DNA of 64,000 bases from NCBI GenBank assembly GCA_944324945.1, contig CALUYE010000001.1:372001-436000 (forward strand), in the 5' to 3' direction. The notes beneath the pieces were generated by a model. It did not search any database. It saw nothing but the letters and a program-made list of their open reading frames with translations, and was not told where the DNA came from. The position numbers were made by a program, and so were the translations under genes. The DNA is from Candidatus Gastranaerophilales bacterium. GTDB taxonomy: Bacteria; Cyanobacteriota; Vampirovibrionia; Gastranaerophilales; Gastranaerophilaceae. Shown here piece by piece: positions 1 to 64,000 of the stretch; position 1 is the stretch's first letter, and the number at the start of each line of letters is the position of its first letter.

Positions 1-800
1 TTATTGAAGGTTATTTTTCCGTCCTGTTTTTCAAAAAGCGCCATGCCGTTTTCGCCGCGTGTCATTAAAACTTTTTTTAAATCGAGAGTTTCCAAAAGTT
101 CTTTGCCTGCTTTTAATAAATCATCGTCGTTTTTAATATAAAATCCGACCTGTTTTTCACTGTCGGGCTGATTGGGGGTTATGATATCCACCCCTTTGTA
201 TTTTTCCATGTCTTTTTGAATATCGGCTACAATTATTTTGTCGTGTTTTTTTGCTTCTTCAATGGCACAATTTATTACCCTTTGGGTTAGACAGCCAAGA
301 TGATAATCCGATAAAATTACTCCGTCATAGTCTTTTATTGCTTTTTTTATGTTTTCAATTATTTTATCTTCCGTATCTTTTTCAAGAGGAGTTTTTGTTT
401 GTCTGTCTATTCTTACGATTTGCTGGGTTATACTGTGGTTGCAGGAGCCTGAAATTCTTGTTTTTGTGGTTGTTTTTCTTGTTTTATCCATGACCATGAG
501 GCTTGTATCTATATTTTTTTCTTTAAGAATTCTCAATAACTCGCCGCCGTAATAGTCATCTCCGTATACTCCAATTGCACCTGCTTTTCCCGTATTTAAT
601 GTTGATACGTTATTGGCAGCGTTTGATGCAGCGCCTAGGATTTTTTTTGTATCATAATGTTCTAAAATAATAACCGGTGCTTCTCTTGAGATTCTTTCCG
701 TGTTGCCAAACACCATCTCGTCAAGCGCAAAATCTCCTATGATTAAGATTTTAGGCTGTGTTATTTTTTTAATTTTATTTATGATTTCTTCTTTTAGCAT
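1..800 (-). CDS. rfaE1: D-glycero-beta-D-manno-heptose-7-phosphate kinase-like PfkB sugar kinase (5' part)
   Basis: The reading frame is open from an ATG at 800 to the window edge, about 266 codons, so the C-terminus is outside. The start 'MLKEEIINKIKKITQPKILI' followed by IIGDFALDE and 'GAASNAANNVSTL' matches the N-terminal half of the HldE/RfaE1 ribokinase family, which phosphorylates heptose 7-phosphate for the lipopolysaccharide inner core. The later 'TRGENGMALFE' is the PfkB T-R-G-x-x-G segment; the catalytic GAGD motif would lie beyond the edge. A TGAGG ribosome site sits 5 nt before the ATG. Other PfkB kinases are possible, but the DE-VFG-RISREAP pattern is typical of heptose kinases. 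It supports a Gram-negative envelope with LPS. Confidence 0.8.
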   Translation of the reverse strand, partial: MLKEEIINKIKKITQPKILIIGDFALDEMVFGNTERISREAPVIILEHYDTKKILGAASNAANNVSTLNTGKAGAIGVYGDDYYGGELLRILKEKNIDTSLMVMDKTRKTTTKTRISGSCNHSITQQIVRIDRQTKTPLEKDTEDKIIENIKKAIKDYDGVILSDYHLGCLTQRVINCAIEEAKKHDKIIVADIQKDMEKYKGVDIITPNQPDSEKQVGFYIKNDDDLLKAGKELLETLDLKKVLMTRGENGMALFEKQDGKITFN

Positions 801-819
801 AAAGACCTCAGCAGTCTTT

Positions 820-828
820 ATTTTACCA
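820..828 (-). promoter_or_regulatory. Extended -10 promoter of the heptose kinase gene
   Basis: On the minus strand TGG-TAAAAT (TG-n-TAnAAT) lies 19 nt before the ATG at 800. The predicted start is near 813, giving a leader of about 13 nt that still holds the TGAGG site. No clear -35 box. Confidence 0.4.
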
Positions 829-997
829 TAAAAAAATAAATCGTTTCATTTTGTTAAAATAACTTCTTCTACACCATTTGAATGATATTAAACAATTAAT
901 GTTAAAGATTTTGGTTTTGTGGTACGACTACTAAAATGTAGAGAGAACTAAATTTTAAATACACACCATATAACTTTATTGTCATCCTTATTAGAAC

Positions 998-1030
998 CTA
1001 TTGTATACTATATATACAATAGTTTTTTTT
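998..1030 (+). terminator. Plus-strand hairpin with T8 tract, no known upstream gene
   Basis: A perfect 10-bp stem (998-1007 with 1013-1022, loop of 5) is followed by eight T residues at 1023-1030 on the plus strand. Both flanking genes are on the minus strand, so this intrinsic-terminator-like structure faces away from them. The 801-1077 gap otherwise shows only AT-rich sequence and the second hairpin at 1045-1066. Confidence 0.45.
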
Positions 1031-1044
1031 ATTTAAATAAATTA

Positions 1045-1066
1045 AAACAAGATATTAATCTTGTTT
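1045..1066 (-). terminator. Hairpin ending the atp operon
   Basis: A 9-bp perfect stem (1045-1053 with 1058-1066, loop of 4) lies 12 nt past the atpG stop. On the minus strand it is followed by TAATTTATTT, a weak U-rich tract, which suits a modest intrinsic terminator. Confidence 0.5.
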
Positions 1067-1077
1067 ATTTAAAAATC

Positions 1078-2046
1078 TTAATTAAGAGCGCCTGCGCCTG
1101 AGATTACTTCCGTTATTTCCTGTGTAATTTTTGCCTGACGCTCTTTATTGTATTCAATTGTAAGAGCTGATATCATATCCTGAGCGTTATTTGTTGCAGC
1201 ACTCATAGCCGTCATTCTTGAAGCAAGCTCACTTGCCTGTGCTTCAAGAAGAGCCTGATAGATGATATTTGTTATAAACATCGGAACAATTTTTGATAAA
1301 ACACTGTTTAAATCAGGCAAAAATTCACTCAAAGGCTCAACCTTATGAACATCATGCGAAACTTTAAGCTCGTCTGATAAATCTTTATTATGAAAGTTTT
1401 TTATCTCATCCGTGTTTGAAACGGCAGGTAACAGCTGCCATTTTTCAACACTGTATGTCATCATATTTTTATATCTTGTTGTTACAAGTTCAATTGAATC
1501 GATTTTTTCTTTTACATAATCATTTGCAAGCTGTGTTGCTAAAACATAAGCGGAGCTTGAATTTATACCGTCAAGGAGGCTTGTGTAGGTTTTTGCAATT
1601 TTAAAATCAAGAACGGATTGCGCATTTTTAATTGCGGGAATTGTTTTTTGTCCGACAAGATAAACTACAACCTCTTTATTTTCTTCTTTTAATTTTTTTA
1701 TTAAATTTAAGCTGAACCTTACGATATTTGCGTTATATGCTCCTGCAAGCCCTTTGTTTGATGAGACTATAACAACTCCTGTTTTTTTAATTTCTCTTCT
1801 TTCAAGCAAAGCAGGATAGTTATCTATATGTTCTTTTGTTCTGATTTTTTCACATTTGTTTTTTAAGGTTTCAAGATAAGTCCAATAGAACATTTTGGCT
1901 AATTCAAGAGTAAAAGGGCGGGATGATTTAACCGCGTATTCAGCTTTTTTAACTTTTGCCGCGGCAACCATCTTCATTGCTTTCGTAATTTTTTGCGTAT
2001 TTTTAATTGAATTTATTCTGTCTTTTATGTTTCTTAAATTAGCCAT
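1078..2046 (-). CDS. atpG: F0F1 ATP synthase subunit gamma
   Basis: The 322-residue protein is the central rotor shaft of F1. The N-terminal 'KNTQKITKAMKMVAAAKVKK' and C-terminal 'ASELASRMTAMSAATNN' / 'EYNKERQAKITQEITEV' helices are the hallmark coiled-coil of the family. It is longer than the E. coli protein (about 287 residues), partly because of extra residues after the N-terminal helix. I do not see a clear match to the redox/regulatory hairpin that photosynthetic cyanobacteria carry in the second half. It is the last gene of the operon, 14 nt after atpA, which is the cyanobacterial position. In cyanobacteria this gene is called atpC. A hairpin follows at 1045-1066. Confidence 0.96.
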   Translation of the reverse strand: MANLRNIKDRINSIKNTQKITKAMKMVAAAKVKKAEYAVKSSRPFTLELAKMFYWTYLETLKNKCEKIRTKEHIDNYPALLERREIKKTGVVIVSSNKGLAGAYNANIVRFSLNLIKKLKEENKEVVVYLVGQKTIPAIKNAQSVLDFKIAKTYTSLLDGINSSSAYVLATQLANDYVKEKIDSIELVTTRYKNMMTYSVEKWQLLPAVSNTDEIKNFHNKDLSDELKVSHDVHKVEPLSEFLPDLNSVLSKIVPMFITNIIYQALLEAQASELASRMTAMSAATNNAQDMISALTIEYNKERQAKITQEITEVISGAGALN

Positions 2047-2060
2047 TGTTTATTTCCCGT

Positions 2061-3584
2061 TTATGGTTTAAAGATGTTTTCTTTGAAATTTTTAATGTGT
2101 TTTATAAGTTCTTCTTTGTCTTCCTGTTCAAGTTTTGCGCCTTGGTTTAGTTTTTCTTCAAGAGCGGCACAGTTTGATTGGAAATATTCAAAGAACTGTT
2201 TTTTAAATTCCTGAATGTCTTTATTTTCAACATCGTTTATATAGCCTTCATTCCCGCAGAATAAAATAGCGACCTGTTGTGCAACTGATAAAGGACTGTA
2301 TTGAGGCTGAATCAGAATTTGCGTCAATTTTTCGCCCTTTAAAAGCTGTGCTTTTGTAGCAGGGTCTAAATCCGAAGCAAATTGGGCAAATGCTGCAAGT
2401 TCTCTATATTGGGCTAAATCCAAACGCAATTGACCTGCGACCTGTTTAATGCCTTTTGTTTGAGCGGCACCGCCTACACGTGAAACAGAAATACCTGCGT
2501 TAATTGCGGGTCTTTGACCTGAGTTAAACAGGTTTGATTCAAGGAATATTTGACCGTCCGTAATCGAAATTACGTTGGTTGGAATATAGGCTGAAACATC
2601 CCCTGCTTGCGTTTCGATAATGGGAAGGGCGGTAATTGAGCCTCCTCCTCTTTCATCGCTTAATTTGCAGGCACGTTCAAGCAATCTTGAATGTAAGTAA
2701 AATACATCCCCCGGGTATGCTTCACGTCCCGGCGGTCTTTTAAGCAATAAGCTCATTGCACGGTAGCTTTGAGCATGTTTTGTTAAATCGTCATATATGA
2801 TTAGAACATGACGACCTTGTTCCAAGAATTCTTCAGCTACGGCGCATCCTGCAAAGGGTGCTATATATTGCAAAGGTGCCGAGTTATCCGCAGTCGCGCT
2901 GACAATAATTGAATAATCCATTGCACCTTTTTCTTCAAGAGTTTTAGCAAGGTGCGCAACGGTTGAAGTTTTTTGTCCGATTGCAACATAAATACAAATA
3001 ACGTCTTTACCTTTTTGATTGATTATGGTATCTATTGCAATTGCGGTTTTACCTGTTTGTCTGTCTCCTATTATCAATTCCCTTTGTCCGCGTCCTATGG
3101 GAGTAAGGGCATCTATTGCGCTAAGACCTGTTTGTAGAGGTTCATGGACAGACTTTCTTTCGATAATTCCGGGTGCAATACGTTCAATCGGGCGGGTTTT
3201 GGTGGCTCTTAATTCGCCTTTGCCGTCTATCGGTATTCCCGTCGGATCTATTATTCTTCCTATTAATTCATCTCCAACGGGGATTGAAGCAATTCTGCCC
3301 GTTGCTCTTACTGTCATGCCTTCTTTTATTTGAGTGTAATTACCCAAAATTACAACCCCGACATTATCTTCTTCAAGGTTTAGGGTAATACCTAAAGTTT
3401 TATTTCCGTCATCAAATTCTACAAGTTCTGACGACATTACATTTTTAAGACCGTAAATACGTGAAATACCGTCTGAAATTTCAATTACCGAACCGACATT
3501 ATCGACTTCCAATTTTTGGTTGTAGTTTTCGATTTTGGATTTTATAATTTCGGTAATTTCCGAACTGTTTATTGTTGGTGACAT
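2061..3584 (-). CDS. atpA: F0F1 ATP synthase subunit alpha
   Basis: The 507-residue protein is the regulatory nucleotide-binding subunit of F1. The P-loop GDRQTGKT is at residues 173-180 and the alpha-specific '[20 protein letters not shown]' segment follows in the C-terminal half, with the conserved arginine that reaches the beta catalytic site. Length is normal for the family (about 500-513). It lies between atpH (21 nt) and atpG (14 nt) in one operon. The beta and epsilon genes are not in this window, as expected for the split atp1/atp2 arrangement of cyanobacteria. Confidence 0.98.
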
Positions 3585-3605
3585 ATTTTTTGCCTTCCTA
3601 TCATA

Positions 3606-4142
3606 TTACGCTTTTTTTAAATTATCGAATTTTGTTTTTAAACTTAAATCAATAACTTTGTCGTTTATTTTAATAACCAAACCGCCTAAAATATCTTCAT
3701 TTGTTTCGCAGGTTAGAATTATTTCTTTGTTTATTTTTTCAAATAATTTTTGTTTTATTCTTTCTTTTTCATCTTCGTTTAAATCAACAGCGCTTGTAAC
3801 GGTTACGGTTTGTTGATTTTTTAGAATTTGAGTGTCTTTTTTAAATACGTCATAAATTGTATTAAATATATTAAATCTGTTTTCATCAAGAAGAACATTT
3901 AAGAAGTTCAGAGTGTTTTTATTTATTTTATTTAAAAATATTTCTTCTAAAACTTCTTTTTTATCTTTTAGGGATACTTCAGGATGCGAGAAAAACATTT
4001 TAAAATCCGAATTTTCATTTATCAGATTATAAATTTCATCCATGTTTTGATTTATTTCATCAATATTATCTTTTGATGTTTCAAGAAGCGCTTGAGCGTA
4101 TCTTTTTGCTGTTTTCAAATTTTTTATATTTATGTTTTTCAT
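3606..4142 (-). CDS. atpH: F0F1 ATP synthase subunit delta
   Basis: The 178-residue protein is the peripheral-stalk cap that joins the b/b' dimer to the alpha crown. The N-terminal 'AKRYAQALLETSKDN' and the C-terminal 'ETNEDILGGLVIKINDKVID' match the OSCP/delta family, including the G-G-L-V-I-K-I motif that ends the family. The start ATG overlaps the stop of the b gene by 4 nt (ATGA type), which indicates translational coupling. Length is typical. Confidence 0.95.
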   Translation of the reverse strand: MKNINIKNLKTAKRYAQALLETSKDNIDEINQNMDEIYNLINENSDFKMFFSHPEVSLKDKKEVLEEIFLNKINKNTLNFLNVLLDENRFNIFNTIYDVFKKDTQILKNQQTVTVTSAVDLNEDEKERIKQKLFEKINKEIILTCETNEDILGGLVIKINDKVIDLSLKTKFDNLKKA

Positions 4143-4639
4143 AACAGCGCCCCTTCGATTTTATCGAGCTCATCAATTGATAAATTTATTAATTTTCGAT
4201 GAAGATTATCATTTAGCATTTTTTTGGTTTCTTTTTGTGCAATTTCAACACCGATTTGATAAATTTCATTGACGGTGTCGTTTTTTACGGTTTCTTTTTG
4301 AGAAAGAATTATTTTATCAAGTTGTTTTACAATTTCGTCGCACTGGATTTTTGTTTTTGCTTCGGTTTTTTCTTTTAAGTTTTGCGCATTTACTTTTGCA
4401 AGGGACATAATGTCGTTTTGTTGCACGGGCAAATCTTTAAGGGATTTTTTAGTGGCTTTATATTCGCTTATTGCGCTTTGCGCATCAGCGGAACTTTTTT
4501 CCACGCGTCCTTTAACATCCTGCGCCATTTTTTCGATTAAAGCGCCTAACTTGGCCTTTTTAAAAATCCAGGCAAGAGTTAAGACAACTATTATAAAATT
4601 TATTAAATTTGTTTGCAGAATTTGTTCAAACAAAGACAT
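4139..4639 (-). CDS. atpF: F0F1 ATP synthase subunit b
   Basis: The 166-residue protein has one N-terminal membrane segment (about residues 10-27, LINFIIVVLTLAWIFKK) and then a long charged coiled-coil, the b-subunit plan. It forms the peripheral stalk as a heterodimer with b', encoded just upstream. It overlaps atpH by 4 nt and starts 12 nt after the b' stop. Sequence identity within b subunits is low, so the call rests on topology and operon position, which are decisive here. Confidence 0.93.
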   Translation of the reverse strand: MSLFEQILQTNLINFIIVVLTLAWIFKKAKLGALIEKMAQDVKGRVEKSSADAQSAISEYKATKKSLKDLPVQQNDIMSLAKVNAQNLKEKTEAKTKIQCDEIVKQLDKIILSQKETVKNDTVNEIYQIGVEIAQKETKKMLNDNLHRKLINLSIDELDKIEGALL

Positions 4640-4651
4640 TTTTTTATCCTT

Positions 4652-5125
4652 TTATATATTTAAATGCGACTTTAAATCTTCATCGCTTACTGTTATGTTT
4701 GTGTTTTCGCCTGTTAGTTTTGAGATTACGGCATTTACAAAAACGGACATTTGAGTTTTTATTTCTTCTTTTGCCTGTTTTTGTTCTTTTAATAATTCCT
4801 CTTTATTTCTTGCGCTCTCATCTTTAACATATTGTTTTACTCTTTTAAGTTCAATATTGCTTTCTCGTTTTGCGCCCTCAAGAGTTTCCTTTAAAAGCTT
4901 TGAAGCATCTTCTTTTGTTTTTGCAAGGGTTTCATTTTTTTGTTCAATAAGGTTCTTTGTTTTTTCCTTTGATTCGTTTTTCATTTTTTCATTTTTTGAA
5001 TAAAACGATTGTCTTTCATCAAGGGTTTTGACAACGGGGTAAAACAATATGGCTTTCATAATAAACATAAATATTATAAAGCTTATTGCAACAAAAATAA
5101 ATGTTCCGTCTATTTGCATTAACAT
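4652..5125 (-). CDS. atpF: F0F1 ATP synthase subunit b' (second b-type subunit)
   Basis: The 157-residue protein begins 'MLMQIDGTFIFVAISFIIFM' with one membrane segment, then 'FYPVVKTLDERQ', a motif shared by b and b' subunits just after the membrane, and then a Lys/Glu-rich coiled-coil to the end. Two different consecutive b genes, with b' preceding b, are characteristic of cyanobacteria and other bacteria with heterodimeric stalks; in cyanobacteria this gene is named atpG. It lies 55 nt downstream of atpE. Confidence 0.92.
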   Translation of the reverse strand: MLMQIDGTFIFVAISFIIFMFIMKAILFYPVVKTLDERQSFYSKNEKMKNESKEKTKNLIEQKNETLAKTKEDASKLLKETLEGAKRESNIELKRVKQYVKDESARNKEELLKEQKQAKEEIKTQMSVFVNAVISKLTGENTNITVSDEDLKSHLNI

Positions 5126-5180
5126 ATTTGATATGCTCCGTTTTCTTTTTAAGCTTATAAATTATAAGCTTAAAAAGGAT

Positions 5181-5414
5181 TTATTTAATTACAAAACCGA
5201 TTAAGATTACAACCAATAGTGCATAAATTGCACAAGCTTCGATTAGACCGGCACCGATATAGAAGTATTTTGAAATTTGTCCTTCGGCTTCGGGTTGTCT
5301 TGCAATGCTTTCAATGATTGCTTTTGTTGCAAGTCCCAAACCGATACCCGGGCCTACTACGCCGAATCCGATTGCTAAACCCATTGCGATAAATTTTAAA
5401 ACAGATAAATCCAT
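5181..5414 (-). CDS. atpE: F0F1 ATP synthase subunit c (proton-type rotor ring)
   Basis: The 77-residue hairpin has two membrane helices and the family loop ARQPEAEG (residues 38-45). The ion-binding carboxylate is Glu59 in GLIEACAIY. Sodium-binding rings need a Gln in the first helix and a Ser/Thr after the Glu; here these positions are Leu26 (in GPGIGLG) and Ala60, so proton coupling is the better inference. The ring stoichiometry cannot be read from sequence. The gene has a good ribosome site (AAAGGAGAA) and lies 18 nt after atpB. Confidence 0.97.
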   Translation of the reverse strand: MDLSVLKFIAMGLAIGFGVVGPGIGLGLATKAIIESIARQPEAEGQISKYFYIGAGLIEACAIYALLVVILIGFVIK

Positions 5415-5432
5415 TGTTATTCTCCTTTTATA

Positions 5433-6236
5433 CTACTCGTGTTTTGCAACGGCTCCGCTTATGTATGCACTTGCTAAAAGCGTAAATACCAGAGCCTGTA
5501 TAAATGCTACAAATATTTCAAAAAACATTATAGGAAGCGGTAAAAGCGATCCTAAAAATAAACTTATATTATAAACCCAAGCAGAAGGCAGTATTCCTCC
5601 AAGGGTTGTTTGGCAAAACGCATCAATTGCCTGAGGACTTAAAAGAGAAGCAATTAATCCTCCTAAAACCAAAATTAAAATTTCACCCGCAAGTATGTTT
5701 GCAAAAAGACGGAGTGCCAATGTAAGAGGTCTTACAACATCTTCAAGCATATTAAAAGGGGTCATAAACCAGACAGGTTGGAAATAATGTTTAAAATATC
5801 CGATGCCTTTTCTTCTGACACCTGATGATATATAGTAAATTAAAACAATTATTGCTAAAGCAGCCGTTGTATTAATGTCGTTTGTAGGGGAAGCAAATTC
5901 AGCATGGAGTGATTTAATTGAAGGAATAAAATTTAAAAGTTTCCAGGGGATTTGACCTATTAAATTACCCGTTATTATAAATAAAAATAAAGCAATTAAA
6001 ATAGGCGTGTGGCGCTTTCCTTCTTCTCCCATGTCTTTTGTTAAAGACGAGAAAATTGAAACGATATTTTCAAATACAGCCTGCATTTTATTTGGAACAA
6101 GTTTCATATTACCGGTTGCAATAAGCGCAAAGACAATAATAATTGCCATTGTAATCCAAAGGGTAATAAGCGTATCCATGTGAACACTAAGCCCTAATAT
6201 GTTGACTATCCAATGCTGGCCTATATGAAAATCCAT
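5433..6236 (-). CDS. atpB: F0F1 ATP synthase subunit a
   Basis: The 267-residue multispanning protein carries the family motif 'RPLTLALRLFANILAGEIL', which holds the essential Arg facing the c ring, and a C-terminal 'EIFVAFIQALVFTLLASAYI' helix. It is the first gene of the seven-gene operon. No atpI gene precedes it, unlike in many cyanobacteria; the next gene upstream is divergent. The predicted promoter gives a short leader of about 13 nt. Confidence 0.97.
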   Translation of the reverse strand: MDFHIGQHWIVNILGLSVHMDTLITLWITMAIIIVFALIATGNMKLVPNKMQAVFENIVSIFSSLTKDMGEEGKRHTPILIALFLFIITGNLIGQIPWKLLNFIPSIKSLHAEFASPTNDINTTAALAIIVLIYYISSGVRRKGIGYFKHYFQPVWFMTPFNMLEDVVRPLTLALRLFANILAGEILILVLGGLIASLLSPQAIDAFCQTTLGGILPSAWVYNISLFLGSLLPLPIMFFEIFVAFIQALVFTLLASAYISGAVAKHE

Positions 6237-6255
6237 TTTTTCTCGCTTTATACAG

Positions 6256-6284
6256 AGTATGTCCGCATAATAATGTTAACTCAA
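6256..6284 (-). promoter_or_regulatory. Predicted sigma70-type promoter of the atp operon
   Basis: On the minus strand TTGAGT (6284-6279) and CATACT (6261-6256) are separated by 17 nt. Transcription would start near 6249, 13 nt before the atpB ATG, with GCGAG as a weak ribosome site. The rest of the divergent 6237-6424 gap is AT-rich with no other clear signal. Confidence 0.5.
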
Positions 6285-6424
6285 ATTATTTTATCATGCG
6301 CTAATTTATTTGTATGATATTTTTAAAAAAAATGCAATATTTTTGTATTAAAATCCCGATTAATATTTTAAAAGCATCCTTTTTGTAATAAAATTCAAAT
6401 ATAGTAATATTTAATGAGGCTTAA

Positions 6425-8344
6425 TTGAGGAGATTTTTTTTAATATTTATAATTTTATGTTTCATCTTGTGTATATATCAGGATGCAAAGGCTGATTGTG
6501 CGCCTGTTTATGATATAAATGCTTCGAAAAAAATCGCTTTTGGTAATTCAAAAAAAGACACTTCAAAAATTTATTACTACAAAGAAAATTCTCCCAAAGA
6601 AAAATCCATAATAGGTTCATCGGATAAAGAAACAAATATTATCGTTGTTGATAAAAAAAACAAAAGAAATAAAAAAGAAAAAGAAAGAAATATTGAAGTA
6701 AGCACGAGAAATGACAGAATAATTTCTCAATCAAGCATTAAAATAAGTGCAATTTATCCCGATGATCTTGCAAGCGTTACAAATAATTACCCCGGATACC
6801 GCGGAACAAACCAGCTTGTTGTATATAAAAGAGAATTCGGACACACCACAAACACAAACGAATTCGGCAAAGAAGCGGTTGTTGAAAACGGAATAGTAAC
6901 AAAATTAACAGGCGCAAATTCAATTATCCCCAAAAGAGGTTATGTAATTTCAGGGCATGGAAGCGCTAAAAAATGGATAAGCAATAATTTAAAAATCGGT
7001 ACCGAAGTTGAAATATTTGACGATACTCTAAATGCCTATACTACAATAGACAGCTATCGATATTACGCCAAGCATAAGATAGAACAGGTTGAAGACATTT
7101 TAATTTCAACAAAATCAGACTATGCTTCACGTGAAGATAAGTGTATTTATAATTATTTGAAAAAAGCAAAACAATTATATAAAAAATCTTTAAGAAATGC
7201 TTCAAATAATTCAATTGAATGTGCCAAAGAATCAATTAAAAATGCCACCATGGCATACCGCTACACGCTGCCTTATTTATCTGGTGAATTAAAAGGTGTC
7301 TGGATAAGACCAACCCAAAAAACTCCTTATGAAATAGCGCAAACTCTTGATGCCATTAAAAATACGGGAATTGATAACGTATTTTTAGAAACATATTACC
7401 ATGGAAGAACGATTTTTCCTTCAAATGTAATGAGGAAATACGGTTTTGAAGTGCAAAATCCGCAGTTTTCTTATGATGTCTTAGCTTCCTGGATTAAAGA
7501 GGCACACAAAAGAGGAATAAAGGTACATGTGTGGTTTCAGAGTTTTTATGTCGGGAATCTTTCTCCCGAGATTAACTCAAATTTAATTCTTGCCAAAAAA
7601 CCCGAGTGGATGAACCGTTCAAAGAAAAAAGCGGATTTTGAAGGATATGTTTCTCATCCTCAGGAACATAACGGCTATTTTTTAGACCCTGCAAATCCTG
7701 AAGTTATAACATTCCTTCTTGAATTAATAGATGAAATTGCAACAAGATACAGAGTTGACGGCTTTAATATTGATTATGTCAGATATCCCAATGTTTCAAA
7801 AGAAAATTTTAATAACCAATGGGGATATACAAAATATGCAAGAGAAGAATTTAAGCAAATTTATGGAGTTGATCCTGTTGAAATTTCTAAAAAAGACAGC
7901 CTTTGGGATGAATGGTGCCAATATAGAAGCGATAAAATAACGGATTATGTAATAAGAGTATCAAAATATTTAAAATACAGAAAAATTATGTTTTCTGCAG
8001 TTGTTTTCCCTGATTACAAAACAAGTCTTCAAACAAAATATCAGGATTGGACAAATTGGACGGATAAAAAATACACGGATGCCATAACTCCTTTAATTTT
8101 AACAAGTGATGATGAATTGGCTTATAACATGCTTGAAGAAATTAAGAAAAAAGCGGGTGAAGTTACGGTTTATCCGGGCCTTTTTGCAGGGTTTATCGAA
8201 GCGGATCCTGAGGATTTATTAAGGCAAATTCATATAATAAGAAAGTTAAAACTAAACGGCGTAATTCTTTTTGATTGGGCTCATTTGAATTCCGATTATC
8301 TTGAAGTTTTAAAAACCAGTGTATTTAAATCACAAAATTTCTAA
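6425..8344 (+). CDS. Secreted GHL10 (DUF187) glycosidase-like protein
   Basis: The 639-residue protein begins at a TTG codon, supported by a GAGG site 5 nt upstream; the nearby ATG at 6413 runs into a stop after four codons. Residues 1-23 form a signal peptide with cleavage after AKA. Residues about 30-290 have no motif I recognise. From 'GVWIRPTQKTPYEIAQTL' onward it follows the TIM-barrel DUF187/GHL10 family, with 'HKRGIKVHVWFQSFYVGN', 'FLDPANPEVITFLLELIDEI' and the signature 'VDGFNIDYVRYP'. Such proteins are common in cyanobacteria and are thought to act on envelope polysaccharides; the substrate is unknown. It may begin a plus-strand operon with the next two genes. Confidence 0.85.
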   Translation: MRRFFLIFIILCFILCIYQDAKADCAPVYDINASKKIAFGNSKKDTSKIYYYKENSPKEKSIIGSSDKETNIIVVDKKNKRNKKEKERNIEVSTRNDRIISQSSIKISAIYPDDLASVTNNYPGYRGTNQLVVYKREFGHTTNTNEFGKEAVVENGIVTKLTGANSIIPKRGYVISGHGSAKKWISNNLKIGTEVEIFDDTLNAYTTIDSYRYYAKHKIEQVEDILISTKSDYASREDKCIYNYLKKAKQLYKKSLRNASNNSIECAKESIKNATMAYRYTLPYLSGELKGVWIRPTQKTPYEIAQTLDAIKNTGIDNVFLETYYHGRTIFPSNVMRKYGFEVQNPQFSYDVLASWIKEAHKRGIKVHVWFQSFYVGNLSPEINSNLILAKKPEWMNRSKKKADFEGYVSHPQEHNGYFLDPANPEVITFLLELIDEIATRYRVDGFNIDYVRYPNVSKENFNNQWGYTKYAREEFKQIYGVDPVEISKKDSLWDEWCQYRSDKITDYVIRVSKYLKYRKIMFSAVVFPDYKTSLQTKYQDWTNWTDKKYTDAITPLILTSDDELAYNMLEEIKKKAGEVTVYPGLFAGFIEADPEDLLRQIHIIRKLKLNGVILFDWAHLNSDYLEVLKTSVFKSQNF

Positions 8345-8424
8345 AACATTCTTTACAATTTAGCCTAAACAGTTGATTTTTTGATATTATTTATTTTAGG
8401 AATTAAAGGAAAAATATTAAAATT

Positions 8425-11400
8425 ATGGCAGACAATATTGAAATAAGACTGGACCGGTTAACCGATGCGATAAAAGGGCTTTATGCAAAATCTTCAACAT
8501 CCCAGGGAGAAATTTATAATGCCTTAACCAGTTTATCGCAGCGTTATGAAAATTTAACAAGCATTTCAAGCGAAAAAATAGCAACAACTCTTGTTAACGA
8601 ATTCAGAAAAACGCTTGAAGTTAAATACGGACAAACAAACAGATATATAAAAGATTTAGAAAATGCGCTAAAAAGTTTTATCGCCTCTAATTCCAACCAA
8701 AACCCGAGAATGGCAGCCGAAGTTACAAAAATTGTAACGGATATTTCAAACGTTTATGCAAAATTAAATTCGCAGGATTTAGCCCTTCAAAAGATTTTTA
8801 ACACTGTTGAAACACAGAAAAATAACAACACTTCCGCTCAGGAAATGGCTAAATTAAGCGAGAATTTTTTAAATTTTTCAAAGAATTTTGAAAATATAAC
8901 GGTAACACTTAATAAAAATTTTGCCGATTTTTTGGAACAGGTAAAGCAAAATTCTTCAAAAAACGAATTAAAATCCCTTGAATCGGAGCTTGAAATTATT
9001 TCGGGAAACGTTAATTCCGTAATTTCGGCTATTTCAATAATAGATACAAAATATAAAGATTTAACGGGTTTAATAGGTTTAGTTCAAAGCAAGGAAAATT
9101 CATTCAATGATGCACTGAGAGAAGTGCGCAATTTGTCTGATTTAATGCAAAATATTAAAGATTCCGTTAAAAATCTTGATACAAGGCAAACTTTTGAAGT
9201 TTTTTACAATGATGTTACAAGCAAAGTTGAAGATTTAAAATCTGAAATAAATAAAATCATATCATCAATTCAAGAAAACAGTGTAAAATCGGAAATTTAC
9301 AATCTAAATGCAGGAATAAACGCCGTTTCAAATAATGTTCAAAATCTCTACGCAGACCTTGTTTCAACAAATGAAGAATTAAAAAACATCTCCAAAGGAA
9401 TGACCGATGCGGATGAAAAAATACAAAATATTTCATCGGAAATTACAAGCACAAATGAAGGAATAAAAAATCTTTCAGTAAATATTATTGATGCTAATGA
9501 AGGTTTAAAAAAAGTATCGGGTGATATAACCGATACAAATGAAGGTTTGAAGAATCTGTCCGAGAATTTTGGTGTAACAAACGACAAAATTGAAACCCTT
9601 TCTTCGAATATTACGGGTCTTGGCGGCGAAGTTAAAAATATCAGGAATTTAATAAACGATGAAATCTTATATAAATCGCATCAATATCAAAGCGAATACG
9701 AAAAATATTTAAACAGCGCAAAAGAAGATATTAAAGCGCTTGTTGCGGGACTCGGCAATTTTAAAAATGACCTTGAAGAAATAAATAAAGGAAATATCAA
9801 AGTTCTTCAAGAGCCTATAGTTAAAGCTATGGATGATTTAAAAAATCAAGACATAGGAAAAGATATAAAAGAACTTTCAACTAATTTGAAAGACGTTACA
9901 ACAGAAATTCAAGCTTCCATACAAAATATGCGCGAGAGCTTGAATAACATAAATCATGTTTCGGGAATTCATATTTTAAATCAAATGGCTGAGGCAATTC
10001 CCGAAATTTCGGAAAAACTTGAAATATTCAGAACTCATGTTGTATCCGATAACAGTCTTCATTTAAGCGAGATACAAAAAACTTTTACTGATGCATTGGA
10101 AAGTTTTAAGGATAATTTACAAACAACCGCAAATAAAATAGAAGATGATACAAAAACGCTTAACATTGAAACTCTTGATGCTCTTAAAATAGATTTACAA
10201 AGGCTTTCCGATCATTTAATCGACAGCGTTGAATCAATTAATGACAGAATTCAGAAAGAATTTGCAAACTATAAAACAGATTTTCAAGAATTTTCGATAA
10301 GACAAGATGATAATATTGAGCGCATAAACGATAAACTCTCGGCTCTTGAGATGGGTTTAGAGGGCTTTGGTTCGGATACAATAGATAAAATAAACGATAA
10401 CTTAAATGCCAATGCGGCAAAATCGCAAGATGCGCTAAACGAAATAAAAAGCGATATTTTAGACGGTATTATGAATGTCGAAAAGACAAATAAAAATACC
10501 CTGTCGCAATTTGAATTTAAAATAGATAAACTTTTAAACAGCTATTTAGGAGCTAATTTAGAAAATATTTCGGATTCAAAATCTCTAAGAGATACCGTTG
10601 TAGATATTGAAACAAAAATAGACAGAACAAACCTTCAGCAAATTCATAATGCAAAAGAATTATTGGAAGAAATTCAATCAAGCACATCCGATATTTCAAT
10701 GAAAATAACCGCAATTGAAGAAAGTAAAAATATTGCAACAATTATGAATGTGCTTTCTAAAATTACGGATAGAATCCAGGGGCTTCAAGAAGCCGGAGAT
10801 GAGTTAAGCGACGAATTTCAAAATGTGAAAGAAGAGATTGATCAGAAATTAAAAGAAAATGTTCAAAAAATTTCCGCTCTTGTTGAAAAAACAAAAGATT
10901 CAGCCCTTCCTTTAGAATCAGATTCCGATATTGACGATTTATCTGCTAAGGTGAGCGAATATCTTTCTAATTTTGAATATTTAAAGAATAATATTTCTCA
11001 AGAAATTAAAGAAAATTTAGCCGATGAATTTTTGAAAATAAATAATTCAATTAAAAAAATAAAATCGTCTGACGAAAATTCATCCTATACATATTCTTTG
11101 GAAGATGTTGAATCAGATTTAGCTAAAATCAGGGTTGCGATTGAAAAAGGCAATCACAACACGGACGATATTAAATTGCTATATGAGAAAGTAATCGAAT
11201 TAAGAACCGTCGGGCTTGAAAACGTTAAAATAAACAGAGACACGGAAACGGAACTCGGTAATATTTCAGGCTGGTTAAGAGATACAAATAATAAAATTGA
11301 TGATTTATCGCAAAATGTTGAAGATGTGCAAAAAAATGCTCTTCAAGAAATCAGGTCTCAATTAATTCAAAGCGAAAAATCCAAAAAAAGTGCGGGCGAA

Positions 11401-11664
11401 TTTTACACAAGAATTGAAAATGCGCTTAAACACATAATTAAAACAAACCAAAGTGCGGATTCTAAAATTGCAGAGCTTGAAAAGAAGGTTGAATTAATCA
11501 TGCAGGCCCAAAATGATGCATTTAATCCTTCTCAATTTATTGATATTTTTTATGAAAATATGACTCAGACAAAAATGCTTTCAAACAGGGTTGAAATAAT
11601 TGAAGATAAAATAAATTCAATACAAAATGCGCTTGAAAAATTAATCAGCTATGTTGAACAGTAA
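8425..11664 (+). CDS. Giant coiled-coil protein of unknown function
   Basis: The 1079-residue protein is almost entirely predicted heptad coiled-coil, rich in Asn, Lys, Glu, Ser and Leu and very poor in Cys, Trp and Pro. It has no signal peptide or membrane segment that I can see, so it is probably cytoplasmic. Residues 314-397 are six tandem 14-residue units (see the repeat entry). I recognise no catalytic domain. An ATG at 8425 follows an AAAGGAAAA stretch about 12 nt upstream. The next gene starts inside its last codons (14-nt overlap), so the two are translationally coupled and may work together. Scaffold or filament roles are possible but are guesses; SMC-like proteins are excluded by the absence of ATP-binding motifs. 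Confidence 0.7.
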   Translation: MADNIEIRLDRLTDAIKGLYAKSSTSQGEIYNALTSLSQRYENLTSISSEKIATTLVNEFRKTLEVKYGQTNRYIKDLENALKSFIASNSNQNPRMAAEVTKIVTDISNVYAKLNSQDLALQKIFNTVETQKNNNTSAQEMAKLSENFLNFSKNFENITVTLNKNFADFLEQVKQNSSKNELKSLESELEIISGNVNSVISAISIIDTKYKDLTGLIGLVQSKENSFNDALREVRNLSDLMQNIKDSVKNLDTRQTFEVFYNDVTSKVEDLKSEINKIISSIQENSVKSEIYNLNAGINAVSNNVQNLYADLVSTNEELKNISKGMTDADEKIQNISSEITSTNEGIKNLSVNIIDANEGLKKVSGDITDTNEGLKNLSENFGVTNDKIETLSSNITGLGGEVKNIRNLINDEILYKSHQYQSEYEKYLNSAKEDIKALVAGLGNFKNDLEEINKGNIKVLQEPIVKAMDDLKNQDIGKDIKELSTNLKDVTTEIQASIQNMRESLNNINHVSGIHILNQMAEAIPEISEKLEIFRTHVVSDNSLHLSEIQKTFTDALESFKDNLQTTANKIEDDTKTLNIETLDALKIDLQRLSDHLIDSVESINDRIQKEFANYKTDFQEFSIRQDDNIERINDKLSALEMGLEGFGSDTIDKINDNLNANAAKSQDALNEIKSDILDGIMNVEKTNKNTLSQFEFKIDKLLNSYLGANLENISDSKSLRDTVVDIETKIDRTNLQQIHNAKELLEEIQSSTSDISMKITAIEESKNIATIMNVLSKITDRIQGLQEAGDELSDEFQNVKEEIDQKLKENVQKISALVEKTKDSALPLESDSDIDDLSAKVSEYLSNFEYLKNNISQEIKENLADEFLKINNSIKKIKSSDENSSYTYSLEDVESDLAKIRVAIEKGNHNTDDIKLLYEKVIELRTVGLENVKINRDTETELGNISGWLRDTNNKIDDLSQNVEDVQKNALQEIRSQLIQSEKSKKSAGEFYTRIENALKHIIKTNQSADSKIAELEKKVELIMQAQNDAFNPSQFIDIFYENMTQTKMLSNRVEIIEDKINSIQNALEKLISYVEQ
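9364..9615 (+). repeat. Six tandem 42-nt units encoding 14-residue heptad pairs
   Basis: Within the coiled-coil protein, residues 314-397 split into six 14-residue units of the form [SDV][TA][ND]E-x-[LI]-[KQE]-x-[ILV]-S-x-x-[IFM]-[TIG]. Each unit is two heptads, so a segment expanded by in-frame duplication keeps coiled-coil register. Units have diverged at DNA level. Confidence 0.75.
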
Positions 11665-13051
11665 GATAAAAATAGCTTTTATTCCTATTGATAATCGTCC
11701 TATTTGCTATGATATTATAAAAGATATATTATCGATAAACAGCAAAATTGAGTTTTTTATGCCTGATATTAAATATTTAGGCGGACTTAGAAAAAGTGCA
11801 GATATTGATAATATATTTGAATTTATAAAGAAATTGGATAAAATTGATTATTTTATTGTCTGTCTTGATACTTTAGCATACGGCGGTCTTATTCCTTCAA
11901 GAAGGGTTGGGGATTCATTTGATGAAATTAAAAAAAGGATTTTAAAATTTAGGGAATCAGTTGGTTCAAAATGTTCTAAAATTCTAGCTTTTTCATCAAT
12001 TATGCGAATTTCAAACAATAATATAAACGAAGAAGAAAAAACCTACTGGGATAAATACGGAAAAAAAATATTTAACTGGTCTTATTATTCTCATAAAAAT
12101 AATACAGATAAATTACCTTTGGATGTGCCTTTTGAGATAATTCAAGATTACCTTGAAACAAGGAAGAGGAATTTTGAGATAAATAAATTTTATCTTGAAC
12201 TTGCAAAAGAGAATTTCTTCGATACTTTAATTTTTTCAAAAGACGACTGTGCCAAATACGGTCTAAATATAAAAGAAGCGGAGATTTTAGAAGATTTAGC
12301 CCAAAAAAACGCTTTATCAAGCGTTTTTATAAAAACGGGAGCCGATGAAATCCCTCTTTCACTATTAACAAGGGCTTTAGCTTATAATAAAAATATTAAA
12401 ATAAATCCTTTATTTTTAGAAAAAGATTCTATCGGTTTAATTTCAAAATACGAAGATGTTTCAATTAAAGACTGTGTTTTATCTCAAATTTCTCTTGCAA
12501 ATTTAGAAGTTGACAAAAATGCGAAGCTTACTTTTTTAATTAACAATTTCCAAAAAGAGCAGGGCGATTTGGTTTTAGGTAACAGAATAAATTTAATTAA
12601 AAAAGAAGTTAATTTTCCTTCCCAACCTTATTTTATAGCCGATGTTAACAATGCAAACGGTGCTGATTGTAATTTTATTAATCAATTATTTAAGCAAAAT
12701 TTTGATAATTTATATTCATACTGCGCATATAACACATCCGCAAACACTATAGGATGCGCTATTTTGATTGCGGTTGTTAAATATTTATCAATGATTGATA
12801 ATTCATACGATGAGCTTGCTTTTAAAAAAATATTATTCATAAGATTCTTAGACGATTGGGTTTATCAGGCGGTGGTTAGAAAATCAATCAGAGAATCAAA
12901 AATTGACTATAACCTTGCTTTGAGAGAAAAAATTGATGAACTGAATAAATATTCAAAAAAAATTTCAAAATTTTTAAACTATTATCCTCAAAAAATTGAA
13001 TACTCACTTCCCTGGAATCGCAGTTTTGAAATAAGAATTAAATTATACTGA
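11651..13051 (+). CDS. DUF4127 family protein
   Basis: The 466-residue protein starts 'KIAFIPIDNRPICYDIIKDI', the DUF4127 opening (I-P-[ILV]-D-[ND]-R-P), and contains AYGGLIPSRR, the second conserved block of that family, followed by 'FSSIMRISN'. The later 'DVNNANGADCNFINQL' and 'NTSANTIGCAI' blocks also fit. The function of the family is not known. There is no signal peptide. It overlaps the coiled-coil gene by 14 nt and is probably translated by reinitiation. The next gene has its own promoter beginning inside the 20-nt gap. Confidence 0.75.
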   Translation: MLNSKIKIAFIPIDNRPICYDIIKDILSINSKIEFFMPDIKYLGGLRKSADIDNIFEFIKKLDKIDYFIVCLDTLAYGGLIPSRRVGDSFDEIKKRILKFRESVGSKCSKILAFSSIMRISNNNINEEEKTYWDKYGKKIFNWSYYSHKNNTDKLPLDVPFEIIQDYLETRKRNFEINKFYLELAKENFFDTLIFSKDDCAKYGLNIKEAEILEDLAQKNALSSVFIKTGADEIPLSLLTRALAYNKNIKINPLFLEKDSIGLISKYEDVSIKDCVLSQISLANLEVDKNAKLTFLINNFQKEQGDLVLGNRINLIKKEVNFPSQPYFIADVNNANGADCNFINQLFKQNFDNLYSYCAYNTSANTIGCAILIAVVKYLSMIDNSYDELAFKKILFIRFLDDWVYQAVVRKSIRESKIDYNLALREKIDELNKYSKKISKFLNYYPQKIEYSLPWNRSFEIRIKLY

Positions 13052-13056
13052 TTTTT

Positions 13057-13072
13057 TGATATAATCAATTTA
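13057..13072 (+). promoter_or_regulatory. Leaderless extended -10 promoter of the U32 gene
   Basis: TGA-TATAAT ends at 13065, exactly 6 nt before the ATG at 13072. With the usual 7-nt offset transcription starts on the A of the ATG. No Shine-Dalgarno sequence lies between stop and start. Confidence 0.6.
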
Positions 13073-14859
13073 TGCAAAAATTGGAACTTTTAGCCCCTGC
13101 TAAAGATATTAATTGCGCACTTGCCGCAATTAATTGCGGTGCGGATGCAATATATATAGGTGCGGATTTTAGCGCAAGAAGAGCTGCAAAAAATTCTGTT
13201 GAAGATATTGAAAAAATCATAAAATACGCTCATATTTTTAACGTCAAAGTTTATGTCGCGCTAAATACAATATTGAATGATGATGAACTGAAAGAATGCC
13301 AAGAATTAATTAAAAAATTATACGAAATTAAAGTTGATGCTTTAATTATTCAGGATATGGGGCTTTTGAATCTGGCGCTTTTTAATAAAATTCCTCCGAT
13401 TGTGCTTCATATAAGCACACAGTGTGATAACAGGACATTGGAAAAAATTAAATTTTTTGAAGATATAGGAATTAAAAGAGCAATTTTAGCGCGTGAGTTA
13501 TCTATAGATGATATTAAAAAAATAAGAAAAAATACTTCGCTTGAACTTGAATGTTTTGTTTCAGGCGCACTTTGTGTTTGCTATTCGGGATTATGCTATT
13601 TATCTTCATATATCGGCAAAAGAAGTGCTAATCGGGGCGAGTGCGCTCAGGCATGCAGAAAGAAATATTCTCTTGTTGATAAAAACGGTAATTTTATAAT
13701 AAAAAATAAACATCTTCTATCTCTGAAAGATAACAATTTATCTTCTCATATTGACAAACTTATTGAAGCGGGGGTTGTGAGTTTTAAAATTGAAGGAAGA
13801 TTAAAAGATGAAAATTATATAAAAAATCAGACATTATACTTTAGCAACATTTTAAATAAGTATGATAGAACAAGTTTTGGAAAAATAATACAAGATTTTA
13901 TTCCTGATATTTCAAAAACATTTAACAGAGGTTTTTGCGACGATTATTTATTTAATAAAAAAGATAATATCTATAATTTTAATACCCCAAAATCAACAGG
14001 CGAAGAAATCGGAGCGGTTTTATACAATAGCGATGATTGTTTTTTAGTTAAAACAAATAAAAAACTAAACCCGCAGGATGGTTTATGTATAATATCGGAT
14101 AATGAAATTCAAGGCTGTCTTGTGAATAAAACGGAAAAAACAAAGGAAGGGTATAAAATTTTTGCAAATAAGAAATTGAATTTAAAAAAAGGTGCAAAAG
14201 TATTTAGAAATTTTGATTTTGAATTTAATAAAATTCTAAAAACAACCAAAACAACAAGAAAACTTGAAGTGGATTTTGTTGTTAAAAAAGATGAAATTGT
14301 TATCTATGATATAAATAAAAATAAAGAAACAATTGATATATCTTCATTTGAAGAAGCAAAAAATTATGAAAAAATGAAAGAAAACTATATAAAATCATTG
14401 CAAAAATTACAAGAAACTCCTTTTATTATAAAAGATATAACATTTGATGCGGATGAATTAAAATTTATCCCCGTATCAAAATTAAACGAATTAAGAAGAG
14501 AGCTTGTTGAAAAATTGATAAATAAAATTTTATCGCGCTATAAAACAAAAACCCAAAAACACCTTGATATTGCCCAATATCCTGAAAATAAAGGCGATTA
14601 CAGATTAAATGTTCATAATAAAAAAGCAAAAGAATTTTATTCAATGTGTAATTGCGAAGTTATTGAAGGAAGCTTTGAAAGCATAAAGGAACATAAAAAT
14701 AAAGAATTAATGAGAACAAAACACTGTCTTAAAAAAATATTCTTAGGATGCGACAAAAAAATTGAAGATAAGTCTTTGTTTTTGGTTGATGAAAAAGGGG
14801 TTAAATTTCCTCTTTCGTTTGATTGCAAGAATTGCGAAATGATAATAAATACTCCTTAA
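13072..14859 (+). CDS. Peptidase U32 family protein (RlhA/TrhP-like RNA hydroxylation family)
   Basis: The 595-residue protein begins 'KLELLAPAKDINCALAAINC' and carries the U32 signature 'CFVSGALCVCYSGLCYLSS' followed by 'NRGECAQACRKKY', with the Cys set conserved in this family. In E. coli the long U32 proteins (RlhA, 653 residues) hydroxylate 23S rRNA C2501, and TrhP modifies tRNA U34; the proteins named as collagenases have weaker support. The region after about residue 300 resembles the RlhA C-terminal extension (DUF3656) in position only. A Cys-containing tail (DCKNCEM) ends the protein. It has a leaderless promoter and probably stands as its own unit after DUF4127. Confidence 0.8.
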   Translation: MQKLELLAPAKDINCALAAINCGADAIYIGADFSARRAAKNSVEDIEKIIKYAHIFNVKVYVALNTILNDDELKECQELIKKLYEIKVDALIIQDMGLLNLALFNKIPPIVLHISTQCDNRTLEKIKFFEDIGIKRAILARELSIDDIKKIRKNTSLELECFVSGALCVCYSGLCYLSSYIGKRSANRGECAQACRKKYSLVDKNGNFIIKNKHLLSLKDNNLSSHIDKLIEAGVVSFKIEGRLKDENYIKNQTLYFSNILNKYDRTSFGKIIQDFIPDISKTFNRGFCDDYLFNKKDNIYNFNTPKSTGEEIGAVLYNSDDCFLVKTNKKLNPQDGLCIISDNEIQGCLVNKTEKTKEGYKIFANKKLNLKKGAKVFRNFDFEFNKILKTTKTTRKLEVDFVVKKDEIVIYDINKNKETIDISSFEEAKNYEKMKENYIKSLQKLQETPFIIKDITFDADELKFIPVSKLNELRRELVEKLINKILSRYKTKTQKHLDIAQYPENKGDYRLNVHNKKAKEFYSMCNCEVIEGSFESIKEHKNKELMRTKHCLKKIFLGCDKKIEDKSLFLVDEKGVKFPLSFDCKNCEMIINTP

Positions 14860-14918
14860 AATAACAAAAAAATATTTTTTTGCGTTTTATATATTTGCAA
14901 AAAATAAAAGGAGTAATT

Positions 14919-15932
14919 ATGAAAGTAAATTTATTTACAAATTATACAAACACGCTAAATATAGCCAATAAAAGAAATAATAACAGAATAAACTATCTGA
15001 ATAATCCGTTTTGCGAAATTAAAGACAGCGTTAGTTTTAGTGCAAAAAGAAAAACAGGTAAAAGATCTTCTCAAAAGGCGGGTAATCTTGGTTTAGACAT
15101 ATATAAAAACGCACTAAGCAAAGATTGCAATTTAGCGCAAACAATAAAAACACAAGCACCTGATATTGAAGTACTTCCGATAATAAAAATGCCTCAAATC
15201 GGCGATACAAAGCCTGACTATGCAGCATTTTTTTCTGCTCAAATAGATAAAGATTTTAATTGCAATAATTATAAAATGTATATAGATGAAAATTTTTATT
15301 TTGAAGATGAAACAGAAGCATTAACAAAAGCCATGGATATAGCTCATGAATACACTCACTATCTTCAGGCAAAAAACGGGGAAGAGGGAGATTTTTTAAG
15401 GAGTATCTCCGATGAATGGGAATATTTTGGAGCGCTTTGCGCTATAGCTTCTCTTGTATTTAAAAAATTTGATACGGAAATTCAAGCACATACTTTAATG
15501 CCGCTTTTTTATAATATGCAGGATATGGCAGATAATAAAAAGTATAATAGAATTATTCCAAAACAAAGAAACATAACAAGAGAAATAATATTAAAAGCTA
15601 ACGGCTATAATAATATGAAAGAATTTTGCAGCGAAATGAATCAAATTTTTGAAGCGCAATTTTATAAAACAAAAAGGCTAATAGAAACCATGCCTAAAGA
15701 AAAAATCGATCCTAATATCCAAGCTTGTATATCAAAAGCAGAAAAAAACGGAAAACTTGACGAATTAAAAGAACACTTAAGAATGTATTGCGCATTTAAT
15801 GCCCAAAAAGAAAAAGAAGCATATTTAGCGGAATGCGAAGTTGCAAAAGGAGCACTAAAAACAAGAAAGCCGATTAATTCCGATGCTTTTCCTTTGTTTT
15901 ATGATATGCTCTATGACGCATTTGCTAATTAA
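14919..15932 (+). CDS. Putative HEXXH zinc metallopeptidase
   Basis: I place the start at the ATG at 14919, which has an AAAAGGAG site 5 nt upstream; an in-frame TTG at 14880 has none. The 337-residue product has no signal peptide. Residues 143-147 are HEYTH, within 'MDIAHEYTHYLQAKNG', the zinc-binding motif of zincins; a third ligand cannot be assigned, though Glu residues in DEWEYFGAL or EAYLAECEVA are candidates. The first 50 residues are low-complexity, Asn-rich and end in 'DSVSFSAKRKTGKRS', which looks unstructured. Family unknown. It follows the U32 gene by 59 nt and ends at a strong bidirectional terminator. A predicted protease without export signal could be a type III/flagellar-exported effector or cytoplasmic; this is open. 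Confidence 0.6.
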   Translation: MKVNLFTNYTNTLNIANKRNNNRINYLNNPFCEIKDSVSFSAKRKTGKRSSQKAGNLGLDIYKNALSKDCNLAQTIKTQAPDIEVLPIIKMPQIGDTKPDYAAFFSAQIDKDFNCNNYKMYIDENFYFEDETEALTKAMDIAHEYTHYLQAKNGEEGDFLRSISDEWEYFGALCAIASLVFKKFDTEIQAHTLMPLFYNMQDMADNKKYNRIIPKQRNITREIILKANGYNNMKEFCSEMNQIFEAQFYKTKRLIETMPKEKIDPNIQACISKAEKNGKLDELKEHLRMYCAFNAQKEKEAYLAECEVAKGALKTRKPINSDAFPLFYDMLYDAFAN

Positions 15933-15953
15933 AAAGCCCTTTTAAAGGGCTTT

Positions 15954-15955
<2 letters not shown>
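15931..15955. terminator. Bidirectional terminator between the metallopeptidase gene and gyrB
   Basis: AAAAAGCCC and GGGCTTTTT form a stem around a 7-nt loop, with A and T tracts on both sides, so it can end both convergent genes. Confidence 0.9.
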
Positions 15956-19121
<3,166 letters not shown>

Positions 19122-19127
19122 ATTCCA

Positions 19128-19143
19128 TGCTATAATTTCGCTA
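19128..19143 (+). promoter_or_regulatory. Leaderless extended -10 promoter, radical SAM copy 1
   Basis: TGC-TATAAT ends at 19136, 6 nt before the ATG at 19143. A TTGAGG at 19107-19112 (18-nt spacer) could serve as -35. No ribosome site is near the ATG. Confidence 0.6.
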
Positions 19144-20216
19144 TGGAGCGCAGAGATTTTATTAAAAATAGTTTATGTTTGAGCTGCATGGGGTTAATAG
19201 TATCAGGATGCAACAGTTTTTTATCCGACAACAGTAATTTAAAAAACGATAAATTTTACTATAAATCAAAACAAGATTTACCAAAGACGGTTCGTCTTGA
19301 AGCCTGTTCGTTATGCCAACTAAATTGCCCTGCCTGCACGGTGAGAAAATTGGAAAAACAAATGCCTAAAGATTGGCTGGGTTATTTAAAATTCAAGGAT
19401 TTCAAAAAGTTTGTCGACGAAAACGATTTTATTAAAGAAATAGAATTATCAAACAACGGCGAAATCTTTCTTAACCCCGAGCTTGATGAAATTATTAAAT
19501 ATGCGTATGAAAAAGGTGTGTCTTTAACTGCAGGCAACGGAGTAAATTTAAATACGGTTTCTGAAACTACTTTAGAAAATCTTGTTAAATATAAATTTAA
19601 ATACATGAAAGTTTCAATAGACGGCGCAACCCCCGAAACATACAAAATATATCGCGTAGGAGGCGACTTTAATAATGTAATTGATAATATCAAAAAGATT
19701 AATTATTTTAAAAAGAAATACAACAGCGAATACCCTCATTTATTCTGGCAATTTATCTTATTTGGCCACAACGAACATGAAATAGAACTGGCCAAGAAAA
19801 AGGCAAAAGAGCTGGGTATGAAAATAGAATTCAAAAGAAATATGTCAGAAGAATACTCTCCGGTAAAAAATAAAGAACTTGTAGAAAAGCAAACGGGTCT
19901 TAAAATTTATAAAGATAAGAGTAAGCTAATAAAAGATACACTTGTGAAACAGAAATTAATTGCCTGTTATACATTATTTCATGCTCCGCAAATAGACTGG
20001 AACGGAAATTTTTTAGGGTGTTGCAAAATATACAATGGTAGCTTTGATAAAAATGTATTTAAAAATGGTTTTTTAGATGTGCTAAATTCACAAAATGTCA
20101 TATACGCAAAGCATATGTTAACTGATTTAACGGTGATGCCTTCTAAAAATTTACCTTGTAGCAAATGTTCAAGATATAAATCTTTAAAGAAGGAAAAACT
20201 GACGTTATTAGTATGA
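19143..20216 (+). CDS. Radical SAM/SPASM-like protein with Tat-type lipoprotein signal, copy 1
   Basis: The 357-residue protein has the radical SAM motif C-x3-C-x2-C at Cys58, Cys62 and Cys65, with an extra Cys55 (EACSLCQLNCPAC), then 'IELSNNGEIFLNPELDEII' in place of the usual GGEP strand and 'KVSIDGATPETYKIYR' on a later barrel strand. The C-terminal 90 residues hold 'CYTLF' , 'IDWNGNFLGCCKIY' and PCSKCSRYK, a SPASM-like auxiliary cluster pattern. The N-terminus MERRDFIKN followed by a hydrophobic stretch and VSGC (Cys23) reads as a twin-arginine signal with lipobox. If real, this would place an FeS radical enzyme outside the cytoplasm. First of five paralogs; target unknown; no precursor peptide is near. 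Confidence 0.85.
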   Translation: MERRDFIKNSLCLSCMGLIVSGCNSFLSDNSNLKNDKFYYKSKQDLPKTVRLEACSLCQLNCPACTVRKLEKQMPKDWLGYLKFKDFKKFVDENDFIKEIELSNNGEIFLNPELDEIIKYAYEKGVSLTAGNGVNLNTVSETTLENLVKYKFKYMKVSIDGATPETYKIYRVGGDFNNVIDNIKKINYFKKKYNSEYPHLFWQFILFGHNEHEIELAKKKAKELGMKIEFKRNMSEEYSPVKNKELVEKQTGLKIYKDKSKLIKDTLVKQKLIACYTLFHAPQIDWNGNFLGCCKIYNGSFDKNVFKNGFLDVLNSQNVIYAKHMLTDLTVMPSKNLPCSKCSRYKSLKKEKLTLLV

Positions 20217-20243
20217 TTGTTCTAAAGAAGGCTATGAATTTTA

Positions 20244-21317
20244 ATGTATAGAAGAGATTTTATTATTAATACTATATTTTTAGGTTGTTTGGGTTCACTT
20301 TTTACGGGTTGCAAAAATTCTTCGGAAGATAGACAGAATTTAAAAAATGATAAATTTTATTTTAGGTCAAAAGAAGATTTACCCAAAAGAATTCAATTGG
20401 AAGCTTGTTCGTTATGTCAATTAAATTGTCCTGAATGCATGGCAAGAAGATATGAAAAACAAGCTCCAAAAGATTGGCTAGGGTATTTAAAATTTGATGA
20501 TTTTAAAAAATTTGTTGATGATAATGAATTTATAAATGAGATAGAGCTTGCAAATAAAGGTGAAATATTTTTGAATCCGGAGCTTGATGAGATTATTAAA
20601 TATGCATATTATAAAGATGTATATCTAACGGCAACAACAGGTGTAAATTTAAATAATGTTTCAGAAAAGACATTAGAAAATTTAGTTAAATATAAATTTA
20701 GTATTTTGTTTATAGCACTTGATGGTGCAACTCCTGAAACATATAAAATATACAGACGCGGCGGCGATTTTAACAGAGTCATAGATAATATCAAGAAAAT
20801 TAATTACTATAAAAAGAAATATAGCAGTGAATATCCAAAATTAGTATGGCAATTTATTCCATTCGGTCATAACGAACATGAGATAGACCTTGCAAAACAA
20901 AAAGCAAAAGAACTAAACATGAAAATAGAATTCAGAAGAAATTATTCTCCAAACTATTCTCCTGTTAAGAATAAAAAATTAGTGGAGCAAAAAACGGGAA
21001 TGAAAATTTTTCATACAAAAAACGAAGCATATCAAGAACGGCTAAAGGAACAAAAATTATTTGCCTGTTACCAATCTCTAAAAAGTCCGCAAATCGACTA
21101 TAATGGGGATTTATTATGTCATTGTAGAGTATCTACGGCAAAATTTAGTGCAAATGCATTTAAAGACGGTTTGTTGAGTGCACTAAATTCACCCGATTTT
21201 ATATATGCTAAACACATGTTGACTGATTTATCAATCCCACCCAAAGAAGGCATACCTTGTACAAGATGCCCGAAATACAAATTTTTAAGAAGAAATAATC
21301 AGATTATTTCTCTGTAA
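20244..21317 (+). CDS. Radical SAM/SPASM-like protein with Tat-type lipoprotein signal, copy 2
   Basis: The 357-residue paralog keeps CxxxCxxC in 'EACSLCQLNCPECMARR', the 'ALDGATPETYKIYRRGGDFN' strand and a C-terminal SPASM-like set (CYQSL, LLCHCRVS, PCTRCPKYK). The signal reads MYRRDFIIN, then a hydrophobic run with only one Cys, then FTGC as lipobox. It is the most diverged copy in the first half: codons for FVDDNEFINEIELANKGE differ from copies 1, 3 and 5. Unlike the other copies it lacks a clean TATAAT; 'GGCTATGAATTTTA' sits before the ATG, and an AGAAGG lies about 12 nt upstream. It could be cotranscribed with copy 1 (27-nt gap). Confidence 0.83.
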   Translation: MYRRDFIINTIFLGCLGSLFTGCKNSSEDRQNLKNDKFYFRSKEDLPKRIQLEACSLCQLNCPECMARRYEKQAPKDWLGYLKFDDFKKFVDDNEFINEIELANKGEIFLNPELDEIIKYAYYKDVYLTATTGVNLNNVSEKTLENLVKYKFSILFIALDGATPETYKIYRRGGDFNRVIDNIKKINYYKKKYSSEYPKLVWQFIPFGHNEHEIDLAKQKAKELNMKIEFRRNYSPNYSPVKNKKLVEQKTGMKIFHTKNEAYQERLKEQKLFACYQSLKSPQIDYNGDLLCHCRVSTAKFSANAFKDGLLSALNSPDFIYAKHMLTDLSIPPKEGIPCTRCPKYKFLRRNNQIISL

Positions 21318-21329
21318 TAGTATTTTATA

Positions 21330-21345
21330 TGCTATAATTCAATTA
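21330..21345 (+). promoter_or_regulatory. Leaderless extended -10 promoter, radical SAM copy 3
   Basis: TGC-TATAAT ends at 21338, 6 nt before the ATG at 21345. No ribosome site and no obvious -35. Confidence 0.6.
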
Positions 21346-22424
21346 TGGAAAGACGCGAGTTTATTAAAAATGGCTTATGTCTGGGATGCATGGGAATATT
21401 GGTTTCAGGATGCAATAATATATTTCAGGCAAACAATGGATTGAAGAATGACAGATTTTATTATAAATCAGAAAATGATTTGCCCAAGACGGTTCGCCTT
21501 GAGGCTTGTTCGTTATGCCAGTTGAATTGCCCCGAGTGTACAACAAGAAAGCTTGAAAAACAAGCTCCTAAAGATTGGCTAGGGTATTTAAAATTCAAGG
21601 ATTTCAAAAAATTTGTCGACGAAAACGATTTTATTAAAGAAATAGAATTATCAAACAACGGTGAAATCTTCCTTAATCCTGAACTTGATGAGATTATAAA
21701 GTATGCGTATGAAAAGGGTATATGGTTGCGTGCAGGCAATGGGGTTAATTTAAATACGGTTTCTGAAACTACTTTAGAAAACCTTGTTAAATATAAATTT
21801 AAAAGAATGACTGTTTCATTAGACGCTGCTACCTCTGAGACATATAAAATATACAGACGCGGCGGCGATTTTAATAAAGTTATAGATAACATTAAAAAAA
21901 TAAACTATTTTAAAAAGAAATACAATAGTGAATTTCCTGTATTGCATTATCAATTTATCTTATTCGGACACAATGAACATGAAATAGAGCTGGCTAAAAA
22001 GAAAGCTAAAGAGCTTAATATGAGAATGAGATTCAGAAGAAACAACAGTATTGAATACTCTCCAATAAAAAATAAAGAGCTTGTTGAGAAACAGACAGGT
22101 TTGAAAATATATGATGAAAAGAATAAAATGATTGAAAAATTATTTTCAATTAAAAAAGGCAGACTCTATGCTTGTTATACATTATTTTATTCGCCTCAGA
22201 TTGACTATAATGGCGATTTATTGGGATGTTGCCAAATATTTTTGGAAAACCTGGGAATAAACGTATTTAAAGAAGGCTTATTGAATGCACTTAATTCGCA
22301 AAATGTAATATATACAAAACACATGCTTACTGATTTATCGATTCCCGTGAAGCAAAATTTGCCTTGTGCAAAATGTTCTAAGTATAGATTCTTAAAAAGA
22401 CGGGGCAAAGGGTTGCAAGTATAG
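21345..22424 (+). CDS. Radical SAM/SPASM-like protein with Tat-type lipoprotein signal, copy 3
   Basis: The 359-residue paralog has MERREFIKN, a Cys-containing hydrophobic stretch (LCLGCMGIL) and VSGC as lipobox, then 'EACSLCQLNCPECTTRK' with the CxxxCxxC motif. The C-terminus keeps CYTLFYSPQIDYNG, LLGCCQIF and PCAKCSKYR. In the strand that carries 'SIDGATPETYK' in copy 1 it has SLDAATSETYK, a change of a conserved Gly to Ala. Its DNA shares a stretch of about 50 identical bases with copy 1 (in the FVDENDFIKEIELSNNG coding segment, near 21611-21660), although flanking parts differ, which suggests gene conversion between copies. Confidence 0.84.
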   Translation: MERREFIKNGLCLGCMGILVSGCNNIFQANNGLKNDRFYYKSENDLPKTVRLEACSLCQLNCPECTTRKLEKQAPKDWLGYLKFKDFKKFVDENDFIKEIELSNNGEIFLNPELDEIIKYAYEKGIWLRAGNGVNLNTVSETTLENLVKYKFKRMTVSLDAATSETYKIYRRGGDFNKVIDNIKKINYFKKKYNSEFPVLHYQFILFGHNEHEIELAKKKAKELNMRMRFRRNNSIEYSPIKNKELVEKQTGLKIYDEKNKMIEKLFSIKKGRLYACYTLFYSPQIDYNGDLLGCCQIFLENLGINVFKEGLLNALNSQNVIYTKHMLTDLSIPVKQNLPCAKCSKYRFLKRRGKGLQV

Positions 22425-22451
22425 ATATAATAAATATTCTTGTGCAAAGTG

Positions 22452-22467
22452 TGTTATAATTCAATTA
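22452..22467 (+). promoter_or_regulatory. Leaderless extended -10 promoter, radical SAM copy 4
   Basis: TGT-TATAAT ends at 22460, 6 nt before the ATG at 22467. An in-frame ATG at 22440 lies upstream of the -10 and is therefore not the likely start. Confidence 0.6.
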
Positions 22468-23555
22468 TGGAAAGACGAGAGTTTATTAAAAATGGTCTGT
22501 GTTTAAGCTGTATTAGTATTTTTGGTGCGGGCTGTAAAAATTCGTTAATTAATGATAATAGTCTTGAAAACGATAGATTTTACTATAAATCAAAAGACGA
22601 ACTTCCAAAAAGAATAAGAATAGAAGCATGCTCCTTATGCCAACTTAATTGTCCTGCATGCACAACAAGAAGACTTGAAAAAAAAGCTCCAAAAGATTGG
22701 CTTGGGTATTTAAAATTTGATGATTTTAAGAAATTTGTCGACGATAATAAATTTGATGAGATAGAGTTATCTAATAATGGAGAAATATTTTTAAACCCGG
22801 AACTTGATGAGATTATTAAATATGCTTATTATAAGAATATAAGCTTAACTGCAAGTAATGGAGTTAATTTAAATACGGTTTCAGAAGCTACTTTAGAAAA
22901 TCTTGTTAAGTATAAATTTAAAAAAATTACCGTTTCTATAGATGGTGCTACTCCTGAAACATATAAAATATACCGTGTGGGCGGAGATTTAAATACGGTT
23001 TTTCGTAACATTAAAAGAATTAATTATTATAAAGAAAAATATAACAGTATATTCCCGAAGCTTACATATCAATTTATTCCATTCGGACACAATGAACATG
23101 AGATTTTATTGGCAAAGAAAAAAGCTCAGGAATTGAATATGGGAATAACTTTCAGGCGTAATATACAAATTAAATATTCACCAATAAAAAACAAAGAACT
23201 TGTTGAAAGGCAAACAGGCCTTAAAATACACACGCAATTAAAAAATTTAATAAAAGAAGATATGGAATTGAAAAAAACATTTGTTTGTTATGGGCTATTT
23301 AATCGTCCTCAGATTGATTATAATGGCAATTTATTGGGATGTCCGAGGATATATATAGGGAGTTTTGGCGCTAATGCATTTAAAGACGGACTTTTAAAGG
23401 CATTGAATGATTCAAAATATATTTATGCGAAACATATGCTTACAGACCTTTCGGTATCTCCAAAGAAAGATGTTCCTTGTTTCGACTGCTATTCGTATCG
23501 AATGTTGAGGAAAAACAACACTCCGTTAAAACGATCTTTTATTGATAATATATAA
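22467..23555 (+). CDS. Radical SAM/SPASM-like protein with Tat-type lipoprotein signal, copy 4
   Basis: From the ATG at 22467 the protein has 362 residues. I choose this start because the MERREFIKN signal aligns with the other copies and the promoter places transcription there. The lipobox region is FGAGC. It has 'EACSLCQLNCPACTTRR' and 'SIDGATPETYKIYRVGGDL'. The SPASM-like part has CYGLF, 'IDYNGNLLGCPRIY' and PCFDCYSYR; the second Cys of the GCC pair in copies 1 and 3 is Pro here. One residue is missing in the NKFDEIELSNNG segment relative to other copies. A short basic tail (to residue 362) extends past the shared end. Confidence 0.83.
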   Translation: MERREFIKNGLCLSCISIFGAGCKNSLINDNSLENDRFYYKSKDELPKRIRIEACSLCQLNCPACTTRRLEKKAPKDWLGYLKFDDFKKFVDDNKFDEIELSNNGEIFLNPELDEIIKYAYYKNISLTASNGVNLNTVSEATLENLVKYKFKKITVSIDGATPETYKIYRVGGDLNTVFRNIKRINYYKEKYNSIFPKLTYQFIPFGHNEHEILLAKKKAQELNMGITFRRNIQIKYSPIKNKELVERQTGLKIHTQLKNLIKEDMELKKTFVCYGLFNRPQIDYNGNLLGCPRIYIGSFGANAFKDGLLKALNDSKYIYAKHMLTDLSVSPKKDVPCFDCYSYRMLRKNNTPLKRSFIDNI

Positions 23556-23596
23556 TACTAAATATTTGCAAACAATTTGTTTATCGGTAAATGGTG

Positions 23597-23612
23597 TGTT
23601 ATAATTAAAGTA
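23597..23612 (+). promoter_or_regulatory. Leaderless extended -10 promoter, radical SAM copy 5
   Basis: TGT-TATAAT ends at 23605, 6 nt before the ATG at 23612. No ribosome site precedes the ATG. Confidence 0.6.
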
Positions 23613-24685
23613 TGAAAAGAAGAAGTTTTATAAAGAGTGCGGTTTGTCTGGGTTGTCTTGGAATGGCAGCAGGTTGCAGTGATTTTTTAAATTTTCAGGA
23701 TAGAAATTCGGAATTCTTTTTAACCGCTGACCAGCTTCCAAGAAGCATACGATTAGAAGCATGTTCGCTATGTCAATTAAGGTGTCCTGCTTGCGTAACT
23801 TTGCTATACCAGAAAAAAGCTCCGAAAGATTGGGTCGGATATTTAAAATTTGATGATTTCAAAAAATTTGTCGATGAGAATGACTTTATTAAAGAAATAG
23901 AATTATCAAATAAAGGTGAAATATTTTTAAACCCTGAACTTGATGAAATAATTAAATATGCGCACCATAAAGGCATCACCTTAACTGCGGGAAATGGGGT
24001 TAATTTTAACTCCGTCTCCGATACCACTCTTGAAAATTTAGTAAAGTATCAGGTTAAGCATATGACAATTGCAATAGATGGTGCCACTCCTGAAACATAC
24101 AAAATATATCGTGTTGGCGGAGATTTTAATAAAGTAATTGATAATATTAAAAAGATTAATTATTTCAAAAAGAAATACAACAGCGAATTTCCTAAGCTTA
24201 CATGGCAATTTATTCCATTCGGACACAATGAACATGAGATTTTATTGGCAAAGAAAAAGGCTCAGGAATTGAATATGGAAATTCTGTATAAAAGAAATAT
24301 GAGAAAAAAATATTCTCCTGTAAAAAATAGAAAATTAGTTGAAGAACTAACGGGGATCATAACTTTTGATAAATTTGACAATTCGCTCAAAGATGATTTA
24401 AAAGAAAAGACTTTTGCCTGCTATAATTTATTTAACTATCCTCAAATAGATTATAATGGACTTCTATTAGGCTGCAATAGGGCTTATATAGGAAATTTCG
24501 GAATTAATGTGTTTGAAGTAGGTCTTTTAAATGCATTAAATTATTCAAAATGTATATATGCAAAAAGAATGCTTACTGATTTTTCTACGCCTCCAAAGAA
24601 CGGCATACCATGCACTAAGTGTCATTCATATACCGTTCTTAAATCAACCGGAAAACCATTAAATAAAGCTTTTTTTAATACATAA
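23612..24685 (+). CDS. Radical SAM/SPASM-like protein with Tat-type lipoprotein signal, copy 5
   Basis: The 357-residue paralog has MKRRSFIKS, a short hydrophobic stretch (VCLGCLGM) and AAGC as lipobox, followed by a shorter linker than the other copies. The motif is 'EACSLCQLRCPAC', then 'AIDGATPETYKIYRVGGDF'. The SPASM-like part has CYNLF, LLLGCNRAY and PCTKCHSYT. A stretch near 24214-24280 is nearly identical in DNA to copy 4, whereas its middle part resembles copies 1 and 3, so it is mosaic. Last gene of the cluster; a stem-loop follows before convergent clpB. Confidence 0.83.
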   Translation: MKRRSFIKSAVCLGCLGMAAGCSDFLNFQDRNSEFFLTADQLPRSIRLEACSLCQLRCPACVTLLYQKKAPKDWVGYLKFDDFKKFVDENDFIKEIELSNKGEIFLNPELDEIIKYAHHKGITLTAGNGVNFNSVSDTTLENLVKYQVKHMTIAIDGATPETYKIYRVGGDFNKVIDNIKKINYFKKKYNSEFPKLTWQFIPFGHNEHEILLAKKKAQELNMEILYKRNMRKKYSPVKNRKLVEELTGIITFDKFDNSLKDDLKEKTFACYNLFNYPQIDYNGLLLGCNRAYIGNFGINVFEVGLLNALNYSKCIYAKRMLTDFSTPPKNGIPCTKCHSYTVLKSTGKPLNKAFFNT

Positions 24686-24702
24686 TAAATATTTGAAGTT
24701 TG

Positions 24703-24736
24703 ACCTTAGTGCACTTAACTATAGTGCACTAAAGGT
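24703..24736. terminator. Stem-loop between convergent radical SAM copy 5 and clpB
   Basis: TTAGTGCAC (24706-24714) pairs with GTGCACTAA (24724-24732), extended by ACC/GGT with one bulge. It overlaps the clpB stop codon. U tracts are weak on both sides, so its strength as terminator is uncertain. Confidence 0.45.
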
Positions 24737-27298
24737 TATTTCATCATTCTTGAAATCGATTTTTATTTTGTCGCCGTCTTGGAATTTGCCTTGTAGGAGT
24801 AGTTTGGATAGAGGGTTTTCGATTAGTTGTCTTATTGTTCTTTTCAAGGGGCGTGCGCCGTACATTGGGTTGTAGCCTTGAAGGGCAAGGTGTTCTTTGG
24901 CTTCTTGGGTTATATTCAGTTCGATTTTTCTGTCTTTTAATAATTCTTTTAAATATTTAATTTGAATATCGACAATTTTTGACAAATCTTCCATTGTAAG
25001 CGCGTTAAAGAATATTGTTTCATCGATTCTGTTTAAAAATTCGGGTTTGAAATATTCTCTTAATTTTTGGGTAATTTCTTCTTTTAACTGTTCTCTGTTG
25101 CTGTTACCCATCATGCCTTTAAGCGCGTTATCAAGAATTAGGTTTGAACCTATGTTTGATGTTAAGATAATAATAGTATTTTTAAAATCGACTGTTTTTC
25201 CTTTTGAATCCGTCAATCTGCCGTCATCAAATATTTGAAGCATAATGTTAAATACGTCAGGATGTGCTTTTTCAATTTCATCAAAGAGAATAACACTGTA
25301 TGGTTTTCTTCTGACAGCTTCCGTTAATTGTCCGCCTTCATCATATCCCACATACCCGGGAGGTGCGCCTATTAATCTCGCTGTTGAATATTTTTCCATG
25401 TATTCGGACATATCGATTCTAATTAAACTGTCTTCATCCAAAAACATAAACTTGGCAAGAGCTTTTGCAAGTTCCGTTTTGCCGACCCCCGTAGGACCCA
25501 AGAATAAGAATGTTCCAATCGGGCGTTTGGGATCCGATAGGCCGCTTCTTGCACGTCTTATGGAATCGGATATAACTCGGACCGCTTCATCTTGTCCGAT
25601 TACTTGGTTGTGAAGAGTGTTTTCCATATCCAAAAGTTTTTGGCTTTCTTCTTCAACAAGCTTTGCAACGGGAACTCCTGTCCATTTTGAAATAATTGTT
25701 GCAATATCGTTTTCATCTATTTCTTCTTTTAAAAGAGTGTTTTTGTGCTCTTGATTTTTACAATCTTTTAATTGTTGTTCAAGTTCGGGCAATTTTCCGT
25801 ATTGCAATTTTGCTGCAAGTTCAAGATTATATTCTCTTTGTGCTTGTTCGATTTTGTGTTTAACTTCTTCAATTTCGCTTTTAATTTCAACTTCACCTTT
25901 GATTGATGATTTTTCTTTTTCCCATTGAGTTTTTAATACTTGCGCTCTTTTATTTACATCATCAAGAAGTGCTTGAACTTTTTTGATTTTTTCTTCATCA
26001 TTATCATCTTTTAAAGACTGTAATTCAATTTGAAGTTGGAGTTTTTGCCTTTCCAGTTTATCAAGTTCTTCAGGCATTGAATCAATTTCTATTCTCACTG
26101 CGCTTGATGCTTCATCAACAAGGTCGATTGCTTTATCGGGTAAAAATCTGTCGGGAATATATCTATCCGATAATTTTGCCGCCGCAACAAGAGCGGAATC
26201 TTTGATTCTTATTCCGTGGTGAACTTCGTATTTATCTTTTAAACCTCTTAAAATTGAAATAGTATCTTCAACAGACGGTTCTTCAACAAGAATCGGTTGG
26301 AAACGACGTTCAAGCGCAGGATCTTTTTCAATATATTTTCTGTATTCGTTAATTGTCGTAGCGCCAAGAGTTCTTATTGCGCCGCGCGCTAACATCGGTT
26401 TTAAAAGATTTCCCGCGTCTCCCGTGCCTTCTGCACCTCCTGCGCCGATTATCGTATGAATTTCATCGATGAACATAATAATTTGTCCGTCTGATTTTTC
26501 GACTTCTTTTAAAACTTTTTTAAGTCTTTCTTCGAATTCCCCTCTGAATTTGGCGCCTGCAATTAATGCACCCATATCAAGAGAAATTAAAGTTGTATCT
26601 TTTAAGCTTTCAGGAACATCTCCTCTTATTATTCTTTGGGCAAGTCCTTCGACAATTGCCGTTTTACCAACCCCTGCCTCACCGATTAAGCATGGGTTAT
26701 TTTTTGTTCTTCGATTTAAAACCTGAATAATTCTTCTTATTTCTTCATCTCTGCCAATAACAGGGTCTAATTTACCCAATCTTGCCATTTGCGTTAAATC
26801 TATAGAATATTTTTCTATTATTTTATAATCTTCATCTGCGTTTTTAGAATCCACTTTTTTATCTCCTCTGATTTTTTTCATGGCATTTAAAATATTAACT
26901 TCACTAATTTGAAATTTATTTACAAGTCTTTTAATATCATTATCTTCAATCTCAACCATTGCAAGCAAAATATGTTCGCCTGAAACAAATTTATCTTTTA
27001 AATTTTTAGCTTTTTCTTTTGCTTTTTCAAATAAGGAAAGAGAATTTTTTGAAAAATAAATTTTATCGCTGATTTCTTGCGTTTTTGCTAAAGAATTAAT
27101 TATATTTTTTACATCAGACACAAAAAGATTGTTGTGTAACTTTAATTCATCAAAAAGCATACTGACAGATTCAATATCAGTTTGTGCCATAACCGATAAA
27201 ATATGAATCGGCTCGATTAAAGTATTGTGATTTTCAATAGCTAAATTTTGCGCATCATAAATTAACTGTTTCGTTGAGTCTGTAAAATTATCAAACAT
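24719..27298 (-). CDS. clpB: ATP-dependent disaggregase ClpB
   Basis: The 859-residue Hsp100 protein has the N-terminal Clp repeat domain, a first AAA+ module with GEAGVGKT near residue 200 and '[20 protein letters not shown]', a charged coiled-coil M domain with '[15 protein letters not shown]' (about 410-520), and a second AAA+ module with [15 protein letters not shown] near residue 600 and '[20 protein letters not shown]'. The M domain and the full length separate ClpB from ClpA and ClpC. It rescues aggregated proteins with DnaK. The ribosome site is AAGGGA. It stands alone; a heat-shock-type promoter could not be assigned. Confidence 0.96.
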
Positions 27299-27401
27299 AA
27301 TAAATCCCTTCTTATATTTTTATTTTATAAGGATATTTTCAAAAACTTCCAAAATTAATATTATTTTAACAATTTAGTGATTTTTAAATATAACAAAAGT
27401 A

Positions 27402-27448
27402 TATTGTCCGCAGCACTGTTTGTTTAAATGACATTATAACGGACAATA
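27402..27448. promoter_or_regulatory. Inverted repeat in front of the small Xre gene
   Basis: TATTGTCCG (27402-27410) and CGGACAATA (27440-27448) are exact reverse complements, separated by 29 nt and ending 5 nt before the Xre ATG. The arrangement fits two half-sites flanking the promoter, perhaps for autoregulation. Confidence 0.45.
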
Positions 27449-27453
27449 ATTGA

Positions 27454-27666
27454 ATGGATAAAGAGTTTTTGCAAAAATTTGGCAAACGAATTAAAGATTT
27501 GAGAAAAATCAAAGGTTATACACAGGATGAATTCTCATTTCGTGCTAATTTAAGCCGCTCAACTCTTGGAAATATCGAAACAGCACAGAATGATGTTACA
27601 TTATCAAAAGTAAAACAAATTGCCGATGCTTTTGAAATTTCGCTATCAGAGCTTTTCATGTTTTAA
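27454..27666 (+). CDS. Small Xre/HTH_3 family transcriptional regulator
   Basis: The 70-residue protein is essentially one helix-turn-helix domain: 'FGKRIKDLRKIKGYTQDEFS' (helices 1-2), then 'RANLSRSTLGNIETAQNDVT' with recognition helix, and 'KVKQIADAFEISLSELF'. It has no partner domain, so it probably binds DNA as a dimer through the helix bundle. An inverted repeat surrounds its promoter region. It converges on the tolC-like gene with 1 nt between stops, and diverges from clpB, so it could regulate either or itself. Confidence 0.85.
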   Translation: MDKEFLQKFGKRIKDLRKIKGYTQDEFSFRANLSRSTLGNIETAQNDVTLSKVKQIADAFEISLSELFMF

Positions 27667-27667
27667 T

Positions 27668-29317
27668 TTATAAATCCGCCGTTCCTTCTTTAATCGGAGC
27701 GCCTACGACGCGTTCAAGTTCGGCTGCGTTAACGTTGTATTCCAGAAGGTTTGAATAATAGTTAAGCTGCGCATTTAAGTATGTATTTTCGGCATCTTTA
27801 AATTCAATAGCGTTTCCTAAACCTACCTGATATCTTCTATAGGCTTGATATTGTTGTTCTTTTGCCTGTTGAAGCGCTAATTTTGCAACAACAAAGCTGT
27901 CATGCGAATTTAAGAGGCTTATATATGCGCTTTTTACTTCAAGATAGACATTTTGGCTTTCCACTTCATAATCCGCAACGGATTTTTTATATGTTGCTTT
28001 TGCTTCATCTACTTGTTTTTTGATTGCAAGAAGATTTAATCCGCTGTAGCTGATTTGAAAACCTGCCTGATAACCGTAATCCATATCCATCTTAACACCG
28101 CCTCTGTTGTATGATGCAAAAGCGTCAATATTGGGCGTGAATTCTCTTTTAGCGCTTCTTAGCCCCATTTCCGCAGCATCCATTCTCTTTTTGGCAGATA
28201 AAAGAGACGGGCGTGATTCTTTTGCGATTTTAATTAATTCATCAAAATTAACCTCGTAAGCTTTTGTATTTAATTTATCTTTTAATTTAACAGACTCCAT
28301 TTCAGGAATCCCGACGGCATTTGCAAGCTGAACCGCTGCAAGTTCAAGAGTATTTTTTGCTTTAATAAGGTTAACTTTAGCGTTTCCAAGGTTGTATTGT
28401 GCAGTTGTAACATCGATTTTTGCTTTTTTGCCTATTTTATAAAAAGCGCTTGCCTGTTTTAATTGAAGTTCGTAATCTTTTACGGTATCTTCATAAACAA
28501 TTTTTTGTTCGGCCGCAAAAAGCATGTTATAGTAAGCGACTTTAACGTTATAAATCACTTGTTCTATGCTCATTTCAGCGTCATATCTTGAGGATTCATA
28601 GTTTCTTTTTGCCATATCGGCACTTGCTTTTGTTTTGCCGAAGTCAAAAATAAGCATATTGGCACTCAATGTCGGAGTGTAGTATAAATCATATTTTCGA
28701 TTCATCATGGATGAAAATGCGCCGCTTGCCCTCATTGTCATCAATGAATCGTTTCTTGAATAACTGACCCCTGCTCCTAATGTCGGAAAATAATTAGACC
28801 AGGCCTGTCCTATTCTTGTTTTATAAATTTCGGCGTTGCTTATGGCTGACATAATTGCAGGGTGGTTGCTTAGAGCAAGTTTTATGCAATCTTCAAGCGT
28901 AACATCTTTTAGGCCTTCGGTGTATTCGATTCTGCTTGTGATTTCGGGGAATTTTGTTTCATACATCCCTTGGGCTTCTTTTGAAGATTTTTGTTTTGTT
29001 TTTTTATTTTCTTCGTTTTTCTTTTTTTCTTTTTTAAAGTTCATCTTCTTTTTTTCAGGTTTAATTATTTCAACTTTTTCTTTTTTTTCTTCCTTTTTAA
29101 CCTTTTCTTTTTTGGTTTTCTCTTTTTTTACTTTTTCTTTTTTAACTTTTTGGGTTTTTACTTTCTTTTCTTTTTGTACTTTTGTTTCTTTTTCAATTTT
29201 TTGTTCCGAAGTATTTGAATCCTTTTTGAATTTAAAAGGAAAATCAAAGGCAAAAGCTGAATTTAGCCCCAGTGATACAATACACAAAGTTAAAAATATA
29301 TTTAAAACTTTTTTCAT
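27668..29317 (-). CDS. tolC: TolC-like outer membrane efflux protein with Lys/Glu-rich N-terminal linker
   Basis: The 549-residue protein has a signal peptide (residues 1-23, ending SAFAF), then about 90 residues made almost only of Lys, Glu, Val and Thr (roughly residues 28-115), then the two-repeat OEP fold that starts 'DVTLEDCIKLALSNHPAI' and ends 'NYYSNLLEYNVNAAELERVVG'. The OEP part forms the trimeric outer-membrane channel for the RND pump encoded just upstream. The charged linker is not part of the TolC fold and would face the periplasm or be surface exposed. Ribosome site GGAG. Third gene of the adaptor-pump-channel operon, 2 nt after the pump gene. Confidence 0.9.
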   Translation of the reverse strand: MKKVLNIFLTLCIVSLGLNSAFAFDFPFKFKKDSNTSEQKIEKETKVQKEKKVKTQKVKKEKVKKEKTKKEKVKKEEKKEKVEIIKPEKKKMNFKKEKKKNEENKKTKQKSSKEAQGMYETKFPEITSRIEYTEGLKDVTLEDCIKLALSNHPAIMSAISNAEIYKTRIGQAWSNYFPTLGAGVSYSRNDSLMTMRASGAFSSMMNRKYDLYYTPTLSANMLIFDFGKTKASADMAKRNYESSRYDAEMSIEQVIYNVKVAYYNMLFAAEQKIVYEDTVKDYELQLKQASAFYKIGKKAKIDVTTAQYNLGNAKVNLIKAKNTLELAAVQLANAVGIPEMESVKLKDKLNTKAYEVNFDELIKIAKESRPSLLSAKKRMDAAEMGLRSAKREFTPNIDAFASYNRGGVKMDMDYGYQAGFQISYSGLNLLAIKKQVDEAKATYKKSVADYEVESQNVYLEVKSAYISLLNSHDSFVVAKLALQQAKEQQYQAYRRYQVGLGNAIEFKDAENTYLNAQLNYYSNLLEYNVNAAELERVVGAPIKEGTADL

Positions 29318-29319
29318 TC

Positions 29320-32300
29320 TTAATACTCCAGATCTTTTTGGGTTATTTCTTTTTTGGGAAATTTATCGACAAATTCCTGAATAATTACATAAAATGCGGG
29401 TGTTAAACAAGCACCTATGGTAGCTGCCGCTATCATACCGCCAAATACGGTTGAACCGACGGAAATTCTTGAATTTGCGCCTGCGCCCGATGCAAATAGC
29501 ATCGGCATAACGCCTATAATAAAGGCAAGTTCCGTCATCATAATTGCCCTGAATCTTAATTTAGCAGCCTTAAGTGCGGCACTTTTTACATCAAGACCGT
29601 TCTTTTCGTGTTCTTCTTTTGCAAATTCAACGATTAAAATTGCCTGTTTAGCTGCAAGCCCGATTAGAGTAATCATACCGACCTGCGAATAAATATCAAA
29701 CGATTGATTAATCATCATTTGAAATATTAAAGCACCGGATGCTGCAACGGGAGAAATTAACAATACCGCAACGGGAATTGAATAGCTTTCATACAGTGCA
29801 ACAAGGAATAAATAAACAAATATAAGTGCCATGGTTATTATCATTGCAACCTGTCCGGATGCTTCTCTTTCTTGAGCGGACGTACCTGACCAATCAAATG
29901 ACATATTTGACGGTAATACGCTTTTTGCGACTTCTTCCATGGCGTTCATAGCGTCTCCGGAGCTTTTTCCTGCCGCTTGTTGACCTTGAATTTGTACCGA
30001 TTCATACATGTTATATCTTGTAATTGATGCGGTACCTATACTTTGTTTTAATTTAACCATTGATAAAACGGGAACCATAACACCGTTATTGTTTTTAACA
30101 TAAATTCCCGATAAATCTCCCGCTTTATTTCTGAATTTGCTTTGAGCTTGAATTTGAACTTTAAATACCCTTCCGTATTTATTAAAATCGTTAACATAAT
30201 ACGCGCCAAGCATTGATGATAATGTTGTGTATAGTTCGTTTAAATCAACATTTTGTGCAAGCGCTTTTTCATAATCAATCTCAACTATATATTGAGGAAC
30301 GTTAGCTTGAAATGATGTATATACGCTTGATAGGGAAGGATTTTGATTAGCTGCTGCGATTAGCTTAGAAGCCCAGCTTTCAAGCTCTTGAGGAGTGTAT
30401 TCTCCTTGAGACAGCATCTGAAATTCAAAACCGCCCATCATACTCATCCCCATAATTGCAGGAGGTGAAAACGAAACAATGGATGCTTCTTTTGTGTTTG
30501 ATGCTACGGCTCTTACTTTATTTAAAATAGCGTTATGAGACAGATTGGTTTCTCTTCCTTGAATTTTTCTTTTAATCCAATCTATTGCACCTACTTTTCT
30601 TTCTTTGTAGCCGTCAAGAGAAATAATTGCGGTTGCCGTGTTTGTAGCGCCTCCCCCTGCAAAAACCAAAAGCCTTTCAGGGTCAACCCCTTCAATATCT
30701 CTTATTTGAGAAGTGAAACGGTTTGCAACTTCTTCCGTTCTTGATAACGATGCTCCATCAGGAAGTGTTATGCTTGCAAGTAAGATTTTTTGGTCTTCAT
30801 CGGGGATAAAACCCGTTGATATGAATTTAAAAGATAACAAAGTAATAAATACAATGGTTAGATATACCGTAATTGTTAATTTTTTGTTGTAGACGAATTT
30901 TTCTACGTATTCCATGTAGAATGTTTCAACTTTATCGAAAAATTCGTTGAATTTATCAACCGCAATTGAAGCTTTTTTTTGTAATTTTTCGATTATTTTA
31001 TTTTTGGGCTTATCCTCTTTTTGGTGTCCTAAAAAGTGCGAACACATTGCAGGGGATAAAGAAAGAGCACATATTGCGGATATTGCAATTGATACTGCTA
31101 TACAAACGGCAAATTGTTTATACATAACCCCTGTCATACCGCCCATAAAAGCAATCGGAACAAAAACAGCCATTAAAACCATTGCCATAGCAACCAAAGA
31201 AGACCCTACTTCCTGCATAGTTATCTGTGTTGCCATTACGGCTGATTTTCCTTCATCAATATGTCTTTTAACGTTTTCAATTACAACAATGGCATCATCA
31301 ACTACAACGGCAACCGCAAGAACAAGCGCAAATAATGTAAGCATATTAATACTCATTCCAAGCGCTTTAAGTGCGATAAATGTACCTACCAGTGAAACAG
31401 GAATTGTAACGCAAGGAACAAGCGTTGCAACGGCATCGCCAAGGAATAAAAATATGATTAAAATAACGATTAATGCGGTTAACAATATTGTAAATTCAAC
31501 TTCTTTAATTGATTCATGGATATACTCGGCGTCATCCTTAAGAGGGATTATTTTTAAGCCGTTATCAAGTTTTGCGTTAATTTCATCAACTTTTTTATTG
31601 ACTGCTTTGGATAATTCAATTACGTTTGCATCGGTTAATTGAGACACCATAATAATTGAAGCGGGTTTCCCGTCAACAAGACCAAGGTTAGTATAGGTGT
31701 ATGCTCCTAATTCAACCTTTGCGATATCTTTAAGTTTTACATTCGTTCCATCCATGTTGGAGCGGATTATTATATTTTCAAATTCTTCAACATCGGCAAG
31801 CCTTCCTTTTGTTTTAAGGGTAATTTGAAGCGCCTGCGCCTCGTCTGTCGGAGGAGCACCCAAGGCGCCTGCCGTAACCTGGGTGTTTTGTGTTGCGATT
31901 GCATTTTTTACTTCAGAGGTTGAAATATTAAGGCCTGCCATTTTTTGAGGGTCAAGCCAGATTCTCATTGAATAATCGCCTGAACCGTATACGTTAACAT
32001 CCGCTACCCCATCGACACGTTTTATTTCGTCTTTTATATAAATAGAGCCGTAGTTTGTCATATCAAGCTGGCTCCAGTGCCCTTTTTCAGGATATAATGT
32101 AAAAATTAAAGCGCCCGAACCGGATGAGCGACTAATAGCCGTAACGCCCGTTCTTTGTATTTCTTCGGGTAATTGTGATTGAACTTGTTGAATTCTGTTT
32201 TGAACATTCATCAGGTTAATATTTTTATCGGAGCCGACTTTAAAATACATTGTTAAGGTGTAGCTGCCGTCTGATGAAGTTGATGTCATGTATGAAAGAT

Positions 32301-32544
32301 TTTCAACACCGTTTAATTTATTTTCAAGGACGGTTGCAACCGAAGACTCGATAACTTCAGCGTTTGCACCCGTGTAATTAGCACTTACCTGAATTTGAGG
32401 AGGGGTAACATCAGGATAGCTTTCCTGCTTTAGAGAAGCAAGTGAAATTAGCCCTACAATTACGATACAAAGCGAAATTACAAGGGCAAACCTCGGTTTT
32501 TGTATAAAAAAGAACAACTTTTCTTTATCAAAAATTTTTTTCAT
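29320..32544 (-). CDS. RND multidrug efflux transporter (HAE-1/AcrB type)
   Basis: The 1074-residue inner-membrane pump has the family's twelve-helix, two-halves architecture. The start '[20 protein letters not shown]' is the first helix; '[20 protein letters not shown]' carries the proton-relay Asp pair of helix 4; '[20 protein letters not shown]' opens the second periplasmic porter half; '[20 protein letters not shown]' is in the second helix bundle. Substrates cannot be told from sequence; hydrophobic drugs or bile salts are typical for the family. The start ATG shares one base with the stop of the adaptor gene (TAATG), so the two are coupled. Confidence 0.95.
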
Positions 32545-33713
32545 TATTTTCCGTCCGTGTTGTGTTTTTTGGCGTATTCTTTTTCGTCAATAAGTTTCAA
32601 TTTTTGACCTTCGGATGTTACGTTTTGAATACCTGATATTACAATAGTATCGTCTTTTGTTAGTCCGCTTTCAACTATCCAGTTATTATTTATATCGCTT
32701 GAAACTTCTATATCTTTTCTTACGGATTTATTATCCTTAACTGCCCAGACATAATATCCACTCATAGCATCCCCTTTGGTTGAGGCTTGCGGAACGGTAA
32801 GGTATGAAACTGTTTTTGGGGCGGTTATTTTAACTTTGGCATAATCCCCCGGAACCAGCCAGCCTTTAGGGTTTTCAAAAACAGCACGAAGCAGGATAGA
32901 ACCAGAGTTTTCATCTATTTTATTATCTACAAAATCAATTTTTCCTGTTTTATCGTACCATTCGCCGTTATCAAACTGGATTTGAACGCTAACATCTTTT
33001 AATTCGTTACTTGCTCTTAAAAGTTTGACAAAATCGTATCCTTTAAGGCTGAATGCAACATAAACAGGGTCTGTACTTGAAATGTTAACCAAAGAACCCG
33101 ATGAAGCGGTTACGTAGTTTCCTTCGGTTATGTTAACTTTTCCTATTCTTCCGTTTATGGGGGATTTAATGCTTGTGTAGCCTAAATTTACCTGCGCCAG
33201 CGCAAGTTGTTCTCTTGCGGCATCTAATAGAGCCTTATTTTGGTTTCTTTGAGCCAGACTTGAATCAGCATCCGAGCGGCTTATTAAGTCTTCTTTAACA
33301 AGGGCATTTGCTCTGTCAAGCTCTTGCTGTGCATTTTTTAAAAGTGCAGAATACTGATTAACCGATGCTCTTGCATTATTTACTTGAAGCTGGTATTCTC
33401 TGGGGTCAATTTGAAAAATCAACTGCCCTTTTTTAACAAAATCACCTTCTTTAAAGTATTTTTTTGTTAAAAATCCGCTTACGCGCGCAATAACATCAAC
33501 GGAATATTTCGCTTCAACGCGCCCGGTTGCTTCGGTTGTTGTTAAAACATCTTCGGTTTTTGGGTTTCCGACAACAACTTCTTTTGGCATTAAAAGCATT
33601 TGTTTTTGAATTATTCCCGCTATTGCAGCCGATATTTTATTATATACAATAGGCAGGATTATAATAAGCAATATGATAATTGCTGCGTGTTTTCTGGTGA
33701 ATTTTAATTTCAT
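32544..33713 (-). CDS. Periplasmic adaptor (membrane fusion) protein of the RND pump
   Basis: The 389-residue protein has an N-terminal membrane anchor (about residues 10-33), the biotinyl-lipoyl halves ('[20 protein letters not shown]', '[20 protein letters not shown]') around a coiled-coil hairpin, then beta-barrel and membrane-proximal domains ending '[18 protein letters not shown]'. It bridges pump and TolC channel. It lacks a lipobox, so it is anchored by its helix. It is first in the operon; its promoter carries the 18-bp palindrome facing the MarR gene. Ribosome site GCGGAG. Confidence 0.92.
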
Positions 33714-33729
33714 AATTACTCCGCTAAAT

Positions 33730-33747
33730 AGGTAGAATTTTCTACCT
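33730..33747. promoter_or_regulatory. Probable MarR operator, 18-bp palindrome
   Basis: AGGTAGAA-TT-TTCTACCT is a perfect inverted repeat. It lies just after a minus-strand promoter for the efflux operon (TTGACA at 33778-33773, TAGTAT 18 nt downstream), so a bound dimer would block transcription start. MarR proteins bind sites of this size. The palindrome is between the divergent pump operon and MarR gene. Confidence 0.65.
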
Positions 33748-33785
33748 TATACTAACATCATAATTCTTTAAATGTCAACACTTGC

Positions 33786-33821
33786 TTGAATTTATACGCT
33801 ATAAGGAGTATAATTGTTTAG
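33786..33821 (+). promoter_or_regulatory. Promoter of the MarR gene
   Basis: TTGAAT (33786-33791), 17-nt spacer, TATAAT (33809-33814). The predicted start at 33821 leaves a 9-nt leader before the ATG at 33830. Confidence 0.6.
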
Positions 33822-33829
33822 GTAAAAAT

Positions 33830-34303
33830 ATGGCAAAAAAAGATTTACTTGATATCAAACTTGAAAACAGTTTAGCTTTTCAAATTGATTACACATCTAA
33901 TTTTAATAAATCCTTCAGACGTGCTTTTCATAAAAAATTTATGAATTCAAATATTTCCATGGATGAACTTGCCATCCTGCTTTTAATAAATATAAGACCC
34001 GATATTACCCAAACTGCGCTTGCAAGATACATGTTTAAAGGAAAAGCCCATGTCGGCAAGATTTTAAATATAATGGAAGAAAAAGGGTTAATTAAAAGAA
34101 AGTATATTGAACATTCAAATACTACAAAAAATATAATTACCAAAAAAGGAAATGATATATTAAAACAGGGGCAAAAAGATTTTAAAAATATAGAAAAAAA
34201 GACAAAGGATATGTTTTCACTTCAAGAATTAGAACAATTTTTTGAATATTTAAAAAAATACAGAAAACTCTTAGAATCCATTGTAGAAGTTAAAATTAAA
34301 TAA
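33830..34303 (+). CDS. MarR family transcriptional regulator
   Basis: I choose the ATG at 33830, inside the predicted transcript, giving 157 residues; an in-frame TTG at 33782 lies before the promoter. The winged-helix core is 'DELAILLLINIRPDITQTAL', 'ARYMFKGKAHVGKILNIMEE' and 'KGLIKRKYIEHSNTTKNIIT', flanked by the helices that form the MarR dimer. Divergence from the RND operon and the palindrome at 33730-33747 indicate it represses the pump and may respond to pump substrates. The 58-nt gap downstream holds nothing clear. Confidence 0.88.
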   Translation: MAKKDLLDIKLENSLAFQIDYTSNFNKSFRRAFHKKFMNSNISMDELAILLLINIRPDITQTALARYMFKGKAHVGKILNIMEEKGLIKRKYIEHSNTTKNIITKKGNDILKQGQKDFKNIEKKTKDMFSLQELEQFFEYLKKYRKLLESIVEVKIK

Positions 34304-34360
34304 TTTCATATAAATATTTGATTTGAATTATAAAAATAAAAGATATACTTTAGCTATCGG

Positions 34361-34675
34361 ATGGATGAGGTTAGTTTTAATATGGTTTGCGGTATATCAT
34401 CAGGCGGTTTTGAGAATTTTATAAATATAAATTCAATATCTCAAGATACTTCTTCTTTAGGGCTTGATTCGATTCTTCAAGAGCAAAATAATACATTTGA
34501 ACAAATTCTTAAGCAAAATACAGACACCCAAGACATAAAACCAATCGAAACAAAAACCTGGGAAGACAGGGTTGCCGATGAAATTTTACAAATAAGCATT
34601 GAAAATAATTTAAGCGAAAGTCTGAATCTTCAAATTTCTCAAAAGGAAGCTCAAAAAGCATATTTTCAAAAATAA
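34361..34675 (+). CDS. Small protein of unknown function
   Basis: The 104-residue product (from 34361; an alternative ATG at 34382 has GAGG 11 nt upstream) is acidic and Gln/Asn/Ser-rich, without signal peptide or membrane segment. The C-terminal half, 'WEDRVADEILQISIENNLSE', looks helical; the first half looks disordered. I recognise no family. A TATACT at 34344-34349 could be its -10. It converges on pflA with a 1-nt gap. Reality of the gene is likely because codon use and a neat fit between neighbours support it, but there is no homology evidence here. Confidence 0.5.
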   Translation: MDEVSFNMVCGISSGGFENFININSISQDTSSLGLDSILQEQNNTFEQILKQNTDTQDIKPIETKTWEDRVADEILQISIENNLSESLNLQISQKEAQKAYFQK

Positions 34676-34676
34676 A

Positions 34677-35423
34677 TCAGCTTTTTTTTGCGTTTTTCAT
34701 TGCTTCAATTATTGTATTTCGAGCATCCATTGCCTGTTCTTTGGTAAGAGGCGGAACATCTTTTAAAGGGTACGGTTTTTTAAGATTTTCATATTTTGGA
34801 ATAGCAAGATTATGATAAGGTAAAACATCAAGAGCCTGAATATTATCAAGTGTTGCAAGGAATTTCCCTAATCTTTTTAAGTAAGTTTTATTGTATGTAA
34901 TCCCCGGAACTACAACATGTCTTATCCAGACGGGAATTTTTTTGTTTGATAAGTATCTTGCAAATTCTAATATATTGGTATTCGTATGCCCCGTTAGGGC
35001 GATGTGTTTTTCGTTATCTATGTGTTTTATATCAAGCATTACTAAATCCGTATATTTAAGAAGCTCATCAATTTTTGCAAGATTATTTTTATCAAAAGTA
35101 ACACCTGAAGTATCAAGGGTTGTATGGATATTTCTCATTTTTGCCCTTTTAAAAAGTTCGATTAAAAAAGGCATTTGCGCCATGGGTTCGCCGCCTGTTG
35201 CGGTTAAGCCCCCGTGTTTTAGAAATTCTCTTACTCCTTCGTATTTTTTTAGAATTTCATCAACCGTCATTTTTTGGTTAACGTTAAAATCCCAAGTATC
35301 GGGATTGTGGCAATACTGGCATCTCATAGGGCAGCCCTGGAAAAATACCACAAAACGAATCCCCGGGCCGTCTACGGTTCCGCATGATTCTATAGAATGT
35401 ATGTTGCCTTGCATTTCAGCCAT
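34677..35423 (-). CDS. pflA: Pyruvate formate-lyase activating enzyme
   Basis: From the ATG at 35423, with GAGGT upstream, the protein has 248 residues; an upstream in-frame ATG at 35456 has no site. It begins 'MAEMQGNIHSIESCGTVDGP' and has CPMRCQYC with the radical SAM cysteines 31, 35 and 38, then 'GGLTATGGEPMAQMPFLIEL'. This is the short activase form that installs the glycyl radical on pyruvate formate-lyase, so the organism ferments pyruvate anaerobically. The pflB gene is not next to it. It stands alone on the minus strand. Confidence 0.93.
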   Translation of the reverse strand: MAEMQGNIHSIESCGTVDGPGIRFVVFFQGCPMRCQYCHNPDTWDFNVNQKMTVDEILKKYEGVREFLKHGGLTATGGEPMAQMPFLIELFKRAKMRNIHTTLDTSGVTFDKNNLAKIDELLKYTDLVMLDIKHIDNEKHIALTGHTNTNILEFARYLSNKKIPVWIRHVVVPGITYNKTYLKRLGKFLATLDNIQALDVLPYHNLAIPKYENLKKPYPLKDVPPLTKEQAMDARNTIIEAMKNAKKS

Positions 35424-35592
35424 AACTACCTCTTTTTTAATTATACAATAAGGCATTTAAAAGACAACAGCCAATATTTTTATAAAAAACGGGTTTTATT
35501 GTAAAGTTTTGTAAAAAATACTTCAAATAACCTAAAGAATTCCTCTAAAAATCCGTAAAAAGTAATATAAAACAATGGAGGCGATGACAATT

Positions 35593-36924
35593 ATGGGTAT
35601 GGCAGCAAGTCAAGCAAGGTTTTTAGGATTAACGGCAAGGAAAAGTAACGTTGAATATCAAGGTCAACAGGTAAACCAACAAAGAACCACTTTGTCAAAC
35701 GAAAGTGCTAATTTGTACAACGAAATGATGGAATTAACGGTTCCTACCCCTCCGTCTTCTTCTGATTATTATAAAACGACCTATACCCTTGACAATTCTT
35801 CCGATTCTTATGCACAGGAAGATTATACAATAGCTAACGTACAAAAAACCTATGCTGCCGAAGGGGAATATTTAATAACTCTTTCAAGCAAAACAAGTCA
35901 GGCTGCCGCAACTACCATATCTTACAAAGTTCAAAATACAACTTCAAGCGAATACGGAGAAATTGTATATCAACAAAAAGCGCTTGATGACGGTACTTTG
36001 GTATACCAGGAAGTAAATGAAAATCAAGAACCTCTTTATCATGAAATTGATGATGAGGGAAATAAATTATACTATACCGATGAAAGCAAAACCGCAACGC
36101 AAACAGAGCCTACGGATTATCCTGTTACTACAACACAGGCTAATGATTATCCTGTTGAAACAACTAACGTTACGGATTATCCCGTATATGCTCTTGATGA
36201 AAACGGAAATAAAATCGTTGAAAGTGATACAAGACATACTAAATACGAAATTTCATTGTCTAATTCAACTTCAAACACAAAACTTGTATATGATACAGGG
36301 GCAAATGACGCATACACGGGCGAAAACGGTTCGTTAAACATTAACGACAATCAAATTTATTTACTTGATGATGAAAATAAAGCCGATTTAATGGGCTATA
36401 ATGAATGTGCTCAAGAAAACCCGGATATTAAATATTTCTACAAAGACGGTGAAACATACCGCTTCTTAACCGAAGACGAACTTCAAACAATGATAACGGG
36501 CGACACAACAACAAGTATCAATCCTGATTATTCATATACTTATTCAAAAGAAACTTCAACTCAGGTCAAAGGTTATCTTGAAACTTCATCAAGCACAGAT
36601 AGATACAGCACAATCACAATTCAAAGCGATGAAAGCTATCCCGAAAATTTAAGCGGTAAAACATTCAGCTTAAGCTGTTCTCAAGTATACGATGAAGCTG
36701 CATATAATGATGCATACAATGATTATGAATATGAAAAAACACAATATGAAAAAACATTATCTGATTTAAACGCTAAAACGGAAATTCTTCAAGAACAAGA
36801 TCAAAGATTGGAATTAAAATTAAAACAATTAGATACTGAAGAAAACGCTCTTAAGACTGAAATGGAATCCGTTCAAACGGTATTAAAAGATAACGTTGAA
36901 AGTACATTTAAAACATTCGCTTAA
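35593..36924 (+). CDS. Flagellin/hook-like secreted protein of unknown role
   Basis: I prefer the ATG at 35593 (443 residues) because 'MGMAASQARFLGLTARKSNV' looks like the true N-terminus; an ATG at 35575 is in frame but overlaps the GGAGG site. The N-terminal helix is followed by 'QQRTTLSNESANLYNEMM', and the C-terminus is a coiled-coil ('LELKLKQLDTEENALKTEME') ending near SVQTVLKDNVESTFK. Paired N- and C-terminal helices around a variable Thr/Tyr/Asp-rich middle resemble flagellar axial or hook-associated proteins, and there is no Sec signal, as expected for flagellar-type export. The middle has three DYPV units (TDYPVTTT, NDYPVETT, TDYPVYA). It is not a clear match to FliC, FlgK, FlgL or FliD. 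Monocistronic with its own terminator. Confidence 0.55.
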   Translation: MGMAASQARFLGLTARKSNVEYQGQQVNQQRTTLSNESANLYNEMMELTVPTPPSSSDYYKTTYTLDNSSDSYAQEDYTIANVQKTYAAEGEYLITLSSKTSQAAATTISYKVQNTTSSEYGEIVYQQKALDDGTLVYQEVNENQEPLYHEIDDEGNKLYYTDESKTATQTEPTDYPVTTTQANDYPVETTNVTDYPVYALDENGNKIVESDTRHTKYEISLSNSTSNTKLVYDTGANDAYTGENGSLNINDNQIYLLDDENKADLMGYNECAQENPDIKYFYKDGETYRFLTEDELQTMITGDTTTSINPDYSYTYSKETSTQVKGYLETSSSTDRYSTITIQSDESYPENLSGKTFSLSCSQVYDEAAYNDAYNDYEYEKTQYEKTLSDLNAKTEILQEQDQRLELKLKQLDTEENALKTEMESVQTVLKDNVESTFKTFA

Positions 36925-36956
36925 TTTTTTCTCCCCTCCATAAATAAATTTGTTTT

Positions 36957-36985
36957 ATGTCCCGTTAATTAACGGGACATTTTTA
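36957..36985 (+). terminator. Intrinsic terminator after the flagellin-like gene
   Basis: A 24-nt perfect palindrome (ATGTCCCGTTAA and complement, 36957-36980) is followed by TTTTTAT on the plus strand, 32 nt past the stop. Confidence 0.9.
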
Positions 36986-37025
36986 TATTGATTAAATTTT
37001 TGCTCTAAAGTAAAATTAAAGCATT

Positions 37026-38141
37026 ATGACGAACAAAAAAATAAAAACCGCCCTTGTATTCGGCACTCGCCCTGAGGCAATTAAAATGTGCCCTTTGGTA
37101 AAAAGATTAAAAGAAAACAATAATTTTGAAGTTGTAACAATAGTAACGGCGCAGCACAGGCAGATGCTCGATAGCGTTTTGGATTTATTTGAAGTTGTAC
37201 CTGATTATGATTTAAATTTAATGAAGCCTAATCAGGATTTATGGAATTTATCAAGCGAAATTTTATTATCCACAAAAGAAGTTTTTAATAAAGAAAAACC
37301 CGACTTAATTTTAGTCCATGGGGATACTACAACAGCAGGTTTAAGCGCTTTAAGCGCATTTTATTCAAGAATAAAAATAGGACATGTTGAAGCGGGGCTT
37401 AGAACTTTTAATAAAGATTACCCGTTCCCTGAAGAAATAAACAGAGTAATTGTTGATTCCGTCAGTGATTTAATGTTTTGTCCGACTGATAGAGCCATGG
37501 AAAATTTAGAAAATTCAGGAGTTAAAAACGGAATTTATAAAACGGGAAATACGGTAATTGATGCTCTTTTATACGTTGTTGAAAATAAAAAAACATCTCT
37601 TGATTATATAAATTTAAATCCGTCTTTAAAAACAATACTTCTTACATCCCACAGGCGTGAGAATTTTGGTAAACCCCTTGAGAGCATTTGTTTTGCAATA
37701 AAAGAGCTTGTTGAAAAATATGAAGATATACAGGTTGTTTATCCGCTTCATTTGAATCCTAATGTAAGAAATACCGTAAGACCGATTCTTGGAAATATTA
37801 AAAGAGTGCGTTTGATTGAGCCTTTGGATTACGCTCCTTTTTGCAATTTAATGAAACAATCTCATATTATCTTAACCGACTCGGGCGGCATTCAGGAAGA
37901 AGCACCAGCGCTTAAAATCCCTGTTCTTGTTTTAAGAGATGAAACAGAGCGCCCCGAAGCGATTAAATACGGCGGGGTAAAGCTTGTCGGTACAAATAAA
38001 GATAATATCGTTAAAAATGTAAGCTTATTGCTTGACAATAAAGAAGAATATGAAAAAATGTCAAAATCAAAAAATCCGTATGGTGATGGAAGAGCTTGCG
38101 AATATATAGAAAAAATAATACTTGATTATTTTAATGTTTAA
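37026..38141 (+). CDS. wecB: UDP-N-acetylglucosamine 2-epimerase (non-hydrolysing)
   Basis: The 371-residue protein starts 'KTALVFGTRPEAIKMCPLVK' and has 'LVHGDTTTAGLSALSAFY', 'GHVEAGLRTFNKDYPFPEE' and 'LTDSGGIQEEAPALKIPVLV', all blocks of WecB/MnaA. It converts UDP-GlcNAc to UDP-ManNAc for surface polysaccharides. Length is typical. There is no good ribosome site; a TAAAAT at 37011-37016 would start transcription about 3 nt before the ATG, so translation may be near-leaderless. It is not in a polysaccharide cluster here and converges on the next gene. Confidence 0.95.
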   Translation: MTNKKIKTALVFGTRPEAIKMCPLVKRLKENNNFEVVTIVTAQHRQMLDSVLDLFEVVPDYDLNLMKPNQDLWNLSSEILLSTKEVFNKEKPDLILVHGDTTTAGLSALSAFYSRIKIGHVEAGLRTFNKDYPFPEEINRVIVDSVSDLMFCPTDRAMENLENSGVKNGIYKTGNTVIDALLYVVENKKTSLDYINLNPSLKTILLTSHRRENFGKPLESICFAIKELVEKYEDIQVVYPLHLNPNVRNTVRPILGNIKRVRLIEPLDYAPFCNLMKQSHIILTDSGGIQEEAPALKIPVLVLRDETERPEAIKYGGVKLVGTNKDNIVKNVSLLLDNKEEYEKMSKSKNPYGDGRACEYIEKIILDYFNV

Positions 38142-38157
38142 TCGGTATTGTTAATTT

Positions 38158-38529
38158 TTAAGGATATTGTTCTTCATAATAAACAGGAGGCTCTTCATTC
38201 GGCACTTCTTGATATCCGTATTCGTTATATTGATTATCATATTGATTTTGTTCACTATACATCTGTTCCTGCTCTTGCATTCTTTGTTGTTCTTCAAGAG
38301 CGGCTTGTTTTTCCTGCTTTCTTTTTAATTCTTTTTCAAGTCTTTCTTTTTTATCGTTTTCTTCTTTTATTCTTTGCTGTTCTTTCATCTGCTCTGCTAA
38401 TTGAAGCATTTTTTCCTGCTGCGTTTGCTTATTTGCTTGGTTTTCTGCGTAATTTGTTAAGATTGCAAGCAGGATTATGACAATTAAAAGTAATTTTGCT
38501 GATTTCAGGCTATATTTGTATCTTTCCAT
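38158..38529 (-). CDS. Small membrane-anchored coiled-coil protein
   Basis: The 123-residue product has one hydrophobic helix (residues about 11-26, AKLLLIVIILLAILTN), then a long Glu/Lys/Gln coiled-coil, then a Tyr/Gln/Glu/Pro-rich tail ('QNQYDNQYNEYGYQEVPNEE'). It would sit in the inner membrane with its coil outside or inside; orientation is unclear. I recognise no family. Its first 20 nt overlap the ThiF-like gene, so it belongs to the same transcript as fliN and thiF. Tail composition suggests disorder. Confidence 0.6.
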   Translation of the reverse strand: MERYKYSLKSAKLLLIVIILLAILTNYAENQANKQTQQEKMLQLAEQMKEQQRIKEENDKKERLEKELKRKQEKQAALEEQQRMQEQEQMYSEQNQYDNQYNEYGYQEVPNEEPPVYYEEQYP

Positions 38530-39262
38530 ATTCTTTTATATCCTTGCAGACGGGGCATGCGATATTTTTTGTGCATTCAAATATCTTAAAACCTGTTTTA
38601 TATCCGTCAAATAATAATAGTTTATTTGTCAACAATTCGCATCCGCCCATTAGTACTTTTAATACTTCCTGCGATAAAATTGATGAAATTACACTGTTGG
38701 CGGAAGCAATTGAAGGATAAGTTTCAATTTCAAGCATGGCAGGCTTTTGTTTTATGCAGGATAGACACGCGCTTTTGCCCGGGATTACGGTTGTTGCCTG
38801 ACCGATAAAACCTTGTGTGTATCCATGGATTAAGATTTTATTGTGTCTTAGCGCTATTTCATTTAGCATGTACTTTGTTTCAATTCCGTTAAAGCAATCT
38901 ACTATAATATCGTAGTTTTCTATAACATTAAAATAATTAAGCTCGTTTAGTCTGGTTTTTTCGATTTCAACTTTAATATCAGGGTTAAAATCAGATATCC
39001 AGTCTTTAGCGGATATTACTTTTGCTCTTCCTATATTTTTATATTTGTGTATAAGCTGGGAATTTAAATCTTCTTCATCAACAACTTTATCGTCAATTAT
39101 TTTAATTTGCCCGATGCCGAGTGCCGCAAGGTTCATAATCACGCCTGAACCCAGTGCTCCCGCACCCATTACAATGACTTTTGCGCAGAATAATTTTTCC
39201 TGTGTTTCTTTTGTAATTCCGTTTATGCCAATATTTTGCAGATATCTGGTAAGTTTTGCCAT
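38510..39262 (-). CDS. ThiF/MoeB/HesA family E1-like adenylyltransferase
   Basis: The 250-residue protein has the nucleotide-binding 'VIVMGAGALGSGVIMNLAAL', the 'DLNSQLIH' segment that carries the adenylation Arg/Asn region in the family, and the paired Cys motifs CLSC and CPVC that bind zinc in MoeB and ThiF. It activates a ubiquitin-like sulfur-carrier protein (ThiS, MoaD or similar) by adenylation. The carrier is not encoded nearby, so the pathway (thiamin, molybdopterin or other) is undecided. It lies 2 nt after fliN. Confidence 0.88.
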   Translation of the reverse strand: MAKLTRYLQNIGINGITKETQEKLFCAKVIVMGAGALGSGVIMNLAALGIGQIKIIDDKVVDEEDLNSQLIHKYKNIGRAKVISAKDWISDFNPDIKVEIEKTRLNELNYFNVIENYDIIVDCFNGIETKYMLNEIALRHNKILIHGYTQGFIGQATTVIPGKSACLSCIKQKPAMLEIETYPSIASANSVISSILSQEVLKVLMGGCELLTNKLLLFDGYKTGFKIFECTKNIACPVCKDIKEYGKIQI

Positions 39263-39264
39263 AG

Positions 39265-39546
39265 CTATTTATCTTTGTTTTCAATAATTTCTACTATCTT
39301 AATTCCGTAAGTATCTTCTATCGCGACAATTTGAGCTTTTGCAATTAAAATATCATCCACATAAACATCAACAGGTTCATCATTTGCCCTGTTAAGTGCA
39401 ATAACGGAACCTCTGTCGCATTCCACGGCGTCTTTAAGTCTTATGTTTGTTCTGCCTAATTCTGCACTTAGGGTAACTTCAACATTTGCAACTTTTGCAA
39501 TGTTGTTAAAATCAACCTCTTTTTTATCAGCTGTATTTTCAGGCAT
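39265..39546 (-). CDS. fliN: Flagellar motor switch protein FliN (short form)
   Basis: The 93-residue protein is a single SpoA/FliN domain: 'VANVEVTLSAELGRTNIRLK', then 'GSVIALNRANDEPVDVYVDD' and 'IAKAQIVAIEDTYGIKIVEI'. E. coli FliN has about 45 more N-terminal residues; this form lacks them. It forms the lower C-ring of the flagellar motor. Start ATG at 39546 has a strong GGGGGAG site, and TGC-TATAAAT upstream is a likely -10. It heads an operon with thiF and the coiled-coil gene rather than other flagellar genes. Confidence 0.9.
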   Translation of the reverse strand: MPENTADKKEVDFNNIAKVANVEVTLSAELGRTNIRLKDAVECDRGSVIALNRANDEPVDVYVDDILIAKAQIVAIEDTYGIKIVEIIENKDK

Positions 39547-39612
39547 TAAAACTCCCCCTGTTATCTATATTTATAGCACATAAAATTTACATAATCCACT
39601 ATTTAACAAATT

Positions 39613-41964
39613 TTATTGAATATTTTGCTCTATAAAATTTTGAATTTCGGATATATCCGTCTTTAGAAAATTCTTTTTAAAATCAATCAGCTTATTAAAT
39701 TCTTCTTTTAAAATTTCAAATAAGGGATTATTTTTAAAATCTTCATAAGAAAAAGGTTTTATATACTCAATCTTATCAATATCGAGAATTTTTAAAGAAT
39801 CAATATTTTCCATAATCTCAAGCACGATTTGAATAAAATTTTCACTGACTCCCGATGCGAAAGAAAGCCTTTTCAGGTCTATTTCTCCTTTTAATTTGTT
39901 TGATGAATATTTTATCATGCCGTTAATTTGTTTGATATAATTTTCAAGGTTTTCGTCAATTTTGCAGTTCATAAAATGAATTTTTTCAGGTTTTATTAAA
40001 TATAGAATTTCGCTGAATTCTTCGCTTGATGAAGGATAGTCAAAAAACATAAGAATTTTATGTTTGTCGTGCGGTTTTATGGTGCATTTTTTAATGTTAT
40101 CGTATTTTTCAAGTTTTTCTTTTGTTGAAGTTGTTTTTGCCCAGACTAATACATCTAAATTTTCATTTTTTAAATAATCATCAATTTGAGGTAAAATTCC
40201 TTGTTTTAGTCTGTGGTCATAGATTTTAATTTTTGAATTGTTACGTTTTAAATTTAAATCGGGATAGTATATATCTTCAATTTCAAGCTGAATAGTTTCC
40301 GTATCGTTGAATTTATTTAATTTCGGATAAAATGCAATATCGCATAGCGAACCTTTTTCAATTAACAAGCTTTCTTGGCGCCATCTTATTGAATCCAGTT
40401 TTATTCCGTCTTTTTCAAAGGTCATCTTAAGATGTTTTTGTTCTTTTCCGATTGTCCTGTAATCTTCAAGATTAACATCAAACATTGCAAATAAAGGCAT
40501 TTGGTTATTTTGCCCGAAAGGTTCAAGCTTATTTATCGTATCAAGTAAATCAAAATTTAAATCCTTAGGGTTTAGTTTAATATCTGCAAATAAGACGTTT
40601 TCTTCCGATTTTTCTCCTTTTTGCTCTTTGATTGTTTTTAAAAGAGCGGCTTTTACCTCTTCAAAAGAAATTTGATTTAAATCAAAAGAACATCCGCCTG
40701 CAAGTTTATGCCCTCCAAAGCCTTTAAATAAAGCCTGATTTTCTTTTAAGACCTGATAAACGTTAATTAAATCATTGCTTCTTATAGAGCATCTTGCGCA
40801 GTTATTTTCATCAACCGTCATTAAAAAGCATGGCTTTTGATATTCTTCAACGATATGCGAAGCTACAATACCTATAACTCCTATATGCCAGGAGTCGTTG
40901 ATTAATATAACGGCGTCATTTTTTTCTTCTTCTGTATTATTATTAAGATATGAAACTATATCGTTATATGTTTCGCTGCATTTTGACTGGCGGATTGTGT
41001 TATAGTTATCAAGTTTTTCTATGATTATATTTAATTCATCGTCATTTTTACAGTTTAAAAATTCAAATGATAATTTTGCATTGGCAAGTCTTCCGACTGC
41101 ATTAATTCTTGGTGCCAAAATAAAAGCAAGATCATAGCTTGTTATTTTTCTGTTGTTTAAATTTTTTGATAAAAGCGTGTAGATTGCCCTATTTGAATCG
41201 TATTTTTTATTATTTAAAATTTCCAGTCCCACAGCTACAATAGAGCGATTTTCGCCAATCAGCGGAACAACGTCTGCAACAGCGCCCGCTGCTGCTATTG
41301 TTAAAAGTTCATCTTTTAAATTTTGGTTAGTACTTTCTTCTAATAGCGCTATAGCAAGTTTATACGCCACAACAGAACCCGAGTTATAAGTAAGAGATGT
41401 TATATCATCAACCGATAAGTCTTCCTTGAGTGCTCCTTTGACCTGCGGATTAATAACGGCAAGTGCATCAGGAAGCTCTGTATCGGTATTATGGTGGTCT
41501 GTTATAATTGTATCAACCCTTAAGCCTTTTAAAAGGTTAATTTCTGAGATATTTGAAATCCCGCAATCTACGGTAATTACAAGTTTTACTTTTTCTTTTG
41601 CAACAAGTGTAATTAACTCTTTTGAATTAAGCCCGTGTCCGTGGAGCAATCTGTCGGGTATAAATGTGATGACATCTGCTTTTAGTTCGTTTAGTGTTTT
41701 ATATAAAATTGTGCTTGAAGTTACTCCGTCGCAATCAAAATCGCCCCAGATTAATATTTTTTCTTTTTTTTGAATAGATTCAAGTATTCTTTTTTTTGCT
41801 TTTTCCATATCGCAAAAAGCATAAGGAGAGATAAAATCTTCTTTTTTGGGATTTAAAAATTTATAAATTTCATCTTTATTTTTTATATTTCTTATCTCAA
41901 GAAGCCTTGTGAGGATATCTTTATTTTCTTCGTTATTTTTTAATTGAATTTTTCTATATTGCAT
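39613..41964 (-). CDS. recJ: Single-stranded-DNA-specific exonuclease RecJ
   Basis: The 783-residue protein has the DHH-family motifs DFDCDGVTS (residues 75-83) and TDHHNTD (DHH at 156-158), the DHHA1 region 'GIVASHIVEEYQKPCFLM' with GGHKLAGG, and an OB-fold domain ('LKMTFEKDGIKLDSIRW'). The last 220 residues extend beyond the E. coli form (577 residues) and resemble the long RecJ of Gram-positive bacteria and cyanobacteria in layout. It degrades 5'-ended single strands in repair. The start codon coincides with the predicted transcription start (leaderless); no ribosome site is visible. Confidence 0.95.
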   Translation of the reverse strand: MQYRKIQLKNNEENKDILTRLLEIRNIKNKDEIYKFLNPKKEDFISPYAFCDMEKAKKRILESIQKKEKILIWGDFDCDGVTSSTILYKTLNELKADVITFIPDRLLHGHGLNSKELITLVAKEKVKLVITVDCGISNISEINLLKGLRVDTIITDHHNTDTELPDALAVINPQVKGALKEDLSVDDITSLTYNSGSVVAYKLAIALLEESTNQNLKDELLTIAAAGAVADVVPLIGENRSIVAVGLEILNNKKYDSNRAIYTLLSKNLNNRKITSYDLAFILAPRINAVGRLANAKLSFEFLNCKNDDELNIIIEKLDNYNTIRQSKCSETYNDIVSYLNNNTEEEKNDAVILINDSWHIGVIGIVASHIVEEYQKPCFLMTVDENNCARCSIRSNDLINVYQVLKENQALFKGFGGHKLAGGCSFDLNQISFEEVKAALLKTIKEQKGEKSEENVLFADIKLNPKDLNFDLLDTINKLEPFGQNNQMPLFAMFDVNLEDYRTIGKEQKHLKMTFEKDGIKLDSIRWRQESLLIEKGSLCDIAFYPKLNKFNDTETIQLEIEDIYYPDLNLKRNNSKIKIYDHRLKQGILPQIDDYLKNENLDVLVWAKTTSTKEKLEKYDNIKKCTIKPHDKHKILMFFDYPSSSEEFSEILYLIKPEKIHFMNCKIDENLENYIKQINGMIKYSSNKLKGEIDLKRLSFASGVSENFIQIVLEIMENIDSLKILDIDKIEYIKPFSYEDFKNNPLFEILKEEFNKLIDFKKNFLKTDISEIQNFIEQNIQ

Positions 41965-41970
41965 AAATAT

Positions 41971-41979
41971 ATTCTATCA
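41971..41979 (-). promoter_or_regulatory. Leaderless extended -10 promoter of recJ
   Basis: On the minus strand TGA-TAGAAT ends at 41971, 6 nt before the ATG at 41964, so transcription should start on the ATG. Confidence 0.55.
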
Positions 41980-42000
41980 CACCTTAAAATTTTGAAAATA

Positions 42001-42026
42001 AAAAGCACCCGTTTAAGGGTGCTTTT
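42001..42026 (-). terminator. Terminator of the fliJ-fliK-flgD-flgE operon
   Basis: AAAAGCACCC and GGGTGCTTTT form a stem around a 6-nt loop, 17 nt past the flgE stop; the minus strand continues TTATTTT. The stem is symmetric, but no plus-strand gene reaches it. Confidence 0.9.
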
Positions 42027-42043
42027 AAGTATCAACGAATAAA

Positions 42044-43438
42044 TTAACTTCCCAAATAAACCAGCGTTTCAAGCATGCTGTTTGCTCCGTTGAATACTTG
42101 TGAATTAGCCTGAACAAGTCTTTGAGCTAAAATCATATTTGCAAATTGTTCAGATAAATCTACGTTTGATGCTTCAAGTGCTCCCGCTTGTATGTTGCCT
42201 GTGCCGTTTATACCTGAAGCTGTGTAAATAACGTCTCCCGAGTTTACGCCGACTACGTATTTATTATTTCCAGTTGCAACAAGACCACCGTCATTTGTTA
42301 CTTTTGCAAGCTGAATTTGCATGTTTGCTTTAACAAGTACATTAGAATCAACAAGCAAGGGGGCTTCTCCTGAATTATTAACATCGCTGTTAATTTCAAC
42401 CCCTTCGTTTGTTGTGTAGCTGAAATATGTCGAACCGTCTTCGTTAGCTAAAACTGTTAGAGTTGAGCCGTCGGAATATGTTACGGTTACTCTGCCGTCT
42501 TGACCTACGGAATAGCTTGAATAAAGTTTTGTTGTATCTGCCGTAACGTCATCAACCTGTGATATTGTAGCCGATATTCCCATGGTGTGCGAAGTGTAGT
42601 TTCCGTTTTCATCGGGTGCTATACCTGCAAGTTTTGTTTGAGCAACAAAATTTGATCCATCGGGAACCGATTCAAATGCTAAAGTATCTCCGCCTGCTGC
42701 AGGTTCGAATTGAATGGCGCCATCTACAACGGAAGCCGTAAATTGGCCCTGAGACTGGTCATTTATTTCTGCAACAAGTTGTGCAACGGTCGTATCGTTA
42801 TTTATATCATCGGGTGATAAATTGATTGTAAGCTCTTGAGTACCGCCTCCCGCTTTATTTACGGTAATTTTAAATTCCCCCGGAGTAATTGTTTGAGCGT
42901 TATTCAGTTCCGAAATTTTAGTATCGGCAAAATCAGCAGCATTTGTCGGCTCTTCAACTACTTTAATCATTGTGGGAAATTTAATCGGTGTTGTTGAAGC
43001 GGTGCTTGAAGTCAGACTGTCCGTACCTAAAACTTTGTCGCCAGTTGCCGTACAAAGGTATCCTTCTTCATCAAGATGGAAGGTGCCGTCTCTTGTAAGA
43101 GAAACGTTACCGTCGCTGTCAATTACCGTGAACCAGCCATAGCCTGTTATTGCTAAATCAGTCGGGTTTCCTGTAGTTGTATTTGTTGTTGAAGGCTGCA
43201 TGTTTTTGGTAATCCCCGCGCATTGTACGCCGACGCCGACTTGATAAGGGTTTGTTCCCCCCATAACTGCGGTTGAATTTGTACCTGTTGTTTTTGTTTG
43301 ATACCAGATATCCTGAAAATCAACACGCGAGGTTTTGTATGCGGTAGTGTTCATGTTTGCAATATTGTCGGATACTACCGTTAGTTGCTGTGTACCTGCA
43401 TTTAAGCCTGACATAGAGGTGTAGAGAGCTTGTGTCAT
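42044..43438 (-). CDS. flgE: Flagellar hook protein FlgE
   Basis: The 464-residue protein begins 'MTQALYTSMSGLNAGTQQLT' with 'SDNIANMNTTAYKTSRVDF', the rod/hook N-terminal motif, and ends with 'FANMILAQRLVQANSQVFNG', the matching C-terminal helix. The middle holds the hook D1-D2 domains ('TGYGWFTVIDSDGNVSLTRD' is the FlgE/F/G core). At 464 residues it fits FlgE better than the shorter FlgF or FlgG. It forms the universal joint of the flagellum. It is last in the operon, 29 nt after flgD. Confidence 0.93.
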   Translation of the reverse strand: MTQALYTSMSGLNAGTQQLTVVSDNIANMNTTAYKTSRVDFQDIWYQTKTTGTNSTAVMGGTNPYQVGVGVQCAGITKNMQPSTTNTTTGNPTDLAITGYGWFTVIDSDGNVSLTRDGTFHLDEEGYLCTATGDKVLGTDSLTSSTASTTPIKFPTMIKVVEEPTNAADFADTKISELNNAQTITPGEFKITVNKAGGGTQELTINLSPDDINNDTTVAQLVAEINDQSQGQFTASVVDGAIQFEPAAGGDTLAFESVPDGSNFVAQTKLAGIAPDENGNYTSHTMGISATISQVDDVTADTTKLYSSYSVGQDGRVTVTYSDGSTLTVLANEDGSTYFSYTTNEGVEINSDVNNSGEAPLLVDSNVLVKANMQIQLAKVTNDGGLVATGNNKYVVGVNSGDVIYTASGINGTGNIQAGALEASNVDLSEQFANMILAQRLVQANSQVFNGANSMLETLVYLGS

Positions 43439-43467
43439 CTTTTAGTTCATCCTTTCTTTATTTTTAA

Positions 43468-44112
43468 TTACGATTCTTGCCCCGTAGTAGTTGTATCAGA
43501 AGCATTATTTTCGCCATTTCCCGCTGAGGAACTGTCGCCTCCTATATAAGAAGATAATTTTTGTGATATATTTCCGATATTATAAGCAACGTATGAAAGA
43601 GCTTCTTTTATGAAGTTTTTATCTTCTTCATTTGTTTCACTGTTGCTATCATTTGAAGTTGAAGTTTCTTTAGGATAAACCTTTGAAACGTTATCAAGAG
43701 GATAAAGAGTGCCGTTAACCGAGATACTTGCACCTTCGCTATCGGAATAATCGACATATTCTACAGTACCCACAACACTGCTTCCCGTGTTGCTTGATAC
43801 TTCAACTTTTTGTCCTATTAAAGAATTTGCCTGATATATTGATGAAAACTCGCTAAAACTGCTTGCAAGTTTTTCCATTTGTTCCAAGGTTACAAACTGT
43901 GCTTCCTGTGCAAGCATTTCATTGTTATCCATGGGGTTAGTCGGATCCTGATATTGCAATTGCATACATAACAAGTTCAAAAACGCTTCACTTGATACAC
44001 TGCTTGAACTTGAGCTTGAAGTTGTTGTAGCCGTGCTGTTTGATTGTGAATTTTTTGCAATGGTTGAATTGTTTGCATTTGAAATTATGTCGTTTGATAC
44101 TGCTGAAGTCAT
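43468..44112 (-). CDS. flgD: Flagellar hook-capping protein FlgD
   Basis: The 214-residue protein has the FlgD signature 'FLNLLCMQLQYQDPTNPMDN' followed by 'NEMLAQEAQFVTLEQMEKLA'. The first 40 residues are a Ser/Thr/Asn-rich flexible lead. The C-terminal part has the SH3-like piece 'IGQKVEVSSNTGSSVVGTVE' but ends in a low-complexity Ser/Gly/Asn tail. It caps the growing hook and directs FlgE assembly. It lies between fliK (14 nt) and flgE. Confidence 0.93.
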   Translation of the reverse strand: MTSAVSNDIISNANNSTIAKNSQSNSTATTTSSSSSSSVSSEAFLNLLCMQLQYQDPTNPMDNNEMLAQEAQFVTLEQMEKLASSFSEFSSIYQANSLIGQKVEVSSNTGSSVVGTVEYVDYSDSEGASISVNGTLYPLDNVSKVYPKETSTSNDSNSETNEEDKNFIKEALSYVAYNIGNISQKLSSYIGGDSSSAGNGENNASDTTTTGQES

Positions 44113-44126
44113 TTTATTGTTCCTTA

Positions 44127-46292
44127 TTAATTTAAACCGTAGCTCAAGGTTTTACTTAAAACACTTGAAAAATCATTTACAAAATTAAAATCGTAGTTTA
44201 ATTTTGTTGCAAACATTTGATATTCGCTTTCATAGGCTTTATTTTGCCCGTTATTTTGGTTTTGATTATTGTTTTGTTGATTTAAGTTTTGATTATTTTG
44301 CTCGTTTTGAGTGTTAAAATTACCGTCATACCTTGTTGAACCTTCTTGTCCCGAGGTTTTTATTTGAATATTGTTGACGTTAATTCCCGCGTCATGCAGT
44401 TGTTGTCTTAGGGTGTTTATATTTTTTTCAATATAATTTCTTACATCATCATTTTGAGCAAGAATATTTGTTGTTAAACCGTCTTTATTTGTAATTAATT
44501 CAATATGCAGCCTTCCTAAATCATAAGGACGCAATACAACCGTTAGTTTTTTAGATTCCGAGTTTTGAATATCCGAGATTTTATCCGTTATTTGATTTAA
44601 AATATCGGAGCTTTCAAGATTTTTTGAAAATATATCAGTGCTTTGAGGTGTTTGAATATTATTTAGCTGAATATTTTTTAAATTATTCATATTTGAAATC
44701 ATAATTCCGTTATTTGAAGCTGAATCATAGATTATATTAGTGTTTTGCGTATTTGAAGAAATTGTTCCCGTCTCTTCAAGGTTTAATTTTATAATTTCAT
44801 CACTTACGCTTAAAGCCCCCGAATCTTTAAGAAAAGATGAATTTTTAGCTTCGGGTTCGCTTTTTTGAATATCTTTAGTTTCAATATCCGTACTCTCGAT
44901 TGAAATTTCTGAATCTTCGGGTAAAATTTCAGAAATATCTTCTTTTAGAGTTGTAATATTTTTTTCCTGTGTTTTATTATCGGTTTTATTTTTAGCGTCA
45001 ACACTGCCTGTTTCATAGCTTACTTGCGCGTCTGCGGCAGTTTTATTTTTGTTTATTTTTATGGAATCCGTTTGCGCTTCTTTTGTATAATTTTTAAATT
45101 CTTGCGTAGTTTCAACTTCCGTATTTAAAATTTCCATACTGCCTTTTTCGCTGTTATTTACAGTATTTAATTCTTTTGATGGGGAAGTATCCGAATTATT
45201 TAAAACCTGCTTATTTAAATCGGTTTTTAATAATGAATTATCCGTAATTTCTGAAGCGTCTTTTGAATTTAGGAGTTTTAAAATTGCATTTGAAGTTTCA
45301 CTGTCAAGTTTATTATTTTTTATAAGCTTATTTAGAGTTTCAATGGCCTCGCTGCTTAGTTTTACGGTTTCATCCGTTGAATTGATTAATTCAATGTTTT
45401 CGCTTAATTTTAAACTTTCATCTTTTGAATTTAGTATATTTTCAAATTCACTGCTTTTTGAAGACGAGCCTATATTTTCCAATTCGCTTTTTAAGTTCTT
45501 CAGAGCCTGAAGAATGTTGTTTTTACTTTCTTTAGATAAATTTGAGTCGTTTTTTGGGTTTGATATATCTTCAACAATATAATCAATCCCATCAACAATA
45601 TCCGTTAACAAAACATCTTCTTGCGCGGTGTTTTGTTTTTGTGCGGCATCATTTGTTGTATTGTTCGATAAATTTGCAATTTCATCACTTGAAAATGCAA
45701 TATCAACTACATCTTTGGTATTCGTTGTTTCATCTAAAGAAAAAACCGGTGATGGATCTACAAATGAGCTATAATCTATGTCATTTAAATTTAAAATTTT
45801 ATCTTCTTTGTTTAATATTTCTTTTTTTGGTTTTTCTTTTTGTGTTTTGTTGTCTGTTATTTCACTGTTTTGAACAGGTTTTTTGTCAATTGAATATGAA
45901 TCATTTAAAGAATCTTCACTTGTTTCTTCTGCTTGATTGTTTGTTTTGTCTTCTTTCAATTTTTCGTTTTGAAATTTTTCTTTTAAAGTCGGTTTTTTAT
46001 CTTCTTTTATTTTTTCTTCATTTTGATTTATTTGATTGTTTTCTTTTGGAGTGTCTGTTGTTTGTTCTTCTTTTTCAAGAGCTTTTTTATTTATTGAACT
46101 TGTATTTGTTTTGGCTGCTTTATCTACAAAGTTTGTCTGGGTATTTTGAGCCTTTGCATTTGCAGCGTTTGCCATAACGTTTGAAAAATCCGTTCCCGAG
46201 GCATCAAAAATTTTATAGTCAGATAAATTGGTGTTTGGCATCTGATTTATATTAAAATTTGTGATTATGTTTTGCGTAAGTGAATCAGTCAT
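44127..46292 (-). CDS. fliK: Flagellar hook-length control protein FliK
   Basis: The 721-residue protein is mostly Asn/Ser/Asp/Lys-rich low-complexity sequence, as is common for the molecular-ruler part of FliK. The C-terminal domain (about residues 580-660) matches the Flg_hook family: 'VVLRPYDLGRLHIELITNKD', then 'LRQQLHDAGINVNNIQIKTS'. A Gln/Asn run (NQNLNQQNNNQNQNNGQN) follows, then an aromatic tail. It measures hook length and switches export specificity. It is longer than the E. coli protein (about 400 residues), which in ruler models would predict a longer hook. Confidence 0.88.
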   Translation of the reverse strand: MTDSLTQNIITNFNINQMPNTNLSDYKIFDASGTDFSNVMANAANAKAQNTQTNFVDKAAKTNTSSINKKALEKEEQTTDTPKENNQINQNEEKIKEDKKPTLKEKFQNEKLKEDKTNNQAEETSEDSLNDSYSIDKKPVQNSEITDNKTQKEKPKKEILNKEDKILNLNDIDYSSFVDPSPVFSLDETTNTKDVVDIAFSSDEIANLSNNTTNDAAQKQNTAQEDVLLTDIVDGIDYIVEDISNPKNDSNLSKESKNNILQALKNLKSELENIGSSSKSSEFENILNSKDESLKLSENIELINSTDETVKLSSEAIETLNKLIKNNKLDSETSNAILKLLNSKDASEITDNSLLKTDLNKQVLNNSDTSPSKELNTVNNSEKGSMEILNTEVETTQEFKNYTKEAQTDSIKINKNKTAADAQVSYETGSVDAKNKTDNKTQEKNITTLKEDISEILPEDSEISIESTDIETKDIQKSEPEAKNSSFLKDSGALSVSDEIIKLNLEETGTISSNTQNTNIIYDSASNNGIMISNMNNLKNIQLNNIQTPQSTDIFSKNLESSDILNQITDKISDIQNSESKKLTVVLRPYDLGRLHIELITNKDGLTTNILAQNDDVRNYIEKNINTLRQQLHDAGINVNNIQIKTSGQEGSTRYDGNFNTQNEQNNQNLNQQNNNQNQNNGQNKAYESEYQMFATKLNYDFNFVNDFSSVLSKTLSYGLN

Positions 46293-46302
46293 TTTTCCCC
46301 GT

Positions 46303-46752
46303 TTAATAAGAAATCCTTAAATGTCTTGAAGATACAATATCGTCAATCATTTTAAATTCTTCTTGTAATAATTCCTTATCGTATTTTTCTTTTTGTTTTT
46401 CTTTTAGTTTTTCAAGAGTTTTAACATCGATATATGCCTGGTTTGTGGCTTTTTGTTGAATTTTGAGCTCAAGTTCCTTTTTTTTGATTATTTCTTTTTG
46501 ATTTTTGATTTTTTGTGCTAATTTTTCGCCATACAGTCTGAAATTTGTTATTATTTCAATATGAAAATCGTTTTTTAGGACGTAATCATCAGCCTGTTTT
46601 TTGTTTTGCTCAAACTCGAAAATCGTTTTTTCCAAAAGTTCTTTTTGCGCTCTCAGTTCATTCATTATCTTTGAAAGCTTGATTCTTTCGTCTTCAAGCT
46701 TTTTTTGCTTAACCGTAAGCACGCTTTCAAGAGTAAAGCTAAACCTCCTCAA
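46303..46752 (-). CDS. fliJ: Flagellar export chaperone FliJ
   Basis: The 149-residue protein starts at a TTG codon; the start is fixed by 'MRRFSFTLESVLTVKQKKLE', the FliJ N-terminal pattern, with no ATG available. It is one long antiparallel coiled-coil, like FliJ, which couples the FliI ATPase to the export gate. There is no ribosome site upstream. A TAGAAT box ends 6 nt before the TTG, so the transcript may start on the start codon itself. First gene of the fliJ-fliK-flgD-flgE operon; fliI is not adjacent. Confidence 0.85.
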   Translation of the reverse strand: MRRFSFTLESVLTVKQKKLEDERIKLSKIMNELRAQKELLEKTIFEFEQNKKQADDYVLKNDFHIEIITNFRLYGEKLAQKIKNQKEIIKKKELELKIQQKATNQAYIDVKTLEKLKEKQKEKYDKELLQEEFKMIDDIVSSRHLRISY

Positions 46753-46758
46753 AACTAA

Positions 46759-46764
46759 ATTCTA
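46759..46764 (-). promoter_or_regulatory. Putative leaderless promoter of the fliJ operon
   Basis: Minus-strand TAGAAT (46764-46759) lies 6 nt before the TTG start at 46752. No TG extension. The 46753-46878 gap holds no other clear signal. Confidence 0.45.
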
Positions 46765-46878
46765 TCCCCATATCTTTATTAACATGATTAGAATAACGTC
46801 ATGTGCTTATTTAATCATCATCTATATCGTTGAAAAAACTTTAGCGTTTTTTGTTAAAAATAAGTTATTTGATGTAGT

Positions 46879-47613
46879 TTAACCCATATAAAACAATATT
46901 CCGATAATTAAATCGGCAACAAGAAGGTAAATTGTGCATAAAATTGCGGATTTTGTGGTTGATTCTCCGACGTTTTTGGCTCCCCCTCTGGTATTATATC
47001 CGACAGTTGCACAAACAAGCGCAATGATACCGCCAAAAATCAACCCTTTTAAAAGGCTTACATATATATCTTTTAAAACAAGCATAAGCCAAACCGAGTT
47101 AAAGTATCTTACAGGATGAAGATCTATTGAATAGTATGCAACAACCATCCCGCCTAAAACTCCTATTAATTCAGCCAATAGAACTATATAAAAACAAGAA
47201 ATTGCTCCTGCTATAATTCTAGGGGCAAAATAATAGCCTATGGAATCAACTTTTAATACATCAATCGCATCAATCTGGTTTGTAACCTGCATATTTGCAA
47301 CCTGTGCAGTAATTGCAGTCCCTGCGCGTGCTGCAAGAGCAAGAGCTGCAAACCCGGGAGCAATTTCTCTAATCAGGGCAACGGCTAAAAAACCGCCTAT
47401 GTAGCTGTCCCCTCCTGACATTAAGAATTGTTTTGATACTTGAAGCGCTATTGTGGATGCTGCAATAAAAACGATTGCAAGACAAATTCCAAGTGAATCA
47501 AACCCGATTGCGGCAATTTGATTAAATACTTCTTTAATTCTAAGGTTGCCTTTTAAGACATATTTTAGCGCAGTAAAGAAATTTAGTACGCATTGACCCA
47601 AAAAACTAATCAT
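46879..47613 (-). CDS. mlaE: MlaE/YrbE-type ABC transporter permease
   Basis: From the ATG at 47613 the protein has 244 residues; I choose it because 'MISFLGQCVLNFFTALKYVL' aligns with the family start and the promoter places transcription exactly there, whereas the upstream in-frame ATG at 47679 would precede the promoter. The permease motif is 'LIREIAPGFAALALAARAGT' followed by 'ITAQVANMQVTNQIDAIDVL'. MlaE proteins move phospholipids between the outer and inner membranes with an ATPase (MlaF) and an MCE protein (MlaD), neither of which is adjacent. In cyanobacteria and plastids the related TGD1 system imports lipids. Confidence 0.9.
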   Translation of the reverse strand: MISFLGQCVLNFFTALKYVLKGNLRIKEVFNQIAAIGFDSLGICLAIVFIAASTIALQVSKQFLMSGGDSYIGGFLAVALIREIAPGFAALALAARAGTAITAQVANMQVTNQIDAIDVLKVDSIGYYFAPRIIAGAISCFYIVLLAELIGVLGGMVVAYYSIDLHPVRYFNSVWLMLVLKDIYVSLLKGLIFGGIIALVCATVGYNTRGGAKNVGESTTKSAILCTIYLLVADLIIGILFYMG

Positions 47614-47619
47614 GCAATG

Positions 47620-47625
47620 ATTATA
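47620..47625 (-). promoter_or_regulatory. Leaderless promoter of the MlaE-type gene
   Basis: Minus-strand TATAAT (47625-47620) is followed by CATTGC and the ATG at 47613, the same 6-nt spacing as elsewhere in the window. Confidence 0.55.
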
Positions 47626-47669
47626 TATTCTTAAATTAAAAAAAGCTAGATTTTTGATTATTTTTTTTA

Positions 47670-47675
47670 TAAAAT
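47670..47675 (+). promoter_or_regulatory. Leaderless promoter of the glycosyltransferase-like gene
   Basis: TAAAAT (47670-47675) is followed by ACACTT and the ATG at 47682. It is back to back with the mlaE promoter, 44 nt away. Confidence 0.5.
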
Positions 47676-47681
47676 ACACTT

Positions 47682-49202
47682 ATGATAGTATTCGATACGA
47701 TTTTTGCACTCGTTACAATATATATTTTCATTTACTGCGCCTACCAACTATTTTTCCTGATTAAAGCAAAAGATATCGAGCATTACTTTGAAATGCAGGA
47801 AAAAACGCGCAGTATTGCCGTTGAAAAAAATAAACTGTGCGTTATTATCTACGCTTCTCAAAAAGATAAGAATCTTGAAAGATTATTGAATATATTAAAT
47901 AATCAATCCTATAAAAAAGAATACTACGAAGTCCATGTGGCTTATCAAAGAGAAGAAACCGACACTTCGTCAATAAAAGATTTTATGTGCGGTGCGTTTA
48001 TCCATAATATTCAAAATTCGGATTATTTTTCAAAAGATAAAGCAATTAACCTTTTGCTTGAAAAATTTATGGAAGAAGATAAATTTGATGCTTATGTTTT
48101 CCTTGGTGCAGACAGAATGGTCGGGGAAAAATACCTTGAAAATATCAATAAATCAATTCAAGGCCCGGGTGTTTACACAGGTTCCAAGGTGTCAATGAAT
48201 GAAAAACCCCAGCTTGCAAAAAGAATAAAGCAATGTATCATTGCTTCATATTTAAAATATGTAAATATGACTTCAAACATCACCCGCTCAATGTTTGAAC
48301 TGTCATCTTTTATAGATGGCGACAATCTTGTTGTTACAAAAGACGTTATTAAAAAAACAGGTTATGTCGGGCTTGAAGATAAAACTTCAGAGCTTGAATA
48401 TGTTCTTGATTTAGCAATTAACGATATTAAAACAAAATTCTCGCCTTATATAATTTCTGCCGTTGATGTTAAAAATTATGATTTTTCAACCCCTCTGCTA
48501 AGAGACAAAATCACTCTTTTTATACACTATTTTCCGATTTTGCTTTTCAGGGGAAATTCTTATCGGGAATTTATTTTATATCTTTTAAAACCGAATTCTC
48601 TATTTGTATTATTTTCATATATCTTTTTATTATTTTTATCGGCTTATTCTCAAAGCAAAATAATATATAATACCGTTTATGCGTTAAGTTTCTTTTTATT
48701 TGCCAATTTTCTTTTATCCTTAAAGGTTACAAAAATGCGCATCAGTGAGATATTTTGGCTTTTATTTTATCCTTTGTGCTTAAGCTGGCAGAAAACAAAG
48801 TTGTTGATTAATGCTCTTACAATGAGATCGATTATGAACAGCCGATATGAAGAAGAAAATATAAATTCTGCTACAATCAATGCAGTTATTAACAACGGCA
48901 AAAAAGATTCAAGCTGTAAATTGGATTTAGTTTCGGAAGACGGCATGAGAAAAGTTATATTCAGGGAAGGAAACAGATTCATTGCAACGGATTCTTTTCT
49001 TAGAATGTATGATGCGCTAAGCGATATAACTTATAAATTAAAATCAAAGGGAATAACTCTTAAGACCTGTCAAAATTGTCAAAATTTTACTCTTAAACCG
49101 GACGGCACCCTTGATTGTCTAAACGGTCAATGTCAAATATCGCAAAATGAAATTTTAATCTGGAACGGATGCCAGTATTTTAGGGCGCATCCTGAAAAAT
49201 AG
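47682..49202 (+). CDS. Membrane glycosyltransferase family 2-like protein with Cys-rich C-terminus
   Basis: The 506-residue protein has an N-terminal membrane helix (residues 4-27), a GT2-like domain ('KNKLCVIIYASQKDKNLERL', 'FDAYVFLGADRMVGEKYLEN', FIDGDNLVVTKDV), and three or more membrane helices near residues 295-365. The final 100 residues are unusual: 'CQNCQNFTLKPDGTLDCLNG' with further Cys at QCQ and WNGCQYF, which looks like a zinc-binding or disulfide module. The classic DxD and QxxRW motifs are not obvious; FLGAD is at the first position. It could be a processive polysaccharide synthase relative or an inactive homolog. Ends at a strong terminator. Confidence 0.65.
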   Translation: MIVFDTIFALVTIYIFIYCAYQLFFLIKAKDIEHYFEMQEKTRSIAVEKNKLCVIIYASQKDKNLERLLNILNNQSYKKEYYEVHVAYQREETDTSSIKDFMCGAFIHNIQNSDYFSKDKAINLLLEKFMEEDKFDAYVFLGADRMVGEKYLENINKSIQGPGVYTGSKVSMNEKPQLAKRIKQCIIASYLKYVNMTSNITRSMFELSSFIDGDNLVVTKDVIKKTGYVGLEDKTSELEYVLDLAINDIKTKFSPYIISAVDVKNYDFSTPLLRDKITLFIHYFPILLFRGNSYREFILYLLKPNSLFVLFSYIFLLFLSAYSQSKIIYNTVYALSFFLFANFLLSLKVTKMRISEIFWLLFYPLCLSWQKTKLLINALTMRSIMNSRYEEENINSATINAVINNGKKDSSCKLDLVSEDGMRKVIFREGNRFIATDSFLRMYDALSDITYKLKSKGITLKTCQNCQNFTLKPDGTLDCLNGQCQISQNEILIWNGCQYFRAHPEK

Positions 49203-49209
49203 ATATAAT

Positions 49210-49239
49210 AAAAACCCTGAGTAATTACTCAGGGTTTTT
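49210..49239. terminator. Bidirectional terminator between convergent glycosyltransferase-like gene and fabF
   Basis: A 30-nt perfect palindrome, AAAAACCCTGAGTAA and its complement, with T tracts on both sides. Confidence 0.92.
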
Positions 49240-49255
49240 TGTATTTAAATATTAT

Positions 49256-50521
49256 TTATTTTTCGTATTTTTTAAATAATATGGAAGCGTTTTGCCCGCC
49301 AAAGCCGAAAGAATTTGTAAGAGCATAAACCACTTCTTCTTTTATTGCTTTATTGGGTACATAATTTAAGTTTGCAACTTCAGGGTCTTGGTTTTCAAGA
49401 TTGATTGTGGGAGGAATTATTCCTTCCTGTATGGTTTTTATACATACAATGGATTCCGTTGCACCCGTTGCTCCTATCATGTGTCCGTGCATGGATTTTG
49501 TTGAAGAAACTTTAAGTTTTTTATTTGTTTCTAAATCTCCAAACACTTTTGCAATAGCCTGAGATTCCGCTATATCTCCAAGATGGGTTGATGTACCATG
49601 GGCGTTAATATAATCAACTTTATCAGGTGTTATATTTGCTTCTTTTACTGCAAGTTCCATTGATTTAGCGGCTCCAGCCCCTGATGGATCGGGTGCTACC
49701 ATATCGTATGCGTCTGCTGTTTGGCCGTATCCTACGATTTCTGCATAAATTTTGGCACCGCGTTTTAGCGCGTGTTCCAATTCTTCAATAATAAGGCATG
49801 CTCCGCCTTCACCCATAACAAAACCGTCTCTGTCTATATCGTAGGGTCTTGAAGCACGCTCTGGTTCATCATTTCTCCTTGAAAGAGTTCTTGCCGTAGT
49901 AAATGCGCCGATTCCAATATGTGTCATAACGGCTTCCGAACCGCCCGCAATAATTACATCGGCATCTCCGTATTGAATTGAACGGTATGCATCCCCGACA
50001 CAATGCGCACTTGTGGCGCATGCTGTTGTTACGGCTTTATTAACGCCTTTTGCGCCGTGGCGCATGGAGACTCTGCCTGCTGCCATGTTTGATATAAGCA
50101 TGGGAATCGTAAAAGGCGAACATTTGGTCGGACCTCTTTCGATAATAATTTTATGCTGCTTTTCAAAAGTGTCAAAGCCGCCTGCGCCAGAACCTACTAT
50201 AACACCTACTCTATACGGGTCTTCTTTTGAAATATCAAGTTTAGAATCTTTAACCGCTTCATCCGATGCAACGCATGCAAACTGGGTGTATCTATCCATG
50301 CGCTTCATTTCTTTAGGATCTAAAAGCTCTTTTTCTTTTACTTCGTCTTCAAAAGTCGTAGCTTCCCCTCCGAAAGTAACCAAATGACCTTCAAGAGGCA
50401 TTCTTGTGATGGTTTTTATGCCTGATTTACCTTCGATTATGGAGTTCCAAAATTTTTCAACACCACATCCGAAAGGACTTACTATACCGGCTCCCGTAAC
50501 GACTACTCGTCTTTTATTCAT
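49256..50521 (-). CDS. fabF: 3-oxoacyl-[acyl-carrier-protein] synthase II
   Basis: From the ATG at 50521 (GAGGAG upstream) the protein has 421 residues; the frame is open upstream but without homology. It begins 'MNKRRVVVTGAGIVSPFGCG' and has the catalytic triad of elongating condensing enzymes: Cys in TTACATSAHCVGDAYR, His in 'NAHGTSTHLGD' and His in 'SSTKSMHGHMIGATGA', plus the C-terminal 'TNSFGFGGQNAS'. It elongates acyl-ACP in fatty acid synthesis. It lies 104 nt after acpP with a strong hairpin between them, an arrangement shared with cyanobacteria (acpP-fabF). Confidence 0.96.
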   Translation of the reverse strand: MNKRRVVVTGAGIVSPFGCGVEKFWNSIIEGKSGIKTITRMPLEGHLVTFGGEATTFEDEVKEKELLDPKEMKRMDRYTQFACVASDEAVKDSKLDISKEDPYRVGVIVGSGAGGFDTFEKQHKIIIERGPTKCSPFTIPMLISNMAAGRVSMRHGAKGVNKAVTTACATSAHCVGDAYRSIQYGDADVIIAGGSEAVMTHIGIGAFTTARTLSRRNDEPERASRPYDIDRDGFVMGEGGACLIIEELEHALKRGAKIYAEIVGYGQTADAYDMVAPDPSGAGAAKSMELAVKEANITPDKVDYINAHGTSTHLGDIAESQAIAKVFGDLETNKKLKVSSTKSMHGHMIGATGATESIVCIKTIQEGIIPPTINLENQDPEVANLNYVPNKAIKEEVVYALTNSFGFGGQNASILFKKYEK

Positions 50522-50560
50522 AATTCTCCTCAAATCTAAATTTTTTAATGGTAATTTCTT

Positions 50561-50596
50561 AAAAAGACTGCAAAACAAAACCTTTGCAGTCTTTTT
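50561..50596. terminator. Strong hairpin between acpP and fabF
   Basis: AAAAAGACTGCAAA (50561-50574) pairs with TTTGCAGTCTTTTT (50583-50596), 14 bp with an 8-nt loop and T tracts on both strands. It can terminate or attenuate acpP transcription before fabF. Confidence 0.85.
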
Positions 50597-50625
50597 AAAA
50601 TTATTTTAATACATACTCAATCTGA

Positions 50626-50862
50626 TTATTGATGAGCTTCGATGTAAGAAACTGCGTCTTGAACTGTAGCGATTTTTTCTGCGTCTTCATCAGGAATTTC
50701 GCATCCGAAAGCTTCTTCGAAAGCCATAACCAATTCAACGGTGTCAAGTGAATCTGCACCTAAATCAGCAGTGAAAGAAGCAGAAGGTGTAACAAGGCTT
50801 TCATCAACGCTTAATTGATCTATTACAACTTTTTTTACTTTTTCGAAAATTTCTGTACTCAT
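50626..50862 (-). CDS. acpP: Acyl carrier protein
   Basis: The 78-residue acidic protein has the phosphopantetheine attachment site '[17 protein letters not shown]' with Ser38 and the usual four-helix length. It carries growing acyl chains to FabF, encoded next. Ribosome site GAGGT. Codons are more GC-rich and conserved than in neighbours, as expected for a highly expressed gene. Confidence 0.98.
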
Positions 50863-50970
50863 TTTTACCTCAATTTAATAATACTAAACATTTTACATGC
50901 TCAATTATATAAGCTAGAAAATAATTTTGCAAATTTATTTACATTTTTTTTAATTTAAGTTAAGCAATAA

Positions 50971-50998
50971 AAAAGAACTCGTTTTTTCGAGTTCTTTT
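50971..50998 (-). terminator. Terminator of the small-peptide operon
   Basis: AAAAGAACTCG and CGAGTTCTTTT form an 11-bp stem with a 6-nt loop; the minus strand continues with further T. It lies 49 nt past the stop of the 48-residue gene. Confidence 0.85.
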
Positions 50999-51046
50999 AA
51001 GTCCGGTAGCTAAGCCTTATTATTGTCTTGAGATAATATTTTTTGT

Positions 51047-51193
51047 TTACATATATAGTTGTTGCGCTGCTATTGCCATATTCTCATAGTTATTATTTGT
51101 TGTATTTGCGTATCCCAAGGCGCATACAAGAAGCGCACAGGATATTATAAGCATTGTTCCTATAAATAAATTTGTATATCTTAGTTCATTCAT
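51047..51193 (-). CDS. 48-residue hydrophobic small protein
   Basis: An ATG at 51193 preceded by a GGGGGG-rich site (about 7 nt upstream) opens a 48-codon frame. The product starts MNELRYTNLF and has a hydrophobic helix at about residues 10-28 with two Cys (ISCALLVCALGYA), ending in a short Asn/Ala/Gln tail and QQLYM. It could be a membrane-inserted peptide or a signal peptide with a short mature part (cleavage after GYA). It is the second gene of a two-gene unit, 30 nt after the Ser-rich peptide gene. No family recognised. Confidence 0.55.
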   Translation of the reverse strand: MNELRYTNLFIGTMLIISCALLVCALGYANTTNNNYENMAIAAQQLYM

Positions 51194-51223
51194 TTTTCTA
51201 TTCCCCCCTCATTTTTCTCTTCA

Positions 51224-51391
51224 TTATGCAACTGCGCTGAATGAAGAAGATGAAGAAGATGATGAAGAACCTGCGTTGAATGAACCTGAATAAGCACAAG
51301 TTGAAGTATTTGAATTAGTGTTGTTAGAAGCGATTGTACCTGCTGTTTCTGTTTCTTTAACTGCTACTAGATTTGAAATTAAGTTAAACAT
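51224..51391 (-). CDS. 55-residue Ser-rich small protein
   Basis: An ATG at 51391 with AAAAGGAG upstream opens a 55-codon frame. The product has a hydrophobic start (MFNLISNLVAV), an Asn/Thr/Ser middle with one Cys (NTSTCAYSGSFNAG), a run of nine Ser and the end FSAVA. This two-part layout is reminiscent of a leader plus Ser-rich core, as in some post-translationally modified peptides, but no modifying enzyme is adjacent and it may simply be a flexible structural peptide. It is the promoter-proximal gene behind the 69-nt element at 51422-51490. No family recognised. Confidence 0.55.
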   Translation of the reverse strand: MFNLISNLVAVKETETAGTIASNNTNSNTSTCAYSGSFNAGSSSSSSSSSFSAVA

Positions 51392-51421
51392 AATTATTAT
51401 CTCCTTTTAATATCTTCGTGT

Positions 51422-51490
51422 CTTACATATATATAAAGTATATAAGGAGTATCGAATTTCAGTTTTAATATTTTTTGTTACAATTCTTAA
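51422..51490 (-). promoter_or_regulatory. 69-nt conserved promoter element, copy A
   Basis: This segment aligns without gaps to 58051-58119, with 58 of 69 positions identical and the first 24 (gene-proximal) identical. Read on the minus strand it runs from TTGTAACAAAA through TGAAATT to TATATACTTTATATATATG. TATACT at 51442-51437 is a plausible -10, giving a leader of about 39 nt. No standard -35 is in place, so an activator or alternative sigma factor is possible. Confidence 0.6.
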
Positions 51491-51500
51491 TAATATAGCC

Positions 51501-51526
51501 AAAAATAGCGCAATAGCGCTAAAAAA
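51501..51526. terminator. Terminator after murI
   Basis: TAGCGC (51506-51511) and GCGCTA (51516-51521) form a short stem flanked by A5 and A6, giving T5 after it on the minus strand. Confidence 0.7.
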
Positions 51527-51542
51527 GAATAAAATAAAAAAT

Positions 51543-52364
51543 TTATGCGCAATAAATTTTGCTAAAATCTATTGTTTTAACTTCATCTTTAATATCAAAG
51601 AATGTTTTAGCGCTCAATTTAAATTCCAAAGGATTGGCGGAAACGTAAAAATCTATTTTAGAATCCTTATAATCAGGCGTTTTAATCTCATTTTTTACAA
51701 TATGCGATATGCAAATTGCAGGGTTAAAATATTTAACATCATAGAATTTTTTGAATATATCAACAAGATAAGGATAGTGCGTACATCCTAAGATTATTTC
51801 TTTTGCGCCGGCTTTTTCTGCTATATCAAGCTTTGATTTTATCAATTCAAGAGATTCTTTTTTATTGTATAATCTGTTTTCAACAATTTCTACAAAACCG
51901 CTGCAATCTATTTCAACAACGTTAATTGAGGGGTTTAATTTTTGAATTTCATGGGTGTATTTTTTTGAATTTACGGTTGCTTTTGTTGCCAAAATTGCAA
52001 TTGTGTCGTTGTTTTTAAGGTTTTCAAGCGCATATTTTGCGGCATGCTGAATTAAAGGATAGATATTTAATCTGCCTTCAAAATTATTTTTCAACTTATC
52101 ATACGCAACGGCAGATGTTGTATTACAAGCTATTACAACATTTTTTACATTTTTTGTAATAAAAAAATCAAGTATTTCTTTTGTAAATTGATAAATTTCT
52201 TCAGGCGTTTTTGTTCCGTAGGGAAGATTTTTTGTATCTCCGAAGAATATGTAGTTTTTATAAGGCATTAGTTTATATAACTGTGCTAATACCGACAATC
52301 CTCCGACACCGCTGTCTAAAAGCCCTACAGGCTCAATTATTTCTTTTTTAAATGAATTTATCAT
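51543..52364 (-). CDS. murI: Glutamate racemase
   Basis: The 273-residue protein has 'VGLLDSGVGGLSVLAQLYKL' and the two catalytic cysteines: Cys80 in ACNTTSA and Cys194 in GCTHYP, with His196 following. It makes D-glutamate for peptidoglycan. It overlaps the upstream amidase gene by 4 nt, so both are coupled. The amidase-murI pairing is known from cyanobacteria. Length is typical. Confidence 0.96.
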   Translation of the reverse strand: MINSFKKEIIEPVGLLDSGVGGLSVLAQLYKLMPYKNYIFFGDTKNLPYGTKTPEEIYQFTKEILDFFITKNVKNVVIACNTTSAVAYDKLKNNFEGRLNIYPLIQHAAKYALENLKNNDTIAILATKATVNSKKYTHEIQKLNPSINVVEIDCSGFVEIVENRLYNKKESLELIKSKLDIAEKAGAKEIILGCTHYPYLVDIFKKFYDVKYFNPAICISHIVKNEIKTPDYKDSKIDFYVSANPLEFKLSAKTFFDIKDEVKTIDFSKIYCA

Positions 52365-54355
52365 TTTATTCCCAAATATTCCAAAATTCCTTTTACTATA
52401 GAATCGGCAATTTCTTCCTGCCTTGATTTTTTGACTAATTTTGCTCTTTCTTCTCTGTTTGAAATAAAGCCCATTTCAATTAAAATACTTGGTGCTTCAG
52501 TATGATTTATAACATAAAAACGAGATTTAATCACGCCTCTGTCTTTTGTATCCCATTTTTTAAGATTTTTTTCGCTGACAAAGTTTTTGTGCATTGTTTG
52601 GGCTAAATTTAAGCTGTCATCTTTGTAATAATGTATTTCAAGCCCGTAAGAATCTTCTTGAAGGGTTGAATTTGTATGAATACTTACAAAAATATCGGGT
52701 GCAATTTCGTTTGAATATGTGGTTCTGTCTTCAAGAGACAACGTCATATCTTTATTTCTTGTCATGTAGGTGTAGATATTTTTCTTTTTCAATTTTTCTT
52801 CAACCATTAATGCAACATTAAGGTTTAGCGTTTTTTCATATACTCCGCCTCCGATAGCTCCGCTGTCATCACCTCCATGGCCGGGGTCAATTACTACTTT
52901 TTTCATGGAGCTGATTTCTTGTTTTTTAGGAGGTTTTGGAGTTTCTTCTTTATCTTTTTTAGGTACAAACGTAACAATATTTTTATCCATCATTGAATCT
53001 TTTTCAACATTAGTCGGTTTTGATGTTGATATAACAAGTTCATCTTTGTTGTTATTTTGTGTTGTCGTTTGAACAGTCTTTTCTTTAAAACAAAGTTTGA
53101 TTGATTTAGCGTTGCTTTCAGTGTTTGCATAAGAAAAATTAAAGTTTTTTAAAGGAATAATGTAGCGGGTTTTATCGGTTGAAATTTTGCTTGCGCTTGT
53201 TCCTGTTCCAAGGCTTTTTAGTGCATTATCAAAAGCAATTTGATTAAAATCGGGAAGGTTATATATATCTAAATAAAAGTTATCGTTTAATTCAAAAGCA
53301 CTGTATACAACAGGGTTTGTAAATGCTAAATCAAAAATAAAATAACCGTTTGAGTTTTTCTGCGCTTTATATGAAGTTATTTTTGCATTTTCTGAAGTTA
53401 ATTTATTGTTTAAAACATAGGTTCTATGGGAAATATATAAGCTTTGACCATCAGAAGACATAACAAGGCGATAATCCCTTAAGCTTTCTCCTTTTAATTC
53501 TACTTTAATTCTTTTTGAATTGTATGTGCTTAAAGTTATTGAAGGGCATTTTATATTCTGGCTTGAGGGAACTTTATAGGTTTTATTTTCATATTTTGAA
53601 GACAGTGTCGCACTGTCTAAATAAAAAACAGCTTCAGTATTAGAAGCATTATAGCTCGGGCGAATCAGAGAAATTGAACCTATTCCTTTTAATAATATGC
53701 CGTCTGAATTCTGGCTTATTCTGCTTAAATAGTATTTATTTTGAAGGCTCGGAATTGTTGTTTTAGAGTCGTTTGTGTTGTTAAATGTCGTTGTAAGATA
53801 AGTATTTTGCGGCACAATTGTTTTATCGGCGTCTCCTGATGGAGTGAAGAATTTATATTGAATCGAATTGGTAATAATCGGATTATTGTATTTGATAATA
53901 ATATCGCTTCCGTTTGAATAAGCGCTGATTTTGGATAAATCAGCCTGATTATTAACAGTTACTACGGCTCTTACGATATTTGGCGAGACTGAAAACTGAG
54001 ATAAGACTATTTCTTTAATAGTATTTGAATTGGTTGTTTTATAGGTTCTTGACGCGCCGATTAAAGTCGCATTCGGTATATCAAGAACAAACCTGTAAGG
54101 GTTTGAGAGGGTAAATTTTGAAATATTGTTGATTATATTAATCGGAGTGTTTGCTACAGGCACGGTTGTGTTTGGAATGGGAGCGTATACGTTTGTTTTA
54201 TTTTCTTTAAAATTTCCATCCCCTTTAATTACAACCATTCTATCCGAGTTATCAATAATTAAATCTTGAATTTTATAATTTGAAGCACAAAAAGCACTCT
54301 GTAAAAAAAGCGTGCTCAAAAAGAATATTAAAATTATAAATCTTAATAAAAACAA
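52361..54355 (-). CDS. amiC: AMIN-domain N-acetylmuramoyl-L-alanine amidase
   Basis: The 664-residue protein starts at a TTG codon with GAGG 7 nt upstream; no ATG is available. Residues 1-23 are a signal peptide (ending FCA). AMIN-like beta modules follow ('PYRFVLDIPNATLIGASRTY', and a second 'FIFDLAFTNPVVYSAFELND'), then a Lys/Pro/Thr linker and the Amidase_3 domain: 'VVIDPGHGGDDSGAIGGGVY', 'IFVSIHTNS' and 'SILIEMGFISNREE', with the zinc-binding His, Glu and His and the catalytic Glu. It cleaves septal peptidoglycan during cell separation; in filamentous cyanobacteria AmiC also drills septal pores. Confidence 0.94.
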   Translation of the reverse strand: MFLLRFIILIFFLSTLFLQSAFCASNYKIQDLIIDNSDRMVVIKGDGNFKENKTNVYAPIPNTTVPVANTPINIINNISKFTLSNPYRFVLDIPNATLIGASRTYKTTNSNTIKEIVLSQFSVSPNIVRAVVTVNNQADLSKISAYSNGSDIIIKYNNPIITNSIQYKFFTPSGDADKTIVPQNTYLTTTFNNTNDSKTTIPSLQNKYYLSRISQNSDGILLKGIGSISLIRPSYNASNTEAVFYLDSATLSSKYENKTYKVPSSQNIKCPSITLSTYNSKRIKVELKGESLRDYRLVMSSDGQSLYISHRTYVLNNKLTSENAKITSYKAQKNSNGYFIFDLAFTNPVVYSAFELNDNFYLDIYNLPDFNQIAFDNALKSLGTGTSASKISTDKTRYIIPLKNFNFSYANTESNAKSIKLCFKEKTVQTTTQNNNKDELVISTSKPTNVEKDSMMDKNIVTFVPKKDKEETPKPPKKQEISSMKKVVIDPGHGGDDSGAIGGGVYEKTLNLNVALMVEEKLKKKNIYTYMTRNKDMTLSLEDRTTYSNEIAPDIFVSIHTNSTLQEDSYGLEIHYYKDDSLNLAQTMHKNFVSEKNLKKWDTKDRGVIKSRFYVINHTEAPSILIEMGFISNREERAKLVKKSRQEEIADSIVKGILEYLGIK

Positions 54356-54452
54356 TTGTTTTCCTCTTATTTTTATATTTTAGCATCAATCGAATTAATA
54401 ATAACTAAATCAGATTGTTGAATTTTTGAAGCAATTAATATAGTATTTATCT

Positions 54453-55322
54453 ATGGATTTAAAGAAGAACTTAGGAGCTTACTTATTTTTATTACCCGCA
54501 GGGATTATCCTTTTGCTGTTCTTTTTTATTCCTTTTTTCCAAACAATATATTTAAGCTTTTTTGATTTTTCAAAAAGCGCTTATAATCCTGATTTTGTGG
54601 AGTTTAGTAACTATATCGCTCTTATAAAATCTCCTTTGTTTTTAAAGACCGTATTAAATACTTTTTATTTTTTAATACTGTGCGTTCCTTTTTTGGTTGT
54701 TTTCCCATTGTTTCTTGCAATTTTAATCAATCAAAATATCCGCTTAAAAACGCTCTATAAAGCTTTAATATATATCCCTGTTATTGTCTCGACCGTTGTT
54801 ATTGCAATTGCTTTTAAATGGCTTTATGCGCCATCGGGGCTTTTGAATTATTTTGTTTCGCTGTTAGGTTTAGAGCCTATAGGATGGCTTAGCGATCCTA
54901 AAGTTGCAATGATTTCAGTTGCAATAGTTACGATATTTCGCGGTATCGGCTATTATATGATGATATATTTAAGCGCGCTTTTATCTATTCCTAATGAATT
55001 GTATGAAGCAGCAGAAGTAGATGGTGCCGTCGGTTTTAAGAAGCATTTAATAATAACAATCCCTCATTTAATGCCCGTTATAGCTTTAGTGAGTACGATA
55101 AGCTCAATTTCTGCTCTTAAGGCATTTACCGAAATATATGTAATGACAAAAGGCGGGCCTTTGGATTCAACTAAAACAATGGTATATTACATCTATCAAT
55201 ACGCGTTTGAAAATCTTGATTTAGGCCTGGCTTCGGCAGGAGCCGTTATATTGCTTATTATCATTATGGCATTTTCAATGTTAAATATATTTGTTTTTGA
55301 AAAGGATAAATATAAAATATGA
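54453..55322 (+). CDS. Sugar ABC transporter permease (MalF/UgpA type)
   Basis: The 289-residue membrane protein has six helices and the EAA loop 'IPNELYEAAEVDGAVGFKKH' that docks to the ATPase. It is the first of two permeases of a CUT1-type carbohydrate importer; glycerol-3-phosphate or oligosaccharides are typical cargoes, but the solute-binding protein that would tell is not here. There is no ribosome site; a TAGTAT box ends 6 nt before the ATG, again a possible leaderless start. It overlaps the next gene by 4 nt. Confidence 0.93.
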   Translation: MDLKKNLGAYLFLLPAGIILLLFFFIPFFQTIYLSFFDFSKSAYNPDFVEFSNYIALIKSPLFLKTVLNTFYFLILCVPFLVVFPLFLAILINQNIRLKTLYKALIYIPVIVSTVVIAIAFKWLYAPSGLLNYFVSLLGLEPIGWLSDPKVAMISVAIVTIFRGIGYYMMIYLSALLSIPNELYEAAEVDGAVGFKKHLIITIPHLMPVIALVSTISSISALKAFTEIYVMTKGGPLDSTKTMVYYIYQYAFENLDLGLASAGAVILLIIIMAFSMLNIFVFEKDKYKI

Positions 55323-56164
55323 TAAAAAAAAGATTTAAAAATATTTTAATTCATCTTGTTATAATATTTATCTGTGTTTTATCGGTTATTCCTTTTGTCT
55401 GGTTATTATCAACAGCGCTTAAAGGAAGAGCGGAAAATATTTTTGCATATCCTCCCGTTTTTATTCCTCAGGATTTTACTTTGGATAACTTTAGAGAAGT
55501 TTTAAAACTTGTACCTATCTTAAGATATATTTTAAACAGCTTAATTGTTGCTTTTATGGCGGTCGTTTTAAATGTCTTATTTGCTTCTCTTGCGGGGTAT
55601 CCTTTGGCAAGAATGAATTTTAAAGGCAAAAAAGTAGTCTTTTTTGCAATACTTGCAACGATTATGGTTCCTTTTCAAACAATTATGGTGCCGATTTATA
55701 TTATTGTTTTAAAATTAAATTTAATTGACACATTTTCGATTTTGCAAGGTTATTTAGGGCTTGTTTTGCCTTTTGCGGTTAATGCTTTCGGTATATTTTT
55801 AATGAGACAGGCATTTTTAACCATCCCGAAAGAAATTGAAGAAAGCGCAATAGTTGACGGTTGCAACTCTTTAGAGATATTTTTCAGAATTTTATTACCC
55901 ATGGTAAAACCGCAAATAGCGGTTTTGGCTATTTTTACATTTATTTCCTCATGGGGAGACTTTTTATGGCCGAGCATTGTTTTAACAAACGAAAATTTAT
56001 ACACTTTACCTGTGGGTATTAACAACATGGCAAGCAATTTCGGAGCCGATTACAGGCTTGTTGCGGCAGGGTCTGTAGTATCCATCATACCTATTTTGAT
56101 ATTTTTCCTTGCCCTTCAAAAATATTTCATAAAAGGTTCGCAAGACGGTGCAATTAAAGGTTAA
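55319..56164 (+). CDS. Sugar ABC transporter permease (MalG/UgpE type)
   Basis: The 281-residue protein is the partner permease, with 'GYPLARMNFKGKKVVFFAIL', 'IPKEIEESAIVDGCNSLEIF' (EAA loop) and the MalG-type 'SSWGDFLWPSIVLTNENLYT' near the end. Coupled to the upstream permease by an ATGA-type overlap. The ATPase (often shared, MsmX/UgpC-like) and binding protein must be encoded elsewhere. It converges on an Xre regulator gene with 1 nt between stops. Confidence 0.94.
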   Translation: MIKKRFKNILIHLVIIFICVLSVIPFVWLLSTALKGRAENIFAYPPVFIPQDFTLDNFREVLKLVPILRYILNSLIVAFMAVVLNVLFASLAGYPLARMNFKGKKVVFFAILATIMVPFQTIMVPIYIIVLKLNLIDTFSILQGYLGLVLPFAVNAFGIFLMRQAFLTIPKEIEESAIVDGCNSLEIFFRILLPMVKPQIAVLAIFTFISSWGDFLWPSIVLTNENLYTLPVGINNMASNFGADYRLVAAGSVVSIIPILIFFLALQKYFIKGSQDGAIKG

Positions 56165-56165
56165 A

Positions 56166-56489
56166 TCATTTTAAAAGAAATGTTCTTATGTATTTATAAG
56201 CTAAAATAAGCTCTTCATTGTTTAATTTATCAAGCAAAAGTTTAGTTTCGTTTTTTAAATTTTGGGGCGTTTGATGATAATAAAATTCAAATAAATCTTT
56301 AACTTCAACTCCTAAAGCGCAAGAAAGACGATAGATTAAGTCTGCCGAGGGGAAATTTTTGCCGCTTTCAATACAGCTTATGTGTTTATCGTCGACATTT
56401 ACAATTTCTGCAAGCTGAGCTTGCGTATAATTGCGTTTTTTTCTCAGTTCTTTAATTTTTTTGCCGAATAATATTTTAATATTTTCCAT
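56166..56489 (-). CDS. Xre family transcriptional regulator
   Basis: The 107-residue protein has an N-terminal HTH_3 domain ('FGKKIKELRKKRNYTQAQLA', 'EIVNVDDKHISCIESGKNFP', 'ADLIYRLSCALGVEVKDLFE') and a helical tail of about 40 residues ending 'ELILAYKYIRTFLLK', probably for dimerisation. It diverges from the prepilin-like gene, and the shared region carries several GGTAA half-sites over a consensus promoter, so it likely represses that gene. Confidence 0.88.
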   Translation of the reverse strand: MENIKILFGKKIKELRKKRNYTQAQLAEIVNVDDKHISCIESGKNFPSADLIYRLSCALGVEVKDLFEFYYHQTPQNLKNETKLLLDKLNNEELILAYKYIRTFLLK

Positions 56490-56544
56490 TTTTTCCTCTT
56501 TTAAATAATTTTATAGATATTAAAGCCGATTAAAAATGGATAAT

Positions 56545-56628
56545 TAGGTAATTTATTGACAAAAATTTACTTAATTTATATAATTCATGGTGAAATAGGT
56601 AAATTTTTATTAATTTAATACCTGATTA
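56545..56628 (+). promoter_or_regulatory. Consensus sigma70 promoter with repeated GGTAA half-sites
   Basis: TTGACA (56556-56561), 17-nt spacer, TATAAT (56579-56584): both boxes are perfect. AGGTAATTT (56546-56554), AAATTTACTT (inverted, 56563-56572), AGGTAAATTT (56597-56606) and AATACCTGA (inverted, around 56617-56626) overlap or flank it. Transcription would start near 56591, 59 nt before the prepilin ATG. Confidence 0.65.
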
Positions 56629-56649
56629 GTATATTTTGGAGTTTGTTTT

Positions 56650-57405
56650 ATGAAAAGATTTGGTTTTACTTTGGCTGAAATTTTAATTGTATTGGTAATA
56701 ATCGGCGTTTTAACCATGATACTTTTGCCTATGGCTTTTCAATCTTCACCTGATGAAGCGGTGTTAAAATTTAAAAAAGGACATAATACCCTATCAACCG
56801 TAATTAAAGAACTGGTGTCATCAGACAAATATTATCAAAACGGTGATCTTGGAACAAGAGCAAACGGACAATTGCTGGATAGAACCCACAAGGGCGATAT
56901 TGAATATTTTTGCAAAAGTATGTCTGAGATAATGACTACAAAAAGTGTCAACTGCTCCAAGGATAATTCAAAAGGTTCTGCGGGTTTTTATTGGATGGAT
57001 GTGGATGTTGATAATTCAAATACGGAATCTTGTAAAACAAAAGCTGATGAATTGTGCAAAAAAAGACAAGAAGCCACAGGTGCCGAAATTGTTACATCCG
57101 ATAATATTATATTTTTTAATGCAACTCCGGCGATAACTTTTGCCATGCCGACAACGCAAGCAAGAAAAGAGCGCTCCGAAAGGGACGATTATTCTGATGA
57201 AGTTCAGGATGATACCAGATTATTCGGCGGACACCATGTGGATGAGAATGGTTTTGACAGGATATATAAAATCGTATGCATGGATATAGACGGCATAAAT
57301 AAGGGTGAAGACCCTTTTGCGTACGGCATTAGAGCGGACGGTAAAATTTTAACGGGAAAAAGGGCGGATGAATGGATGGAAAAATCAATTCAAAAAAATG
57401 ATTAA
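56650..57405 (+). CDS. Type IV prepilin-like protein
   Basis: The 251-residue protein has a short basic leader MKRFG followed by FTLAEILIVLVIIGVL, the prepilin peptidase site (cleavage after Gly5, with Phe at +1 and Glu at +5) and hydrophobic stalk. The exported domain has several Cys (FCKSMSE, VNCSKDN, ESCKTKADELCKK, IVCMDID) and ends 'EDPFAYGIRADGKILTGKRA', a pattern seen in pseudopilins with a Ca-binding or compact C-terminal fold. It may be a minor pilin or a surface protein using the pilin anchor. Controlled by the strong promoter upstream and probably by the divergent Xre protein. Confidence 0.8.
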   Translation: MKRFGFTLAEILIVLVIIGVLTMILLPMAFQSSPDEAVLKFKKGHNTLSTVIKELVSSDKYYQNGDLGTRANGQLLDRTHKGDIEYFCKSMSEIMTTKSVNCSKDNSKGSAGFYWMDVDVDNSNTESCKTKADELCKKRQEATGAEIVTSDNIIFFNATPAITFAMPTTQARKERSERDDYSDEVQDDTRLFGGHHVDENGFDRIYKIVCMDIDGINKGEDPFAYGIRADGKILTGKRADEWMEKSIQKND

Positions 57406-57460
57406 ATTTTTAAATTGTTGTTTTATGCTAAAATTTTAATATAGCAAATGAGGATTTAAA

Positions 57461-57733
57461 ATGTTAAAAACAATAGATTATAAAACACAAGGCACCTGTT
57501 CCAAAAGAATTATGATTGTTTTAGATGATGATATTATTAAAGATATCGAGTTTGAAGGCGGATGCAGCGGTAATCTGCAAGGTATAAGCAAGCTTGTTAA
57601 GGGAATGAATGTAAATGAAGTTATTTCTAAATTAAAAGGAATAAGATGCGGCTATAAGCCTACAAGCTGTCCTGATCAATTGGCAAATTGTCTTATTGAA
57701 TACGTTCAAAACAAGCAGAAAACAACCGTTTAA
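57461..57733 (+). CDS. TSCPD domain protein
   Basis: The 90-residue protein has 'FEGGCSGNLQGISKLVKGM' and the name motif TSCPDQLA (near residues 70-77), with Cys residues at CSK, GGC, RCG and SCP. This short form is common in anaerobes; the same domain occurs at the end of some ribonucleotide reductases. Its role is unknown; metal binding is plausible. GAGG site upstream. It follows the prepilin gene by 55 nt and ends at a clear terminator. Confidence 0.88.
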   Translation: MLKTIDYKTQGTCSKRIMIVLDDDIIKDIEFEGGCSGNLQGISKLVKGMNVNEVISKLKGIRCGYKPTSCPDQLANCLIEYVQNKQKTTV

Positions 57734-57739
57734 TACCTC

Positions 57740-57766
57740 AAAAGCCTGTATGATACAGGCTTTTTT
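57740..57766 (+). terminator. Terminator after the TSCPD gene
   Basis: AAAGCCTGTA and TACAGGCTTT form a stem around a short loop, followed by T6. The remaining gap to 57855 has only an AT-rich palindrome at 57821-57840, perhaps the end of the opposing small gene. Confidence 0.88.
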
Positions 57767-57854
57767 AAACTTCTCCAATTCCGCTATTTAATTTTAACTT
57801 CTTCTCTCTCTATAATATCAATAAATCAATTTTGATTTATCACATAACTCTTTT

Positions 57855-58028
57855 TTATCTGTTAATTCTAAAATTAATCATCGCTTTATGATTAACAGCA
57901 ATTAACTCCATCGAATTCCAAAACTCATTAACATTCATCGTTGATTTAGAATCTAGGTTTACAGTAACCTTAGAAGAATAAAGCTCATTAAGTTTTTTAT
58001 CAAAATCATTTGTAATTTGTAAATTCAT
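57855..58028 (-). CDS. 57-residue small protein behind the shared 69-nt element
   Basis: I choose the ATG at 58028, 9 nt after an AAAGG site; an ATG at 58037 directly abuts that site. The product starts MNLQITNDFDKKLNEL, is mixed alpha/beta in composition, and ends NHKAMINFRINR. It has no signal peptide, membrane segment or Cys. It is not similar to the two other tiny proteins at 51047-51391, although it shares their promoter element (58051-58119). No family recognised. Confidence 0.55.
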   Translation of the reverse strand: MNLQITNDFDKKLNELYSSKVTVNLDSKSTMNVNEFWNSMELIAVNHKAMINFRINR

Positions 58029-58050
58029 CTTTATCATCCTTTAGTAACTG

Positions 58051-58119
58051 CTTACATATATATAAAGTATATAAAGATTATACAATTTCACTTTTATCTT
58101 ATTTTGTTACAAAACTTAA
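58051..58119 (-). promoter_or_regulatory. 69-nt conserved promoter element, copy B
   Basis: Ungapped match to 51422-51490 (58 of 69 identical). TATACT at 58071-58066 is the equivalent -10 candidate, giving a leader of about 31 nt. TTGTAACAAAA at its far end (near 58102-58112) is conserved, as is the sequence past the predicted start. Confidence 0.6.
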
Positions 58120-58139
58120 CAAATGTGTTTTTATTGCAA

Positions 58140-59039
58140 TTACGCCGTTGTCGGGTCGTTGAAGATTATTTTCGTGTTTTTAAACAGGCTTAAATCTTTT
58201 ATTTCTTTATAGTAATCTTTTGCAAGAATTTGCCCTTTTGAAATTAATTGCGCATTGTTTTCGTTTAAGATTGCAAGCAGCTCTTTGGAATTAAGGAAAT
58301 AGTCTTTTACTTTTATATAAAGATGAAAATTTTTATATTTTTGTTTTAATTTTGAATAGATAAATTTAACTGCATCCATAAGATAGATGTTATAAGCAAA
58401 ATCTATTACAAAGTTAACATAAAAATCAAGATGATTTTTTGTTGAAACTTCAAAATATCCTAAAATTTTATTTATATCATTATCGTTATAAAAAACATAT
58501 TTTGTGCTTTTATTTTTTAACTGATATTCCTGTCTGGAAAAAAGAATGCGGTTAAAAGAATTTATATTTTCGTTATAAAAATTGCAAATATTTCCTCTAA
58601 GCTCTCTTTTTAAGGGTTTAAGGATAATTCCATAGTTTGAATCAATCGAATCTATACGATATAAATATTCACATCCGCACAATCTGAAATTTAATTCGTT
58701 TTTGAAAATATTTAACAATTGCGCATCTTTTTCATCTACAACGGCATAAAACTGCGCTGCTCCCATGGCGCGATATCTTGAAATAACATAATTTACAAGC
58801 TGTTTAAAGGCAAATGAAGAATTTTCTTCAAGTATTAATTTTGTAATTTTAAAGCGGGTATGGCTTTTTGTGTCTTTATCAAGAGTAAGCGTTGCTTGAA
58901 CTTTTTTATCCGTTAAAATTACAAAACTTTCATTCGTAAATTTTAATCTCAGCGGCAAAAGATGATTAATAAAGCAAATAACGCATTTTATTAAACTTAT
59001 GTGCGATTTTATGAAAATTATATTTTTTACTTCAATCAT
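58140..59039 (-). CDS. GNAT-like protein
   Basis: The 299-residue protein seems to have two GNAT-like halves: residues about 50-130 ('FKITKLILEENSSFAFKQLV', 'SRYRAMGAAQFYAVVDEKDA') and about 190-290 ('NDINKILGYFEVSTKNHLDF', 'IYLMDAVKFIYSKLKQKYKN'). The acetyl-CoA loop (Q/RxxGxG/A) is not well formed, so activity is uncertain. It begins 2 nt after folE2 on the same transcript. Alternative: another fold with similar strand-helix pattern. Confidence in the family is moderate, in the gene high. Confidence 0.5.
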   Translation of the reverse strand: MIEVKNIIFIKSHISLIKCVICFINHLLPLRLKFTNESFVILTDKKVQATLTLDKDTKSHTRFKITKLILEENSSFAFKQLVNYVISRYRAMGAAQFYAVVDEKDAQLLNIFKNELNFRLCGCEYLYRIDSIDSNYGIILKPLKRELRGNICNFYNENINSFNRILFSRQEYQLKNKSTKYVFYNDNDINKILGYFEVSTKNHLDFYVNFVIDFAYNIYLMDAVKFIYSKLKQKYKNFHLYIKVKDYFLNSKELLAILNENNAQLISKGQILAKDYYKEIKDLSLFKNTKIIFNDPTTA

Positions 59040-59041
59040 AA

Positions 59042-59845
59042 TTATTTTTTATAGCATTTTTGATACGCCCAGGCATTGTGATTATGGATAGATTCAAATG
59101 CCTGCATCTCTACTTCATAAAAATTAATTACTTCATTTTCATTTAATTTTAAAACAACGTCTCTTATTACATCTTCAACAAATTTCGGGTTTTCATAGGC
59201 ACATTCCGTTACATATTTTTCATCTTCTCTTTTTAAAAGAGGATAAATTTCACACGATGCACAGGATTCTGCCATTTTAATCAAATCTTCAAGCCAAATG
59301 TGTTTATCGTTATCATAACTTACTTTTATTTTTAACAATGCTCTTTGATTGTGTGCCCCGTATTTTGAAATCTCTTTTGAACAAGGACACAGAGTAGTCA
59401 TTGGAACATTTGCAATTAAATAAAATTTATAATTGCAATTTTCATCAACTTCCCCCTCAAAAGCACAATCATAGCACATTAAGGATTCAAGATTGCTTAT
59501 CGGCGCTTTTTTATTTATAAAATATTTAAAATCAAACTTAACATAAGCATTTTGAGCATCTAATCTGTTTTTCATATCAAACAGCACCTGCTCAATATCA
59601 GTTGATAAAAGACTCTCTTTTTTGTACTTGTTTAAAATTTCAAGAAAACGCGACATATGCGTTCCGCGGAAATGAGAAGGCAGACTCACGGACATTTTAA
59701 CTTTTGCATAAACAGATTCAAGGGGAATGTTTGTACTATTTTCAGGCTTCCTCTCAATTATAAGAGGAATTTCAACATCCTTAACCCCCACTTTTTGGAT
59801 TGGTATATTTCTTAAATCTTTTTGATTTTGGACATCCTTAATCAT
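59042..59845 (-). CDS. folE2: GTP cyclohydrolase FolE2
   Basis: The 267-residue protein starts 'MIKDVQNQKDLRNIPIQKVG' and has 'VKMSVSLPSHFRGTHMSRFL', 'LCPCSKEISKYGAHNQRALL' and 'ESCASCEIYPLLKREDEKYV', all COG1469 hallmarks; the catalytic Cys lies in CPCSKEIS. It makes dihydroneopterin triphosphate for folate and queuosine and, unlike FolE, works with several metals. Operon with the WYD-repeat gene upstream (5 nt) and the GNAT-like gene downstream. Confidence 0.95.
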   Translation of the reverse strand: MIKDVQNQKDLRNIPIQKVGVKDVEIPLIIERKPENSTNIPLESVYAKVKMSVSLPSHFRGTHMSRFLEILNKYKKESLLSTDIEQVLFDMKNRLDAQNAYVKFDFKYFINKKAPISNLESLMCYDCAFEGEVDENCNYKFYLIANVPMTTLCPCSKEISKYGAHNQRALLKIKVSYDNDKHIWLEDLIKMAESCASCEIYPLLKREDEKYVTECAYENPKFVEDVIRDVVLKLNENEVINFYEVEMQAFESIHNHNAWAYQKCYKK

Positions 59846-59850
59846 AATTT

Positions 59851-60177
59851 TTAATCAAAACTGTTTTTTTCCAACGCAAGCAATAATTTAAGCGCTGCAA
59901 CTCTTTGAGTTTTAGGGTCAGCTTGACGAAGCATTTCAACCGCCTTAATCATAACAGGGTCATTATCATACCAGCGGTTTCCTCTTCCTTGGTATTGGGT
60001 TACAATTTCATAAATTCTCTCAATTACATCCTGTGCAACATCTTCCTGTAATTTTAACATGAAGTCTTTTGCCTGCTCTTTTTGCTCGTCCGAGGACAAT
60101 CTTAAAAGCTCAAGCGCTTCTTTTAAAATAGGATCTCTATCATACCAGCGTTTGCCGTAATTAATATTTTCACTCAT
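59851..60177 (-). CDS. Small two-repeat 'WYDxDP' protein
   Basis: The 108-residue protein consists of two copies of one unit: GKRWYDRDPILKEALELLR near residue 8 and GNRWYDNDPVMIKAVEMLR near residue 66, each followed by a helix (EQKEQAKDFMLKLQED and TQRVAALKLLLALEK). The unit occurs in small proteins of uncharacterised role. No signal peptide or membrane segment. First gene of the folE2 operon, with only 5 nt between them. I do not recognise a function. Confidence 0.6.
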   Translation of the reverse strand: MSENINYGKRWYDRDPILKEALELLRLSSDEQKEQAKDFMLKLQEDVAQDVIERIYEIVTQYQGRGNRWYDNDPVMIKAVEMLRQADPKTQRVAALKLLLALEKNSFD

Positions 60178-60373
60178 AAATCCGCCTTTCTCTAAAGATT
60201 AGTATAGCAAATTTTTATTTTTTTTAAAAGCAACATAATTTTAATTCCACAAAAAATTTAAATATACCCGATTGACTAATTTTAATTTACATTAATAATT
60301 CATACAATAATCAAAGCGCGAACTTATAAAGCCGGGCAAAAAGCTTATCTTAAAGCAATCCAAGGAGAACAAC

Positions 60374-61240
60374 ATGCAAAATCAAAAAATTATGTTTATG
60401 ACGCCGCCAAAGGTAGAATTAAAGGAGCTAAAAAATTTATTTTTTCAACTTTGCTCAAAAACCTGCAATTTAAAATGCAAATATTGCTATATCGAAAAAA
60501 ATCCCTACAAAAAAGAAGAAGATTTTATAAATATAGATAAAATCAAACAGGCACTTTTATTAGTCAAAGGACAAAAACTAAATTCAATTTATTTAACAGG
60601 CGGCGAACCCTTAATGCACCCCGATTTTAACCAAATACTAAGAATGTGCCTTAAAATTTCAAACACCACAATAATGTCTAACGGGGTTATGATTAACGAT
60701 AAAAAAGCAAGATTTTTAAAAAAAATAGACGACGAGAGCGAATTTGAAACTATCTATAGAATCAGCCTTGATTCAACTGATGAAATAGAAAACGATATGT
60801 ACCGCTCAAGAGGAAGCTACAGAAAAGCATTGTGTGCTATATTCAGTCTTTTAAAATACGAATTTAACCCGATTATAAGCGTAATTAACTATAAAAACAG
60901 ATCAAGAGAAGAAATATTTAAAGAATTTAGGGAGTTCTTTTTTAAAAAAGGTTTTGAACTTGAAGACATAAACTTAAAAATCATCCCTTTCTTCACTAAA
61001 AACGACGAAACAAGCCAGGTTGAATTTGTTGAAAATATGCAATTTGACAAACTCGACTGCTACAATTCAAGAATAGTTTCCCAAAGCGGCGTTTATTCCT
61101 GCCCCATGCTTGTTAACGACTACCGTGCAAGATTAGGAAGCAGCCTTAACAACTGCTCCAAAATAAACTACCTCGATTGCGAAAAATGCTCAATCTGCAT
61201 CCAAACCCACCAAAAAGCCCAGGTCAACGATTGGATGTAA
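60374..61240 (+). CDS. Radical SAM protein with C-terminal Cys cluster
   Basis: The 288-residue protein has the classic CNLKCKYC motif (Cys31, Cys35, Cys38) followed by Tyr, then 'LNSIYLTGGEPLMHPDFNQI' with GGEP, and 'IYRISLDSTDEIENDMYRS'. The C-terminus has DCYNSRIV, VYSCPMLV and CSKINYLDCEKCSICIQTHQ, a truncated SPASM/twitch-like auxiliary cluster. Unlike the five proteins at 19143-24685 it has no export signal and a standard GGEP strand. Good AAGGAG site. Substrate unknown; no peptide gene is adjacent. It ends 103 nt before the convergent Cys-rich gene. Confidence 0.85.
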   Translation: MQNQKIMFMTPPKVELKELKNLFFQLCSKTCNLKCKYCYIEKNPYKKEEDFINIDKIKQALLLVKGQKLNSIYLTGGEPLMHPDFNQILRMCLKISNTTIMSNGVMINDKKARFLKKIDDESEFETIYRISLDSTDEIENDMYRSRGSYRKALCAIFSLLKYEFNPIISVINYKNRSREEIFKEFREFFFKKGFELEDINLKIIPFFTKNDETSQVEFVENMQFDKLDCYNSRIVSQSGVYSCPMLVNDYRARLGSSLNNCSKINYLDCEKCSICIQTHQKAQVNDWM

Positions 61241-61294
61241 TTAAAATAAATCTAATAAATAACACCGGTAATTTTATAACAGGTACAATACAGC

Positions 61295-61321
61295 AAAAAA
61301 AACGGGAGCAAAAAGCTCCCG
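61295..61321 (-). terminator. Terminator of the Cys-rich surface-protein gene
   Basis: CGGGAGC and GCTCCCG form a 7-bp GC stem with a 5-nt loop (61303-61321), followed on the minus strand by T8. Confidence 0.92.
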
Positions 61322-61343
61322 AAAACTGTTATTAAATATTAAA

Positions 61344-62570
61344 TTATTCTTCTTCAAGCTCCGTAACACAACGCGCCGACCTCGCGTAACTCCTGTTGTA
61401 GCGTTTCCAGGACCAAAAACCTTGACTCAAGTAGTTATAGAAAGCGCTGCTATTGCCATAAAGCGTACCGCTCCATACGCTGCTCGGGTTGCAGAGACTA
61501 TAGTCCGCGCCCGAACAGGCACTATCGAGTTTGCGGCACATCGCAGAGCCATAACCTGAGTAGTAGTCACACAACATTAAGCCTGAAGCACCTTTATTGA
61601 TTGAATAGGAAGTAAAACTTTCAAGCTCAGCACTGGTGGGTAATCTCCAAGTTCTATCGTCATATTTTAAATTAGCACATACAATTTCTGCTGCAGGATG
61701 AGTGCATACCGTTCTGCCACATCCGCTATAGCCACCATTATCGGAATTGCAGATACTTGATGTAGTTCCCTTCCAACAACAAGCGTTAGCACTACAATTA
61801 TTTCCTGTACTTACGGTAGTAACCCCTGATAACGGAAACGAAGCATCATCCCCCATGTTATACTGCGTAACACACAACTTCTTCCCTCCTGCCTCTATCT
61901 CAACCGTCTTATCAGGACACCCCTTCTTCTCACATTCCGTTCCATCCTCACTTGGTTCATATCCATCCTCACATTTTGTACACTTAGAGTTGTTGCACTC
62001 AACACAATGCTCAAATTTATCAGAACACTTAGAACAACTACCGGCTCCTGAGTTAGAATAATACCCTGCAGAACACTTAGTACAACTGCTTGCTCCCGTA
62101 TTTGAATAATATCCTGCAGAACACTTTATACATGACGTACTTCCCGTACTTGATGAATAATACCCCTTAGCACACTTAGTACATGATGAACTTCCACTGC
62201 TTGATGAATAAGATCCCTTAGGACATGATATACACGAACTTGCACCTGCATTAGAATAAGTTCCTTTTGGACATGTTGAACAACTTGAAGCATTTGCTGA
62301 TGAAGAATATTTACCTGCAGGACATGCCTTCTGTGATGAACTTCCAGAAGGACAATAATACCCCTTAGCACAAGCTATCAACTTACCATTAGGACAATAA
62401 TACCCCTTAGGACACTTATTACAAGAAACAGCCTGAGCAGAACCTGATGCATAATACCCATTAGTACACAAAGTACAATTTACACTTCCCTCATTAATTG
62501 CAACACTCCCCTGAACACCTGACGTTGACTTAGCGCATGCAACACAAGCACTCATCCCCTCATTAGGCAC
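61344..62570 (-). CDS. Cys-rich repeat and DUF1566/lectin-like surface protein, C-terminal part (frameshifted)
   Basis: The 408-residue frame (open back to 62596) has, at residues 50-182, about seven Cys-repeat units of the GYYSxxTGxSSCxKC kind, like GCC2/GCC3 or TNFR-type modules, then a 'CVECNNSKCTKCEDGYEP' unit. Residues about 220-408 resemble the DUF1566/Lcl C-terminal domain, with WRLPTSAELESF and the final 'RSYARSARCVTELEEE'. It has no signal of its own. The N-terminal part, with prepilin anchor, lies in another frame at 62552-63115; one extra A in the A5 run at 62592-62596 would join them through KPCPKGYAVPNEG. So this is either a broken gene, a phase-variable one, or a sequencing error. 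Confidence 0.75.
   Translation of the reverse strand: MPNEGMSACVACAKSTSGVQGSVAINEGSVNCTLCTNGYYASGSAQAVSCNKCPKGYYCPNGKLIACAKGYYCPSGSSSQKACPAGKYSSSANASSCSTCPKGTYSNAGASSCISCPKGSYSSSSGSSSCTKCAKGYYSSSTGSTSCIKCSAGYYSNTGASSCTKCSAGYYSNSGAGSCSKCSDKFEHCVECNNSKCTKCEDGYEPSEDGTECEKKGCPDKTVEIEAGGKKLCVTQYNMGDDASFPLSGVTTVSTGNNCSANACCWKGTTSSICNSDNGGYSGCGRTVCTHPAAEIVCANLKYDDRTWRLPTSAELESFTSYSINKGASGLMLCDYYSGYGSAMCRKLDSACSGADYSLCNPSSVWSGTLYGNSSAFYNYLSQGFWSWKRYNRSYARSARCVTELEEE
62025..62423 (-). repeat. Tandem Cys-rich coding repeats
   Basis: Roughly seven units of 45-54 nt encode C-x2-C-x-[AK]-G-x-Y-S-rich modules (residues 50-182 of the frame ending at 61344). Units in the middle are most alike (CSAGYYSNTGASSCTK and CSAGYYSNSGAGSCSK), which marks recent in-frame duplication. 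Confidence 0.75.
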
Positions 62571-63115
62571 AGCATAACCCTTAGGACATGGTTTTTAATA
62601 GACACACCACCATCACCATTAACTCCACCACTATTATCCTGATAACAATAATACCCCCTAGGACATATTGTACATTTATTATTACTATCTAAATAATACC
62701 CCTGCTTACACTGAACACAATACTTAGAATTACACCTTACACAACTAGAATCATTATGATGAATACTACACTTAACACAACTACACTCACTTACATTCTG
62801 AAACTCATCACTCTTACATGTCTTAGTACACACTATACAACTTTTAGGATTAAGATAACACATCCCGCAATATCCATCGGGAAACAAAGAACTACAACTT
62901 GTCGATATCCTGCTTTTACCCACAACTCCTCCCGTTAACCTCTTCGTTATAACAGGAGCCAAAGCTGCAACAATAATCGCAACAACAAGCAAAGCTACCA
63001 TAATCTCTATCAAAGAAAAAGCAAACAACCTGCCTCTAAACATTCTAAATATTCCAAATATCCTAAACATCCTAAACATCCTAAATATTCCAAACCTAAA
63101 CCTACTCACAATCAC
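62552..63115 (-). CDS. Cys-rich surface protein, N-terminal part with prepilin-type anchor (frameshifted)
   Basis: The 187-residue frame holds a prepilin-like segment, 'FAFSLIEIMVALLVVAIIVA' with cleavage after Ala before FSLIE, then 'LAPVITKRLTGG' and Cys-rich text (CSSLFPDGYCGMCYLNPKSC and later CNSKYCVQCKQGYY). It starts at a GTG at 63115 or, more likely, at one of the ATGs in the 9-nt repeats just downstream. The frame continues past the A5 run at 62592-62596 for 16 unrelated residues and stops. Restoring one A would continue the Cys-repeat protein at 61344. It overlaps the preceding prepilin gene by 14 nt. Confidence 0.72.
   Translation of the reverse strand: MIVSRFRFGIFRMFRMFRIFGIFRMFRGRLFAFSLIEIMVALLVVAIIVAALAPVITKRLTGGVVGKSRISTSCSSLFPDGYCGMCYLNPKSCIVCTKTCKSDEFQNVSECSCVKCSIHHNDSSCVRCNSKYCVQCKQGYYLDSNNKCTICPRGYYCYQDNSGGVNGDGGVSIKNHVLRVMLCLMRG
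63041..63094 (-). repeat. Six tandem 9-nt units in the prepilin leader region
   Basis: Units TTTAGGATG, TTTAGGATA or TTTGGAATA (minus strand) repeat six times and encode Phe-[Arg/Gly]-[Met/Ile] triplets in front of the prepilin segment. Three units carry AGGATG, so each ATG has an AGGA site one unit upstream. Confidence 0.75.
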
Positions 63116-63395
63116 ACCTTTCTACATTCTTCCTCATACCCAAAGGACAACTACCTCCACATGTTACACATGACTCCTCCCCATAACACAAAGTACACTC
63201 CAACCCATACCCATTCTCAAAACTAATCCCACAATCCTGAGAAGTTATCAACAACCCCGATCTTGACACCACAGGACTCTCAGATGCAAACCTTGACGTT
63301 ATCACAGGCACAAACACAGCCAACACCACTGATATTGCAACTAATGCAAATGTGAGTTCTATGAGGGAGAAGGCGGGTTTGTAAGAATTTCGCAT
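63102..63395 (-). CDS. Short prepilin-like protein
   Basis: The 97-residue protein has a leader MRNSYKPA followed by FSLIELTFALVAISVVLAVF and 'VPVITSRFASES', the same layout as the prepilin part of the next gene (Phe at +1, Glu at +5, then P-V-I-T-x-R). The exported part is only about 60 residues with eight Cys ('CTLCYGEESCVTCGGSC'). It resembles the N-terminal part of the next protein, so the pair may come from duplication, with this one possibly truncated; its last codons overlap the next gene. Ribosome site CAGGAA. It diverges from the Xre gene. Confidence 0.7.
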   Translation of the reverse strand: MRNSYKPAFSLIELTFALVAISVVLAVFVPVITSRFASESPVVSRSGLLITSQDCGISFENGYGLECTLCYGEESCVTCGGSCPLGMRKNVERCDCE

Positions 63396-63408
63396 ATTTT
63401 ATTCCTGT

Positions 63409-63539
63409 ATAATCAAATTATATTATTTTATTTTTAAATAACTATATATGATTATTACATGGATTTTAAAAATAATCAAATAATATTCTTTTTTTATTAA
63501 GTAACACAATTGGAGATTTAAAAATAATCAAATTGTATT
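63409..63539. promoter_or_regulatory. Three phased 16-bp direct repeats upstream of the Xre and prepilin genes
   Basis: ATAATCAAATnnTATT occurs at 63409-63424, 63472-63487 and 63524-63539. Copies 2 and 3 share a longer TTTAAAAATAATCAAAT core. Spacings of 63 and 52 nt are close to 6 and 5 helical turns. They probably bind the divergent Xre regulator or another protein. The rest of the 63396-63564 gap is AT-rich. Confidence 0.6.
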
Positions 63540-63564
63540 TATATTAATAAAAAAGGAATATTAT

Positions 63565-63897
63565 ATGATTGATAAATCTGCATTTGGAAAAATTGTCAAA
63601 ACTTTAAGAACAAATAAAAAAATGACGCAAGAAGAGCTTGCCGAAAAAATAGATATTTCAAAAAATTATCTAAGCAAAGTTGAGCGTGGACTCTCAACTA
63701 TGAATGCCGAGTCTTTTTTAAAAATGGCTGTTGTTTTAGAGTTTAATTTAGAAGATTTCGGTATAAAACTTGATAAAAATATGGAAAACGATAATACAAA
63801 AAAAGAACTTGTAAATTTGATTTTATCTTCTACGCCTGAATCCGTGCAGATGTATTTAGAAGTATTTAAGACAATAAATAAATTTTGGAACAAATAA
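63565..63897 (+). CDS. Xre family transcriptional regulator
   Basis: The 110-residue protein has an N-terminal HTH_3 domain ('FGKIVKTLRTNKKMTQEELA', 'EKIDISKNYLSKVERGLSTM', 'FLKMAVVLEFNLEDFGIKLD') and a helical tail ('TKKELVNLILSSTPESVQMY') of the kind that dimerises SinR-like proteins. AAGGAA site upstream. It diverges from the prepilin/Cys-rich surface genes, and three repeats lie between, so it likely controls that surface locus. It parallels the Xre-prepilin pair at 56166-57405. Confidence 0.88.
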   Translation: MIDKSAFGKIVKTLRTNKKMTQEELAEKIDISKNYLSKVERGLSTMNAESFLKMAVVLEFNLEDFGIKLDKNMENDNTKKELVNLILSSTPESVQMYLEVFKTINKFWNK

Positions 63898-63929
63898 AAA
63901 AGCTTCTTTTAATTAAAAGAAGCTTTTTT
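63896..63929. terminator. Bidirectional terminator after the Xre gene
   Basis: A 34-nt perfect palindrome, AAAAAAGCTTCTTTTAA and complement, with T6 at either end. Confidence 0.9.
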
Positions 63930-63951
63930 ATTTAACTATTATTATAAAATT

Positions 63952-64000
63952 TTATGCTTCATACCATAAAATTTCACAAGCAACCGGAGAAGCATCCATT
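63952..64000 (-). CDS. 3' end of an unidentified gene
   Basis: On the minus strand 15 sense codons reach the window edge and stop with TAA at 63954-63952; the residues read MDASPVACEILWYEA. Placement 23 nt beyond a bidirectional terminator fits the end of a convergent gene. Too short to identify; the Met at the edge need not be the start. Confidence 0.45.
   Translation of the reverse strand, partial: MDASPVACEILWYEA

Follow-up and report, generated by a model that had tools for sequence, protein, structure and literature searches.

Radical SAM (rSAM) enzymes depend on SAM and low-potential electrons, and for this reason they are regarded as strictly cytoplasmic. What, then, is to be made of five adjacent genes in a Candidatus Gastranaerophilales genome whose products combine an rSAM core with an N-terminus that looks made for export? 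The genes lie within the stretch of 64,000 nucleotides analyzed here (the window), and a first inspection of it by a model that saw the letters alone, called below the sequence-only reading, knew of no described system with this layout. A search of the open-access literature, which leaves subscription papers outside its scope, agrees: it turned up no paper that describes an rSAM enzyme as exported, periplasmic or targeted to Tat. The matches in PMC10924467 and PMC2964644 were incidental.

The answer put forward in the following sections is a tentative one, held with somewhat less than even confidence: in this bacterium, rSAM chemistry may take place outside the cytoplasm. The recognizable Tat cargo would be dominated by 17 diversified twitch rSAM proteins that belong to two families and in many cases are lipidated, with SAM and electrons supplied across the membrane, molecules of the envelope rewritten, and the signal gained several times independently.

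A tandem array with Tat and lipobox N-termini

The array spans positions 19143–24685 of the window and consists of five rSAM paralogs in tandem, all on the + strand and 357–362 residues long, with 63–76% identity to copy 1. Each encodes a Tat-signalled rSAM/twitch protein: copy 1 (19143..20216, 357 residues), copy 2 (20244..21317), copy 3 (21345..22424), copy 4 (22467..23555) and copy 5 (23612..24685). For copy 4, the start is the ATG at 22467, which gives MERREFIK, and the mechanical ORF opens at the TTG at 22440. The five open reading frames first described are present, and all of them score above the gathering cut-off of PF04055, Radical_SAM (29.9–37.9 bits vs 29.5).

Only 21 bp upstream of copy 1 ends the gene of a GDSL/SGNH-type hydrolase of 203 residues without a signal peptide (18510..19121, + strand; PF13472, E 7e-15), and 3′ of the array stands a terminator-like hairpin of 10 pairs (24706..24732, + strand; a consensus match only), beyond which the next gene is convergent. 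Given this short distance and the hairpin after the array, the GDSL gene and the five rSAM genes likely form one six-gene transcription unit. The gaps within the array measure 21–56 bp, and therefore a precursor-peptide gene cannot fit inside it; the earlier claim that no such gene lies nearby holds, in this form, for the interior of the array.

How do these proteins begin? Each copy opens with RR-x-F-I and passes through a short segment of weak hydrophobicity to a lipobox Cys. In copy 1 the Tat lipoprotein signal (19143..19211, + strand) reads MERRDFIKNSLCLSCMGLIVSGC, with the lipobox VSGC and Cys23 as the residue predicted to be lipidated; the others run MYRRDFII...FTGC (copy 2), MERREFIK...VSGC (copy 3), MERREFIK...GAGC (copy 4) and MKRRSFIK...AAGC (copy 5). 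The motif is of the RR-x-F-[LI]-K type, with I for K in copy 2, and R3, R4, F6, I7 and C23 are invariant in the alignment of the five copies, just as the sequence-only reading had described the N-termini and lipoboxes.

The machinery that such signals call for is also encoded: TatA and TatC on contig 5, and the lipoprotein signal peptidase LspA (88 bits). The Tat route fits, because Fe-S proteins need folding before export. At the level of sequence, Tat targeting and lipidation of the array proteins, both proposed in the sequence-only reading, are well supported, the signal recurring elsewhere, both in other genomes and in another rSAM family. We infer that export through Tat is probable.

Radical SAM core, auxiliary site and predicted fold

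Does the remainder of these proteins still look like an rSAM enzyme? The C-x3-C-x2-C motif reported for each paralog reads CQLxCPxC in the array copies, which belong to what is called family A below, and the GGE-type motif reads N-[NK]-G-E. A 36-row alignment that joins exported and cytosolic members shows no variation at the three cluster Cys or at E101, G106, E107, C275, C339 and C342, and the two groups share most of the auxiliary-cluster Cys. Among the array paralogs the core (residues 46–225) is under strong purifying selection (dN 0.08–0.15, dS 0.85 to saturated). Mean identity is 80% in the core and about 50% in residues 226–357, where substrate contacts would be expected.

As for the auxiliary site, the SPASM-like Cys set described earlier turned out to be a four-Cys twitch. 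The seven-Cys SPASM pattern is incomplete in the array, its CX2CX5CX3C part being missing, and PF13186 (SPASM) stays under its cut-off of 21.5 bits, scoring 14.8 and 13.3 in two copies and going unlisted for three. The twitch pattern CX9-15GX4C ... CX2C, with its single auxiliary site, is found instead, as C275-x12-G288-x4-C293 and C339-x2-C342 in copies 1, 3, 4 and 5; in copy 2 the auxiliary Cys is shifted, with CHC in place of GC.

The model of family A (pLDDT 88.4, pTM 0.86, first 28 residues disordered and of low confidence) is predicted to adopt the partial TIM-barrel rSAM fold, with SAM-bound SuiB among the closest structures (Z 20.2, rmsd 4.4 Å, 275 aligned) and anSME at Z 18.8. SuiB, SkfB, DesII and anSME fall within 1.5 Z, so that this comparison points to no one nearest solved relative for family A. 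The second signalled family, family B, gave a model with pLDDT 75 that lies nearest to the twitch rSAM dehydrogenase SpeY (Z 21.8, rmsd 2.8 Å, 248 aligned), with BtrN (13.6) a distant second; a fold match of this kind, to SpeY as to SuiB, is alone no proof of function. A PDB sequence search with one copy gave nothing relevant, and a PDB search with the family profile had the archaeal GDGT-MAS as its sole match.

Known systems resemble the array in part. The SPASM rSAM peptide and protein maturases SuiB, SkfB and anSME have the folds nearest to the family-A model (Z 18.6–20.2), whereas the array proteins lack the seven Cys of SPASM and a precursor gene in the array, and carry an exported-type N-terminus. 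SpeY and BtrN pair their rSAM core with one auxiliary cluster of the CX9-15GX4C...CX2C type, a scheme that the Cys spacing of family A fits, but the match of family A to them is no closer than to other rSAM enzymes; these antibiotic-pathway enzymes are not known to have signal peptides. The best curated NCBIfam match, over residues 47–261 of copy 1, is TIGR04317, a tungsten-cofactor oxidoreductase rSAM maturase, yet the array copies score 66–73.2 bits against a cut-off of 380, and no tungsten oxidoreductase context was seen. Tat export of preloaded [4Fe-4S] proteins has a parallel in the Tat-exported ferredoxins NapG/MauM with NapH; those are electron-transfer proteins, whereas the array encodes rSAM enzymes.

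Tat signals in this genome and its relatives

Is the array alone in this respect? A DNA pattern of the MxRRxFxK type has 28 matches in the whole genome vs 6 for the reversed control. The strict motif opens a real ORF with in-frame RR in 17 cases, 16 of which are rSAM proteins, the last being an aldo/keto reductase with Fe-S sites; copy 2 of the array, whose N-terminus falls outside the strict motif, is the 17th signalled rSAM protein. One strict-motif site, C3:12819, was rejected as not a gene. The motif was also looked for in the housekeeping rSAMs of this genome, and none carries it. With about 1900 genes assumed, the rSAM enrichment among the motif ORFs has a hypergeometric P of about 5e-28, a figure that treats paralogs as independent, which they are not: the 17 proteins fall into two distant families at five loci. 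They account for 17 of the 39 PF04055 loci in the genome, and with so large a share signalled and the families recruited separately, extracytoplasmic SAM-radical chemistry becomes directly testable.

Besides the array, family A has two further signalled copies on contig 5, and all seven copies in this genome have a lipobox. Family B contributes ten Tat-signalled copies in three loci, with the motifs CNLNCxxCxHFSPIAP and GGEPL, the latter invariant; there is an unsignalled relative as well. Two family-B copies on C1 have no lipobox, nor do the copies of genus g29, and this counts against the reading as exported lipoproteins.

Beyond this genome, family-A homologs occur in many phyla without the extension, matching from about residue 47. 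A horse-feces MAG has the Tat N-terminus in six of its seven tandem family-A copies, the seventh being without any signal, and family-A Tat N-termini are found in G221 and UBA947 as well. One UBA947 copy, SRRSFIKTTGLLGACALCGTFPRAFA, has AFA, a signal-peptidase-I-like site, where most others have the lipobox. In family B, the N-termini of genus g29 read MKRRDF[IL]CG. A sample of 386 genomes of the phylum gave strong family-A matches in only 3 genomes, all of the family to which this bacterium belongs. Homologs without the RR/lipobox N-terminus, which the sequence-only reading had named as evidence against itself, are indeed the majority, across many phyla; a defined, TatC-positive subset has it.

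How often was the signal acquired? The trees were built on the cores with the signal region excluded, and their support is by SH-aLRT only, with some deep forks weak. They place two Tat clades in family A (one of this genome, the horse-feces MAG and G221, the other of UBA947) and two in family B (this genome; genus g29). In both families these clades sit among unsignalled relatives, with apparent losses, and on this basis the Tat signal was perhaps gained three or four times. A phage origin was rejected: the relatives in IMG/VR are remote (25–34% identical) and match from query residue 32 on, past the signal.

Does the signal keep company with the translocase? TatC is patchy in the order (103/286 genomes), and all seven sampled genomes with a signalled rSAM protein have it (Fisher p = 7e-4), a count that includes G212 although its gene carries an interrupting stop. 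Set against the genomes with only unsignalled homologs, 27 of 62 of which have TatC, p is 0.005, and at one genome per genus the count is 4/4 (p = 0.016). The horse-feces MAG, which lies outside the 286-genome sample, has TatC too, so that the co-occurrence with tat genes, which the sequence-only reading had named as a check, extends to every signalled genome found. G181 and G288 (genus g29) have no TatC, and the rSAM copies examined there have no signals.

Where the proteins would act, and on what

The explanation that fits best overall, to which we give an even chance, is that the array proteins are exported twitch rSAM lipoproteins, catalytic outside the cytoplasm, where they modify envelope material. 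The paralogs, each with one auxiliary twitch [4Fe-4S] site, would fold and load their clusters in the cytoplasm, and TatAC would export the loaded proteins. The lipidated Cys would then tether them either to the cytoplasmic membrane, on its outer face, or to the outer membrane. There they would most likely stay catalytic, and their most plausible target would be surface glycans, altered by radical dehydrogenation or similar chemistry; the divergence of the copies in the C-terminal half may reflect different substrate contacts. Active catalysis outside the cytoplasm is itself a claim that could go either way. No SAM supply is known there and no SAM carrier was identified, and this is the main gap counted against exported enzymes.

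Might the proteins be exported and yet make no use of SAM? They would then be Fe-S lipoproteins made from rSAM stock, serving to carry electrons, as sensors of metals or redox state, or as envelope binding proteins, a view that we consider unlikely. It accommodates a sequence-supported export together with the expectation of no SAM outside, and the exported-type polyferredoxin and the Fe-S aldo/keto reductase of the tat operon suggest that Fe-S proteins are natural Tat cargo here. In a carrier, however, one would expect the GE/SAM site to disappear, whereas CxxxCxxC, GE and the core residues do not vary between exported and cytosolic members, and family B likewise keeps its GGEPL. With these motifs kept and purifying selection acting on the core, the earlier suggestion of a lost use of SAM finds no support. 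Doubtful, too, is the suggestion, made in the same place, of enzymes held at the cytoplasmic face, with the RR and hydrophobic N-terminus serving as anchor or as a Tat signal that has stalled, and with cytoplasmic SAM in use. The problem of SAM and electrons would disappear, and the C1 pair and the signalled g29 copies without an obvious cleavage site would fit, as would the signal-less copy retained in the array of the horse MAG. Yet the hydrophobic run is about 12–15 residues; in the array copies, some 14–15 uncharged residues lie between the RR motif and the lipobox Cys, with a 19-residue hydropathy maximum of 1.37–1.47, which is what a Tat signal should show and is short for a stable anchor. 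The run ends in a lipobox in every family-A copy here, and lipidation of lipoproteins happens on the outer face of the membrane. The cleavage-type AFA of UBA947 and the restriction of signalled copies to TatC-positive genomes speak against it as well.

It is very improbable that the N-terminal extension arose as an artefact, through misplaced start codons or chance matches; only the general unreliability of start calls can be cited for this view. RRxF is invariant in 5/5 array copies, the signal codons are constrained among the paralogs (dN 0.13–0.33 with dS above 1.2), the motif sites far outnumber those of the control, and the same N-terminus recurs in homologs of other genomes.

If the exported proteins do catalyze outside the cytoplasm, SAM and electrons must have a way into the periplasm, and a new means of modifying the surface of gut bacteria would come to light; such catalysis, once shown, would be categorically new. 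If they do not, the rSAM fold has found a second use in exported Fe-S proteins that retain the SAM site, which would be equally odd.

From where would the electrons come? Besides tatA and tatC, the tat operon has genes for an exported-type aldo/keto reductase and for a NapH-NapG-like fusion. The fusion has an internal Tat-like motif, RRNLIKTVSLFALLALG, with further [4Fe-4S] sites behind it in a C-terminal ferredoxin part, and is a plausible candidate for the source of periplasmic electrons. It also occurs in TatC-positive relatives without a signalled rSAM protein; a dedicated, rSAM-specific donor was rejected on the ground that the TatC-positive relatives examined generally share the NapH-NapG-tatA-tatC cluster. 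Dehydrogenase-type rSAM enzymes such as BtrN and SpeY can return the substrate electron via the auxiliary cluster, and this would make an outside donor less necessary.

As for the substrates, the neighbors of the Tat-rSAM loci are the GDSL hydrolase at the array, an acyltransferase-3 on C5, two PMT_2-like transferases on C2, one of them domain-tested, and a polysaccharide pyruvyl transferase with a GT9 enzyme on C1. These genes, together with fold resemblance, are the basis that suggests surface glycans. Among 104 neighbors of family-A genes in other phyla, there is no conserved partner or substrate gene; they include seven rSAM, five ABC, four methyltransferase, three GT2 and two GDSL genes.

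The tat operon

In the genome under study, tatA and tatC share one operon with a gene (6232-7524 of stretch L111, G000:C5:100000-114000) whose product is a NapH-NapG-like fusion and contains a Tat-like motif in its interior; this fusion is kept in most TatC-positive relatives among those examined.

Neighbours of the Tat-signalled radical SAM genes

In the relative UBA947, these genes adjoin two minus-strand genes for FkbM-type (PF05050) SAM-dependent methyltransferases (stretch L021, 1844-2731 and 2738-3706). Both enzymes have an N-terminal hydrophobic segment, a signal or an anchor, and are possibly a second hint of extracytoplasmic SAM use.

On contig C2, five family-B genes in two divergent groups (9097-13702 of stretch L208, G000:C2:290000-309900) are directly adjoined by a prophage region with head-tail connector (PF12236) and terminase (PF04466) genes (4916-8091); two PMT_2-like transferases also border them.

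Signal composition and unsignalled proteins

Cys is unusually abundant in the hydrophobic h-regions of the Tat signals on these radical SAM proteins (e.g., L208:10012-12857), as in GACACCAC, SACACAGC, and CLSCMG.

The genomes of genus g29 hold a further kind of radical SAM protein, encoded by many neighbouring genes (L246, L248, L253, L254, and other g29 loci), of ∼330 residues each and without signals (CSYSMCMKFEA..., CCFMGTNTPEP...).

Follow-up and report, generated by a model that had tools for sequence, protein, structure and literature searches.

A repeated promoter-like element with an HLR1-type box upstream of small-protein and predicted small-RNA genes in Gastranaerophilales

The window analyzed here is a stretch of 64,000 nucleotides from a Candidatus Gastranaerophilales bacterium. 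It contains two copies of a 69-base block, at 51422-51490 and 58051-58119, which align without gaps and precede two small genes (Table 1). The coordinates and the gapless alignment came from a first-pass annotation and were confirmed, as were the positions of the start codons, 51391 and 58028, which lie 30 and 22 nt downstream of the block. A BLAST search of the whole genome with copy 1 recovered copy 2 with an E value of 1.6e-15 and 84% identity, far beyond chance. The annotation was also right that the window holds no third full copy, but eight more copies were found elsewhere in the genome.

Table 1. Features of the two loci, in positions of the window
Feature	Position	Strand	Description
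Hairpin	50971..50998	-	Terminator-like, ends the gene 1a/1b unit; -12.9 kcal/mol, followed by a T run
Gene 1b	51047..51193	-	ORF, 48-aa peptide with a single hydrophobic segment; lies 30 nt behind gene 1a and has an SD-like site of its own
Gene 1a	51224..51391	-	ORF, 55-aa Ser-rich protein; AAAGGAG SD
Core 21-mer, copy 1	51422..51442	-	TATACTTTATATATATGTAAG, exact match
GAAATT box, copy 1	51455..51460	-	G[A/C]AATT
HLR1-type direct repeat, copy 1	51477..51494	+	GTTACAATTCTTAATAAT; 14 of 16 specified consensus positions (hand count)
Gene 2	57855..58028	-	57-aa protein; family behind the same promoter in many relatives
Core 21-mer, copy 2	58051..58071	-	Exact match
GAAATT box, copy 2	58084..58089	-	
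HLR1-type direct repeat, copy 2	58106..58123	+	GTTACAAAACTTAACAAA; 15 of 16 positions (one mismatch to the consensus); C1:430106-430123

Gene 1b is probably a second cistron behind gene 1a. Gene 1b matched no family in Pfam or PHROGs, and genes 1a and 2 matched none in Pfam, NCBIfam or PHROGs. Gene 2 belongs to a cluster of 28 promoter-proximal ORFs, 27 of which were aligned. A longer ORF call for gene 2, starting at 58037, overlaps its own ribosome-binding site; based on the Shine-Dalgarno sequence and the relatives, we prefer the start at 58028. AlphaFold predicted two helices for the 57-aa family at low confidence (mean pLDDT 62.5), and its model for an 81-aa family was also of low confidence (mean pLDDT 57.7). 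A search of the PDB with the 57-aa family model gave no match at E ≤ 10. One small-protein match in Pfam, to a eukaryotic clathrin-adaptor family, had an E value of 0.17 and was taken as chance.

The first-pass annotation had proposed a profile search of the whole genome and had named the lack of further copies, together with no transcription from either site, as what would refute its reading. A 23-mer search allowing up to three mismatches returned ten genome matches, compared with none for the reversed control, and a profile built on these ten copies gave 16 hits at E ≤ 0.003, so further copies exist and the 1.9 Mb genome holds about 16 copies of the element. Among GTDB genomes, no fewer than 112 stretches contain the core 21-mer. 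The profile found 8-15 copies in each of 20 genomes of the same family and none in 20 genomes outside it, and the element is present in every close relative examined. The core was sought in 30 relatives, and one cut locus (L266), in which it matched at 13 of 21 positions, was left out. The element family has a fixed anatomy of three parts: a 10-bp direct repeat is followed at constant spacing by G[A/C]AATT and, 12 bases further downstream, by TATACTTTATATATA. Across the 112 loci, G[A/C]AATT is nearly invariant at -18 to -13. Strict conservation stops at TATACTTTATATATA, and the GTAAG tail varies among copies that were found without requiring it. The block is most likely a promoter copy of a clade-specific family in Gastranaerophilales, which are non-photosynthetic Cyanobacteriota.

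The downstream units of 108 copies comprise 57 ORFs, 34 terminator-bounded RNA genes and 17 undecided cases. The two sides of the element were compared at the 87 loci that have 240 nt of sequence to the left and to the right: the downstream side has an ORF in 45, only a terminator in 30 and neither in 12, whereas the divergent side has an ORF in 16, only a terminator in 6 and neither in 65. Genes and RNA units are thus in excess downstream, and the median distance from the 21-mer to the ORF start is 25 nt. Multiple copies would also be expected of a mobile or recombination site, and in one copy (L007) the core lies inside a long inverted repeat; however, 75 of the 87 loci have a codirectional gene or terminator behind the element, and the flanks beyond the element are shared only between paralogs, which makes such a site extremely improbable. 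The suggestion of a regulon under one activator is supported by the many copies, their fixed spacing, their position before genes and the OmpR-family response-regulator box upstream. Its restriction to small proteins has to be dropped, because roughly one in three classifiable copies (34, versus 57 with an ORF) precede terminator-bounded RNA genes.

Among the downstream units is an undescribed, predicted family of small RNAs with two hairpins (type c). All 12 sequences fold in this way, and the folding z values of the three copies in the genome itself are -3.8, -4.4 and -3.8; since MAFFT misaligned the first hairpin, its pairing was taken from single folds rather than from a formal covariation count. 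The predicted type c units are short, have a putative promoter of their own and a terminator, contain no ORF and keep a conserved structure, as expected of trans-acting small RNAs. The seed complement AAGGTTAGTG occurs exactly three times in the genome, twice in the small-RNA genes themselves and once antisense within a coding region; hence no small-RNA target was found by this search.

The first-pass annotation had also considered an RNA leader. Behind the core come the GTAAG tail and a weakly kept AgaTAA, which would suit a leader or a riboswitch. However, the strict part ends before the variable tail, the upstream box is a direct repeat of the DNA-binding type, and the downstream sequences are unrelated ORFs and RNAs. 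An Rfam search of six loci gave nothing at the gathering cut-off and one sub-threshold match, considered to be chance. We therefore consider the leader reading very improbable.

Direct repeats with a period of 10 are general to the OmpR family of regulators. The upstream part of the element fits one published site of this kind, HLR1, which is bound by RpaB and, in the accessible text of two papers, has the consensus (G/T)TTACA(T/A)(T/A)NN(G/T)TTACA(T/A)(T/A) (PMC13421787, PMC11633204). Using this consensus, which derives from photosynthetic cyanobacteria, we scored the 108 loci with full upstream sequence. At least 14 of the 16 positions fit in 90 of the 108 copies, compared with 3.5 of 108 in dinucleotide shuffles; 27 loci score 16/16 and 18 score below 14. 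HLR1 alone is too weakly specific to serve as a genome-wide predictor (56 sites with at most one mismatch, against 40 in the reversed control), and 10 of the 14 perfect HLR1 sites in the genome have no core nearby. One perfect HLR1-type box without a core also lies in the window, at 35498-35515.

The place of the box relative to the core is nearly constant. It lies at -52 in 44 of the 51 GAAATT copies and at -53 in six; copy 1, in which the motif reads on the plus strand and the promoter on the minus strand, has it at this modal place, -52 from the T of TATACT. The GAAATT and GCAATT classes differ in the orientation of the box, and its place shifts by 2-5 bases from one class to the other. Taking TATACT as the -10 hexamer would place the box at about -64 to -47, which falls within the -66 to -45 reported for activation by RpaB; repression is reported for HLR1 at -38 to +23 from the transcription start (accessible text of PMC13421787 and PMC11633204). 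With such a start, RpaB would most likely activate at the element. In favor of repression, the distance between box and start depends on a predicted -10. Yet nearly all of the 108 loci have their best box upstream of the core (far end -60 to -49, with two exceptions), and for a start to overlap the box, transcription would have to begin upstream of the conserved core. Repression therefore appears unlikely.

The genome encodes four regulators with a Trans_reg_C domain. One passes the NCBI equivalog for RpaB, NF045944, with 360.6 bits (cut-off 330), whereas the other three OmpR-type regulators reach 188, 206 and 166 bits. The recognition helix of this RpaB, DTRVVDVHISRLR, is identical to that of photosynthetic relatives, and none of the other three regulators carries it. 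RpaB is therefore most likely the protein that would bind the box. Binding of the direct repeat by another family member, for instance the RpaA homolog or any of this genome's three other regulators, deserves consideration because similar repeats occur across the OmpR family and because RpaA competes with RpaB for some cyanobacterial sites (accessible text of PMC13421787). Nevertheless, the differing helices and the scores below the cut-off, together with a box that agrees with the published site of RpaB at no fewer than 14 of 16 positions in 90 of the 108 copies, make another regulator quite unlikely. At E ≤ 1e-60, RpaB was found in 140 of 146 genomes of the phylum. Two genomes of the same family (G069 and G082) have nine elements each and no RpaB at this threshold. 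In G082, kdsB, the usual neighbor of RpaB, stops 189 bases short of a contig end, and G069 lacks kdsB as well; these absences are therefore likely assembly gaps.

Conserved boxes at fixed spacing, G[A/C]AATT-N12-TATACTTTATATATA, are also seen in alternative-sigma promoters. An alternative sigma factor might thus read the strict core, with the upstream box only tuning it. In favor of this, conservation of the two boxes greatly exceeds that of a housekeeping promoter, and about 1.3 kb separate one of the eight sigma-70 region 2 genes in the genome from two elements in tandem (C2:311840 versus C2:313368). Against it, neither co-occurrence nor control linked any of the eight to the element, and TATACT and TATATA within the core are compatible with a housekeeping -10. 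To our knowledge, the core is also unlike the sigma-54, FliA and SigB consensus sequences. We regard this explanation as possible but doubtful. The reading that we favor and consider probable is a clade-specific promoter at which RpaB binds an HLR1-type site and activates small proteins and small RNAs through the core. RpaB, probably phosphorylated, would bind the upstream direct repeat and help RNA polymerase onto G[A/C]AATT and, 12 bases on, TATACTTTATATATA, so that these small proteins and small RNAs would be co-expressed. More tentatively, RpaB and a non-housekeeping sigma factor could jointly serve a promoter class dedicated to a small-protein and small-RNA program of Gastranaerophilales.

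The closest known system is RpaB-HLR1 of Synechocystis 6803 and Synechococcus 7942, which has the same 18-bp direct-repeat consensus and a regulator with an identical recognition helix; in RpaB-activated cyanobacterial promoters the box is likewise upstream of the core. According to the accessible text of PMC13421787, small proteins belong to the cyanobacterial regulon too, as does the small RNA PsrR1, which RpaB controls. PsrR1 of Synechocystis, an example of small RNAs with a pyrimidine-rich single-stranded target region, is likewise a short, terminator-bounded RNA with an RpaB-type promoter. In contrast, the candidate targets here are not photosynthesis genes but unnamed small proteins and unnamed small RNAs, and at the loci tested the sequence and fold of the RNAs are unrelated to any Rfam family. 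The box is also joined here to the conserved core, which was not found in 17 searched genomes outside the class.

RpaB adjusts photosynthesis to light in cyanobacteria, and non-photosynthetic Melainabacteria have been known since 2013 to keep it. The accessible parts of Di Rienzi 2013 and Soo 2014 report homologs of RpaA, RpaB and NblS, name neither a binding site nor a target, and leave the function open ("may have another function"); our literature search found no paper with the site or targets of the RpaB homologs. By supplying candidate binding sites together with a candidate regulon, the present results make this role, open since 2013, testable. They also predict a class of small RNAs not described before, as well as several small-protein families without a name, in this common gut clade, and bear on whether the regulator-site pair preceded photosynthesis. 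If RpaB does act jointly with a sigma factor other than the housekeeping one, either the RpaB-HLR1 switch would predate photosynthetic control in the cyanobacterial line, or it would have been rewired wholesale to a program for life in the gut.

The two 69-nt copies described in the first-pass annotation do align without gaps, and copy 1 recovered copy 2 in a BLAST search of the whole genome (1.92 Mb, 15 contigs; the window corresponds to C1:372001-436000) with E = 1.6e-15. The 23-mer TATATACTTTATATATATGTAAG has 10 genome matches at ≤3 mismatches and none for the reversed pattern. The annotation had suggested a regulon; a whole-genome search with a sequence-only profile of these ten matches (R1) showed that further copies exist, with 16 matches at E ≤ 0.003. 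Exact matches to the 21-mer TATACTTTATATATATGTAAG were found in at least 112 stretches of GTDB genome contigs, and the 80 matches listed with titles comprised 42 Candidatus Gastranaerophilales, 3 'Cyanobacteria bacterium', 1 'uncultured Acinetobacter' and 34 without a taxon. The Acinetobacter-titled stretch (ONVC01000050.1) carries the element and is probably a rumen MAG with a wrong taxon label. Since such a scan may leave out records of the host genome itself, its placement in Gastranaerophilales is based on these titles, on RpaB and on the occurrence of the element throughout the family. Among 40 chosen genomes, profile R1 gave 8-15 matches at E ≤ 1e-4 in each of the 20 same-family genomes and none at this threshold in the 20 outside the family (3 of the same class and 17 of other classes, the latter including small genomes of family f28).

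Positions within the element were counted from the T of TATACT. In the 112-locus set, where invariance of the 21-mer follows from the construction of the search, positions -18 to -13 were strongly kept (G in 96%, then A/C, A, A, T, T at 92-100%), as was a period-10 direct repeat near -50 and -40. Thirty profile-found copies were taken, and in the 29 usable ones TATACTTTAT was kept throughout and TATACTTTATATATA in most, AATACT stood at the start in two, and the GTAAG tail varied (TAAGAG, CACAAG, CATAAG, others). Because the tail varies and TATACTTTATATATA is mostly kept, the notation G[A/C]AATT-N12-TATACTTTATATATA describes the core best.

The HLR1 consensus for cyanobacterial RpaB, (G/T)TTACA(T/A)(T/A)NN(G/T)TTACA(T/A)(T/A) (PMC11633204, PMC9241938, PMC13421787), is independent of the present data and was not fitted to the element loci. 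It was scored over -60 to -19 in the 108 loci whose upstream sequence was complete, leaving out 4 cut loci of the 112. The best match per locus was 16/16 in 27, 15 in 27, 14 in 36, 13 in 16 and 12 in 2, with a mean of 14.56 versus 11.65 for dinucleotide shuffles (SD of shuffle means, 0.09), which reached ≥14 in 3.5 of 108 loci. The size of this excess matters more than a p-value, because related copies are not independent. In the GAAATT class (n = 51) the box, read on the opposite strand, lay at -52 in 44 loci and at -53 in 6, and in the GCAATT class (n = 43) it occurred in both orientations, mostly at -50 (+, 11), -55 (-, 10) and -52/-53 (-, 12). Judged by its sequence, the upstream box belongs to the HLR1 type. 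Taken by itself, HLR1 lacks specificity in this AT-rich genome, which has 56 sites with ≤1 mismatch versus 40 for the reversed pattern, and 14 perfect sites, of which only 4 keep the -52 distance from a core. A perfect HLR1-type box in the window without the TATACTTTATATATA core lies ~80-100 nt upstream of a gene beginning MGMAASQARFLGLTARKSN; a related GMAASQAR protein in locus L041 stands behind a small-RNA copy of the element.

Four OmpR-type regulators are encoded in the genome. One scores 360.6 bits against the NCBIfam RpaB equivalog model NF045944, above its cut-off of 330, and the other three fall below it (188.1, 205.8 and 165.8). This RpaB shares its recognition helix, DTRVVDVHISRLR, with four sequences of the same family, three of the same class and six of photosynthetic type, the last so labelled from kinship and size; the other three regulators have different helices. 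An RpaB match at E ≤ 1e-60 was found in 140 of 146 phylum genomes, with identities of ~86-89% in the same family, 66-74% in most others and 58-65% in one group; the regulator is phylum-wide, whereas the composite element is not. Two same-family genomes, G069 and G082, have no RpaB match at this threshold, yet carry 9 elements each. In G082 the usual RpaB neighbour, kdsB, ends 189 bases from a contig end, on the expected RpaB side; kdsB is absent too from G069, and in another genome, G063, RpaB extends into a run of N. Assembly gaps are the best, if unproven, explanation for the missing RpaB in G069 and G082. The product of the gene adjoining rpaB (MGWVVLALRKAQLK...) resembles in its first residues and layout the putatively element-driven MGWISLSLRKQ protein of locus L004.

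For cyanobacterial RpaB, activation is described where HLR1 lies at about -66 to -45, and repression where it lies at -38 to +23 (PMC13421787). If TATACT were the -10 hexamer, the box would span -64 to -47; with a -10 further down, in TATATA, it would be more distant and still upstream. The box being upstream under either choice, this rule of position would make activation a better guess than repression. The distance from G[A/C]AATT is 12 bp to TATACT and 19 to TATATA (at 7-12), which for either -10 choice would be off the standard -35 distance. Because of this spacing there is room for an alternative sigma factor acting at the element, and the genome has eight sigma genes, but a link to the element was found for none of the eight.

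A script classed 108 loci as followed by an ORF (57), a terminator without ORF (34) or undecided (17, mostly contig-end cuts). Under stricter classing, applied to the 87 loci flanked by 240 nt on each side, the downstream side carried an ORF in 45, only a terminator in 30 and neither in 12; on the divergent side the counts were 16, 6 and 65. The median start-codon distance behind the 21-mer is 25 nt. Clustering of 84 promoter-proximal ORFs yielded a cluster of 28 members (54-60 aa, one 116 aa) that includes the window's gene 2, and another of 18 members (77-111 aa) with RMRFNN..DPIYYVFD. There were also a loose 7-member group, a set of 6 ribbon-helix-helix proteins and several minor groups. 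Pfam and PHROGs gave no name for the tested small families, the ribbon-helix-helix family excepted. The 77-111 aa family (L032, L035, L036, L038 and 14 others) has an invariant D..MRFN...DPIY..F, no Pfam name for the one member searched, and a structure model of low confidence. In the host genome, the genes behind an element include, apart from the two in the window, another copy of the 57-aa gene, a ribbon-helix-helix gene (PF01402, 33.7 bits; cut-off, 20.5) and, as a tandem pair, genes for 157-aa coiled-coil-like proteins; at least three elements precede RNA units without ORF. In the tandem pair (L004), element and gene are duplicated together and the proteins are identical; a gene for a SigB/F-type sigma factor lies ~1.3 kb away.

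One candidate small-RNA type occurs three times in this genome (L007, L008, L013); in its predicted fold an invariant ACACTAACCT is single-stranded and is followed by ACACGA, a hairpin and a terminator. The predicted fold is common to all 12 sequences. Some sequences form the first stem from GAAUC/GAUUC and others from GGAAU/AUUCC, an exchange that looks compensatory on visual inspection of the folds. Fold z-scores against shuffles were -3.8, -4.4 and -3.8 for the three copies and only -1.2 for a fourth candidate, L009. Rfam gave no match at cut-off in six own loci, and an exact seed-complement search of this genome found no target. In the L007 copy the core lies within a long inverted repeat, CTTACATATATA-CTTTA-TATATATGTAAG. 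Other types have CUUCC-rich single strands, and a further one (L065, L071, L089, L113, L116, L120-L122, others), with CTTCCTAACCTTCCCTTCCTA in single-stranded context, possibly pairs with ribosome-binding sites.

Locations of the features discussed (window coordinates unless a locus or contig is named)
Feature	Location	Strand	Remark
Element copy 1	51422-51490	minus	
Gene 1 start (55 aa)	51391	minus	
Element copy 2	58051-58119	minus	
Gene 2 start (57 aa)	58028, not 58037	minus	chosen because the upstream ATG is overlapped by the SD and relatives start at the codon corresponding to 58028
HLR1-type box	35498-35515		
Tandem element and 157-aa gene	L004:741-2088		
Small-RNA copy	L007:1461-1591	minus	
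rpaB	L171 (contig C11:10203-10946)		
Gene adjoining rpaB	L171:2390-2956		

Homologs of RpaA, RpaB and NblS have been described in Melainabacteria, with another function suggested (Di Rienzi 2013, PMC3787301), and in all three orders (Soo 2014, PMC4040986). In titles, abstracts and accessible passages, with subscription papers largely outside, we found neither a binding site nor a regulon or small RNA described for this clade. Both the site (HLR1) and the regulator (RpaB) are of already known kinds. What is new, and differs from the cyanobacterial RpaB-HLR1 system, is the predicted coupling of HLR1 to a clade-specific core and to small-protein and small-RNA targets in a non-photosynthetic lineage.
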